Assembly: GCA_001972305.1 (NCBI GenBank)
Contig: BDDD01001369.1
Span: forward strand, 339,052-403,051
Reading direction: 5' to 3'
Source of the DNA: Cephalotus follicularis
Taxonomy: Eukaryota; Streptophyta; Magnoliopsida; Oxalidales; Cephalotaceae
Length of the DNA: 64,000 bases
The notes beneath the pieces are model-generated. The model saw only the letters and a program-made list of their open reading frames with translations, had not been told where the DNA came from and did no database searches. The position numbers and the translations under genes are program-made. Below are positions 1 through 64,000 of the stretch, piece after piece; position 1 is the stretch's first letter, and each line of letters opens with the position of its first letter.

Positions 1-3000
1 AGACACACACACACACACACACACAATGGTCACTAAAGGAAGAAAAAGACGCCTCACACACACACACACACACAGTGAAGAAGGAGTGAATTCTGCCATT
101 TATGCCACACACACACACACACACATTGATAAAACACTCCTCTATTCATCCCTACCCACACACACACACACACACAGAAACACAAAGAGAAACAAGGAAA
201 TCAGAGACACACACACACACACACACAATCTTCCTCCATTGTTGAACCAAGGGAGAAACACACACACACACACACACACTACTGACTTGAACGGAGAGTA
301 ACCAAACCGCACACACACACACACACACACTACTGGACAGGACTTAAAGAGGTGGACATTCACACACACACACACACACAGAGGTAGGGGATTATAGTGG
401 AATTTCTAAATCACACACACACACACACACAGATGTTCTTTCCATTGATGATATGCATGAATCACACACACACACACACACATTGGGGTTACTGGATTGT
501 TACATGTCTACTGCACACACACACACACACACACATGATGAGTTTGATGTGTATATTGGACTGGCACACACACACACACACACAATTTCCTCTGGTTTGG
601 TTGGGATGATGAAGACACACACACACACACACACAAGCATCGACGCTCACGTTAGAAGCGTCGACGCACACACACACACACACACAGGACGTCGACGCTT
701 AAAGAAAACGTCGACGCCACACACACACACACACACAACTGTAATGTTCACTTGTGGATTGCATGATTCACACACACACACACACACAGGTTACATATGT
801 TGATAACCTTATATGTGTACACACACACACACACACACATCTGGGATTGCATGTAAGTTTGGGGGATGGACACACACACACACACACACATGGTTGCAGC
901 GATAATTCACGCTATTACTTACACACACACACACACACACAGCGCCGATGCCTGTGGTTTGCTGTTCCTGGGCACACACACACACACACACAAACACTAA
1001 GGTTCCTACCTTAGGCGTCGATGCACACACACACACACACACAGCTCAAGGAACCTATCCTTGAAGCGTCGACGCACACACACACACACACACAATTTAC
1101 AACTGGTGTAAGCACTAACGCCTGGCACACACACACACACACACAAGGACATAAGCGTCGATGCCCAGAGGATAAGCGTCGACGCTTATCCCCCTGGTTT
1201 GGTTGGGTTGGCCCGAATTGGACCCATTGACTCTGAAACGACTCGTCTGAGCATATGATAGCATTGCACTTGCATTATCACACACACACACACACACATG
1301 AATTGGATGTTGATTGAATGGATTGTTATCACACACACACACACACACAATTTTTAGGGAGTTGCATACATGATATGTTGCACACACACACACACACACA
1401 ACTGCTATGTTCAAACAGTTTTACCGTTTTACACACACACACACACACACATTGAATAAACATGCTGTTTTAAAAGGATTGTCACACACACACACACACA
1501 CAGTTGTTACAAGTATTTTATAATGCATAATTTCACACACACACACACACACAAATATATTGACAAATATATATGTTTTCAAGTCACACACACACACACA
1601 CACATAAATTAGATTGTGATTGGATTGTACCGTATCACACACACACACACACACACCACTGTCGCTAATAGGCGGGTTGGACTCTACACACACACACACA
1701 CACACAACTCTTGCAATATACAAGAGGGGGGGTGAATCACACACACACACACACACAAGAAAATAAAAACTTTAAAGTAAAGAGTGTACACACACACACA
1801 CACACACATTTAGAGTGGTTCGGCTAACTCTTGCCTACGCACACACACACACACACACATCCTTGAGTTTCCACTATCTCGAATTGATTACACACACACA
1901 CACACACACATTACAACTTTGGTGATTGAACTCAATCACAACACACACACACACACACACATAGAGGATTCACCTCTTTTTCAAGTGTTTGTCACACACA
2001 CACACACACACACTCTCAACAGGTTTGATTTATCTTATAATACCACACACACACACACACACAAGGAAGAACTCAAAGGATAGAGCTATGAAACTTCTTG
2101 AGAACACTTTAGAGCACTTGAGCTTTGTGGAACTAGAATGCTTGACACACACACACACACACACATGTCTCTCTTGTGTTTCTGAAGGTTTTGAATCACA
2201 CACACACACACACACAAAGTCTTTGTAGCCGTTGCATAAATCTTGGGCACACACACACACACACACATGTGTTGGTGCAACTCTGTTTTTTGTGCCTGCA
2301 CACACACACACACACACATCTTTTGAAAGGCGTCGATGTCTTTGTCGGTCACACACACACACACACACATTTACTAGCCGTTCCTTAATTCCCGGGTCAA
2401 CACACACACACACACACACATGTCTTTTATAGGCGTCGATGTCTTTTCTGGCACACACACACACACACACAGGTTATGAGCATCGCATCGATGTCTTCTT
2501 GACACACACACACACACACACAATTTTGCAGTTGAGTCTTGAAACACATCGATCACACACACACACACACACAGTCTTTTGTTGGACGTCGATGTCTTCA
2601 CATACACACACACACACACACACACAAAATTGGCCTGTAACTTTGGTAGCTCAAGCACACACACACACACACACAGGGATCGATGTCTTTTGTTTGGACG
2701 TCGATGCACACACACACACACACACATGTCTTTACTCAAAATTGGCCTGTAACTTTGCACACACACACACACACACACTTCTTGAAAGGGATCGATGTCT
2801 TTTGTTTGCACACACACACACACACACACAAGGGTCGATGTCTTTACTCAAAATTGACTCACACACACACACACACACAACGTCGATGTCTTTTTGCAAA
2901 GGGATCGATGTCTTTCATCAAAAGTGGCCTGTAACTTTGCTGGGTCAAGGGCGTCGATGTCCACACACACACACACACACATCTTTTCTATGCAACTGTC

Positions 3001-3317
3001 TTTTGCCTTTTGCACACACACACACACACACACACATTAAGTGAACTTTGTTAAATGCAAATACACACACACACACACACACATTGAGTCTAAATCATCA
3101 ACACAGGAGTTGGCCACACACACACACACACACATCACTTAACTGCTGTGCTAATGACTTTGGATCACACACACACACACACACACCGGAGAGTGGTGGC
3201 TGGAGTGAGGAGTACACACACACACACACACACACACGGTGCCTTCGTAGCTTTTTATTGGATTGTGCACACACACACACACACACATTTGCTCTATTGG
3301 CGGATATACATGTATAT

Positions 3318-3338
<21 letters not shown>
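1..3338. repeat. Phase-locked (CA)10 grid, exact 51-bp period
   Basis: Blocks of exactly (CA)10 occupy positions 55+51k to 74+51k, for k from -1 (4-23) to 64 (3319-3338). I checked the block ends along the whole array: 62 of 66 grid sites are filled, and no site is shifted by a single base. Runs look longer only where neighbouring native bases happen to be C or A. Between blocks lie 31 bases of native sequence, different each time. The empty sites are 1177-1196, 1228-1247, 2095-2114 and 2911-2930, and the phase is kept across them. Comparison of three local repeat copies at 2676-2930 shows that the blocks replace native DNA and do not add length. As 51 is a multiple of three, open frames here encode His-Thr or Val-Cys runs every 17 codons. 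These are not genes. The array continues to the left window edge. Confidence 0.97.
1700..3115 (-). mobile_element. Copia LTR relic under the CA grid
   Basis: The native 31-base pieces follow, in order, the Copia-type LTRs at 37825-39076 and 62091-63409. They show the run of G before GTGAAT near 1724, AAAGAGTGTA near 1785, GTGGTTCGGCTAACTC near 1815, GTGATTGAACTCAATCAC near 1922, an AGGTTTGAT match near 2020, and the closing GTTGGCC near 3112. In those LTRs this set marks the end next to the primer-binding site, so the relic is read as minus-strand. Its body carries many copies of a GTCGATGTCTTT motif. No internal region is seen, so a solo LTR inside the surrounding Gypsy LTR is the simplest reading. 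The boundaries are approximate because four-tenths of the bases are masked by CA blocks. Confidence 0.55.

Positions 3339-3380
<42 letters not shown>
3319..3380. repeat. (CA)n(TA)n compound microsatellite
   Basis: The last grid block (3319-3338) runs without a break into further CA units to 3350 and then a TA run to about 3379. This is the only place in the array where CA continues well past its 20-base slot, so it looks like a natural microsatellite at the right edge of the grid. Confidence 0.85.
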
Positions 3381-3385
<5 letters not shown>

Positions 3386-3938
3386 ATATATATAATGTAT
3401 GTATTATTATTGGATACTATGTATTGCATCCATGATTGCATACATTACATGACATGCATTATCTTTGATCCCGATTTGCACTTATAACTTTTCTACTTAG
3501 CCGAGTGAGGACAAAGGCTAACCCCCTACTATTTCAGATTGATGCGGTGGGGCAGACATGGATCAGCATGGATAAGGATCAAATTGTAATAATGCTATTT
3601 ATCGAACTTGTTTTCTTCTGGATTATGTTGAGCTGTTTCTGTATTAAATGGTTGTTGTATTCCGTACTTTTGGTTTACATGTTTTATGTTATTAATGGAT
3701 AAGGTTATGATCACACTCCGTTTTGTGGGTAGTTAATAATGAAGTATGGTATTCAATTAAATATTGTAGTAGCATGTAGTATGGGATGCGTGTTACGGTT
3801 GTTAATTCAGCTTATATATTATGCTTCCGCAAGTTATTGATGATATTGAACGGTTTAAATTTTATCATAATTGCATAAGTCGAATTAATATGTTGATTGC
3901 CACTACCATATATGTTGTTTTGGAAACGGGGTGTGACA
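3339..3938. mobile_element. End of a Gypsy LTR
   Basis: The segment ends in GGGGTGTGACA at 3938, the terminal form of the Gypsy LTRs in this window. It carries two boxes shared with the LTRs at 11569-14496 and 18663-21326: ACTTAGCCGAGTGAGGAC at 3495 and GTAGTATGGGATGCGTG near 3777. After 3938 the sequence enters a minus-strand Gypsy protease region, with no primer-binding site, so this LTR (or the element it belongs to) was inserted into element A. Its first TSD copy would be GCTCT at 3939-3943. The partner lies left of the window. The rest of the LTR lies under the CA grid. Confidence 0.75.
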
Positions 3939-3943
3939 GCTCT

Positions 3944-4400
3944 AAAGTCCCAATAAACTGGAATTGAGACTGTCCTGGCTTACTGAAGGTCATGACCTTC
4001 CCATAACAATCCACATGATCACATCCAGCTCACCCATTGGCAACACAATAAGATCTGCTAACAAAACATGGTCGGCGATCTCTAAAACACATGACTTGCA
4101 TACCCATTCTGAAATAACAGACTCTCCCACTGGGGTACTAACCTCCATCACAAAAGGCGAAGGCTCGGGTTCCACATTAACATGTATATAAAATGTGATG
4201 TAATGTATGAATGGGATGAGCCCTGGTCTATAAGAGTCAGTGACATATGCTGAGAGATACAAATGGTACCTCCTATCACTGATGTAGATTCCCCTGCAAC
4301 ACTATGATCCGTAGCATATACTCTACCTTGCACAGTCGGCGTCGATCCCATAGGCTGCTTCCTACGATCTTTCCCTGCTACTAAAGGTGAACTGGTACTG
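3944..4400 (-). pseudogene. Gypsy element A protease fragment
   Basis: On the minus strand the translation shows a retropepsin-like region: LIDQGSSHSYIT around 4250-4220, where the usual D-T/S-G is D-Q-G, and downstream GESVISEW and LPMGELDVI, which match the C-terminal flap region of Gypsy proteases (usually DVILGMDWL). It is split over two frames. It is cut at 3944 by the LTR that fills the start of the window, before any reverse transcriptase. It follows the gag remnant at 4480-5744 in the normal gag-protease order. Not functional. Confidence 0.75.
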
Positions 4401-4479
4401 GGATGGCCCTACTGCTGCTGTCTAGAACCACTACCCTGCTGATACTCAATACTCTGGTTCTATTGAGAACCTCCCTGGT

Positions 4480-5744
4480 ACCGAACCATCGTGCTGATAC
4501 CTAGGGCCAAGACTGCCATGAGGACAATCTCTAGTCATGTGGTCTGGAGCTTCACAAACAAAGCACTTACCGGCCTTCCCCAACAATCGTCAGATGTATG
4601 ATTAGTGCGTTGACAATGCATGCATGGGCCAACAGAAGCCTGGCATCCACCACTGAAAAGTCTAGAGTGACCTCCCTGTGCCCTTTGGCTCCTCTGTCGG
4701 GAGCCATGACCTCTACGTCTCTGTTGTGACCCACTGGATTTCCATCTCTAACCAGAAAAACTGGGTGGACTACCGACACTCTGAGTTGAGCCACCCTGAC
4801 TAGGACTGCTCCCAGAACTCTTCTCTGACTGCCAGTCTGAAGGAGCAGGTCTACTACTACCAGCCTGAATCCGTAAATTACGCAGCTCTGCTGATACAAC
4901 CTCAATATCTCTAGCTCTGCTAGCCAACTCAAAGAAAGATCTCAGCCTGAGTGGTACAAGCCTTTGTCTGATATCTGCTTTGAGCCCACCAAGAAACTTC
5001 TTAGCCTTCCTTGCTTCTGTGCCAACCATATGAGGAGCTATCCTTGACAATTCAACAAATTTGGCCTTGTACTGGGCTGCAGACATGTCACCTTGGGTTA
5101 AGTCAAGAAATTTAGCCTCCCTCTTATCAACTTTGGCCTCGGGATAATATTGCTCATTGAACTCTGTTCTAAACATGTCCCATGAATTGGGTATCCCCAA
5201 TTATTCCCAAGAGGTAGCAACCATTCTCCACTAATGTTCTGCTTCTCCCTGTAGCATATAAGTGGCGAAGACAACTTTCTCGGAGTCTGAACATCTCAAG
5301 ACTCGAAATATTTTCTCTATTTGCATCAGTCATTTCTCAGTAGTAACAACACCGTAAAAGCTGGAGGATTTAACTTCAAAAACCTGATTAAGAGATCCTC
5401 CCTGGGTGTAAGCAGATCAACTGATCTCCTTGCTGTTTCGGCACGCCTTGCAGGTCGTACAACTGGGGTTTGCTCTAATGCCTCTGCTGCACACCTAACC
5501 GGACTTGTAGCTAGAGCTTGCTCAACTATAGCCGCATGCCGTTGCATCAATTCATTCATTCGATTCATCATGTCATACATCTTCCTTTAAAACCTCTGGG
5601 TTCCGTTTGGCCAAGAGCGACAAATTTTGCTTCTTGGCTCACATTTTGTTCCTCTTGTTCTTCAACATCCTTACTGGCTTGGGTACGTCTAGTCAACGAC
5701 CCTGCCTTAGCTTTTCCTGTAGCTCCTCTTCGACGACCATCCAT
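4480..5744 (-). pseudogene. Gypsy element A gag, degenerate
   Basis: This is the capsid/nucleocapsid gene of a Ty3/Gypsy element. The likely start is at 5744 (MDGRRRGATGKAK). The retrotransposon-gag domain is visible at about 5270-4930 with FNEQYYPEAK, LTQGDMSAAQYKAKF and KFLGGLKADIRQRL. Two tandem CCHC zinc knuckles follow at about 4625-4520: CMHCQRTNHTSDDC, then CFVCEAPDHMTRDC. The frame shifts near 5575 and near 5330, and two in-frame stops lie between 5230 and 5190 where tryptophan and glutamate codons would be expected. The gene sits just downstream of its PBS and 5' LTR on the minus strand. It cannot make a full protein. Confidence 0.85.
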
Positions 5745-5921
5745 ATCTACCTTGTATAAGAGATAAAAGTCAGCTATCCAATTTATAACCATTATTCAAA
5801 AAACAGATACAACAACCAACAAACTTATCAATATCACTCAATTCCATTAGCAACAATCTTATCCATATCACTTAATTCCAATGGCCAAGGATCCTATCCT
5901 GGCATAGCCAACATAGCTTGT

Positions 5922-5932
5922 CTCTGATACCA
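5922..5932 (-). other. Primer-binding site of element A
   Basis: The minus strand reads TGGTATCAGAG, complementary to the 3' end of plant initiator methionine tRNA. It lies 7 bases after the LTR end, and it fixes the minus orientation of element A. Confidence 0.85.
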
Positions 5933-5939
5933 CATAAAC

Positions 5940-8761
5940 TATCACGCCCAGAACCCCAAGGAAAACCCCAAGGCTCGACACGTGGGAGGTCTGTCCATAC
6001 GATCCATCATATACGTAGCATCATACTCCAAAATACGCTACAAATTTAAAACTTTAATATACAACATGCATGCGGAAGAAAACCATTCATATAGATAATC
6101 CTAACCATATCTATAACATTCGATACATATATCTTAGGTGTTGCCACAGTCTGGCAGCTCAATAGCTGAAATACATTATGTCTCTTATACATCCAAATTC
6201 ATATACAAAAGATAGATGGAGGGAACTGTACTGCTATAAGAAATCCTGTGCTGTGATCCGGCCCGTCTGATCACTTCGGTGCACTACCTGTACCTAACCC
6301 ATTACAAGAATGGGACATCAACCCATGGCTGTGCAGGCTATATCACATGCTATGAAATGCAGCAGATATAATAAGTATATATGCATGAATGCCAATTGCG
6401 GACAGTTTCAGTATACCAACCGTCCCTAATTGGTGGTATACTTGGCTAGTCCTAATCACATCAAAGGCCATAGGCCTGCAGACACTCCATAAAATAACCC
6501 ATAACCATCCATGAGGACAGTCAATCCAAACAATCATTCACTCAATCAATTGTTATCCACTCAATCATCCACTAGCCAGTCCCCGAATGTTCTAGGTTGA
6601 AATCCACTAGTCAGTCCCTAAAGGTTCTAACTTGAAATCCACTAGTGACCACTCAATCACTCAATCACCTATCCACTATGATCCACTTTATAACAATACA
6701 ATTTACTTTCGGTCTCTATCAGAGTTTGAAAGACAATGGAGATGAAGTCCAACTAGCATATCCGAGTCCAGATGTCCCAATTGAGCTATCCTAACTATTT
6801 TTGAAAATCATTTGTATAAAACTCATTTTTTGATGAAAATTTCTTTAAAGATTCACTTTTGAAGATTTATTTAGCAATAAAAGGTGTTACAAGAGGATTC
6901 ACATATGCTACAAGGCCTTAGGGAGGCTTCCTATGGAATCTATTTGAAGAAAAAACCATTTGGGGTTGAAAACAGTATGATTTGGCTGAAACAGGGTGCT
7001 AAGCGTCGACTGCTTCATCCAAAGCATCGACAGCTAGCTCCTAAGCATCAACACCTTCTTGCTAGGTGTCGACAGTTAGGCGTTGTGCCTTAAGCGTCGA
7101 CGCGTGCACTAAGCGTCAGCCGTTGCCTATAGCCAAAGCATCGACCATTTGATAGCAGCAGACAATTTGTCAAACAGTCTGTAAAATCCATTTTAAAATC
7201 ATTTAAATCAGTTTAAATTCGATCCAAAGGCAGCTATATGCCCCTGAGGTCGATTATAACATAAAAATAACTTTAACCCTTCAGATCCGTACCAATAACT
7301 CATGAATCTACAGAGGAAAAGGGATTAGGCCTGTAAACCTAAATTCCCAATTCTATCTCCGATTCCCATTTCAATTTGTTTTTAACCATAACAAACACCT
7401 TAGTCTATCCGTCTAGCATATATACAGCTACTCATAACCATAAAATCCATTTAAAAAGCATGGATCTAAAGCATATACGTAGAACCTACCTCAAAACTGT
7501 CGAGAACGAAGAATAAGCTGCTTGAATCCTCGTTCTGCTTCTCCCTTTAGGTTCTATGCTCAGCCACGATCCTAGAGACTCCTTCCTTGCTCAATTTCGC
7601 CCACTTTCTCTCTCTAACTCAGTCACTCTCTAGAATTGGAATGAGAAATGAATATAAGAATGAAAGAGCTGAACCGCCTATATATAGATATAGGCTCCCT
7701 TTAGGTGAAAATCTCAAAAGCTACAATTAGGTTCGATTGAACCTTCACTACCCGCAAACAGTTATAAAAGTGAAAAATAATATATATCATGTACAATCTA
7801 TGACACTCCGCTTAAGAGTGGGCAAGGAGACAGAGCTCTCCATGTGATTAAGCCATCCTGAGGAAATAGCTCTCGATGCCATCCTAAAGGAAAGAGTTAT
7901 CCATGAGAAGAAGCTGCCCTTGTGACATGAATGAACCGGATCCATCGAGATGGGGAAAAGTATGGCTGTGCTATATAAGAAATTATCCTAGAACCTAATC
8001 ATATGAGGCGCCTTTTGATGGATTGGCTTACGAGTTAGTGGAAACTCCAAGGTTAAGCATGCTGCGCTCAAGAAACCAGGATGGGTGACCTCTTGGGAAG
8101 TTTGACCAATCCATAAAGTAGGACAAAACCATGATGTACCATGCCCGTGGGACAAAAGCAGAAAATTTCTCATGTGGTTAAGGATCGGGTCGTTACAATT
8201 GGTATCAGAGACGGACCCCCTCCAGTAGATGTGGTTCAGGGACGAACCAGACGGAAGCTGGTGGGCCTGTGACACCTCGCTTAAGAGTGGACAAGGAGAC
8301 AGAGCTCTCCATGTGATTAAGTCATCCTGAGGAAAGATCTCTCGATGCCATCCTAAAGGAAAGAGCTATCTATGAGAAGAAGCCACCCTTATGACAGGAA
8401 TGAACCGGATCCATCGAAATGGGGAAAAGTATGGTCGTGCTATATAAGAAATGATCCTAGAACCTAATCATATGAGGCGCCTTTTGATGGATTGGCTTAG
8501 GAGTTAGTGGAAACTCCAAGGTTAAGCATGTTGCACTCAGGAAACCAGGATGGGTGACCTCCTGGGAAGTCTGACCAATCCATCAAGTAGGACAAAACCG
8601 TGATGTACCACGCCCGTGGGACAAAAGCGGACAATCTCTAATATGGTTAAGGTTTCGGTCATTACACAATCCATGCCATCCATACATACAATACCGTACA
8701 ATACTATATAAGTACAAACAATTACATACAATTCTGTACATATAAAAATCTGGGGCTTACA
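5940..8761 (-). mobile_element. 5' LTR of Gypsy element A
   Basis: On the minus strand the LTR starts TGTAAGCCCC at 8761 and ends GGGCGTGATA at 5940, next to the PBS. It holds a TRIM insertion (7799-8666), and without it is about 1.95 kb. It is the same family as the solo LTRs at 10503-25500 and 52161-55510. They share the start and end, the phrase AAAGGCCATAGGCCTGCAGA (6462 here) and a block of GTCGAC-type motifs at about 6998-7145. A likely first TSD copy is ATTAG at 8762-8766. The other copy is outside the window. Confidence 0.85.
7799..8666 (+). mobile_element. TRIM: two 399-bp LTRs, 70-bp interior
   Basis: LTR1 is 7799-8197 and LTR2 is 8268-8666, each 399 bp and closely similar. LTR2 starts TGTGACAC and LTR1 starts TATGACAC; both end TTACA. 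The interior is only 70 bp (8198-8267) and begins with a TTGGTATCAGAGAC primer-binding site. A perfect TSD, CAATC, flanks it at 7794-7798 and 8667-8671. It has no coding capacity, so it must have used proteins of another element. It interrupts LTR A: the bases on either side join into the sequence seen at the same point of the related LTR near 25410. The size and structure fit the TRIM class (terminal-repeat retrotransposons in miniature). Confidence 0.92.
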
Positions 8762-9859
8762 ATTAGGGATATCTTTGGGCTAGTTTAAGCATCAATCAAG
8801 ACTAAGTCCCCTTCCCGGATGATCTTAAGGTGGCACCCCCATATCAGTCTGATGTATTCAAGAGAATAAATTTTCTTAGGTGCTGGCCCCAAGGTTTGAA
8901 TCCAAAAAGTCAAAGAAGGGAGCAAACCTCCTTAAGTATTCTAAATTTTGATGAAAACTAAACGGTAAAGTAAAACCATTAAACATTCATACTAAAATGT
9001 TTTGATATTCTTTATATATATAAAACATTGCACGCCATAAATTTATATATATGGAGAGAGAGAATCACGATGAATTACATCTTATACCATCTAATGAAGT
9101 GCATTAATTAGAGTTTCGAAATGAATGCACTCCATTAAGTGACATTGAATTGTGTAAGATTGGGTGACAAACTAAAAAGTTTACCACAAGCTGACAATTT
9201 TCCCTACCTCATATATATATAAGTCCTAAATCTCACTAATCCTCAAAATGGATGTGATTCTTTCACTTATGGTATATAAAATGAATAAATAATTTGATTG
9301 TCGATTTTTTTTCCACGCAATAAAGAAACAAACAAACAAAAAAAATTAATCTTCCAAGTATATTGAATATTATAAACTACATTTAGGATAATAAATAATA
9401 ATGATTAAATGATTGAAAAGAATTAAGGAAGATAAAAAGTCAGATAAAAAATAATGAATATTTACATGACATGAGGTTTGGTTTCGATATTGATTCTCTG
9501 TCAAAATCTTATGTAAATTAAGTTGTATTTGTGTTGGGTCAATTTTTTGGGTAAGAGATCATTGAGAGTTCGAGAAGACAAAAAGAGTTAAGAGAGTTGT
9601 ATTAAACATAAGTTACTGTAATAGTTCATAAATTTGCCTTTCTCTGGCCAAGGTTCAAACCTTTCCAAATTCCACTTAATGGATTAATTCCTCTTTCTCT
9701 TCAAAATTTTGGAGTCGTTTCGGGTCATAGGTCGTTAAAAACCTTTATCATAACCCATACTTTTAAACTGGGTTGGGGTCAGATCGGCGGATCATGGGTC
9801 AAATTTTACCACATTTGCCAAGGACCCAAAGTAAAATGGGTTAGGGGCGGGTACCGGAT
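8762..9859. other. No gene seen; AT-rich DNA
   Basis: I see no open frame, RNA gene or LTR boundary here. The segment is AT-rich, with short TA runs near 9020 and 9215 and a stretch rich in GGGTC/GACCC words at about 9720-9850. It is probably old repeat or intergenic DNA into which element A and LTR C were inserted. Confidence 0.6.
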
Positions 9860-10937
9860 TGTGACACCCTGAACTCATAGGGGGTCTGTCACGTAACGCT
9901 CCAAAATTCCTATGTCTAACTAGTCCAATTTTAGGAGTATTACCTTGACCAAATTAAGAATGTGTAAGTCATACATGTTTATGAGTAACTGAAATCTAAA
10001 ATACTAAAAATGATTTAATATAATATCCCTTTATCAATATAGTCCATAAATATTTAAACTTAGCATAATAAAAATATCATTAGGTTATACAACCATTGTC
10101 CATTAATATCACAATAATAAATAAATATTTCCCCCCAACAATACTCCCTGACGCATAGTTCACACGCCTTATAATTTTAATGGTTACCTGGAAGGAAAAT
10201 ATATTAAAGGAATGAGCTCAAAAAGCCAGTAAGGAAAGCACAAAGAACTAATAATCAGAACGATAAATTTTAATTTCGGAAGCTCAATGCAATGGAAGCT
10301 CAACAAAAAGTAAACAAAATTCGAGAACTGAATGGAAACAAATCCAAGAAATCAAGATATTCAAATACAAAATTTGATACCAAAAATAAGTTCAACGAGA
10401 ACTATTTCAGATGACTGAGGGTTACAGGAACCTTATTACGTAACTATGCCTCACATATTTTTCATTTTCTTAGCCCGTAGCTTTATTTCTTCACCTTTCA
10501 TGTGTCACGCCCCGAACCCCAAGGAAGACCCCAAGGCTCGACATGTGGCAGGTTCGTCCATACGATCCATTATACACATAGCATCATACTCCAAAATACG
10601 GTACAAATTAAAACTTTAAATACCATATGCATGCGGAAGATAATCATCAATGTTCAAAGACAAGCCCAACCATATCCATAACATTAAACACATATATCTT
10701 AAGCACTACCACAAGCCGGCAGGTCAATAGCTGAATATACAATATATCTCTTATACATCCAAATTCGTATACACAAGGTAGATGACAGAAACTGTACTGT
10801 TACAAGAAATCCTGTGCTGCGATTCGGTCCGTCTGATCACATCGGTGCTTCACCTGTACCTGACCTATTACAAGAATGGGTTAGCAACCAATGGCTATGT
10901 AGGCTATACTATATACTATGAATGCAACAGATATAAC

Positions 10938-10938
<1 letters not shown>

Positions 10939-10981
<43 letters not shown>
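10939..10981. repeat. (TA)n microsatellite
   Basis: About 21 TA units lie inside solo LTR B. The homologous LTRs at 6370 and 52790 lack the long run, so it expanded in this copy. Confidence 0.9.
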
Positions 10982-10984
<3 letters not shown>

Positions 10985-11568
10985 TGACATGTTAAATGCG
11001 TAAATGCCAATTACGAACATCTTTAGTATATCAACCATCCCTAAGCGGTGGTATACTCTGCTAGTCCTAAACACATCAAAGGCCATAGGCCTGCAGACAC
11101 TCCATAAAACAATCTGTAACCAACCATGGGGAACGATCAATCCATAGGGTCAAGTACTTCTCTGCCACTCCGGCCCAAGATAGTACCCCCACCGTCTATA
11201 TACCCTCCGTCTCATAGCCGTGTAGAGCATAGGATAACACCGACCACATAATCCGTACTATACCGTAATACTAGTCCCAAAGGCACTAGCCCGTAATACT
11301 AGTGCCAAAGGGACTAGCCCGAAATAGAGATCTCTGGAATCCATGTCGTACCGTATCCATCCACAATACGGTGATCCTCGTATGTTCACCCAAAAAGGGA
11401 GGATTCCATAACCGTAAATGTGGCCTGACACCTATAATACTTCATGACGGAAATGAAGATTATGAATGTGTTATCCTGTTAGGTCTCAAACAATGACAAA
11501 CCATCAATCATAACTGTACCATGCCCGTAGCCCATATCTATATAACTGTGAAAATGATAGGGACCTAA

Positions 11569-14496
11569 TGTAATAACCGCAAATTCAATTAATGTATATT
11601 GATCCAATTTTGAAATAAAATATACATTTTAATAGAGTTAATTGTCCAATTATTATAATTTCTATGATTGGTAAATGCTTGGGATGAATGGATGTGCAAT
11701 TGGTGAAGTATCAGAATTAAGAAGCCCTAAACCAGCCTAAACAGCCGACTGTCACAGGATAACGGTCAACTATTTGATACATGTTGAAGGCAGTTGACTG
11801 CCCAGTACAGCCAGTCGACTGGATTAGTACAGGACAGACTTCTGGCATGTGCAGAGACAAGGAGGACAGGTGTGTTAGGTGGCACATGCGTGTCACCACC
11901 TGCCACCACATGCAAAAAGGGGATGCTTGCATGTTCTCTGCAGACCTACAACCTACAAACTGAAAAATAATGAGAGAAAGGTGAAGAGAGGGATGCATGT
12001 GATGGAAAGAAAAGAGAGAAAGATGAGTGCATGTGACTTAGAAAGGAATCTGACGAATTCAAAGTCTTTTGGCCTTATATCAGCTGTTGAATGGTGAAAT
12101 GAGTGTTAGAAAACACTGAATATTGAGGAAAGTTGATGGGATTATTGAGAGCTTGCTTTGGAAGAATTAGAAAACTCAAAGAAGGAGGATTGAAGCTTTG
12201 GACTCTTGATAAGTTTCTAAGCTCGAACTTACTGTTATTATAATGATAATGTAACTAGGAGAATGTTGAATACCTTCTGTTCACATAATTAAAGATGACA
12301 GATTCTAGAATTGAAATGGGAATTGGTAAATGGATCAAGTGGAAATGGTGACTATAACCTCTAGATTGGATTATAGTTGATGTTAAGGTCAGGATATGCT
12401 CACTTATATATGCATCTTTTGTCAACACACTTAACATCAATAAATCCGAGTTTGAATAATAGTGGACATAGAGTTCAAAGGAAATTGTAAAATGGGAGTT
12501 TAGGACTTGATGGATTTGGTAATAAGCTACTGTTGAAGTAGTAATTGTATCTGATAATTAGAAACCTACTGGTACTAATGCATATGCCATAAATATGCAT
12601 GCATAGATTGAACTTGCTGGAATTGAAGGATTGTTGTTGAAAGGCTTTGGAAACTCAAAGAGATAGATCACTCCAATTGATCTTGGGATAAGCTTTTGAG
12701 GTAGGGGCTATGATATGACTGTGAAATATATATTATGCATGTCATGTTTGATGGTTATACTGATTGTATGTGTTTGTTTGAATGATTTGGATTGAGAGCC
12801 TGCATATTCTGTTCTGCGGAATGAACTTCTGGGCAAAAGCAGTCGACTGTTCATGAGGAACAACCGACCACTCAACCCAAGAAGTCGACTGTTCATAGGG
12901 AACAACCGACTACTCATCCTAATTAGTCGACTGCCAAGAAAAGCAGTCGACTGCTGGGAATAAATAGCCGACTACCACAGGGACGCAGCCGACTGTTCTG
13001 GGCTGTTAAAGGAAATTGTCCAGTTTTCGCGGAAGATCAGTGCTAGAGTTTGAACATACTCGTTAAGCTTGACAATTATAGATTCGTATGGATTATTGGA
13101 CTCATACTTCTAAGGATCAATCCCTCTCATATAATAGACAATAGTGTACTATTATTGCTAATGCCAAATCGAACTTCAAAGTGTACCGTTTGATTCCTTG
13201 AGTGATTTGATTGTACCATTTCGGACTGAATTCCTGTAATTACACTAGCTTCCACAGAGGATAATTTCCAATCAGTCCCTGCTAAATGTAATCAAAACAC
13301 AGGAGACTGAATGTCCTATATACCCTATGTGGTGGAACCCGGATCCGAGACCGGATAACTATGAATTCGGTTTAGTTGTTCATACTGCTGCTGATGTGTT
13401 AAGCGTTATTGGTTTGATTTCTCCCAAGTGAGACTTCTTACATTTATTTCTTCATTGAAACTCAATGTTATTTGAATTGTTTGCTTCTTTGAGGAAAAGT
13501 ATCCTTGATGAAGTCATTATACGAAAGTGCATATTTTCAATAGATTGAATATTGTTGCTATACATTTTGAAAATGTATAAATCAAGTATTTTACTCCTAT
13601 AAACTACTTGAAATGACTTATTGAACTGATTGATAGTTATAAACATAGAGTGTAATTTAACTTGGTTACAATCATAGAGTGTGATGTAACAAGGTTACTA
13701 AACATGGAGTGTCATGTAACCGGATGCTAAACACATGAGTGTACGCGTCCCTACATTGTCCATATGGTTAGTTACAATCATAGAGTGTGATGTAACGAGG
13801 TTACTAACCACGGAGTGTCATGTAACCGGATGCTAAACACATGAGTGTACGCGTCCCTACATTGTCAAATTATTAGTTACAATCATAGAGTGTGATGTAA
13901 CGAGGTTACTAATCACGGAGTGTTATGTAACCGGATGCTAATCATATGAGTGTACGCATCTCTAAAGATTGGATTGATTGGTCCTTTGCGACGTGATTGA
14001 TTAAATGATTCTTTTTAGCCAGTTGGCATGATTGCTCATATATATATATATATATTGGCATGTATATGTTTTTGCTGTTCAGATTTAACTACCTTGCATG
14101 GATACATTTATATATTCGTTTTCATACATGTTCCTTACTTAGCCGAGTGAGGACAAAGGCTAACCCCCCTACAGTTTCAAATTAGGCGAAGACTGGAGTT
14201 TGCTGCCAAAGCTGGAAGAGCTTCTATTGTCAGCTTAAGGTTGTTCCTTTATTTTAATGCGTTGTAATTGTAATGAACGGTTCATATCCCGTGCTATTGT
14301 ATTTCCTTTTGTTAAAGGATATTGTTGGATTATGCCTGCACGTAGTATGGGATGCGTGCGGATGGCTTGTTTTATATTCCGGCTTATCGAATGCTTCCGC
14401 AAATTTAATTATGAATTGTTGCTGGAATATTATTATGCTTATTGCTGATATCGCCTTATATGCTTGTCTAACGTGAATGGAAAACAGGGTGTGACA
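11569..14496 (+). repeat. 5' LTR of the TR-GAG-like element
   Basis: It is 2928 bp, bounded by the TSD on the left and the PBS on the right. AGTCGACTG-type motifs cluster at 12838-13000. A tandem triplet of about 105 bp lies at 13661-13965. The ACTTAGCCGAGTGAGGAC box is at 14137 and GTAGTATGGGATGCGTG near 14342. No gene is inside. Confidence 0.9.
13661..13965. repeat. Three ~105-bp tandem repeats in the LTR
   Basis: Units start near 13667, 13772 and 13876, each with CATAGAGTGTGATGTAAC and a later GTAACCGGATGCTAA. The same triplet is in the 3' LTR at about 23229-23525, so it predates this insertion. Confidence 0.85.
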
Positions 14497-14499
14497 AGA

Positions 14500-14510
14500 T
14501 GGTATCAGAG
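14500..14510 (+). other. Primer-binding site of the TR-GAG-like element
   Basis: TGGTATCAGAG lies three bases after the 5' LTR and matches initiator methionine tRNA. It sets the plus orientation. Confidence 0.85.
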
Positions 14511-14600
14511 AATATTCCATATATGCTAAGCTGGGATAAGTTTCTCGGAAATTAAGTGAATTGTTTCCTAATGATTATATCATTCCTTATAGGAAACAAA

Positions 14601-15763
14601 ATGGATCTAAGAAGAGGTAGACGAGGAAAGCGTAGAGCCAACGAAGGATTCAATGCACCGCCAGTGCATGAAAATGTTCCCGAAATGAATGAAGGACAGA
14701 ATGCCCCTCCAGTGCACGTCAATGTTCCACTGGTACACGATGAGAGGAGTAACTTTGATCGCCTGGCTGATCTTTTCCAGTAGCAGATCCAAGCCAATGT
14801 GGTGAACATAGAGTAGATGAGACAGCAGCAGATCCAAGCCAATGCGGCAAACATGGAACAAATACGGCAAATGTATGAGGCTACCCAAGCCTATCGGCAT
14901 GCTCCTGGAGTTCATCATGCTGGAGAATTTGGGAGAGACTTGGAGAGATTCATGGGGCAGAGTCCTCCGATGTTCAAAGGTGAACTTGATGCCACTATAG
15001 CAGAATGATGGATGAGAGACATGGAGAAAATCTTTGCTGCTCTCGAGTGTACTGAGGAGCAAAAGTTGGACTTTGCTGTGTACCGCTTGTGGAGAGAAGC
15101 TACCCATTGGTGGGACATGATTGATGCAAAATGGCGATCTCTGAATCTGGATAGAACTTGGGACAGATTTCAGCTGGAGTTCTCTGAAACTTATATTCCA
15201 CAGATGGAGCGTGACCAGAGAGAGACTGAATTGCTCGAGTTACGTCAGGGAGACATGACGGTAGCTCAATATCAAACCAGATTTATTGAATTGGCAAGGT
15301 ACACGCCCTATCTGGTGGAGGGTGAATTAAGAAAGATTCGAAGATTCTTGAAAGGTCTAAGATCTGACATCAGATCCAAACTGGTAGTGTTACAACTGAG
15401 TTCTTTTGTGGATGTCACTGAAAGAGCTAAATTTTGGAGGCTGATACAAATGATCGGAGGATAGAAAGATCTCGTGCTACTCAATCGAGACCTACTTCTT
15501 CACACCGTCAGGGAAGTAATAATCCTGCTAGATCTTCAAAGACTGCTATTCAAGAGAATGATGCTCAACCTGAAGCTTGTTCACACTATGGTCATAAAAG
15601 CCATCGGTTGGAAGATTGTTGGGTAAAAAATGGGTTGTGCATGAAGTGCGGAGCATCCGACCATTTCTTGATGGCTTGTCCGAATCGGCGAAAGACAATC
15701 CTTCCTGGAGCTGCGAATGATCGCGATGCTGCAGCTGGACCTTCACGGACGAAGGATAACTGA
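14601..15763 (+). pseudogene. gag of the TR-GAG-like element, broken
   Basis: It starts MDLRRGRRGKRRANEGFN at 14601. The gag domain is clear: RDLERFMGQSPPMFKGELDA (14935-14995), YRLWREATHWWDM (15080-15120), LLELRQGDMTVAQYQTRFIE (15230-15290) and RRFLKGLRSDIRSKL (15340-15380). At the C-terminus are two zinc knuckles, CSHYGHKSHRLEDC and CMKCGASDHFLMAC (15580-15690). In-frame stops are at about 14781, 14814 and 15007, each one base from a Gln or Trp codon. A frameshift near 15440 separates the gag domain from the zinc knuckles. The paralogue in element N (17890-18552) has the same domain order. In TR-GAG elements gag is normally the only kept gene. This copy cannot make a complete protein. Confidence 0.88.
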
Positions 15764-15900
15764 CCGATGAAATGTTGGAAACGTTTCCTCTTGGATAGAT
15801 ATGTATCTCTAAATGCGAGGACGAAATGAGGGAGACATTTCCCCACCTATTCGGAATGTAATGTAAGGGCTAAATTCGAGGACGAATTTTCTTTAAGGAG

Positions 15901-15952
15901 TGATTACATCATAAATGGAAGTATTACATTCAGGAAAATACCGGGTGTTACA
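15901..15952 (-). repeat. Truncated 3' LTR of element N (52 bp)
   Basis: The minus strand reads TGTAACACCCGGTATTTTCC from 15952 and stops at 15901. The same bases begin the 5' LTR at 21326, which lacks the leading TGT. It joins directly to the pre-LTR stretch of the enclosing plus-strand element. Confidence 0.85.
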
Positions 15953-16004
15953 TTCACCCCTCCTTCAAGAAATTTCGTCCTCGAAATTTACACAATACTA
16001 GAAT

Positions 16005-17892
16005 AAGTGCGGGTAGCGTTCTTGGATGTCCTCCTCACGCTCCCAAGTTGCCTCATCAGGTTTGTGAAACTACCATTGAACCTTGACCATGGAAATGGTT
16101 CGGTTCCTCAAAGTCTGCGTCTTCCGATCGAGAATCCGCACAGGTAACTCCTCACAAGATAGATCATCCTGTACAGGAACAGTATCATAATCCAGGACAT
16201 GTGACGGGTCCGGAATATATCTCCTTAGCATAGATATGTGGAAGACGTCGTGCACGTTTGACAGTGCAGGAGGTAAGGCAAGCTGATAAGCTACCTCCCC
16301 GACTCTCTCTAGAATCTCAAAAGGACCAATGTAGTGTGGAGCTAATTTGCCTCTCTTCCCAAATCGTTGTATGCCCTTCCATGGTGATACTTTTAAGAAC
16401 ACATGATCACCCACATTAAAGACCAGAGGTCTCCTCTTCACACTGTCAGTGTAGCTCTTCTGTCTACTCTGAGCAGCAAGCAGCTTCTCCTTGATGAATT
16501 TGACTTTCTCCGAAGTCTCCTCCACTAAATCTGACCCAAGCAGTGGTCGATCCCCAACCTCGTCCCAACAGACGGGTGACCTACACTTCCTCCCATACAG
16601 TGCCTTAAACGGTGCCATGCCGATACTAGAATGATAGCTGTTGTTGTAAGAAAACTCTATTAGAGGAATGTGATCCTCCCAGGTACCAGCAAAATCAATT
16701 ACACAAGCCCGAAGCATATCCTCCAAGGTTTGGATGGTACGCTCCGATTGTCCGTCTGTCTGAGGGTGGAAGGCAGTACTCAAGTTCAGCTTCGTCCCGA
16801 AGGCTGACTGAAACCTCTTCCAAAAGTTGGAAGTGAAGATAGCATCCCTATCACATACGATGCTGACTGGAACACCGTGCAGCCTCACTATCTCCTTCAC
16901 ATACAATCGAGCCAACTTGCTCGCAGAATCTGTGACATGTGTCAGCAGAAAGTGTGCTGATTTGGTGAGTCTATCCACGATAACCCACATGGCATTATGA
17001 CGGTTCCGAGTCAAAGGAAAACCCGAAACAAAATCCATCGTAACATGTTCCCACTTCCACTCTGGAATAGGTAAAGGTTGTAGCAAACCTGCCGGTCTCT
17101 GGTGCTCGGCCTTAACTATCTGGCAAGTCCAACACTTCGCCACATACTCGGCAATCTCCCGCTTCATGCCGGGCCACCAATAACACTTCTTCATGTCCTG
17201 ATACATCTTCGTGCTACCTGGATGAACGCTGTACATAGATTTATGAGCCCCACAGAGTAGTTCATCCTTCACTCTAGGCTCATTCGGAAGACATACACGT
17301 CCTCGATATCTCATAATACCATCTTCATGTACTCTAAAATCCGACTCCGAATCCAGATTCTCTCGAATCTTCTGTAATTCAGGATCATGAGGTTGTGCCT
17401 CTTTGATGCGATGCAATAACACTGGTTCTAACCGCATATCTGCTAGAATGATTCCCGGTGACTGATTAAACGGGTACCATTCTTGGAAGTCTTCCAGCAT
17501 CTTCCATTGTGACACCATTGTACTAGCAAGAATAGGCTTGCGGCTCAAGGCATCAGCGACTACATTCGCTTTCCCTGGGTGGTACTGGATACTGCAGTCA
17601 TAATCATTAAAGAACTCGACCCATCTGCGCTGTCTCATGTTCAGTGTATCCTGACAGAACAGGTATCTCAAGCTCTTATGATCGGTGAAGATCTCGAACT
17701 GCGCCCCGTACAGGTAGTGCCTCCACTTATGAAGGGAAAAGATGATAGCTGCAAGCTCAAGGTCATGGGTCGGGTAGTTTTCCTCGTATGGTTTAAGCTT
17801 CCTTGAGGCATATGCAATCACTCTGCCTCGCTGCATCAATACACAGCCCAAACCCTTTCCCGATGCGTCACTGTAGACTGCAAAGCCGGTCG
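16005..17892 (-). pseudogene. Element N pol: RNase H, integrase, chromodomain
   Basis: The minus strand encodes the 3' half of a Gypsy pol. RNase H begins VYSDASGKGLGCVLMQ (about 17880) and includes TDHKSLRYLF. The integrase zinc site is visible as H...H and CWTCQIV (about 17200-17110). The catalytic core holds VTMDFVSGFP (first D), IVCDRDAIF (second D) and HPQTDGQSERTIQ (the E lies here). The GPY/F-type region is GDHVFLKVSPWKG and HYIGPFEIL (about 16430-16290). Near the end RILDRKTQTLRNRTISMVKV is the chromodomain start, but a stop (about 16070) falls inside it and ATWEREEDIQERY follows in frame. The start of RNase H, all of RT, protease and the zinc knuckle are missing because of the fusion with gag. 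Replication-defective. Confidence 0.93.
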
Positions 17893-18552
17893 CAAACCCT
17901 TCAAAAACCTCCTTATCTTCTTCACATCATCAGCAACCAGATATGGTGAGTGTCTGGATAACTCCATGAATCTGGCCTGGTACTCGGCCACAGACATCTC
18001 CCCTTGCCGTAACTCCAGAAGTTCACTCTCCCTCCGTTCTTGCTCCATCCGAGGTACATAGGAATCGAGGAACTCTGTCTGGAACCTCTCCCATGTAGCG
18101 TCAAGTCCAGCTGACTCCCACTTTGCTTTGACCATTTCCCACCAGTGAGTGGCCTCTCCCCATAGACGGTACACGGCAAATTTCAGCTTTTGAGCATCAG
18201 TACAATCCATCACTGCAAAAATCTTCTCTAAATCTTGAAGCCATATTTCAGCAATCGTGGCGTCAAGCTCTCCCCGGAAACTAGGTGGGTTTTGTCTCAT
18301 GAATCTCTCGATGTCCCTTCCGAATTGACTACTATCCTCTCCCGGGCAATGATCGGGAGCTCTGTGTGGCGGTCGGGCTTGCGCGTAGTGTTGGCGCATC
18401 TCCTCCGCATTGGCCATAATAAAGGCCATCTGTTGCTGGAAATAGTCAGCAATCCGGGTCATCGGGTCTCTAGTATCCTGAGGAACATTCACTCCTTCAG
18501 GGGCGTTGGCTCCAGGGGCCCTAGCCCTACCACGCGTTCTCCTTCGGTCCAT
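17890..18552 (-). pseudogene. Element N gag, fused out of frame to pol
   Basis: It starts MDRRRTRGRARAPGANAPEG at 18552. The gag domain is intact up to RRFLKGLRP: FGRDIERFMRQNPPSFRGEL, YRLWGEATHWWEM, LLELRQGEMSVAEYQARF. It then breaks at about 17890, exactly where RNase H begins in another frame, so the open frame runs 17 codons into pol in the wrong frame and stops at 17836. The zinc knuckle, protease and RT (normally over 2 kb) are deleted. Its protein motifs closely match those of the TR-GAG gag at 14601. Confidence 0.88.
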
Positions 18553-18648
18553 TGTTCCTATAAGAAGGACGACGGTTAGTCACGACTTTAGGAAAAACAA
18601 TTATTGATTGCCAAGGAAAATATCCTAGCTAAGCATATATGGAATATG

Positions 18649-18659
18649 CTCTGATACCA
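18649..18659 (-). other. Primer-binding site of element N
   Basis: The minus strand reads TGGTATCAGAGC just inside the LTR that ends at 18663, matching initiator methionine tRNA. Confidence 0.85.
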
Positions 18660-18662
18660 CGC

Positions 18663-21326
18663 TGTCACACCCCGTTTTTCAATATAAAAGACAACATATA
18701 AGTGGTAAAGCAATCAAACAAGATAATCCAGCTCATGCGAAAAACCAATAATTTAAAACTTTCGTTAGTGGAAGCAATAACTTAAATGAGCCGGAAAAAA
18801 AAACACATCACGCATCCCATACTACGTGATGCCCGATAACCAAGCGTAACCGTTGATCGCTCAAAACGGAGCGTGAAGTAAAAGTTCAATACAAGATAAC
18901 AAATATCATTTGTTACAAAAATCCAAATAACATGATTCAAAGTTCGATAACCCAAATACATAAATAAGAGAAATAACAAGTCTTCTCTTTAAACCTCCGT
19001 GCATGCTCCATGTCAAGACCACTCCATCAATCTGTTACAATAGGGGTTAGCCTTTGTCCTCACTCGGCTAAGTGAATAAACCCATAAAATACAGTTCGAG
19101 TCATAAGATAAAGAGTATCAAAAATGGATGCATAATAGTGAGCCATGACATGTAATTTCCACAGTAAAAATACCTCCGTGTATGCACATAAAATATATGC
19201 ATGCTCACAGTACAAGTATAACTCATAAGTTATATCAACACAGGCAGTAAATATGTTCCAAAAAGGAACCAGACAAACCAGTCGTCATGACCGTCGCCAC
19301 CTCATGGCCCCAACGTCACGCACTCTTGCTTTAACCCAAATGGTTTTGGAGCAAGTCCTCAGTAAGTTGTTTAGCACGAAGACTAAACCAACCGCAGGTT
19401 ACTAGCACAATGGCTAAGTAATCAACAAGTTATTAGCACGGTGGCTAATAATCAACAGGTTATTAGCACGATGGCTAATAATCAACAGGCACAAGCATTT
19501 CACAGTACAAGTCAAGAAATTACATATAATTACTTGATCAAAATATATTTGTTTAAAATATACTTTTCCGTTCACAAGTTGTAATAAGTCATAAACTTAA
19601 AACAATACATTTTTCTGTCTTTGGAAATACTTCCCCAATCATTTCGAAAATATATACATTCATAAATTATATATTTTCGCAAATTACATTTGGTTTCATA
19701 ATCAAACCCTTAAATCAGTTCTCTGTCATTGGAAATACTTCCCCAAGCATTTTGAAGATATATAAATTCAGGTGTTGACAAATATAGATTTTCGTACCCA
19801 AATGATCATAATAATCATGCAAGCTTTTCAAAATGGTTTAACACTTTTAGGAAAGCAACCATAATGTAAATCACAGTGACAATGTAACCATATGCTCAGA
19901 ATGCATCTAGGTTCGTTTCTAGAGTCGTTTCGGTCTAACGGTTCTCATTCAAGCGAAATCCTGCTGATCAGGGGAAAAGGCGTCGATGTCATTCTATAAG
20001 GCGTCGACGTCTTTTTCATACCAAAGGTATCCAAACGCAAGTCTTGGTTTTAGAGGGTGAAATCCAACCTTTTAATCCCTCGGATAAACGAATATCACTC
20101 TATAAACGTATAAGGTATGCTACTGGTTAACAAAAACACGACCAGAACATCAAATCGAAATCAAATAGGCGATCCCGAGTGGCTTAAATGGCTATCTGAA
20201 ATGAACATCACAGTTCATACAATTCCCAGAAAAGGAGTCGATGTCTTTGTAAAAGACGTCGATGTCTTTTACAGCACATAACGTGTTTTCCACAGTTTTA
20301 ACACACCAAGCCATTTCTAAATCAATCCTTTTCACGTGCAATACACGTATTCATGTAATCATACATGCGTAATTAACTCAGTGTATCTCAGTAATACTAC
20401 AACAAGTCCAAAATCTCAATCCAAGCATCAACATGCAATTCATCATGCTATACCTTAACTTAGAACTCAAAATGCACATATAAATCTATCACTTTCCCCT
20501 ACCTTATTGTTCCAAGTTAGGAACTGGAAAGTCCACCTCTTTTAGTATCCAAACAGGTCACAGCGGCCTCTCTAGGTCCGTCCCGTAGCTGCACCAGCAG
20601 CTCCAAAGTCCAAGCTCCAAGATCCAAGCTCAACAATGGCACACACACACCCACTGTTTTCTTCTGGTGTTATAAAACGAGAGAGAGAAGTGGGAAGGGT
20701 CGTTCTTATGCAGATTCCTTCCACCTAACACCCTTCTTCTGTCATTTAACAGGTCAGCCCCGAGATCTCTCCCACTTCCAAGTTTTCTGCATTTCCTTAT
20801 CATTTTCTAATCTTCTTTCTGCAGGTTGCATGTTAGGATGGCATAATCCTTGCATGTTCCATGTGAGGGTAGGTTTTAGTGCTCCTGGTCAGTACACAAA
20901 CATGCCCAACACGTCGAAACGCACTTGAAAAGGCATTAGGTAAAGCCTTTAAACAATTCCCCCTGCATGTTATTCTGCCGACGAAGAACGTGCTGGCCAT
21001 TCTTACAAAGGCGTCGACGTCTTTCCTTGGACGTCGATGTCTTTTGTATTTGTAAGAAAGTGTCGATGCCTTCTCCCATCGTCGACGTGCATGTTCCTTC
21101 AAACACGTGTGCCCTGACTCCCAAAGGCGTCGACGGCTTTCCAAAAGACGTCGATGTCTTTATGCCAAGACAGTACCGTTTCAAGCTTTTAATACACATT
21201 CCATTACCAAGGTCATAAGTAGGGTTTATAAGCATCTTTTGAGCTCAAACTGGACATTCTCATTAAATCAAGTTTAATGATTACATCATAAATGGAAGTA
21301 TTACATTCAGGAAAATACCGGGTGTT
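18663..21326 (-). repeat. 5' LTR of element N
   Basis: It is 2664 bp. On the minus strand it begins AACACCCGG (leading TGT missing) and ends GGGGTGTGACA. It shares the GCCGAGTGAGGAC box (19040-19073, reverse) and GATGCGTG box (near 18817, reverse) with the TR-GAG LTRs and the LTR ending at 3938. GTCGACG/GTCGATGTC motifs are at 19980-20010, 20235-20265 and 21008-21170. A TTATTAGCAC-type short repeat lies at 19395-19480. No gene is inside. Confidence 0.85.
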
Positions 21327-24053
21327 GTCGACTGTTTGATACGTGTTGAAGGCAGTCGGCTGCCCAGTACAGCCAGTCGACTGGATTAGTACAGGACAGA
21401 CTTCTGGCATGTGCAGAGACAAGGAAGACAGGTGTGTTAGGTGGCACATGCGTGTCACCACCTGGCACCACATGGAAAAAGGGGATGCTTGCATGTTCTC
21501 TGCAGACCTACAACCTACAAACTGAAAAATAATGAGAGAAAGGTGAAGAGAGGGATGCATGTGATGGAAAGAAAAGAGAGAAAGATGAGTGCATGTGACT
21601 TAGAAAGGAATCTGACGAATTCAAAGTCTTTTGGCCTTATATCAGCTGTTGAATGGTGAAATGAGTGTTAGAAAACACTGAATATTGAGGAAAGTTGATG
21701 GGATTATTGAGAGCTTGCTTTGGAAGAATTAGAAAACTCAAAGAAGGAGGATTGAAGCTTTGGACTCTTGATAAGTTTCTAAGCTCGAACTTACTGTTAT
21801 TATAATGATAATGTAACTAGGAGAATGTTGAATACCTTCTGTTCACATAATTAAAGATGACAGATTCTAGAATTGAAATGGGAATTGGTAAATGGATCAA
21901 GTGAAAATGGTGACTATAACCTCTAGATTGGATTATAGTTGATGTTAAGGTCAGGATATGCTTACTTATATATGCATCTTCTGTCAACACACTTAACATC
22001 AATAAATCCGAGTTTGAATAATAGTGGACATATAGTTCAAAGGAAATTGTAAAATGGGAGTTTAGGACTTGATGGATTTGGTAATAAACTACTGTTGAAG
22101 TAGTAATTGTATCTGATAATTAGAAACCTACTGGTACTAATGCATATGTCCATAAATATGTGTGCATAGATTGAACTTACTGGAATTGAAGGATTGTTAT
22201 TGAAAGGCTTTGGAAACTCAAAGAGATAGATCACTCCAATTGATCTTGGGATAAGCTTTTGAGGTAGGGGCTATGATATGACTGTGAAATATATATTATG
22301 CATGTCATGTTTGATGGTTATACTAATTGTATGTGTTTGTTTGAATGATTTGGATTGAGAGCCTGCATATTCTGTTCTGCGGAATGAACTTCTGGGCAAA
22401 AGCAGTCGACTGTTCATGAGGAACAACCGACCACTCAACCCAAGAAGTCGACTGTTCATAGGGAACAACCGACTACTCATCCTAATTAGTCGACTGCCAA
22501 GAAAAGCAGTCGACTGCTGGGAATAAATAGCCGACTACCACAGGGACGCAGCCGACTGTTCTGGGCTGTTAAAGGAAATTGTCCGGTTTTCGCGGATGAT
22601 CAGTGCTAGAGTTTGATCTTACTCGTTAAGCTTGACAATTATAGATTCGTATGGATTATTGGACTCATACTTCTAAGGATCAATCCCTCTCATATAATAG
22701 ACAATAGTGTACTATTATTGCTAATGCCAAATCGAACTTCAAAGTGTACCGTTTGATTCCTTGAGTGATTTGATTGTACCATTTCGGACTGAATTCCTGT
22801 AATTACACTAGCTTCCACAGAGGATAATTTCCAATCAGTCCCTGCTAAATGTAATCAAAACACAGGAGACTGAATGTCCTATATACCCTATGTGGTGGAA
22901 CCCGGATCCGAGACCGGATAACTATGAATTCGGTTTAGTTGTTCATACTGCTGCTGATGTGTTAAGCGTTATTGGTTTGATTTCTCCCAAGTGAGACTTC
23001 TTACATTTATTTCTTCATTGAAACTCAATGTTATTTGAATTGTTTGCTTCTTTGAGGAAAAGTATCCTTGATGAAGTCATTATACGAAAGTGCATATTTT
23101 CAATAGATTGAATATTGTTGCTATACATTTTGAAAATGTATAAATCAAGTATTTTACTCCTATAAACTACTTGAAATGACTAATTGAACTGATTGATAGT
23201 TATAAACATAGAGTGTAATTTAACTTGGTTACAATCATAGAGTGTGATGTAACAAGGTTACTAAACATGGAGTGTCATGTAACCGGATGCTAAACACATG
23301 AGTGTACGCGTCCCTACATTGTCCATATGGTTAGTTACAATCATAGAGTGTGATGTAACGAGGTTACTAACCACGGAGTGTCATGTAACCAGATGCTAAA
23401 CACATGAGTGTACGCATCCCTACATTGTCAAATTATTAGTTACAATCATAGAGTGTGATGTAACGAGGTTACTAATCACGGAGTGTTATGTAACCGGATG
23501 CTAATCATATGAGTGTACGCATCCCTAAAGATTAGATTGATTGGTCCTTTGCGACGTGATTGATTAAATGATTCTTTTTAGCCAGTTGGCAGGATTGCTC
23601 ATATATATATATTGGCATGTATATGTTTTTACTGTTCAGATTTAACTACCTTGCATGGATACATTTATATATTCGTTTTCATACATGTTCCTTACTTAGC
23701 CGAGTGAGGACAAAGGCTAACCCCCCTACAGTTTCAAATTAGGCGAAGACTGGAGTTTGCTGCCAAAGCTGGAAGAGCTTCTATTGTCAGCTTAAGGTTG
23801 TTCCTTTATTTTAATGCGTTGTAATTGTAATGAACGGTTCATATCCCGTGCTATTGTATTTCCTTTTGTTAAAGGATATTGTTGGATTATGCCTGCACGT
23901 AGTATGGGATGCGTGCGGATGGCTTGTTTTATATTCCGGCTTATCGAATGCTTCCGCAAATTTAATTATGAATTGTTGCTGGAATATTATTATGCTTATT
24001 GCTGATATCACCTTATATGCTTGTCTAACGTGAATGGAAAACGGGGTGTGACA
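21327..24053 (+). repeat. 3' LTR of the TR-GAG-like element, 5'-truncated
   Basis: It aligns with 11763-14496, ends GGGGTGTGACA, and is followed by the TSD CCTAA. The first ~195 bp of the LTR are missing where element N sits. Confidence 0.9.
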
Positions 24054-27000
24054 CCTAATATAAAGGATCACATAGGATCCACTCTGCCAAAACAGTTTTA
24101 AAACCATTTTTCGTAACCGTTTTCGTAACCGTTTTCAATAACCATTTCCTAATCCGTTTTCCGTTTCTTGGTCCCCATCGAAGTTGCAAAACAATGGAGA
24201 GGAAGTCCAACTAGGATATCTGCGCCCAGATGTCCCAATTGAGCTATCCTAACTATTCTTGAAAACCATTTGTATAAAACTCTATTGTTGAAACTTTTCT
24301 TTAAAGAATCACTTGAAAGTTGATTTGAAGATTAAAGATGTTAAAACAGGATTCACATAGGCTACAAGGCCTAAGGGAGGCTTCCTATTGAATCCATTTG
24401 AAGAGAAAACCATTTGGGGTTGAAAACAGTGTAGTTTAGTTGAAACAAGGGGTTTAGGTGTTGACGCTTTTGTGGTAGGCGTCGATGCTTAGCATCTAAG
24501 TGTCGACGTCTTCGTGCTAGGTGTCGACGGTTAAAGCGATGTGCTTTGAGTGTTGACGCTTGCACTAAGCGTCAACCGTTTTACAACACATAAGGCGTTG
24601 ACGCTTTAACTGAAAGCATCGACGGTTAGCCCATTTTCCTTTATCGCGTTAACGTGTTGTGCTGATTAGCGCACAAAACGCAAAGGGGAAAATAGGGCGT
24701 CAACGCTTAACCCAAAGCGTCAACGCGCTGGGCACTGAAGAACACGTTGACGTGTAAGATGAAAACGTTGACGCCCTGGGTTCCTATCAACGCTGTAAAA
24801 ATCAATCAAAATTCATTTAAATTGCTTAAATTTTCATTCAAATGAAGCTATATGCTCCAAACATCATTTAAAACTCAAAACAGCTTTTAAAACATTTAAA
24901 TCCATTCCTATATCCCTTAGATTGAGAGAAAATGGAAATTTGGTAAAATGTCCCAACTCTCAAGTTTCTCTCAAATCTCCATTTCAATTCGTTAATTACC
25001 ATACCCAACACCCTAAACCGTCCATCTAGCATGTATACAGCTATCCATAACCATACCATCATTCAAATCCATCAAAATATGAAAATCAAAGCATAGGTAG
25101 AACCTACCTCAAATTGGCTGAGAGCAGAGAATAGGCTACTTGAATCCTTGTTATGTTTCTCCCTTCAGGTTCTACACTCTGCCATGATCCCAATGACACC
25201 TTTCTTGCTTGATTTCGTCCACTTTCTCTCTCTAACTCACACTCTCTCTAGAATTGAACGAGAAAATGAAAATGAGAATGGAAAGAGCTGAACCGCCTAT
25301 ATATAGATATAGGCTCCCTTTAGGCAAAAATCTTAAAAGCCACGATCAGGTTCAATTGAACCCCTACTACCCTTAAACATCCATAAGAGGGGAAAATAGT
25401 ATATATATCATATACAACCCAGGCCATCCATACGTACAATACCGTATAAATACAAAAAAAATACATGCAAATCCATACATATAAAAATCCAGGGCTTACA
25501 TCATGAGCACACAGCTCGCCACCACATGCATGGGTAGGACAAATTTTCATCCTTTAGTTTATTCTCACACATTCATATTTATAACCCAGCCACAAGTTCA
25601 AACAGTTTGATTCAACTCATACAATCAAACCAAATCATAATTTGAGCGTCTATACTCAACATACTCAGTCAAGTTCATCAAAAGGTTCACATAATTCTCA
25701 AAAGTGGTTGTACCAAACTTTAGTACTAACCAGAACACGATAGCTTTAGCAAGCACCGAATAATCTGACCCTTCTTCCCGGTAGAGAAAGATTTTAACTC
25801 ATAGAAATCAGATCATAAGATGAAGCTTGAGATTCCAACAATTCCAGAAAGGTATGATATGTATTTTTTGGACAAGAATTGAATTTATGATGAAATATAC
25901 AAATAGCATGCAATACATGCATGAGAACCCAAAAATCAATTGTAAAGACTTTGGTTTTACACACGATAGATGTATAGATTTCAAAATTCTCAAAACATGA
26001 AAAGTTTAGGTAGTTGAATAATCTTTCTGAGCATTTAAAATTCATGAAATAATTTTAATAAACGAATCCTCTATGGTCATTTAAAGTCACTGCCCTTTGC
26101 ATGTTAGATTCAGAGAATAGTTTCTGTTCAAGTCAATTTTTTTAGTTCATATTGTCCAATTATTAAAACATTGAAAACATAAAAAATTTAGGTGACTTTA
26201 AGATATTTCTATCAATATAGGTTCATCGAATTATAGTGATAATTGAGGTATGGGCAAGGTTTTTTTTAGGCACCTTCTTGCATGCATGTAGCATCAAGGA
26301 CAAGTTTGCATCATTTCACAAAGGCAGGAATTTCAAGTGGCCACCAATTCATTCTCATAATATGATAAACATGAAAAATAAATTATATTTATCTAGGTTT
26401 ACATAATGGCAAAGTACATGTCAATCCAAGGTCTCTAGCCCAAGTTATAAGCATTTGAACAAAAATTATTTTAGATACATGTCACTTTCCACAGAAATTT
26501 TGTGTACCAGCTTAGGTCCAGAAGATGAACTGAAAACAGAAAGTGCAAAACACAATAAATATTAAAGACATTTTAAAGTTTTTATCCCAAAAATACAGGT
26601 GTTATTTTGCGAACAAATGAGATCTGGGTAACTATTTAAAGTTTAACTTTCATGATGCATGTACATGGGAGGCAGTTTTGCACCATTTGAAGGAGACAAG
26701 GTTTACAAGCGTCAAACCTCTCTTCCTCAAAAAGTTAAAAACATATAAAATGGAGTAAACATATCCAATATTACAGAATTCTAGGACTTGTAATTATTTG
26801 ACCTCATATGTGGTCATACTGATGTTTTCAAGTAGGGTTTCTAGCTTGCATGTAGGTTTAAGGCAGTAGCTCGAAGGCAGATTTTCATTTGGTTAGGGAC
26901 CAAACCATGAAATATGTTAAATACAAAACTTGTAGGTAATGTCATAATATTTTTGGAATGGTAAAGTTTGTGTCATTTGGACTTCATTTGAGTGAGTTAT

Positions 27001-28721
27001 GATAAAAATGGCTAGACTATTATGCATGCAAATATAAAACTAAACTGAACGTTTGTACCCAGTTTTTGACCAATTAAAAGACATCGAATAAGAAAATACA
27101 AAGCATAAAAGTTGTAGCATTTTTAATCTAGTTCTTGAATGGTAATGTTTATAGAAATCCAAGTAGAAATGAGAAAGTTACATATTTTACAAGTAAATGT
27201 CTAATAAGAGCCATACTCATGACATATTGCAAGCATGCATGAAGGAACCAAAGAGATGAGGAATCAGAGATCATCAAACATGAAAAGGACATAAAATGGC
27301 AGAGAAATTTATGCTTATGGGTTTAAACAAAGTTATAAAACAAGGGAAGAACATTTATGGTCCAAAAGAAGGAATATAGACCAAAATCCTTACCTTTTTG
27401 GTTGATTTGGTGGGGACAAGGCTTGTTGATGGATTTTTTTTTTGTGTTTTTCTCTCACTCTCTCACTAGGGCACGAAATTGCCTCTGCCTATAAGCCTCT
27501 CAATTGTTTGCAAAATGTTAAAAAGCCGAAGTTTATTATAAGCTTAAGTATATATAAACTTATCCCACCAATGCAAGTAAATTGAGTGGTAAATTTTGCT
27601 AGATTTTTTATTTATTTTTTTTACAAGAAATAATTTTGGTTGGCTTGGAGGATTTTATAAGGATAAAATCTATTATTTAATGTAACAATATCCTACTTTA
27701 AGAATTAAAAGAAAAATAAAATCACAATTTTAGATTTTTTACCAACACTTGGTATGGAAACTTCTCATAAAAATCTACTCTAGGCATGACAACCTCACAT
27801 GACTGAAATTATCACGTGGGAGGCCATGTGATCTCCAAAATCTCGACATATAGCAAGGTTTTTAATTTAAAAATGTTAGATTTTTTTCTTCATCTTTAGA
27901 TTATTGGTTGTTTTTAGATTATGTATGACAAATGTCACACTTGTTAATTAAAATTTTAAAATTACTTCTCTATCACATGCATGGATAAAATTTTCGTGCT
28001 ACTATGTGACATTTACCAAGTTCATTTCATATATGATGCATGGCGTATGCATGCAAGGTGGCAACATTTAGATGGTGCAATAAGTGACATGCATACAATA
28101 AACTTTAAATGTTCCAATTTCTCATGTCACACGTATACCACATACATGCACCAAATTTAATTACTCATGCTAACCTTAATTACAATCTCATGCAAGCACA
28201 TGTCACATGCATGGGAAGTGGAACAAAGAAAGAGCATTGCAAGGATTACTATGTTTCATGCATGGCTAGTATCTTAGACACTAGGAAAACTTGTCTCCCT
28301 TTCCTTAGGAGGCATGTGTTGGTCGGCCATGCATGACCAAAATACCCTTCATTCTATGCAAAGATTATACATTAGGGTTGTCACCAAAACCCTAACCCCG
28401 AGCACAAAAATAAATTCACGTAAGTTCGTTCATACGTAAACTGTTTGCGTAAAATGCAAAACGATGTCGTTAACATACTGTCTAAGTGCCAAACTCATGA
28501 ATGCATATAATAATTGTTTTGATGTATGATTTATAGTTGTACGGATAAATATAGAGAGTTACGTATGCAACTTTATCGTTATATTGTTTCTTTACGCTTT
28601 CGCGTAGAAATCTAAGCGCGAATGCTAAAATCTAATTACAGTGCCGCGAGGGCAAAAATAAACACATAACAATATAATATATACAATCATAAATCTATTG
28701 ACGAAATTCTGGGGTCTCACA

Positions 28722-31233
28722 TGTCACGTCCGGGTAACCAGCCCTTTCTCTTTGGAACACCCTGTGTTCGGGTAACAACCCGATGCATTACATTCAATAC
28801 AATCCAAGGGTCGGGCCTAGGTAACATATCAAAATTAGGATAAATTTAAAAATTTATTACATACATGTTCACAAGCTTATAAAGGTAAAGGTGCAAGCAA
28901 TACAAATATGACAAGCTCGCATAGATACAATACACACCCAACATTGTATGGTACTCATACATGATATAATAAAAGCTATAAGGTCCAATCTTCAAACTTC
29001 TCACTGCAAAGATGCTTGCAAGTCTCCTCGTCCATTGGTTCCTGCTAAGCCTCCTGAAAACAAAGTAAAAGTCCTATCCCAAATGATGGGTTCTCCATAG
29101 GGCTAAGTAAATATATTCCCATGCGAAGATTATAAAATATAAACAGTATGCACTAATGATGTCCAATATCATTGTAGGCAATGTTAATGTGTAAAATAAC
29201 AGTGGATAGTGTGTGGACGCATGAATGCCAATCTACCATTCGTATACCACCGTCCCATACCGGCGTATATGAATGAGATCTAATCAACCAACCCTATCAA
29301 TCATCTATCAGAAAATCAATTAATCAATAAATCCTATAGAGTTTCATGACCTTTCAATACAATGTCAATGTCAATATCGATAGTCTACATCACGATAAGG
29401 TAATTCTCCTAGAAAGGGTGATGGACAATATCTAATCGTCTAGGATTGGCCAATCTTGACCTATTAGACCTTTCGCTAATGCTAGGTAATTGCTATAGCT
29501 AGAAGGGAGCGGAATATCACTATGGCCCGATGGGAGCACAATACAATAGAAATCACTACGGTCCGAAGGGAGCACAATGAGTGATGCATTGGTTATGCAG
29601 AATAAGATGTCCAACGGTCTGATTGGAATCACTAGGCCACTCTATAGGAACAATGCAATGCAATGAATCAATCAATGTCAATAGCCAATCAGCGACAAGT
29701 GTCTAATAAGAGGGAATATATGCCTATAAAACTAACGGCTAACTTCCTAACTAGAGACCGCTAAAACATCTATGGTCACGATCAATAAATCAATCAATAT
29801 AGTAAGTGAAAATATCATTAACCACTAAGTAACGGATGTCTAATTGGAGTGGATTGCCACATGAACCCGACTAGAAATCACTAGGGTACCTATGGCCTCA
29901 ATCATCAACACGACTATTCCATCGTTCAAAATGACAGGTAGGTCGATGGTAAGACTATAGTTCAATCAGTTAGCCAAGCAATTTATCGTTCGATCAATTG
30001 GTCAATCGTGTCAATTGAAAGTGGGGTATAATAAATTGATCAACCAAAAGATCCTAACCTGTCTAACTAGGTAGAAAACAATTTAAAAAGGCTTGAGTGA
30101 TCTCAAGAATGATCTGGTCAAGCAGTCAATTGAAAGGTTTAGGAAAAGTGCTCAAATGAGCTATTTGGAGGAATTCTTTGCAAAAGTCATATTTAAAACA
30201 TTTTCAATCATTTATTCAAATCCTTTGGTAGAAAAGTTAAAATATGTTGAAACATGTTTAAAAGATTTTTTTTAGGCATCGGAAGACTCCTGTTGAAAAC
30301 TGTTTGAGAAAACTCGCAAAACCAGTCTTATATGAGCAAAACCGTAGTTTTTTGCAGAACTTTACACTGTAGTCTATTGCAGTTCAAAACATGGCAGTCA
30401 ACTGTTAAGTCTTTGCCATAATCCAGTGGACTGTAGTACAAAGTGACAGTCGACCGGACTTGCACGAACTGCAGCTTTCTACAGCTTCGTCAAAGTCTCC
30501 CAAAACGGCTAACTTTCAATTTTCACCACCTTTTCCAAATCCGTTAGAAACGAAACTTTAGGAGAACAATCTAAACATGTATAGGGATGATGTATCAAGA
30601 TATTAAGTCATTTAGACCTTTAGAAGGTCACTAGATCTAAAATCTATTTTTCAATGAATTCTCCAATTCAATCAAACCAGTCAATAACAATCAATCTAAC
30701 CACTCATATACAGTTTATATATGCATAATCATTAGCATTTTAGGCCTATCAATTAGAAGCTCATGAATTGATTATTCAGTAGAAATCAGAGATTATACTC
30801 AAGTCTAAAAGCACCAAGGATGCCAAGCTTCTTGATGCAAGTTCAATGCTCAATCTCCCTTCAATACTCACTGATTTGGGCGACAAGAGGAGAAGAAATG
30901 GAGTATTTTGGTATGTGATCATGTTGAGAGAGATGAGAGAGAGAGAGAGAGGGAGAGAGAAGAGGGGGCAGAAGAAAAATGGGAAAAAAGAGAGAGGGTG
31001 TTGACTTATATATATATAGTAATGAGTGGTCCACTATGACTCAAGTCATGTGGTCCAATTTAAATGTGGCCCTCTCATGAAATTCAACTTAAACGTATAC
31101 GAATAGTAATTGAAGTATGCATGCTCAATCAATAAGATAAGAATGAGTATATAAAATACTATAATCCTATCAATAATATACATATGGCATATAAAATACC
31201 CCAATCGGTCAATACAACACAATATCAATACTG

Positions 31234-31264
<31 letters not shown>

Positions 31265-31296
31265 TAAAATGCAATAAAATAGTTTGGGTTGTTACA
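28722..31296 (-). mobile_element. 3' LTR of Gypsy element D
   Basis: On the minus strand it starts TGTAACAACCC at 31296, right after the end of the D coding region, and ends GGACGTGACA at 28722. It is 2575 bp. A (GA)n run is at about 30930-30960, and AGTCGACTG-like motifs at 30395-30465. The first bases touch LTR C at 28721, so the D target duplication would be TCACA (28717-28721). The 5' LTR is beyond the window. Confidence 0.82.
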
Positions 31297-32036
31297 TTCT
31301 CCTATTGTTATAAGAATATGGTCCCAAGATTCAACCATCATAATAAGGAAGGGTATCTCTCTCTCATGTCATCCTCACGCTCCCATGTACACTTCTCCAT
31401 GCCATGATGTTTCCATAGAACCTTGACTAGAGGAATGACCTTGTTCCTTAGTACTCTAGCCTCTTTATCAACAATATGAATCGGCGTCTCTGTATAGGAA
31501 AAGTCTAGTTCAATTTGTATCTATCTATACTAAACCACATGCGAAGGATCCCGACGATACTTCATGAACTGAGAAACGTGAAACACGTCATGAACGCTCG
31601 ACAATGCTAGACGTAAGGCAAGTCTATAAGCAAGATGGCCTATCTGTTAAAAGATCTCAAAAGGTTCAATAAAATGTAGAGAAAGCTTCCCTTTCTTCCC
31701 GAATCTCATAATGCCCTTGGTTGGCGACACCTTGAGAAATACATGATCGCCAATAGTAAACTCTAATCCTCTTCGATGAACATTCGCGTATCTCTTCTGT
31801 CGATCTTGCGCCACCAATAATTAGTCTCGAATGAGCCTCAAGTTCTCCGAGATGATTTGAACCAACTTCGGTCCCAAAAGGCTCTTTTCGTTGACCTGAT
31901 CCCAACAAACTGATGTTCGACATTTCTTGCTATACAGAGCTTCATACGGGGCCATCCGAATACTCTCATGAGAACTATTGTTACATAAGAGAACTTAATC
32001 AGAGGTAAATCATTATCCCAATAGCCTTCGAATTCA
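31297..32036 (-). pseudogene. Element D pol piece: integrase C-terminus
   Basis: The minus strand encodes the end of a Gypsy integrase: EFEGYWDNDLPLIKFSY next to the CACTA, then VCWDQVNEKSLLGP, GDHVFLKVSPTKGI, FGKKGKLSLHFIEPFEIF (GPF is EPF here) and LSRVHDVFHVS-like residues toward 31560. Single-base frameshifts break it (for example near 31985 and 31810). It continues the integrase core found at 48861-49112, on the other side of the CACTA insertion, and leads into the 3' LTR. Confidence 0.85.
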
Positions 32037-32260
32037 CACTACTAGAAACAGGGGATTTCCCGATCGCTTTTTTTGCCGACCGCATTGCCGACTGTCTTAG
32101 CGATCGATAATTGTCCTCAACTAAAATCGTGTCGGTGTCCCTTCTGCAATCGCAATATTTGGAATTGCCGACCGCTAATTCCAAAATTACCAAAATTATT
32201 ATTTATTTCATTTTAGCAACCGCTATTTTTGTTTTACCGACCGCTATGACGGTCGGGATT
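32037..32260 (+). repeat. CACTA left TIR and subterminal repeats
   Basis: After the TIR come several copies, in both orientations, of GCCGACCGC, CCGATCGC and GACGGTCGG. In CACTA elements such subterminal words are binding sites for the TNPA-type protein. From 32380 to 32520 there are imperfect GCTCCAAATCGATCGC repeats of unknown role. Confidence 0.85.
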
Positions 32261-33180
32261 TGTCTTATTTCGAATTTATGCAGCTGCTTTTTATCAGTTC
32301 CTTTTACACGTTCCTTTTTTTTATAACATTCATCGTACTCCTTTACAAAAAAAAAACTTCATCGCTCTCTGTCTTCGTCTTCATCATTCAAATCTCCCTG
32401 TTCTCAATGCCAAACCGATCGCTCCAAGCTCGAAGCTCCAAATCGATCGCTTGAAGCTCCAAATCGACCAACTGTTGCTGTCCAGATCCCCTCAATCGCT
32501 CCAAGCTGTAAATCGATGCGTTGTTTCCAGATCCGATTTAGGTACCAGTTTCACTCAATTTTTTTATGCCTTTCAGCATTAGACTATAGTAGCTGTTGGT
32601 TCTTGTCTGATCAGATCTGGCACTGGCTTGTGTCCGATCTGCTGCATTCCAGAGATGTTGGTTTAATTAAACTTGATGAAATCTCAATTATGTATTATAT
32701 TTCTTTAATTATATGTCATTTTAGTTGATTCTTGCACAAAACCGTAGCAATCATGTCCACTATTAATTTAAGACAATCCAGATTTTAAACAAATATGCAT
32801 ATAAGAACCATAACAATCACATAGATTTGACTTTAGTACTGAGGCACTAAACGTGTAGCTGGGGCACTAAACTTTAGTACTGGCGAACTAATTGCCAAAC
32901 GCCATCCCTAGGCCCCAACTTTTGTTTAAAAGTAAAATAGATAAGATAATTCTCCATGAAGCCATCAAAGTGGTAGTAAGATTGTTTTTGAATACTTTGG
33001 TATTACATCTTCATAAAGCCTTTGACGTAACATTTTGATAGAGAGAACAAAACAAAGTTAAAATGTTTGAGAATTGATTGCTACCCAAATCAGTTATTTG
33101 CTTTTTTTTTAATTAGAAAAATGTCTTATCTTTGAATCTATGTGATTGTTATGGTTCTTATTTTTTAAGTTCTCAGTAAA

Positions 33181-33855
33181 TTATAATGTTGGCAAAAAAA
33201 AAAAATTACAGAAGTAGAGACAATGAGACGAGCTGCACCACCAGCTAACCTTTCCTCCCCTTGCATGTTGGTTCTTTGATGTCCCTTTTAAGCCGGGGAT
33301 CCTTGTTTGCATTTCCCTAACCTTGTTCCTGTCCACTTTGAGATGCATGGCTTGCCAGCTCTCCACTAGCAACTCTTTAGCACACGATACGTGAAGATTA
33401 ATGGTCTTGCATTGAGACCTGTAAGACCAACTAGGTCCTTTACCTCCACAATGATGGCATGAGCTCGATAGCTTAAGATACAAGTAAAGGTGACGTTCTC
33501 CATCATCTAGTACTTGAGGCAGATTTGAACAACATGGGTGCATGTCAAAACCACACCCCTTGCAATGGTAGACAAACCCCACAACATCATTTCTACATGC
33601 ATCACATATCCTCATTTCTCTACCAGGAGGTTTATATTTGAACTCGAACTCACATCCTTTGTAGAATGGATGATTGATGGTTGCAGGTGCCACTGCACAT
33701 GTCTTGTGCAAGTCAAACTCGCATCACTGGCAAGTGTATTTTAGGCCAATGCCTGCTTCCTTGCAACCATCACACTTGAATGGCGTCTCTGTGTATACAA
33801 GCTTTAGCTTGTGTTGTGGGTGGATTGGGTGAATGATTTCTTTATCAATTCTCAT
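33181..33855 (-). pseudogene. DC1-domain (CHP-rich) zinc-finger gene fragment
   Basis: This is a captured fragment of a plant cysteine/histidine-rich C1 family gene; DC1 proteins are plant-specific zinc-binding proteins, many tied to stress or signalling. The likely start is MRIDKEIIHPIHPQHKL at 33855. The first module reads FKCDGCKEAGIGLKYTC, followed by a stop (about 33726) where DC1 domains have Trp, then CEFDLHKTC. A second module has HPFYKGC, then CDACRNDVVGFVYHCKGC and FDMHPCC. A third begins CHHCGGKG and has LHVSCAKE. The C-terminus is not DC1-like. The length (about 225 codons) is at the low end for the family. The in-frame TGA makes it a pseudogene unless it is read through. It lies between the CACTA left end and its transposase, on the opposite strand. 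Confidence 0.85.
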
Positions 33856-34471
33856 TTTCTTCTCCCTCTTGTGTTCAAGTCCTTCAATCCATCTATATTG
33901 AAAGAAGGGAGATGTACAGAGATTATTTATATATATGGAGATGAACGGAGATGGGAAGCTTAGTTTGGTTTGTCTTTGAATACTAAAAGGCACTTTTCAA
34001 CATTCTAGCTCGGTAGATAGATACTTTGCTTAACTTGGTTGTGTTGATCTAGTAACCAAGATAAGGAGTTGAATGAGAAATAAAGAAAGCATACGGTTTC
34101 CCTAGAATCTGATTCTGTTAAAAGCATAATGGTTTTGTTATTCCTTTTCAGCTGAGCAGACCCAGTATACAAGTAATTGACTCAAAAGTTTCATTCAATG
34201 TTCATACTTAATCCATCCCAATCTTGGTACATAATTTTTTGGGTGATGATAATAATCTTATCTTCACAAGTTGCTGCTTGCATTCAATAAACTACACAAA
34301 ATATCCTTAACACTGTCTATATTAATAGAGGAACATCCTGCCTTAATCATTTCTTACCATTGAGATATGAGATAACAAGGAGTTGTGATTCAAGGTTGAT
34401 CAAATATCTAATTACACAACAGGTATACACATCACAGTTCAACATATGCACGCTTGTATAATGCCATGTAG

Positions 34472-35478
34472 TGAATACGAAGAAAGTCTACGGGGTTTGA
34501 ATCCATACATCACAAATGAGGCAATTGAAAGAGAGAAAGAGAAAGAATTTGTAGGGTGGTTTCAATCACGAGTAAGTATCTAGCTAGCATTGAGTGAACA
34601 TTATTTTTGTCAACTGAAAATGTTTCAAGCATTTTGATCCTAATATAACCATGAATTCGCCTTTTTCCTAGGTTGGCGGTGATATGACTGTGGATCGACG
34701 GTTACGACAGCTAGCGTCGGGACCATATACATCAAGTTGTAGTTGGTCTGGCTATGTGTGTAACGGATTTAAATTTCAGACTAGGTTTGCGTCTACGCAC
34801 CAAGTAACCCAAAATTGTGGGGTGATGATCAGGGGAAGCATATGGGATGAAAGTTGTACTAGTGACTACTACGGGTTTTTGGTTGATGTTATTCGACTCG
34901 AATTCCACGGTAACAATAATCGACTTATTTTGTTTCGATGTGACTGGATTGACCCTACAGAAAGAGGTACATGGGTGGATGAGTTTGGTATTGTCCGTGT
35001 TAATCCCTCACGAAAGCTTAAGACATACGAGCCGTTTGTGTTGGCAAGTCAAGCTGTGCAGGTCTTCTATGTCCCTAGCGTGACAAACAAAAAGAAATAC
35101 AAGAATTGGCTTACGGTGGTCACGACTAAGGCCAGGAGCATTTACAATGTTAAGGACTATGTTGCAGCAAATGACATCACCCCTGGACTAGACGAGGTGT
35201 TACAAGAAGATGATATCACGCGTGCACGATTACATGATATTGGTCCTAATGATGATGAAGGTTCTCTTTGTAGAGATGGGGTTGAGGAGATAGTTCCCCT
35301 ACCTCCAACCAGTCCTTTCCAACTACATGATGTTGAGGCTATTGAAGAAGGAGATGCAGACGAAGATCTTCTTGATGGAAATGACTCAGAGACCGAGGAT
35401 GAGGATGAGGAGGGCATGAAATTTAATTCGTCTGATGGATCTGATGATGAGAACATGAGTGATGATGATGATCTATGA
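34472..35478 (+). pseudogene. CACTA TNP2-type transposase, DUF4216 end
   Basis: Two exons are visible. Exon 34472-34571 encodes SLRGLNPYITNEAIEREKEK and EFVGWFQSR and ends at a GTAAGT donor. After a CTAG acceptor, the last exon is 34672-35478 and continues in frame. It carries DUF4216, the C-terminal domain of plant En/Spm transposases: GYVCNGFKFQTR, DYYGFLVDVIRLEF, LILFRCDWIDP, GIVRVNPSRKL and YEPFVLASQAVQVFYVPS. It closes with an acidic tail rich in Asp and Glu (35370-35475). The catalytic N-terminal two-thirds of TNP2 is absent: nothing like it lies between 32037 and 34470. In a complete element this protein cuts the transposon ends. Confidence 0.88.
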
Positions 35479-35672
35479 TTTATTCTGTCATGTTAATTTA
35501 CAATTTTTGTTTTCGTTATTATAATGTTGAATAATAAATATGTATTCGTTAGCCGTTAGCGAATGCGTTATTCTAAATTGGTAAATTACGTAATTCTAAT
35601 TTGTACATATTTGGTATGACGTTTCTATCACTTGTCATTTTATATTAACAATTACAGATATTTTACATAGAC

Positions 35673-35729
35673 ATGGCTCCTGGCAGTCGATCTTATCGGT
35701 CTACCTCTATGAGTGGACGTGGTAGAGGT
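35673..35729 (+). pseudogene. CACTA second gene, exon 1 start (copy 1)
   Basis: ATG at 35673 opens MAPGSRSYRSTSMSGRGRG and breaks at 35729, where an LTR fragment begins. The last 45 bases (35685-35729) recur at 40540-40584 with one mismatch, and the gene carries on from there. It follows the TNP2 remnant by about 200 bp, the usual tandem order. Confidence 0.75.
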
Positions 35730-36456
35730 GTGACATCCGTGTCCTTGTACGGTCTGTGTCTGTGAGCCTACGTGGCTTCTGTATGTCTGTCGGTTTGTTA
35801 ATCTGTTTTCTAGCATTCATGATATGCATCATGGCATTATTTAAATTTTCACGATTTTATTCCGATGGTTTTCTGCATAAGAAATTGATTTTTCTTTTCT
35901 GTAAATTAAATGATATTTTTCTGAAACTGCTGCTGATTTCGGAAAATAGGCCAAGTGGTATGTCCTAAATATCCAATTTATGTCCGTATCGGTTAAATTC
36001 TGGACAAACCCAGTCCGTTTTGGGTTGAATATATATGGAAAATGCAAATTTTTTTTGGCATTTTTATGCCTTTCTCTCTCTCTCCCCCGGTTTCTCTCTC
36101 CTCTCTCCCGTCTCTCTCTGCCGATGTCTTCTGCCGCTGGCGTCAGTGCCGATCTGACGTTGGCGAGGGTACCAACGGGACCGGCCTGACGTCCCGAGCA
36201 CACCGAGCCCAACCACCGTGCCGGCAACCGCGTCGTTTGCGCGCCGTGAGGTCTTCTCCCTCCGCCCCTGTTTTCCTTTGTTCCAGCGTCTCCGGTGGTC
36301 GTCACGGCAAGGGGAGCCCAGATTCGGACTCCTGGCGTCATGGTCATTCGAACGGTGCCGGTCCCGACCCGTGACGACATCGGCAGCGCTGATCGCTGAC
36401 GAAGGCAGCCGCGGTCAACGCGGCCGTTCCGGCCAGATGCAGTGGCACCAGACCCA
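35729..36456. mobile_element. LTR fragment up to the assembly gap
   Basis: It begins TGTGACATCCGTGTCC, a typical Gypsy LTR start, inside exon 1 of the CACTA second gene. A T-rich part follows, then a CT-rich tract (36068-36120) and a GC-rich part up to the N run. No credible protein is encoded. Its other end is lost in the gap. Confidence 0.55.
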
Positions 36457-36488
36457 NNNNNNNNNNNNNNNNNNNNNNNNNNNNNNNN
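36457..36488. other. Assembly gap (32 N)
   Basis: A run of 32 N. The sequence on its left (GC-rich LTR-like) and right (Copia internal) is unrelated, so the join is not proven by sequence. Confidence 1.
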
Positions 36489-36650
36489 CTCCATCCACTA
36501 AGGATATGAAAACCACTTAACGTTAAACGGAAACTACTTAACGAACATCTCAAATTCTTTTTTACAAGTGTTACGTGAAGTGAATTCTTTTTATACTGAT
36601 CATATCTTTTCCTTTTCCTTAATGATCAATTACTTTTACTCGTAAATTTT

Positions 36651-37769
36651 TTACTGTAACGATACAATCTTGTACTTAATCGAATTTTCGCTATCCTCGT
36701 CATCGTCACTCAATGCCATAAAGCATAGGTTTGCCACTTGCTCGGTGACTTCTTCATCGGATGATTCATCATCACTTAGGTGCCATGCCTTTAGAGCTTT
36801 CTTCTTGAATAGCTTCTTTTTCTTCAATTGTGGACAATCAACTTTGATGTGCCCCGACTTGTTGCATTCGAAGCATGTGGGAGGATCCATCTTGCTTCCT
36901 TCTCCCTTGTTGAAGTTTCTCTTTTGAAATCTTCTTGCCTTGTTCATCTTTGCGAATTTTGTAAACCGTTTCGCAAAGAGAACATAATCCTCTTCCTCTA
37001 GCTCATCTCCACTAGACATCTCCTCCTTGTGAGTGCTCTTGAGGGCAATGTCTTTTCTTCTTTCTTCTTGTGGCTTTGTCTCCACAAGCTTTACCGATTT
37101 CTTATTCAATTTAACCTCATGAGTCATGAGGGAGCCAAGCAATTCCTCAATTTCCATAGTCTTCAAGTCCTTGGATTGTTCAATTGCCGTTACTTTGGGT
37201 TCCCACTCATCGTTGAGACACCCTAGAAATTTCCTCACTAATTCATCCTGTCCAAACACCTTACCAAGACCAAGCAAAGCATTAGTAATGTCAAGCAACC
37301 GATTATACAAATTTTTAATAGATTCATTCGGTTGCATTTTGAACAATTCATAATCTCTATTTAGCAAGGCAAGTTTGGCATTCTTAACTTGCTCGGTACC
37401 CTCGTGGGTGAGAATGAGCAATTTCCACACCTCATGTACGGAAGTACATCTCCTAACGAGATTGTATTCGGTCTTGTCTAAGGCTACAAGTAATATGTTC
37501 AAGGCCTTGTTATCTATAGTCAATTTTCTAAAGTCCTCTTCATCCCATTCGTCTTCCGGTTTGGAAACGAGTTCATTTTTGTCATTGAGCTTCGTAGGGG
37601 TGTGAGGGCCATTTTTAACACTAAGCCAATTTCTAAAGTCTCTAGACTTAAGGTATATCTCCATACGGCTTTTCCAATAAGGAAAATCGTCACCACTAAA
37701 GAATGGGACCTTAAATTCGGAGACGTCGTCATTGTGTCGGGATTGGGTGTTCATGCTAGTAGCGGCCAT
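36651..37769 (-). CDS. Copia gag polyprotein fragment
   Basis: Open frame of 372 codons from MAATSMNTQSRHNDDVSEFK at 37769, just after the PBS. It has the usual Copia gag layout: an N-terminal region with FSGDDFPYWKSRMEIYL, a UBN2-type gag domain (TSVHEVWKLLILTHEGTEQV, YELFKMQPNESIKNLYNRL, FLGCLNDEWEPKVTAIEQSK) and one CCHC zinc knuckle CFECNKSGHIKVDC near residue 300. An acidic tail (DDESSDEEV) follows. Gag forms the particle that packages element RNA. The frame is unbroken and ends at 36651. Protease, integrase and RT would follow but the gap comes 160 bp later. Well preserved, so the insertion is probably recent. It may be silent. Confidence 0.88.
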   Translation of the reverse strand: MAATSMNTQSRHNDDVSEFKVPFFSGDDFPYWKSRMEIYLKSRDFRNWLSVKNGPHTPTKLNDKNELVSKPEDEWDEEDFRKLTIDNKALNILLVALDKTEYNLVRRCTSVHEVWKLLILTHEGTEQVKNAKLALLNRDYELFKMQPNESIKNLYNRLLDITNALLGLGKVFGQDELVRKFLGCLNDEWEPKVTAIEQSKDLKTMEIEELLGSLMTHEVKLNKKSVKLVETKPQEERRKDIALKSTHKEEMSSGDELEEEDYVLFAKRFTKFAKMNKARRFQKRNFNKGEGSKMDPPTCFECNKSGHIKVDCPQLKKKKLFKKKALKAWHLSDDESSDEEVTEQVANLCFMALSDDDEDSENSIKYKIVSLQ

Positions 37770-37811
37770 TGATCTAAACTCAAGATGTTAATCTTAATAA
37801 AGAGTAACCCT

Positions 37812-37824
37812 CTCTGATACCAAT
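37812..37824 (-). other. Copia primer-binding site
   Basis: The minus strand reads ATTGGTATCAGAG directly after the LTR end TTCCAACA. Confidence 0.8.
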
Positions 37825-39076
37825 TGTTGGAAGTCTAGAGGGGGGGTGAATAGACTTATAAAAAATTTAACTAGCAAAAATACCACCAATTTAAAAATAA
37901 TTACACAAACACACAATGCGGAAAATAAAGAGTGTAGGGTTTAGAGATTTGCAAACAGATTTATAGTGGTTCGACAAACCGCCTACGTCCACTCCCCAAG
38001 GCCTGCCCTTGAGTATTCACTAGTATGCCCCAATCCGGGCTTGGAACTCCAACCGAGCTCCAACACTTTCGCTCCAACCAAGCAAATTACAAATGTGCTC
38101 CAACCGAGCAATACAAGAGACAACCTCTCTTGTATGAATGAAGTAAGTGTTTAAAGATTTACAAATTCGTAATGAATTTGTTTACAATGAAGCTCACTAT
38201 GAACAAAGCTTAGAAATGTGTATGTAAGGTAAGGTACAAAGCTTTGTGAAATGTAAAAGATTGCTTTGGATTAGTCTCTTTTGATTTGTGTGAATGCTTA
38301 GTATTGGACTAAGATAGCTTGAGATTGTATGGCACTTGAATGCTTGATCACTTGTGCAAGAAGTCCAATTTTCCTTAAATAGTTAAGCCTCCAACGGATC
38401 TATTTTTAACTGTCTGTTACAAATCCAGTCGGCTGGATTTGGACAGCAGCTGGCTGGATTGATGGCGCGTTTATTTGAATATAGTCGTTGGGAGTAGGCA
38501 GTCGGCTGGATACTGTAGACAGTCGGCTGGATGTCTTGGCAGTCGACTGATGCCCTGCTTCAGTCGGCTGTTGAGGCTAAATTGGAAGTTACAAAACCTA
38601 CTGCCAGATTTTGCACAATTGATGGCAGTCGGCTGGACCCCTGTGGCAGTCGACTGGTCCCCTGCTTCAGTCGGCTGGATTGGATGTAAAATGATACAGA
38701 AGCTTCTGCCTGATTTGTATCCCATGGAAGTCGACTGATGCCCTGTTGCAGTCGACTGAAATTGCCTGGCAGTCGACTGGAATATGCTGGCAGTCGACTG
38801 GACTGGGCTTCTGCAGATTTCTGGGTTTAGGTTGAAGATGCAGTCGACTACATAGCCTTGAGTGTCGACTTCTTTGCCTTGGCAGTCGACTGGATTGCCC
38901 TCCAGTCGGCTGGAATTGCCTGTATCTGCATAAACACTCTTGGCACAACTTTGGACAAAGAATCAAGTGAGTAAATACGTTTATAACTTAAAGGATTATG
39001 CATACAAGTAAGTTACATTTGTTAATCATCAAAATAACATGTGGTGAACATTTAATCGGGGTGGCAAAGGCCAACA
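37825..39076 (-). repeat. Copia LTR, 1252 bp
   Basis: On the minus strand it starts TGTTGGCC at 39076, right after AAAAAGGGGGAGAT (polypurine tract), and ends TTCCAACA at 37825 before the PBS. The region 38420-38930 is crowded with AGTCGACTG and AGTCGGCTG motifs (more than ten). It is related to the LTR at 62091-63409 and to the relic under the CA grid. Confidence 0.88.
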
Positions 39077-39683
39077 ATCTCCCCCTTTTTGATGATTGAC
39101 AAAACATGCATATTTTGCATAAAACTTTGTCAAATTTTACTCATTTTTGTTCCAAAGTCCAATTTTAACAATAAAGGCATATCCAATATACTTGACATAA
39201 CAAAGTACACTTGCTTAAAGCAAGATTACAACCCATTTCATCAAAATGCAGCATTTTCAATATATTCCCCATATATTTCCCAAATGCAATATTTATGAAC
39301 TTCAATGCATATGCAATGTGCAAAATATGAAACTTCTCTCCCCCTTTTTGTCAAACAACAAAAAGAGAAGTGGAAGCTCCCCCTCAATCATAGCACGGAT
39401 TGAAGAGCTCCCCCTCAAGTTATGTATACATATACAATTTTTAAAAAAAATGCAATAGGAGAGATCCATTAAGATCGAAGCACAATTCGATTAAGCATTT
39501 GAAGTAAACGAATCAAAGCAATAATATGAAATACCTTAGCATTCAACACATAATCAAAATACATAATGCCATTAAAAGCTTAAAACATTAAAGACATCAA
39601 CACACTTTGTCTTTAATAAAAACATTACAAATACAAAGTTCGAAAATCCAAGAGGAAAAACATGATGATGCAAAAATATAAGC

Positions 39684-40539
39684 TCAAGATGGAGGAGGGT
39701 GCTGTGGGAAAGCGTTGTGAAGGTACTGGAGGATGTCTGCTTGTCCTTGTCGAATATCGGCTTGTCCTTGATGAATGTTTGCTTGCTCCTCACGAAACTG
39801 CCGCATTTCACTTTTGACAAACTCCATATCAGCTTGGGCAATATCCATTCTGGCCATAAGTACATCAAGAGTAGGCCTGCTGCTGCTGCCACTGCTAGTA
39901 CCAACATTCGGACGCATCTCATATTGCTGTGGATCGTCCTCCTCCTCATCATCATCATCCCCACCTCCTACAGGTGCTTGCTCTCTAACCGGCTCTCTAC
40001 CTCTCCCTCTCACCTTGACCCACTCTCCTTCCTCAAATTCAAGGTTTAATTGTCTTAATCCCGCCTTATTCACCAAATGCTTATGGGAAGGCTTAACACT
40101 TTGCTCATCATCTGGGATTTCTATGTTAAAGGAGGCTAGGATGGTCGAAATGATCCTAGAGAGAAGCATAGGGTAAGGTGTGTGATTGGGCCTAGACAAT
40201 AAGTGGTTTACAATAAGATATGGAAGGTTAATATGGGTTCCATTTTTGACACAAGCGACGAATTTAAGATCGCGCTCGGAGGGGAGTGTGTGTGATCCTT
40301 GTTTAGGAAGAAAAGTGTTGGTAACAAGGAGTAGAACAATCCTAGAGGCAATAGGTAAGTGACTACTAGTCACATTCATAATTGGATTGACATATGGTTG
40401 CTCAAGACAAATCCCTAGTGCCTCGGTTTTTCCTATGTCATGAAAATTAGTAATTCCCTCATTGGGAATTCCTAATGTTTCGGCAATAAGGTCGGGAGTA
40501 ATACAAATTGGATTGCCTAGAACAAATGAATTTGATGGA
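39684..40539 (-). pseudogene. Env-like / putative plant transposon protein, truncated
   Basis: One frame is open from the junction at 40539 to a stop at 39684. Early residues read SFVLGNPICITPDLIAETL and LPIASRIVLLLVTNTFLPKQ, and LPYLIVNHLLSR follows. This resembles the putative plant transposon domain found in the extra 3' ORF of Sirevirus and Athila-type elements. Then come an acidic stretch (GGGDDDDEEEDD) and a Gln-rich coiled segment with QGQADIRQGQADIL repeats. The start is lost where the sequence joins the CACTA exon at 40540. No signal peptide or membrane segment is evident in what remains. The family assignment is moderate; the position between pol and 3' LTR supports it. Confidence 0.55.
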
Positions 40540-40540
40540 A

Positions 40541-42610
40541 GTCGATCTTATCGTTCTACCTCTATGAGTGGACGTGGTAGAGGTATGTCTCCTCGTGCTG
40601 ATGATGGGGAGCATGGCTTCACAGGCACCACCAGTGGTACGTATGTTGTTGAATTCTATTCTTTAATACAAAATTAATGACTCAGCTTTTTAAGTTTACA
40701 GATATGAATTATGTTCGTATTCTTTGATAATGTACGTGCTTTATGATGTTATATAGGTCCTGAGCTAGATGGTGTTCCGACCCAGGTGGCGGGGTCCTCC
40801 ACTCATGCATCCAGTTCAGGCAGAGTTACGGGCAGGGACCACCCCTCCACAGGCACTGCCAGTGGTTTGTTATTTTTCTTCAGTATAATAGGAAAACTTG
40901 TTAAACTTATGAATATAATGGATATATAAATCTTTTCAATCACGTCACTTGGTTCACAATATCTTGTAGGTTCTCAGTCTCGTACTAGAGGACCCACTGT
41001 AGGTATTGATCTTCCGGCACAGCCGGAGGATCGGGTGTATGTATCGATCGTTGGAGAGAGGTAGCTATACATATGGATTTAAAATTATTCTAACGACTAT
41101 GAATGTCATGTGAATGTATTCACCATAATTTTTGATTTGGTTTTGCAGTGACTTTCCAGTCCCTGAAGTTAAATCAAAGATCGGTGCATTGTTTAGAAGT
41201 AGGTTGCTACAACCCTTGCACAAACACAGTTCGTGGCCTCAGGAAGAGCGTGATCAGCTGTGGGAGAAGTTATGTGTAAGTCAATTGTTTAACATTTCAG
41301 TTTGTCACGCTGTATACATGTATTATTCAATTGTCTGTCATTCATAGTTTGCTAACAACTTTAAATGATTTTGTATTTGTAGGAGTTTTTTTATTTTGAT
41401 TCCCCAGGCAAAGCTCGAGCAATGTTTGACCAGTACTGCAAAATTAATTACAAAAAGTGGATGTGCGATTTGAGGAATGAGTCGAAGATGCTTGCAAAAG
41501 TAAATGACCTCACAGAGGCCTGCATGCAGTTCCCTCCAAGAACCGTTCCCCCACCAGTTTGTGAGTAATTGATGGATATATGGTTGGATCCTGGTTGGCA
41601 GGCTACCACTTCAAGGCATAGGAACAATAGGTATAGTGCAAGTCATCTTCCCTACACTGGAGGAAATCGCAGTATGAGCCAACGGCTGAAGGAGGCGGTA
41701 CATAACCGAGAACTTAATCTTTATTAACCATTTATTTCTTACTTGTTGTCCATTAACTTGTATTATTTTTTTGATTTTTTGTATTTAGGAGAAAAATAAT
41801 GAAGACTTGGCAGATATTTTTAGTAAATTTCACACTCTCAAAGACGCTACTGAGCCTCGTGAAGAAGTTGCTGCTTGCTTTGTAAGTTATACTGACAGTG
41901 AATTTAGTATCAAGTGAATATGATTCAATCTGTGATTAAAATCTTCAGGAATAATATACATAATTTTTTTAATTGTTTCTATGCAGAATATGTACAAAAA
42001 GCTGAAGGCGGATGCTGCAATGAGAGGAGGAGGAGAAGGGGAGGCGGGGCCATCATCACAACCACCTGGAAAGGTGGTTGACTTGGACATGTGGTTGGAG
42101 ACAGTGGGAAAGCCGAAGAAGGGGTTAATTCGTGGCCTTGGAAATTTTATCAATGCTAAAAAGGCAAAGAAGAAGTATCAATCGAGCTCATCATCATGCC
42201 ATGTAGACAGCGGAGCTTCAGTTCATGGTGGTCCTGATCTTACTTCTAGTGTGCCTGATGCGTGTATGGAGGAGGTGGTTCAACGACATATTGGAGGACT
42301 GCGTGAGGAACTTATGGCAGCCATGAGCGTGCAACTTGCAACTATTCAGGACATGCTTGCAACGCATATGAGAGGGTCATATCCTGGAGCGTCGCACAAT
42401 ACCCCAAATGCGACTACACACTTTGATCCTGGTGTTGGTCCTCCACGCCGGGTTACTCACCCAGCAGCTCCTCCAGTGCAATTTGGTCAGCCTACCCCTT
42501 CTCGGCAGCGTGCTTATCATGACCTGCCTTCTCCGTACCCAGATGTTCATATGTATCGGTCACAGCATGATGATGATGATGATAATGAGGTTATGATTAG
42601 ATGTGATTGA
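40541..42610 (+). pseudogene. CACTA second gene (Transposase_24-like), seven exons
   Basis: Exons with consensus junctions are 40541-40636, 40757-40864, 40970-41060, 41149-41275, 41383-41697, 41789-41881 and 41987-42610. The first repeats exon 1 from 35685 onward and continues MSPRADDGEHGF. The fourth and fifth match the plant Ptta/En/Spm domain (Transposase_24): KSKIGALFRSRLLQPLH, SPGKARAMFDQYCKINYKKW, MDIWLDPGWQ and LPYTGGNRSMSQRLKEA. The last exon has GKPKKGLIRGLG and a C-terminal helix region before the stop. A TAA at 41566-41568, inside the conserved domain, breaks the gene. In active En/Spm elements the partner protein binds the subterminal repeats. This copy is disrupted by the 35729-40539 insertion and the stop. 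Confidence 0.82.
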
Positions 42611-42724
42611 CATCAAAGTTTCGTTAGGTAATAAGTTGTTTCTATTTGCATATGTATTCTTAACTAGATATAATGCTGTTTGTTTCTGATATGCTTCTAT
42701 TATGCTTGGTTGCATAAAATTCAG

Positions 42725-45700
42725 GAGGAAAATTCATACAGTAGTGAAGGCAACAGCTCGGGTTAAAAAGTTCTCAAAAAGCGATATCATTGTTTCTCCA
42801 TATATTCACTCGGCCAATTTTTCAAAGTTGGGGGAGCAGGTTCTGTTTTCCTCTTTGGTCTTTGCTACCAGAATGTTCTTTTTCTGTTTCAATGATTTGG
42901 CTTATTGTTACTGTTATTATGCTAACCAAGAGAAAAACGTATATATGTTTGAATCTCCAGTATGCATAATTTGATATACTTTTGCTTGCTTCCTTGAAAT
43001 GAAAAAAATTTATTTAGTTACTTTTGCTTTTGCCAACTTCCTCAAAATGAATTAATTTTATTTAGCGCCTTTTGCTTTTCCCAACTAATTATATTTAGCT
43101 ACTATTGGCAATTCTGGCTTCAACCCCATGTTGTACTCAATTTTTATCGGTATTAGAAAATTTGGCTTCCATTTCATCTAGGTAAAAGCAATGGAGGTAG
43201 CGGGATGTGATTGGATTCATGTTGATGTGATGGATGGACATTTTGTTCCAAACATTACAATTGGACCACTTGTGGTTGATGCCTTGCGCCCTGTGACAGA
43301 TCTTCCTTTGGATGTGCATTTGGTATTCTGCTTTCTACATGTTTTCTTATTTCTAAGGGAAAAGTTAAATAGAAAATTTGTTTTCTAAATTGAGAAGCAC
43401 TGCAGATGATTGTAGAGCCTGAACAGCAAGTACCTGATTTTATCAAGGCTGGAGCCGATATAGTCAGTGTCCACTGTGAGCAGTCAAGCACCATCCATTT
43501 GCACCGTTCAATAGATCAAGTAATTTTTTCCTTCAATCCTTGATGACAGAGATATCAAATTTAGTTTGTGATATGAATGTTGGTTACCAAGTCATGAAAC
43601 ATTGTAAATGATTCATAAGTGAAGCTCTGGGAAAGTGTTTTGATTGGCAACAATTGAAGATACGTAACAAACTCAGTTTGAAAAGATAGAACAACAACAA
43701 ATACTTTACCAGGGATCCTTAAGTGAAATATTAATGAGTAGTAAGAAAGTCATTTTGACCAACATTGACTACATTATCTTGGTTTCCACTAATGTCCTTT
43801 AGGGTTCTATGCAGTTATACAATTTTATGTAGATCTAAGATGGCCTTTCCAAGATAAGATCTTTTGGGAAAACTAATTACTGTCTAGAAATTCTTTGAAA
43901 GAGGAAGTGGCAATATCAATTACTTGTTACGCAAAATGAAGAGGTAGAGAGTTACTAGCATTCCTAGCTAAATCGTTCTTAACCAAGTTTGGTTTCAGAT
44001 AAATCTTCAAGGTATCAGATAAAAATAAGATTTATTGTAAACCAGCGGGTTATAGTACTGTATTGTTAGATAATTAGCACTTTTTCTTTTTTTGGTTTTG
44101 TGGTTTACCATTCAATTGAATCTCGGCAAAATATTTATAAACCATGAAAGCTGTTGAGAAGTTACTTAGTGAAGTAGTATATAGTTAATGGACCCTTAAC
44201 TCTAATATCTAGATTACATGTGATGTAGTAGGTCAATTTGCGGGCCGATAATTAGAACTCACAACAATAACAAACAACAATGACAATTCCTCAATCCCAA
44301 CCTAGTTGGGATTGGCTACATGAATTCTCTTTCTCCATTGCGTTCTATCGAGAGCTATATCCATTGTAAGTTTCTTGTTAATTAAATCATTCTTTATTAC
44401 TTCTACTCATGTAATTTTAGGTCTGCCTATCCCCCTCTTGTGTCCATCCTACTTGGAGCCTATCGCATTCTCTCACCAGTGCAAACCACCTTACACGATT
44501 TTCTCTCAGTTTAGACGGTTTTCTCTCAGTTTATCTTTAATAGGCGCTACCCCTATCTTATTTCTAATGTAATAATTTATTATTCTATCTTTTCTTGTAT
44601 TCCTGCACATCCATCTCAACATCTCCATTTCGATTATACTAAATTTATGGACATGTTGTTTCTTCACCGCCCAACATTATAGTTGTTCTATAGAGTTGTA
44701 ACTTTTGTTTCTTTGATAATTAGTTCACTGAAAAAAAAAAATTACAACTCTATAGAGTAGATCTTTATCACTGTGGTTGTTGGTCATATTCTTTTAATCT
44801 TTTCAATGTATTATGCCAAATGAGGTACACTTGTTCCTAACCATACTAAGCAGCTGTGTAGTGTCCGCTTGGTTGTTGCATCGTCTTTCAAAATATATCT
44901 GCAGTTAAAACATTCAAGTTATGTGTTTTCAGAACGCTTTAATTGTATATATCTATGGGTTGAAATGTACGTGACATCGTTTATAATTGTAGTTAATCAA
45001 TATGACTTCATATAAACCATTGGAAGCTGGTTCTGGTTGTTTGTTAGATATTTAACGTTTTTGGCCCAAAAAAAGGCTTGATAAATTGCTCAAGCAGCTT
45101 TATGTTTCTGCAAAATCAGTATACTGAGATGAGTTACATCTTGCATGGAGATCCTTTCCCCAATGAAGTGCTTCTAGTTTTTTACTGACTTCGGGGACTC
45201 TTTATCTTTTCTGGCGATGTAGATCAAGAGTCTTGGAGCTAAAGCTGGAGTTGTCCTAAACCCAGGCACCTCACTGAGTGCTATAGATTATGTCCTTGAT
45301 GGTGAGTTTTGCGGACAAAAAAAAATTATATTTTATATATCTTATAGAGGTACGATAATAGTGCCGAGCACGCTAAAAATGACCGTTTGGAAGGATCTTT
45401 AATATGAAAGGTCATCTCTCTAGGCACTATATAGCTCATCAGATATCAGATATGGATGCATGTCTAGCCTGCCAATTAGGTTCATAAAAGATTTAAAGAA
45501 CTTTAAAAAACTGAATAAACACATATGGTTGGCTTCTCTCTCTCTCCACTTTGGGTCATGTGAGTACCTTGGTTTTGCACTAACCATGCAGAATGGATAG
45601 GATATTTTGACAAGAATTCAACATCAAAATAACTAATGTGATTGGTCAAAAGCAGAGTGTGGCATATTTCGGATATGCTTGACAGGATGAAATTTTGATC

Positions 45701-47041
45701 TCTCTCTCTCACTTTCTCTCTCTCCTTCGATATATATATATATATATATCTAACTAATTTTGAACCACATGCTTATGTGGACTAGTGAAGTTGGTGAGGG
45801 GTTATTTTCAGTTGAAGATTATGGCAACGTTTATGGAACTCATCCTACTTTGATGATGGGATAAAATGATGTAGAATTAAAAAAGAGTGCAAAAAGTAAA
45901 GTAAGGTTTTCTTCATGGCTCAGTAATAAAGCTCAGAAATTAATCTGATACCATATCTGCTTTGATCAATTGATCGAGAAATGATGATATTATTAATTTT
46001 TGTATGTTAACATTGGTTGATCTGGTCCTGATTATGTCCGTGAATCCTGGCTTTGGTGGCCAGAGCTTTATAGAGAGCCAAGTAAAGAAAATCTCAGAAT
46101 TGAGAAAGATGTGCGCCGAGAAGGTATATCAACTGTGTGTGTGTGTGTGACTTACGTCCTGGTGGATACTGCTGTCTATGTATCTTCCTGCTATTAGAAT
46201 TGAAACGCCTGCGATGTCTTGCTTTTTTGTTTGTCCTGATGAAGGGAGTAAATCCATGGATTGAAGTGGATGGCGGAGTAGGTCCAAAAAATGCATACAA
46301 GGTATCCTATATAGAATATATATTTGGTTTCCATAGTGAGGCTATGGGCATAATAATTTATTGACTAGCGCCACAGGACTTCTAAAACATAGGTGAATGG
46401 TGTTCTTCAATATTGACGTTTAGTTATGGTTAAATAGCCCATTCCAATGTGGTTTGACTGATTCCACATTTCAAACATTTAAAAAAAAGGAATGATAAAT
46501 GTTGTTTTTTGATGAACTTGTAGAGTATTGAAAGACACTTTGTAGAAACCTATATCGAGCTTGCTATCAGGTTATGCACTTAAAAATTTACAGATGCTCA
46601 GTTCATTTATGTTGAAGGCAGTATCTGAATATTGTCTTTAATATTGTGATTTGATTCACAACACTGGGATATGAAGGGGGAAAATGAGGTGGGGACTGAA
46701 TGAAACTTGTATTTCGAGCTCATATAAGTTGAACTTTACTTCATAATGTGTAAACAAAACTGCAATTTCAGTGTCCTTATGTGAGAAGCATTAGTCCTTG
46801 GATTTGAACTGTTTTCTATGCTGGCAGGTTTTTGAGGCAGGAGCTAACGCATTAGTTGCTGGTTCGGCTGTTTTTGGAGCCAAAGATTACGCTGAAGATA
46901 AGGAGACACAGAACTTTGATTAGCGTTTTATACATTTAGATTAATATGATTCAACCTTATCTGTGTGGCTTACGCTAAATGCTTCTTACAGCAATAAAAG
47001 GAATCAAAAACAGCAAAAGGCCAGTAGCAGTAGCAGTGTGA
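42725..47041 (+). pseudogene. RPE: Ribulose-phosphate 3-epimerase gene fragment captured by CACTA
   Basis: The parent enzyme interconverts ribulose 5-phosphate and xylulose 5-phosphate in the plastid Calvin cycle and pentose phosphate pathway. Exons seen: 42725-42839, 43182-43322, 43406-43519, 45223-45301, 46014-46123, 46245-46301, 46828 to about 46907, and 46992-47041. They encode [26 protein letters not shown] (metal ligands His and Asp), LDVHL (His), [25 protein letters not shown] (catalytic Asp) and the C-terminus SKRPVAVAV. Damage: no start or transit-peptide exon; the usual PSILSA near the N-terminus reads PYIHSA; the acceptor before 46014 is AT, not AG; the donor after exon 7 is AT, not GT. 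Introns are kept, so capture was at the DNA level. The gene follows the second CACTA gene on the same strand. Confidence 0.92.
44260..44720. repeat. Retroposon-like relic in RPE intron 3
   Basis: The phrase CAACCTAGTTGGGATTGGCT (44300) and ATTGCGTTCTATCGAGAGC resemble a sequence common near the 3' end of plant SINE/RTE-type retroposons. No tail or TSD was identified. It helps explain the 1.7-kb intron. Confidence 0.35.
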
Positions 47042-47722
47042 CTTATGATTAGCGAAGACATGATTCAATGTGTTACGTCCTGTGCTTCAAAACCATGTAT
47101 GTTACTTTCTCACTCAGTCATATTTTCTCAACTAAAATGTTAAATTTTGATATAGAGGCAGTTTTTCCACAACCAGTCATGACAAGGAATTGTAATTGGT
47201 GTCCAATTTTTAAGTTCGACCACAAATTATGGTGATCATCTTCATCCAGATTCACTGGAGGGATAATAATTTTGTGTACTTTGTGTACCATATCCTTCAT
47301 AGGGATCAACTGGAGCACTTTGTAACAAATCAATAGTTCCATAAATTTCCAGCTTATAGAAAGAACCTGTTAGTATGTGTTGTCCATTTTTCAGATGTTG
47401 GAAATAAGGAAAATCAAAACCTGATTAAAACAACAGAGGTACTCCCTGATTGAGATATTTTAATATTATCCTCTTTTCATCATTATTCTTTACAAGCTAT
47501 TTCCAGGTTTATTCCATTTTTCTTCCTATGTACTAATGTTTTGAGCATCAACAAACAATTCCAAGGTATAATGCTCCATAGGAGGAGGTTAATTTGTGGA
47601 TAGATTTTCATGTTCTTTGTCCAACTGCATTTGGCACCTTACAACTTATAATAAAGTCCAGCATTTGGCACCTTACAACTTCAGGTATATATGCATGTTT
47701 AATTTTTTCAGTTTATGTGCAG

Positions 47723-47823
47723 ATGGTATTAAAGATGAGAAAAGGGAGCTAGAACATTCTTCTCTTCAAGAAACATTGGATATGGAGCTCGAAGAGCTGG
47801 ATAAGAGACTTGAACAAAAGGAG
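47723..47823 (+). pseudogene. Captured exon, probable kinesin-4 coiled-coil piece
   Basis: One exon-like stretch lies between a TGTGCAG acceptor and a GAG/GTTAAT donor. It encodes about 34 residues including SLQETLDMELEELDKRLEQK, a highly charged heptad-like sequence. This resembles the start of the coiled coil after the motor of plant kinesin-4 (FRA1/KIN-4) proteins, as far as I can recall the family. Kinesin-4 motors move along microtubules and affect cell-wall deposition. No other kinesin exon is visible, so it is a third host-gene piece in the CACTA. The segments around it (47042-47722 and 47824-48220) show no clear coding sequence. Confidence 0.5.
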
Positions 47824-48224
47824 GTTAATTACTGTCTAGATTGCAACTGTTAGTGTCATGTATATATTACATCCTAGTTGTACACAAATTGCTATAAATC
47901 TGTTGACATATTGTAGATTTTAGGATGTAAATTTTGAGTTGATCATATTTCGCATAATTATGTCAAAAAATTGTATGACAAGTGGTATAAGCTTGTTGAA
48001 AAGACTCACTCCTGTCAATTTTTTTTTCTAATGAATTGACAATTTTTCTTTTATACTATTGCTCACGTACTTGCAATCTTTGAATCAGCACATAGGTATC
48101 AAAGAAAATGTTAATTGCAAATCATCGTAGTGGTTGTTTGTCCACCAAACAAGCTAACTTATAATAGACCAAAAGTGACTGGTTACAACAACATGGTAGC
48201 AAAATTTATATAATTCTTATAATC

Positions 48225-48860
48225 AAGATTTCCCGACCGCTTCAAGATTTCCCGACCGCCTAGGGCGGTCGGGAAACCATCATAAAATTCAATTTATAAC
48301 AAAAATGATTGATAATTGCCGATAATTGCCAACCGCTAGAATATTTCCCGACCGCCAAAGTGGTCGACAAATCATTATAACATTACTTTAATTAGAAATT
48401 TATCGTTGATTGCCGACCGCCTTGATATTTCCCGACCACCGTGACGGTCAGGAATTCATCACAAAATTAATTAATTTCACAAATTATGGTTAATTGCCGA
48501 CCGCTTAAAGATTCCCCGACCGCCATGGCGGTCGGGTAACCATTGCAAAACTAATTTAATTCACAAATTTATTTTATTTCCCGACCGCTTACAACATTCA
48601 CCGACCACCGGAAAGGTCAGCGAACCCTCATAAAATTTATTTTCTGACACCGATCAACAGCAACCGCTTCCCTTCCCGACCGCATTGGGGGTCGGTAAAT
48701 GATAAAGGCGGTCGGAAAAACGGTCGGGCTATAATCGGCGACCCAATTATAGGTGGCCGTCATGGCGGTCGGATTAGCGGTTGGGGAAACCTTTCGCCGA
48801 CCGCTTTTAGGATTTTCCCGACCGCCAAAGCGGTCGGGAAATGTCCTTTTTCTAGTAGTA
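48225..48860 (-). repeat. CACTA right subterminal repeats and TIR
   Basis: Many copies of TTCCCGACCGC and GGCGGTCGGGAA lie in both orientations from 48229 to 48845, often as inverted pairs. They end in the TIR at 48845-48860. They match the words at the left end. Confidence 0.9.
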
Positions 48861-49112
48861 TCAATAGCAAGCGCCTTCAGCATGTCTTCCAATGTCTGTA
48901 TAGTTCTTTCAGACAATCTATCTGTCTGTGGTTGAAAAATAGTGCTGAAGCTCAACTGCGTACCCATAGTTGTTTGCAACTTCTTCCAAAACATAGAAGT
49001 GAAATGACTATCTCTATCCAAAACTCTACTAACAAGGGCTCCATGAGGTCTAATTATCTCTTTCACGTATAACCGAGACAATCTATCCATAGAATAAGTC
49101 ATCCAAATAGGT
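48861..49112 (-). pseudogene. Element D pol piece: integrase core
   Basis: The minus strand reads WMTYSMDRLSRLYVKEI, VLDRDSHFTSMFWKKL (second catalytic D), STIFQPQTDRLSERTIQTLE (E region; the usual TDGQSE is TDRLSE) and MLKALAI, stopping at the CACTA. The other side (32036) continues with EFEGYW in the matching phase. The upstream end is bounded by solo LTR E2. Confidence 0.88.
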
Positions 49113-51836
49113 TGTTGAAAACTATTAGAGGGGTTAAGGCCATTTTAGGTCATAGGTGTTCATATTGTCCAACTTTGATTTTTACATCAAGAGCATCCAT
49201 GCAAAGGAACAACCTAGAATATCCATGTCCATAAATGTCCTGAACATGCCTAGGATCTCTAATTGTCCATCCAATTGAACCACAACACAAAATCAAGCCA
49301 TGATAGCCATGAGTCCAAGCATGCAAATTTCCAGCTCCATCCAAAAATTGGAACTAGGGTTTGCCTAGAAAGCCCTAGTACACCTGTGACTTCCAAGGCA
49401 AGAAAACCTAAGGGTTTCGACCATGGTACCTCTAAGACACCATCAAATAAAATGCTAGGGTTTTCATCATGAAACCCTAGCTTGGCCGAAAAGCATATTG
49501 GAAGAAGAAGAAGAGAGGAAGGAGAAGAATATTACCAAGATGATGGCTCCTTCCTTCAAATAGCTCCCTCTACACTTTTAGGTTTTTGCTTTTCCTCCAA
49601 GCTCCACAAGTCTTGGGTTCTAGAGATATCCAAGGATGACCTAAAGTTACAATCTCTCAAACAATCAAAACAATAAAGTTAGAACTTACATCACATATCA
49701 TGCAAGGTCCTATAAGGATAATGATGTTCTCTTTGGGACCTTTGTTGTATGGAGAGTTCTAAGCCCTAATATAATGATCAAGACAAGTAAAGGTATATTA
49801 GAATGAATGATATACCTCCACCTATAATGACCAAAGGAGGGGTAGAAAGGAGAAGAGTGTCTTCTTTATTCTTGAAGCTCTAAGCTTTACTCTGATGGCT
49901 TCCAAAGGAAATGGAGAAGAAAGGTAGAAGAGAGAGAGAGATGAGAGAGTGCTATGAATCCAAGCCTCCAAATGAGAGTAAAGTGTCTAACAATTACAAT
50001 AAGACTCTAAGTCTCACTTACATCCTCTCTTAGGCCGGCCACACTAGACAAGAGGACAAATTCACCATACCTTCTCGCATAACTTTTCATAATTCCCCAT
50101 ACCTTAAGCCATGCCTTCACATGGGCTTGAGTGTCTAACACTCATGCCTTTACTCATTCAAATTTCCACTAAAGACAAGAGAATGGCGGCTAGAGAAGGA
50201 ATGAGGGAGCTTGGTTGAACATGCATCTAATGCATGAGAATTTTGGCTAAGCACACACACAAAAAAATAAGTGCACCATGCTTTTGACTTACACTCTCTC
50301 ACACGCCCCATACCTAGGCATGGAGCTTGATATCCTACACTCAAACTTCATTTCAATTTAAATCCTCACTAGAGGACAAATTTGGAGTGGCTATGAGGGG
50401 GGAATTAGGGCTTGGCCGAATTGTGCATCTAATGCATAAATTTGGCCACCTCATGTATGCATACTTAGTGTGTATGCTCTTACCGCCCAAGCTCTCTCTT
50501 TCTCACACCATGTGATTACTTGTAATACACTCAACCTTTGACTAGAGTAAACTGATTATGGTGTAGCTAAGTGCTCACCACCCAAGGGTGACAAAAGCCT
50601 AGCAAATTAAAGTGCTCATGCAAAGTAACATCTCTAAGATGCTATCCTCCCACCAAATGACACATGTCTAACACATATCAACAAATCCAATAATCAGGCG
50701 GGACCCTAAAGTTCGGTTTGAAATCTGATCACAATGATAAATTTTTTGAAACATCCCAAAGTTCTGGTATGACCATGCTAATTGTCCTAGACTATCCAAA
50801 TGACCCCGGAGTGATATCTAATAAGTTTCCGGATCCGTAGAATTAATTCTAAATTAATTTCTACGTTAATCGTCCGAATTCCAATTAACCGACACTTTTT
50901 GCCGTCGTCAGCGTGCGTGCAGTGTTTCCCTAATCATCCTTTGCTCTGACCGCGGCCTAGGGCATGGATAATTGTCAACCCTAGATGAAGCCGTGATGAC
51001 TATAAATCGGGTAACACATTGCGACTATCGGCGGACCTCCCCAGAAACCTAGTCTCCAGTCCACCGGTACCTGACCAGGTTTTTCCTAGTCTGCTATGGA
51101 CACAAATAGTATAGAGTCGATCACTCTCGCCATGAGTGTGACGATTCCTTATTGCGCGCTCACTCACACTCGAACGTAGATTCCACAAGGCCCAAAGAAA
51201 ACCCGTTTGCCAGCTCTGGGAGCTGGGTAAGGGGAAAATCAAAGCCAGGCAGTTACAACGCAATGTTAAGCAGCCGGTCATGTCTAAGGAATAGCTCAGA
51301 TCATGTATGGCCTACTAGTCACCTAATGATTATACACTACCAACACAGATAGGAATCAACTATTGACACAAGTAGGACTATCCAAATAGGATTCTTATGG
51401 TGGGTAAGTTCAGTGAACATACCCTAAGCATGCACCTCGTATTAGCCCTGGGTTCTAGCCATATGGCAATGAGATACTCCATCCTCCATTGTTGGGATGC
51501 GGGCATAATCACGACAAGTTTATCCGGTTCTACTGTTCCCCTAAGACAGTGAACCTACGACTTGGAATATTTGTCACAGGGAGTAAGGTAGTCATTCTCA
51601 CCGCCCCTAGGCACGACATCCAACCCTTTTATGTGACATGAGCCGCATATGCTTTCAGTTAATATGTAAATTAAACTGAGATAATAATAACATAGTTGGG
51701 ATATCACACATGGCATACCATAAACATTGGGAATTTTACACAACATAACATAAAAAGAATTCATATTGTATATATAAAGTGATTTACATGTACATACAGC
51801 CACCTAGTGGCTTGCAGGGTCACCCTATACCTAACA
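49113..51836. mobile_element. Solo LTR E2, TSD TAGGT
   Basis: It starts TGTTGAAAAC at 49113 and ends CCTAACA at 51836. TSD copies TAGGT lie at 49108-49112 and 51837-51841. It is 2724 bp, of the same family as 56496-58920: the two share the run from about 50690 (GGGACCCTAAAGTTCGG) to the CAGCCACCTAGTGGCTTGCA near the end. There is no PBS or polypurine tract. It splits the integrase of element D. It has no gene; its open frames are short and not conserved with the sister LTR. Confidence 0.9.
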
Positions 51837-52160
51837 TAGGTATGAAGTGGGTCGACTTTGTGAGCCGATAAATCACAACCCATATAGCATCGTGCTTGTT
51901 ACGTGTCAATGGCAATCCGGAGACGAAATCCATGATCAGGTGTTCCCACTTCCACTCGGGAATAAACAAGGGCTGAAGCAGACTCGCTGGTCTCTTGTGC
52001 TATGTCTTAACTTGCACACAAATTAATAATCTCTCTATGAACCCTGCAATAACTTGCTTCATACCATTCCACCAATAGCCGAGTTTAGGTCTTGATACAT
52101 CTTCGTACTCTAGGATGAATGGAGAAATGAGATCTATGGGCTTGAGATAAAAGCTTATCC
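51837..52160 (-). pseudogene. Element D pol piece: integrase N-terminal part
   Basis: The minus strand reads ELKDKLLSQAHRSHFSIHP (start of the integrase zinc site), then WWNGMKQVIAGF, RPASLLQPLFIPEWKWEH, LIMDFVSGLPLTR (first catalytic D) and VIYRLTKSTHF, where LTR E2 is inserted. Frames shift between these motifs. The upstream end is the solo LTR at 52161. Confidence 0.82.
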
Positions 52161-55100
52161 TGTCGCACCCCGAACTGTGAGGAAACCCCCACAATCTGAC
52201 ACGTGGCATACCATCCATTCATCTCATATAAAACATACTCCAAAAGTGCTATAAATTTAAAACTTAAATCAATCAATGACATCAGCGGAATAACAATCCA
52301 TATAAAAACTAACTCTTATAATTCGGGCATGATGTATTCGTTTATCGGACTATATCCCCCTGTAAAGGAAAACACATTTCATATAACATGGGCTCAGCCC
52401 TCAACAACCATACTCCCGTAGGAGGAAGCAGTAGTTATAAACCATATCCAATACATCAACACACATCTCTTAAGCACTGCCACATGTCGGCAGGTCGATA
52501 GCTGAATAAAACATAACTCTAACACATCTTTAGATTTGTCTCTTACACATAACAAGGTTTATAAATCCGTACATATCAAATATAAACACAATGCCATTTT
52601 TATACAACTCATGGACAAAACCATGTACAACATGGCTAACAAAAGTTGCTATAAGAAAACCCATCCGTCCCAGCCTGTCTCATCGCAATCCATCACCTTG
52701 GCCTGACCCATTCCATCACAAGGAAATGGGTCAGCGACATACAGTCGGGTAGGTATACTATAGGCTATGCATGCTACAATATAATAATGTATGTGTGCAA
52801 CAGTATAACATAATGCCATGTAATGCAACATCATAATAGTATGATATGCGTACAATGGAATAACCCTATATGCATGGCATGACATATGCATGAATGCCAA
52901 GTGTGGACTGCTCTAGTATACCAACCGTCCCTAAGCAGTGGTATACTTCGCTAGTCCTAATATCACATCAAAGGCCATAGGCCTGCAGACACTCCATAAA
53001 AACCATCCATAGCCATACCATGGGAACAATCAAACCATAGGGTTAAGGAATAACACTGGCCACATAACCCTGCCCTGATGCTTACACTCGAAGGTGCTAA
53101 CCCTGAGGGGACCGGCGATCAATCCTGAAGGAGTCAGCTTGATCTACCCTAAATCCATAATGCTAGTCCAGAAGGTACTAGCCCTTGAGGGGACCAGCGA
53201 TCAATCCCGAAGGAGTCAGCTCGTTCTACCCTAAAACCCTAATATGTGGCCTACATCCATAATACTTCGTGACGGAAGTGAAGATTATGAATGGGTTATC
53301 CTGTAAGGTCTTAACCATAACAAACAACAGCCTTAGCCGTACCCTACCCTTAACCATAACCATATTTCATTTAAAATATAGGAACCTACCATCAAGGATC
53401 TCATAAGATCCACATCCGTGAAAACCCTTTAAAACCCTTTTCATAACCATAACCCTTTCCATAACCCTAAACCCTTTTTCCATTTCCATAAACCATTTCC
53501 ATTTTGTTGGTCCCTATCGGAGTTGAAAACAATGGAGAGGAAGTCTAATTAGGATATCCATCTCCAGATGTCCCAACTGAGCTATCCTAACCATTCATTG
53601 AAAACCCTTTCAAATCCATAAAATAATGGAGAGGAAGTCTAATCAGGATATCCGCGTCCAGATGTCCCAATTGAGCTATCCTGACCATTCATGAAAGCCA
53701 TTTGTATAAAAACCCCTTTTTAATAAAACTTTCTTTAAAGATTGATTTCAAAGAGTAATCCATAGTTTAAAAGTGTTAAGATAGGATTTCCATTGGCAAC
53801 CAGGCGTGAGGAAGGCTTCCCATGGAATCCCTTTTGAAAGAAATTCATTTGGATTGAAATCCAAAAAATTTTGCTAAACAAAACAGGGGCTTTAGGCGTT
53901 GACGCATAAAGTTTAGGCGTCGACACTTTGCGCTAGGCATCGACGGTTAAGGCATAGTGCCTTAGGAGTCGAGGCATGCACTAAGCGTCAACTGCTCATA
54001 ACACATAAGGCGTCAATGCTTACCGAAAGCGTCGACGCTTATGTCCCTCTTTCCCTTTCCGCGTTAACGCATCATGCTAGTTAGCATGCGAACGCAAAGA
54101 AGCACATATGGCGTCGACGCATAGCCAAGGCATCGACGCTTTGGCACTCAAGAACACGTCAACGTGCACAAAGAACATGTTGATGCCCTGGGCCTCTATC
54201 AACTATAAAAATCCATGAAAACTGGTTTAAATCCTTTAAAATTCAACTCAAAGGAAGCTATAAGCTTCACCTATAATTTAAAACACAAAACCAGCTTTAA
54301 AACCTTTTAAAACCATATCCATAACCCTTAGATTGCGAGAAAACGGAGAATGCGTAAAAAGTCCCAAACTCTCCGATTTCCCTTCATTCTCCATTTCTCT
54401 CCGTTTAACCCTACCCTGTTCCATAAACCATGAATCATGCATAACCATAACCATACATTTAGCGCACAATCAACAATGAACAGACATATTCATATAATCC
54501 ATTCAAAATGCATGAGCGCAAGCAATAGTATAACCTACCTCTTAGCAATTAAGCTCAGAAACCCTCTATCTTTGACCATTTCCTTCACCCTGCATATACA
54601 ACATATTTCCGTTACATTCTACACATAGGCAGCAACGCATTGCCGTCACCGAAGCTCCGGCCAGATTCCGACAGATACCCTGGAGTTTCGGCCACGCCAT
54701 AAACAGGTTCCACATTGAACGATTTACACAAAACTGCTCAAGACTTATCATGAATCAGTGCCAAACGCCGTGCCACAGGTGGAGTGAGTTCAACTTACTG
54801 AGTTGACTCGCTGGACTTCAACAATTCTGGTCACCACCCAAAAATGCCACACCATAATCAGATCACCACACCCCTGCCTTAAACTCACCAACACTCGGCG
54901 CTAATAGCGCGGTCATAAGCGGCAGCGAGTCAAACTCGCTGAGTCAACTCATCAACTGGAATCCGGCCGATTCTGACTGAATGATGCCTAAACAGTCACC
55001 GAAATGGGTGTAGCTGACCTTCTAGGTGAAGACCGGCCCATCAGTGATGACTACCGATGGTAGAATACACGGCAGAGGCGACAGTGATGCAAGGTGTTGG

Positions 55101-55510
55101 GGAGAAGGAAAATGAAAAGAGAAGAAGAGGAATAGGAAGGTTACCGGCCATGGAGGAACCGCCGCGACGCTCGCCTTTTCGCCCGCCGGCGTCTCTCTCT
55201 TCTTGTCTGGTGCCAAGCTCCCTCTCCCTCTCTCTCTCTTTCTCTCCCGCGTTCTCTCCCTCGCCTCTCTCCCCCTTTCTTTCTTCATACAGGCACATTA
55301 TCCGCCCGTGTCCTCTCCCTCTCTCCTTTATTTCTTTTGTCCATTCCTGGTATTTACCAGTAAAATACTAAGGCATGGGTCCCGTTTATTCCACGCATTG
55401 CAACATTAATTATCCAAACGATCACTAAAATAATGACAATAACAATGCGAACATAGGGCTGCACTGCCACGCATTAAAAATAGGCTTTATTGGCCATTTC
55501 GGGCATCACA
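52161..55510 (-). mobile_element. Solo LTR A3 (family A), TSD TATCC
   Basis: On the plus strand it begins TGTCGCACCCCG at 52161 and ends GGGCATCACA at 55510. TSD copies TATCC lie at 52156-52160 and 55511-55515. It shares AAAGGCCATAGGCCTGCAGA (near 52970) with the LTRs of element A and solo LTR B. At 3350 bp it is longer, partly from tandem duplications (about 53530-53690, and 53090-53220). GTCGAC-type motifs are at 53888-54190. A CT-rich tract is at 55200-55330. No internal sequence remains. Confidence 0.9.
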
Positions 55511-56495
55511 TATCCTTTAGTTCGTTGTCCACTGGAACGCAAACTCTGACTTGGTACCTCAACAAACCATCAGCAGTTCTGGTAAAATCCAGTTTCAAAT
55601 ATTAATTTGTGGCTATGGCTACTTTATGCAACTCTACGTAAGAAAACTGAGCATCTCAGATCCGATCAAGCAACGACGGTTGTGCATAAACAGAAGAAAG
55701 TGTCATATAAGCTATTTTGTGACTCAAGACATCTGCGACTACATTCACCTTCCTTGGATGATACTCAATATCACAGTTGCAATCTTTCAGAAACTCAAAC
55801 CATCTCTTCTATCTCATGTTCAACTCTTTATGTGGAAGAGGTGTTTCAGGCTCTTGTGGTCCGTCAAAACTACAAACTTGGTGCCATAAAGGTAGTGACG
55901 CCATTTCTTGAGAGCAAAGATAATGGCTGTCAATTCAAGATCATACAACAGGTAGATCCCTTTATGAAGATTTAATATTCTTGGACATATAAGCAATCAC
56001 CTTTCCATACTGCATAAGGACACACCCAAGTCCTTTTCCTAAGCATCTATATAAATTATGAAGTTCTTATTATCATCAGGTAAAGCTAAGATAGGTGGTG
56101 AAATCAATCGCTCCTTTAGCTCCTGAAAACACCATTCATAGTCAGTATCCCATTCAAAAGTTGCTTGTTTCTGAGTAAGTCGAGTCAACGACGTAGCAAT
56201 CCGTGAAAATCCCTCGACAAACTTGCGGTAATAACCCATTAGTCCCAAGAAACTATGGACTTCAGAAACGTTCTTTGACCATTTTTAATCGTTCACGGCT
56301 TTAATCTTTGATGGATCCATTGATAACCAACTATTGGATATGATGTGACCATGAAATGCAACATTTAATAGCCATAATTCACACTTGTTGAACTTGGCAT
56401 ACAACCGAAGATTTCTGAAAGTTTGCATCATTGTATAAAAGTGATAGGCATGCTCCGCCTTGGTCTTAGAATAGACAAGAACATCATCAATAAAG
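55511..56495 (-). pseudogene. Element D pol piece: RT C-terminus and RNase H
   Basis: The minus strand begins at the RT active site with FIDDVLVYSKTKAEHAYHF, then LYAKFNKCELW, HSFLGLMGYYRKFVEGFSRI (thumb) and LTQKQATFEWDTDYEWCFQ. RNase H follows with CVLMQYGKVIAYMSKN-type residues, FALKKWRHYLYG, and NVVADVLSHK-like residues near 55735. Stops and frameshifts are frequent. At 56495 it is cut in the middle of the RT active-site region by solo LTR E. Confidence 0.88.
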
Positions 56496-58920
56496 TGTTG
56501 GAACCCTGGAAGGGTCCCGTTCGATTTTGGGTCTAGGATACAAGTGTGTATAATTTAAATTTTTTAAAACACCGAGACACAAAGTCAAGGTCACACTTAT
56601 ATCTTACTATCATAATCGATCCCCCTAGGATCTTCGTTTAATATTCAATCGAACAAACGATATCAAGCATACATCCACCTAACCGAAACCAATTCGGTAA
56701 ACAATAAATATAAAAGATTAGGAACCATACCAACGTTGGCGGCTCCACCACTTTGCCACTACGCGCTTGCCGAAGCAACTACCGGTTACCGGCTCCACTG
56801 CCAGTTTCTGGCCAGTCCACGAAAACTTCAACCAAGACACCAACGGACTCCAAAAAATTTGGTCTACCCATTTCTGGCGGAGACGCACCGGGAAGCACCC
56901 CGGAACAAGGCAAACAACGGCGGTAACTCACTGAGTTCAGACTCAGTGCGACTCGGTCAATGCGTCATTGACCGGTGGTGACATATGAGGACGCCAACAC
57001 CCCGATAAATGTATTGGAGGCCAAGACTCGCCGTGACTCGGGCCGAAATGCCAAGTCACGACCCACAGCGAGTCGACTCGGTAGAGTAGACTCAGAAAAC
57101 TCATCCGGCCACAAAACGAACAAAAAATGCCGGGAAAAGCCTAATATAGGGTCAAGGTAGGTAGAGACAAAGGTTGGCACCACCTACGGTGACTGTCGGC
57201 GGCGGAAGAGACGCCGACAGTGGGAAGACGCAAAAACGCGTCTCTACTAAAACAGAGAGAGAGAGAGAGAGAGAAGAGAAAAAGGGGGAGAGAAGAAGAA
57301 GATGCTTACCGTGGATGAAAGGCCGCCTCTTTCCCCGGCCACTGATACCAATGGCATCGTCTTCTCCGGCTGGAAGCGCGCTACAGGCCCTGGCGCACGC
57401 AACGCGTGCTTCTCCCCTGTTTGGCGTAACCGGGATGCCAAAAACAAAAGGCCAAAGTCAAATTAGCCATGTGTCCATCGTTTGTTTTATTCTCTTTTAT
57501 TATAATTAAAAATCTCTCGATGTTTTAATTATGTGCACCTTGCACAATGTATGTTAAACATACTCTCACTGTGGTTTCTCTTAATATATCAATTTGATAA
57601 TACGGTGGTAAATTTAAATAAATAAATCACTAATGCCAAATTAATATATACTAGTTAAAACTAGATTTCCCGCCAAGCTAACATCTGTGTAGCATGCATC
57701 GCTTTTCCAATAACTAGGCAGGACCCGAAAGCCCGGTTTGAATCCAGTATGACTATAAATTTCTCAGAACATTCCAGGAGTTTTGGTACGACCACCTTGA
57801 TAGTTTCCGACTATCAGAATGACCCCGGTGTGAATCCCATCACCCCCCGGATCCGTAGAATCAACTACGTCTATAAGTCAACATCTAGTAAACCAGTATT
57901 TTATCCAGTCATCGACATATGTGTCATGTATCCTACGTCATACTTAGCTCCGACCGCGACCTAGGGTTCGGATTAATGTCACCCATAGGTAAAGCCGCGA
58001 TAACTATAAATTTACGTACGCGTTGAGACTTTTGGCAAACATTCCCGGAAACTCCGTTTCCAGTCTGCCTATACCTGATCAGAGTTTTAGAATCTCAACG
58101 GACATAAATAATATAGAGCCAATCACCCTGCATATGGGTGTGATGATTCCTTATTGCGAACTCGCCCATACATCTCAATAAAGCTCCTACAAGGCCTAAA
58201 GACAACCCTTTTGCCAGGACGTGGCTAGTGCTGGGGAAGGCGGAAATTAAAGCCAAGCAGTCACAACACAACGCATGCCATCCACTCAAGTCTAATGATA
58301 CAACGTATCTCCATGAATGGTCTACTAGTCACCATAGACTATACACTACCGAAACTATAGGAATCCTATTGACATAGGTATGACTTTCCAAATAGGTTTC
58401 CTATGGTGGCTCTGTTTAGTCTCATGCTCCTTAGCACAAACCCCGCATTATGCTTTAGGATAAATCGAAATGGTAATCAGATGATCCATCGTCTACTATA
58501 CCCGGGAGCAAGCATAATACAACAACTCTTTACGGTTCAACAATTGCCCTAAGAAAGTGAACCTATGACTTGGAATGTTCTATCAGAAGGGAGTAAGGAT
58601 CTCATTCTCATAACCTCTCAAGCATGAGATCCAACCCCTAGAATGACAAGGCACTATATGTGTACTCAGATGACATGGTGATCACCCGATCCATTTAAGA
58701 TGGTTTGGGATATTCATATAGCACGTTGCCATTTGTGATTGAATATGCACTATTAAACATGAAAAGGAATTCAGATTGTATAAATAGAAAGTTTAATATA
58801 CACACATGCAGCCGCCCTGAGGCTTAAAGAGATATCTCCAGTTAAGGAGTGCATCTCATACATACATATATATTTATGCAGAGCCACCTCGTGGCATGCA
58901 GGGACACCCCTACTCCAACA
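56496..58920. mobile_element. Solo LTR E, TSD TAAAG
   Basis: It starts TGTTGGAACCC at 56496 and ends CTCCAACA at 58920, perfect inverted termini TGTTGGA/TCCAACA. TSD copies TAAAG lie at 56491-56495 and 58921-58925. It is 2425 bp, same family as E2. An (AG)n run is at 57247-57273. CTGAGTT/GACTCGG motifs cluster at 56930-57090. It has no PBS and no gene. It sits inside the RT active-site coding region of element D. Confidence 0.93.
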
Positions 58921-59565
58921 TAAAGACCATTATAAACTGATCCAAGTAAAGTCTGAACACTCAGTTGATCAAGTCCATGAAGATGACAGGTGCATTAGTC
59001 ATGCCGAAAGGCATAAATAGAAACTCATAATGGTCGTATACAGACCTGAAAACAGTCTTTGAAATATCATAGTGTCTGACTCTTGGCTAGTGATAACTCG
59101 ACCTTAAATCGAGTTTAGAAAACATTGTAGCACCACTTAGTTGGTCAAACAAATCATCAATACGTGGTAGAGGGTACCTGTTCTTCACGGTGACCCTATT
59201 AAGCTGCTGATAATCAATGCACATCCACAGCGATCCATCCTTCTTCTTAACAAACAGAATGGTGCTCCCCAAGGTGAATCACTTGATCTGATGAAGCCCT
59301 TGTCAAGAAGGTCTTGTAACTGTATCTTCAGTTCCTTGAATTTAATCGGTGCCATACAATACGGTGCTCTGGAGACTGGAGTGGTCCCGAGTAGGAGATC
59401 AATAGCAAACTCCTTCTTTCTATATGGTGGCAAGGATGTCAAGTCTTATGGAAACACATCTCCAAACTCGTAAACCACTAGAATATCTTCTAAGCTTAGT
59501 TTCCATCTGTTGGTATCGATCGCATATGCTATGTATCCCAGGCAACATTTTTAATATCTCGTACC
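58921..59565 (-). pseudogene. Element D pol piece: RT N-terminal half
   Basis: The minus strand reads YIAYAIDTNRWKLSLEDI (linker after protease), [84 protein letters not shown] and [15 protein letters not shown]. These are the fingers and palm motifs of a Gypsy reverse transcriptase. A stop replaces one residue after FGDVFP. A deletion lies near 59275-59280 and a frameshift near 59100. It continues at 56495 on the other side of solo LTR E. Confidence 0.9.
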
Positions 59566-60339
59566 TGTTGTGTTTTGGGGTATTATGTTTTAAGGCATTG
59601 TTTTGTTCTTGGAAGAGGCTTGAGTTGGTTGTGGGGGTTGGTGGCCCATTTTAAAACTTATGGACAGGATTAATCTAAGGTTTAATAGGTTATATGTCTT
59701 AGCTTCTTGGAGCAGCTTTGTTGTTCCCAATGCTGTGTTAGGTACATGGTAGTTGGTAGTTTCTTTCTTGGTAAGTTGAGTTCGGTTTTGGAGAGAGAGA
59801 GAGCTCTAGTTTTCTTCTTCTTCCTTCTTTCGAAGAGCGTTTTGGATATCCTCCTTTGTCTTTGCTTTTGAGCTATGGAGGTGAGTTCATACCTCCTCTA
59901 TTTTGTGTTGTGTTGTGGCACGTTGCGCTCGGGCCGAGGAAGAGGATGATAGCCTGGTTTGGCTAGTTGTGTTTTCTCTTCATGCATGTGTTATGTTTTT
60001 CTTCTTGGTTTGATATGTGTTAGTTTTGTAGATGAAGATCCTGTTGCTGAGCCAGAGCACCTTGGGGTTGGTTGGCGGTAGTGTGGGGTATTTTGTGAGT
60101 GGGACATTCTCCTTTTCCTTTTTCCTTGACAATTTGTGTGTGCCTGTTGTTGTTCTCTATTGAGCGATCTTGGGGATTTGGATCCCGGTTATCTTTGTAT
60201 ATATTGTGTTTTGTTCTCGGATTATTACTATTCTTGTCAAACTATCCTATTCTTACTCTTTGGTTCTCCTCTGATGTGTGGGGTGCACTGGAGTGTGCGG
60301 ATGTGTTTCTTGGGTTGCTCTAGAATGTACGGACTGTTA

Positions 60340-60490
60340 TTAGCGGGCAATGCCCGGATAGATTTTTAGAAGGCACGAATCGGATATATTTTAGCGAGTT
60401 GTAGCTTGGATAGATTCTCGCAGACGAGGTCTGGCTAGATTCTAGCGGACGAGGTCTGGATAGATTCTAGCAGGCAAGGCCTGGATAGAT
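60340..60490. repeat. Minisatellite, ~28-bp unit, about five copies
   Basis: Units contain GGATAGATTCTAGCGGACGA or variants (TAGCGGGCAATGCC at the start, CAGGCAAGGCCTGG at the end). It lies in LTR F. Confidence 0.85.
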
Positions 60491-61402
60491 GTGTGTATTT
60501 TTCCTTGTGTATGGCTGCAGACCATGGATTGGGTGGTGGATGTGTGTGATGTCATGTTGTATGACAGCAGACCACGAGATATTGTGGTCTTCCTCTTCCT
60601 TTGATCTCGGCACAGTTGTTATTACATGTTATGATGTAACATTTTATTGAATTCCTATACTTGTTGATTATTGAACTCTTTTCCTTTTGGCAGACTCCGA
60701 GGTGTTGGACTTGTTGTATTGCCGAGTTTGTGCTTTCCTATGATCTACATAGTTTTATGTTTCACTCAGTTGAGAATGACATGATATTTGTTTATTTTAG
60801 TGCGTCTAGTGGTTGTGGATGCATTGGAGAATGCTTTGTCCTTACTCACTAGTCAGTTGAACTAATCCCCTCCCAGTTGTTTTGTAGAAGAATCTGAGGT
60901 GGATGCCAGAGCAGTCTTTTGTGTTGATAAGGTAGTCCTCGGACAGAAGCGGCTTCGTCGGCTTCTCAGACTCGTCCTTGCATGATTCATGGGGCATATG
61001 GGTTTCGTTTCCTCTGTTGTATGGGTACTCGGATATGAGGAGAGATGATATTCTTTTGTTGAGCCTGTTTTGTAAAGAGAAATGATGTTATGATATATTC
61101 TTTTGTGATGATATGATATATCTTGTGTTATGTTTAGATGATATGTGTTTTTCCTCTGTTTGGCGTATGTTATGCTTGGTCTGATCTTGGTAGGCCTAGC
61201 TGAGATGGGAATCTGTGCTTCCTGAGGACCGGTTAGGCTTTGACGAGAAGGCTGGCTGAGGTTAGGCAGGTCAGAGGATCTCCTAGGTAGAGGTCAGACC
61301 TTTAGAGCTTCTGTCCTGACCTTAGGGTTGTTGTTGGAGCTGAGATGTAGTGTGTTGTGCCTGGGTGGGTCCTCGGACTCAGTATGTGGTCAGGCTCATG
61401 TT

Positions 61403-61572
61403 GTCCGAGGAGGACACAACGTCCGAGGAGAATGTGTTGTTCGAGGAGGACATGGTGTCCGAGGAGGACATATTGTCCGAAGATGATAGAAGCGTTGTTG
61501 GGCTTAGATCCGAGGAGGACATGTCCGAGGATGGCTTTGTCCAAGGAGGGCATGTCTGAGGATGGCTTTGTG
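61403..61572. repeat. Minisatellite of TCCGAGGAGGACA units
   Basis: About ten imperfect units based on TGTCCGAGGAGGACA(T), 15-24 bp each. They translate as SEEDM repeats in one frame and SSSDN/MSSSD on the other strand. Such repeats give open frames without being genes. It lies in LTR F. Confidence 0.88.
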
Positions 61573-61870
61573 AGTGGTTGGGGTTGTCAGAGGATCGTAG
61601 CATGGGTTTGGTCTTATGCTTTTGGGCAAGACACGAAGTGTTGGTGTCCTCTGCGTTGGTCCTTCCTCTGAAAAGTTTCCCTTTAGCTAAACGATGCATT
61701 TTGGCGTGGCTGTGTTGTCTGGCTTTAGTGATAATTGTAGCTTTGCCATTCTTGCTTTTGTTTCTTTCTCTGCTGTGTATTAGCGTTTTTGGCTTAGAGG
61801 AGATGGGAAATTCCCCCTTCCTGCCGGGTGGTTCGTCCGAGGTGGCTATCCTGAGGGACGGATAGTCACA

Positions 61871-62090
61871 ACCTTGTCTCAATAGCCCATTGCATGCAAG
61901 GGTGGAATCCTTAGTACACTGTGCGACTCCAAGGCCCTAATAAACTAGAAGGGTAACTATCCCGATGGATAGAAGGTTACCATCTTCTGATAGCAATCGA
62001 ATTGAGCATAGTGTACAGATCACCAATCTATCCCAATAATCACATCAAGGTCTTGCATGGGGAGAACAATAAGGTTGGCTCCTAAGCAAT
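61871..62090 (-). pseudogene. Element D pol piece: protease end
   Basis: The minus strand reads GANLIVLPMQDLDVIIGIDW, the typical C-terminal part of a Gypsy protease, then a degenerate linker with stops. It ends at LTR F. The upstream end is cut by the Copia LTR at 62091. The gag of element D must lie further right. Confidence 0.8.
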
Positions 62091-63409
62091 TGAAAGTACT
62101 ACAAGAGGGGGTGAATTGTAATATGTGTAAAATAATGAACCTTTTGATATATGAATATGATTAGCAAATTAAATATAAAATGCTAAACAATACTCAAGCA
62201 ATTCAAATATAGTAAGTAAATGACTTGAATTGAAATGTAAATAAAGTGTGAGGGTTTAGAATTTGCAAACAGAATTTATAGTGGTTCGGTTAAACTCTTG
62301 CCTATGTCCACTTTTCCTAAGACCTCGTGAGATTCTACTAGTATTCAACCTTGAATACAAACTTTCTTTACGGGAGCAATTCTGTGCACCTTACAATTTC
62401 CGTGATTGAACTTAATCGCATACACTTTCTAACCAAAGTGCAACAAGGGTTCACTCCCCTTGATAATCAAAGTTACAAATGATTGTTTGGTGTTTTTGTA
62501 TAACCTTTACAAGGTTTGATATTGAATAAATAAGCTCACTTACAGTTGCTCAAGATAAGAGAATAATACTTGCTTAAGCCTTTGCAGCTTTTGAACTTGA
62601 GAGAATTTTGCTTTGAATGATTTGAATGCTTGGTAATTGATAAGTCTAGTAATTATTGTTCTTCAAATGATTCAAGCCTCTAATTTATAGTCCTCAGTAA
62701 AATAGAGCCGTTGGTGAATATTTGGGATTTAATTTGGTTTTGAAAATACTGACTGGATTTCAAACCCGACCCCAAAGCTCTGATGGTCTCCCATTAAGTG
62801 TCGCCGCTTAAAGGTTACCGTTATGCCTTAATTTGAATCAGCCTAAAGTGCTGACAATGTCCCACATAGCGTTGCCGCTTTAAGGTTACCATTATGACTT
62901 AAATTAAATCTTTCTGTTTAACCTTTGTTGGTTTGGCTTCTTATTGTTTGAGCTTATCTAAGTGCTGATGTTTTACTCAAAGTGTCGTCGGTTAGTGTTC
63001 TTCAGCTATTCTCACAAGTTGCTTAATTGTTGATGCTTTTTCCATTATGGACATCTTTCCTAAGTCTTTGTCTTAAAGCGCTGACATGGCCTTCTAAACT
63101 GTTGGCGCTTTGGCTCTAAGCGCTAATAGTTTTTCCTGAGCGTCGTCACTTTAGACACATTTGCTGGGACCCGAGTCCCTTAATTGCTGACGGTTTGAAT
63201 GTAGCCTTTGTCGATCTATCTAAGCGCAAACGGTTACTTTGTAACAGTTGACGCTTTGCCCTATTTTGCCACTCAGTGTTGGAAATGCTTCTTTGTTTGA
63301 TTTTTCATGTAATCTTTAGCATTTTTAACATATAGCATAAAAGAGAAATAATGTTTTAGATGCAAATATGTTATCATCAAAATTAGGACTGAGACCAATA
63401 ATGTCAACA
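62091..63409 (-). mobile_element. Copia 3' LTR (family G)
   Basis: On the minus strand it starts TGTTGACATT at 63409, directly after AAAAAGGGAGAAAT (polypurine tract), and ends TACTTTCA at 62091. It is 1319 bp. Shared landmarks with the LTR at 37825-39076 are GAGGGGGTGAAT near its end and GTGGTTCGG (62280). Degenerate AAGCGTTGACGCTT-like motifs fill 62770-63260. It is inserted in element D next to the protease piece. Confidence 0.8.
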
Positions 63410-63738
63410 ATTTCTCCCTTTTTAATGATGACAAAAATTGTTAAGATATAAGCATAAGTAGAGAGTTTTTAATAAGTTTAACATATTTGAACTTTAAAAC
63501 ATGAAATGAAACTTTAAAAACTTGAAATAAAAGAGATAGTTAAGAGAGATACTCTCCCCCTTAGCCTTTGCTCCCCCTCAACTTGTGCATAACAATTTTG
63601 TCCACAAAAGTTGCATTTATTCTCCCCCTTTTTTGTATAACATTAAAAAGGTGAGAAATGCAATTTGATTTTCTCATTTGCTTTTCTCATTTGTAACATC
63701 AAAAGTGTTATTTTCAGTTTATAATAAGAGATATTATA
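63410..63738 (-). mobile_element. Copia internal 3' end with polypurine tracts
   Basis: Non-coding sequence upstream (minus strand) of the LTR. Its three C-rich words on the plus strand (CTCCCCCTT at 63553, CTCCCCCTC at 63571, CTCCCCCTT at 63621) match the multiple polypurine tracts of Sireviruses. It is cut at 63739 by another LTR. Confidence 0.65.
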
Positions 63739-64000
63739 TGTAACACCCTCGGACGGCGGGAGTCATCACAGGGTCATATCATAACATAACTTAACAATCT
63801 GAGCATATACATATCCTAACAAATCATAAGTTTGCTTTATTAGCCAATAATAGCCGAAAACGTGGCAGTCTTATAAAAATATTAAAACATATTAAGTAGT
63901 TGAGGGAAATTCAAAACATAAAACATAACATAAAACATAACATAATAACCCATGTTTCTGACCACTAAACATAACATAAGGATCACTCTCCTAAGGATCC
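63739..64000. mobile_element. Start of another LTR, running off the window
   Basis: It begins TGTAACACCCTCGGACGGCG, a Gypsy LTR-type start, inside the Copia internal region. AT-rich CATAACATAA repeats follow. The end is outside the window. Confidence 0.6.

Follow-up and report, generated by a model that had tools for sequence, protein, structure and literature searches.

A lattice of (CA)10 blocks that extends over 36.9 kb of contig BDDD01001369.1 of the Cephalotus follicularis assembly is, as judged from sequence comparison, very probably the product of a fault in sequence assembly or correction, by which plant DNA was overwritten in place. Comparison with relatives shows that (CA)10 has been written in place over 20 bases per 51-base chunk of ordinary plant DNA, a retrotransposon gene among it, and we hold with high confidence that the lattice is present in the file and absent from the plant. 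The stretch of DNA analysed (64,000 bases, hereafter the window) corresponds to positions 339052-403051, the right end of this 403,051-base contig, in an assembly of 1.577 Gb. Coordinates are those of the window unless the contig is named (Table 1).

Within the window, the lattice sites are spaced by 51 bases at 4+51k (k = 0 to 65; 4 to 3319), and exact (CA)10 is present at 62 of the 66 sites. All 62 runs of at least five CA units in positions 1-3360 are on the lattice, one of them starting two bases ahead of its site owing to a CA at the end of the left flank. The pattern of block, 31 bases and block has 58 matches in the window and none in 100 dinucleotide shuffles of it. The first-pass annotation had described (CA)10 at all 66 positions; the lattice stands, with the correction that four sites, 1177, 1228, 2095 and 2911, carry no block and differ from (CA)10 at 13-16 of the 20 positions. 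The first two of these are spanned by a single unblocked stretch (1147-1278). The 31-base pieces, taken at first to be mutually unrelated, are not all so, several of them lying within a degenerate tandem repeat (TRF period 112). The sequence under the lattice at 2299-2961 consists of degenerate tandem copies in which a GTCGATGTCTTT-like motif is frequent, and it seems to have relatives in the 21-base units at 20230 and 21119. No lattice of words other than the CA block was found in the window when 10-mers occurring six or more times, the two pure CA words left out, were scanned for the same spacing four or more times. Searches of the window for RNA families and tRNAs also gave none.

Table 1. 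Positions in the window of the lattice, its unblocked sites, the microsatellite at its right end and the intact control sequences.
Feature	Position	Strand	Remark
Window tail of the lattice	1..3338	+	62 exact (CA)10 at 4+51k, with 31-base native pieces between
Unblocked lattice site	1177..1196	+	Ordinary sequence
Unblocked lattice site	1228..1247	+	Ordinary sequence
Unblocked lattice site	2095..2114	+	Ordinary sequence
Unblocked lattice site	2911..2930	+	Ordinary sequence; 2880-2961 around it is an unblocked copy of the local repeat
(CA)16 run	3319..3350	+	Last lattice site flush on it; likely source of the repeated 20 letters
(AT)14 run	3352..3379	+	Rest of the compound microsatellite; right of it no lattice in the window
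Intact relative of lattice stretch 1809-2145	62250..62520	+	Off the lattice; control
Intact copia gag stretch	36517..38063	-	Relative of contig 306111-307694; control for the overwritten copy

The first-pass annotation had limited the lattice to 3.3 kb and had advised a look to the left of the window; there the lattice continues, starting 33.6 kb outside, so that the whole extends on the contig from 305456 to 342389 (the end of the last block) with blocks at 666 of 723 sites. Since most of it lies outside the window in the assembly, it was not planted in the window alone. Two segments were distinguished, the left segment A (contig 305456-326009; 404 sites, 380 blocks) and the right segment B (contig 326152-342370; 319 sites, 286 blocks), separated by a single phase slip, in which 143 bases lie between the blocks at 326009 and 326152, equivalent to a shift of -10 or +41. 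The slip falls within an unblocked stretch. The absence of drift noted earlier thus holds inside the window only, because the lattice extends to the left with this slip. No trigger was visible at the left end (contig 305456). No lattice was present in contig 1-109 kb or in nineteen 1-kb samples from contig 119 to 300 kb, one of which contained a single (CA)10. A pattern of three blocks gave no match in two collections of viral and prokaryote sequences (viral_contigs and genome_contigs), neither of which includes plants.

At its right end, the lattice is flush with a compound microsatellite: the last site (3319) coincides with the start of a (CA)16 run, to the right of which lies (AT)14, so that the last of the 666 blocks is the beginning of the microsatellite itself. 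Off the lattice, runs of at least four CA, TG or AC units were counted by script at only five other places in 49 kb.

The blocks are all-or-none: no lattice site carries 1-10 mismatches to (CA)10, none is partly written, and no block shows mutational drift. Their flanks are near background, CA preceding 46 and following 50 of the 666 blocks as compared with 6.5% CA in the pieces. Within each segment, the 57 unblocked sites stay in the 51-base phase, and they occur in clusters, forming 29 runs of one to four sites against 52.6 runs expected, a number as low being obtained in none of 10000 shuffles. Between the 31-mers that follow unblocked and blocked sites, no clear difference was detected in GC (0.405 and 0.382), in 3-mer complexity (21.9 and 21.5) or in the number that match the available sequence (17/57 and 155/665). 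Unblocked sites of segment A favour a lag of 26 sites (1326 bases; 8 pairs), which was reached by 0.0025 of 2000 random placements when all lags above 4 were considered; this preference was examined post hoc, after the data had been seen, and is taken as a lead only. Segment B gave no preference for any lag (0.541).

Deliberate editing at fixed coordinates, such as a watermark, a masking scheme or a planted test sequence, would agree with the exact 20/31 geometry and with one constant filler throughout the 36.9 kb. Such editing, however, has no need to skip 57 sites in clusters, to slip in phase or to end at a CA run, and none of these three features is explained by it; we regard it as improbable.

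Whether the blocks replaced native bases or were added to them was examined with relatives of the affected DNA. When window 1-3400 was searched against the same genome, 76 matches were obtained, and the best covers query positions 1704-3063 at 71% identity. Had software or a mobile process inserted a (CA)10 after every 31 native bases, the relative would be expected to lack 20 bases for each block; the unmasked spans are instead nearly equal, with 1360 bases at query 1704-3063 against 1340 in the relative L001, and 902 bases at query 1705-2606 against 900 in L003. When 24 blocks were masked and aligned with 20 relatives from the same assembly (L001-L020), the block faced exactly 20 native bases in 323 of the 358 usable pairs, the other 35 having 19 bases (25 pairs), 21 bases (seven pairs), or 16, 17 and 18 bases (one pair each). 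A pair was considered usable when both flanking pieces were at least 75% identical, by which 358 of 480 pairs were kept; of the 122 excluded, 104 involve the six blocks in the degenerate repeat (2605-2860), in which the opposite length is often other than 20. The mask of 20 N in the query biases these block alignments, and also that of copia gag below, towards 20, and therefore most weight is placed on the unmasked spans and on the control with blocks cut out, both of which are independent of the mask.

An overwritten copy of a copia gag gene at contig 306111-307694 was compared with the intact stretch in Table 1. Outside the blocks, 823 of 929 bases were identical, and 28 of 31 blocks were opposite exactly 20 native bases (two opposite 19, one opposite 11). 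The alignment scored 1305 with 15 gaps when blocks were left in place and 683 with 36 gaps when they were cut out. The lattice runs through the gag frame, neither breaking the frame nor sparing the gene, and the frame under it reads VCVCVCV every 17 residues; in mechanical listings, other open frames of either strand carry THTHTHT or VCVCVCV at the same interval. Among the best 120 of 153 protein matches to the intact gag frame (36651-37787, minus strand), the top one is from Cephalotus follicularis (87% over 89% of the query), and a partial copy of the same species is 96% identical over 43%. The overwritten copy gave 46 protein matches, of which 36 name Cephalotus and 10 have a name that ends before the species. 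Both sets of matches point to Cephalotus or a very near relative as the source of the window. The translated block motif was absent from the 134 listed proteins, a set of gag relatives that draws in one part on the best 120 of 153 matches and from which proteins encoded at this locus may be missing. A 32-base run of N at 36457-36488, the only one in the window, lies near the intact gag frame.

More distant or repetitive comparisons were mixed. Against the relative at 62250-62520, replacement was favoured with a score of 101 against 35. Against 62200-62700, the best score was obtained with 26-30 bases under each block, not 20, at strict gap penalties and with 18 bases at lenient ones; when nine 31-mers were placed singly on the same relative, only two scored above all shuffles, and five were collinear at nearly 51-base spacing with four elsewhere. 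The evidence in favour of insertion comes from the internal unblocked copy at 2880-2961: in two of three comparisons with it, removal of the blocks gave the higher score (73 against 66 and 76 against 64; 48 against 49 in the third), which we attribute to the short motif that recurs in this copy. Against insertion, the unblocked sites hold the 51-base phase in each segment, which insertion would break. Despite the mixed results at the internal copy and at 62200-62700, the closer relatives (the own-genome matches, L001-L020 and copia gag) are judged to settle the question: in the stretches compared, the blocks replace native bases and are not inserted. For these stretches insertion is refuted by the unmasked spans together with the L001-L020 and copia gag alignments, and over the lattice as a whole it is very improbable. 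By comparison with relatives (the two block counts and the equal unmasked spans), native sequence lies under the altered positions, as expected of an artefact.

A process in the living plant that writes (CA)10 over 20 of every 51 bases has in its favour the sequence as given and the remark, made in the first-pass annotation, that 51 bases is close to five helical turns; it is hardly conceivable in view of the lack of mutational drift in any block, the all-or-none replacement, the copia gene overwritten in place and the single-base regularity across segments of 20 kb and 16 kb. The same very low probability is given to a real overwriting process over 37 kb that began at the CA microsatellite and spread in one direction, and we know of no DNA process that fits in-place overwriting with such geometry.

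A software fault, in contrast, fits the in-place overwriting together with the end on one microsatellite, and on these two points the artefact of correction, gap-filling or masking that the first-pass annotation had ranked as likeliest is upheld, within the limits of what a single window could reveal. A candidate mechanism would be as follows. Some program may have written this part of the contig in 51-base chunks, each composed of 20 and 31 bases, and its 20-base register could have become stuck on the contents of the chunk with (CA)16 at the right end. The stuck 20-base part would then be written again into each successive chunk to the left, with the 31-base part still refreshed correctly, and recovery for short runs of one to four chunks would leave the unblocked sites. 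Since the right end is flush on (CA)16, the register was probably loaded from this microsatellite, and writing would have advanced leftwards (or rightwards on the other strand). The 20/31 split is seen in the sequence itself, and the program behind it is one that we infer. This account gives no cause for the skipped clusters or for the left end. The polisher NextPolish was considered because of a supposed chunk limit of 50, for which no confirming paper was found, and it is not proposed as the culprit; the link to a program using 31-mers, suggested by the first-pass annotation, is likewise a guess.

Among known systems, faults of assembly, gap-filling and polishing in draft eukaryote genomes are alike in that wrong letters occur in an otherwise normal contig and have an edge at a low-complexity repeat. 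To our knowledge, no described assembly fault has a fixed overwrite of 20 in 51 bases, and among the papers listed none was recognised by its title or the beginning of its abstract as describing one. Copies in microsatellites and minisatellites arise by slippage or duplication, so that the unit number varies and sequence is added. The lattice blocks share the (CA)n motif with such arrays but differ in constant unit number, lack of slippage, varied sequence between the blocks, and bases replaced instead of added: each is exactly (CA)10 save for background CA in the flanks, in place of 20 native bases. In CRISPR-like arrays, constant and variable pieces also alternate regularly, and the spacers are separately acquired pieces between repeats; here, in contrast, a simple repeat in a plant host forms the constant piece, and successive 31-base pieces are, in the stretches compared, collinear with intact plant relatives at 51-base spacing. 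The first-pass annotation had likewise set both kinds of array aside.

One contig of the assembly contains about 13 kb of false sequence (665 blocks of 20 bases), and the letters at block sites are unfit for use. The artefact creates false microsatellites, damaged retrotransposon genes and false open frames with the repeated residues described above, which repeat surveys, marker design and genome-trained models could mistake for real. For developers, the signature (51 = 20 + 31, all-or-none, flush on a CA run) may serve to trace the faulty program and to screen other assemblies.

Elsewhere in the window, two sets of tandem repeats at 12837-13964 and 22400-23527 are near-identical and 9563 bases apart; they bracket gypsy-type pol and gag-like frames, named by eye, at 16070-18579 (minus strand) and resemble the long terminal repeats of a single retrotransposon. 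A Cys/His-rich frame at 33181-33723 (minus strand) resembles, by eye, a plant DC1-domain protein.
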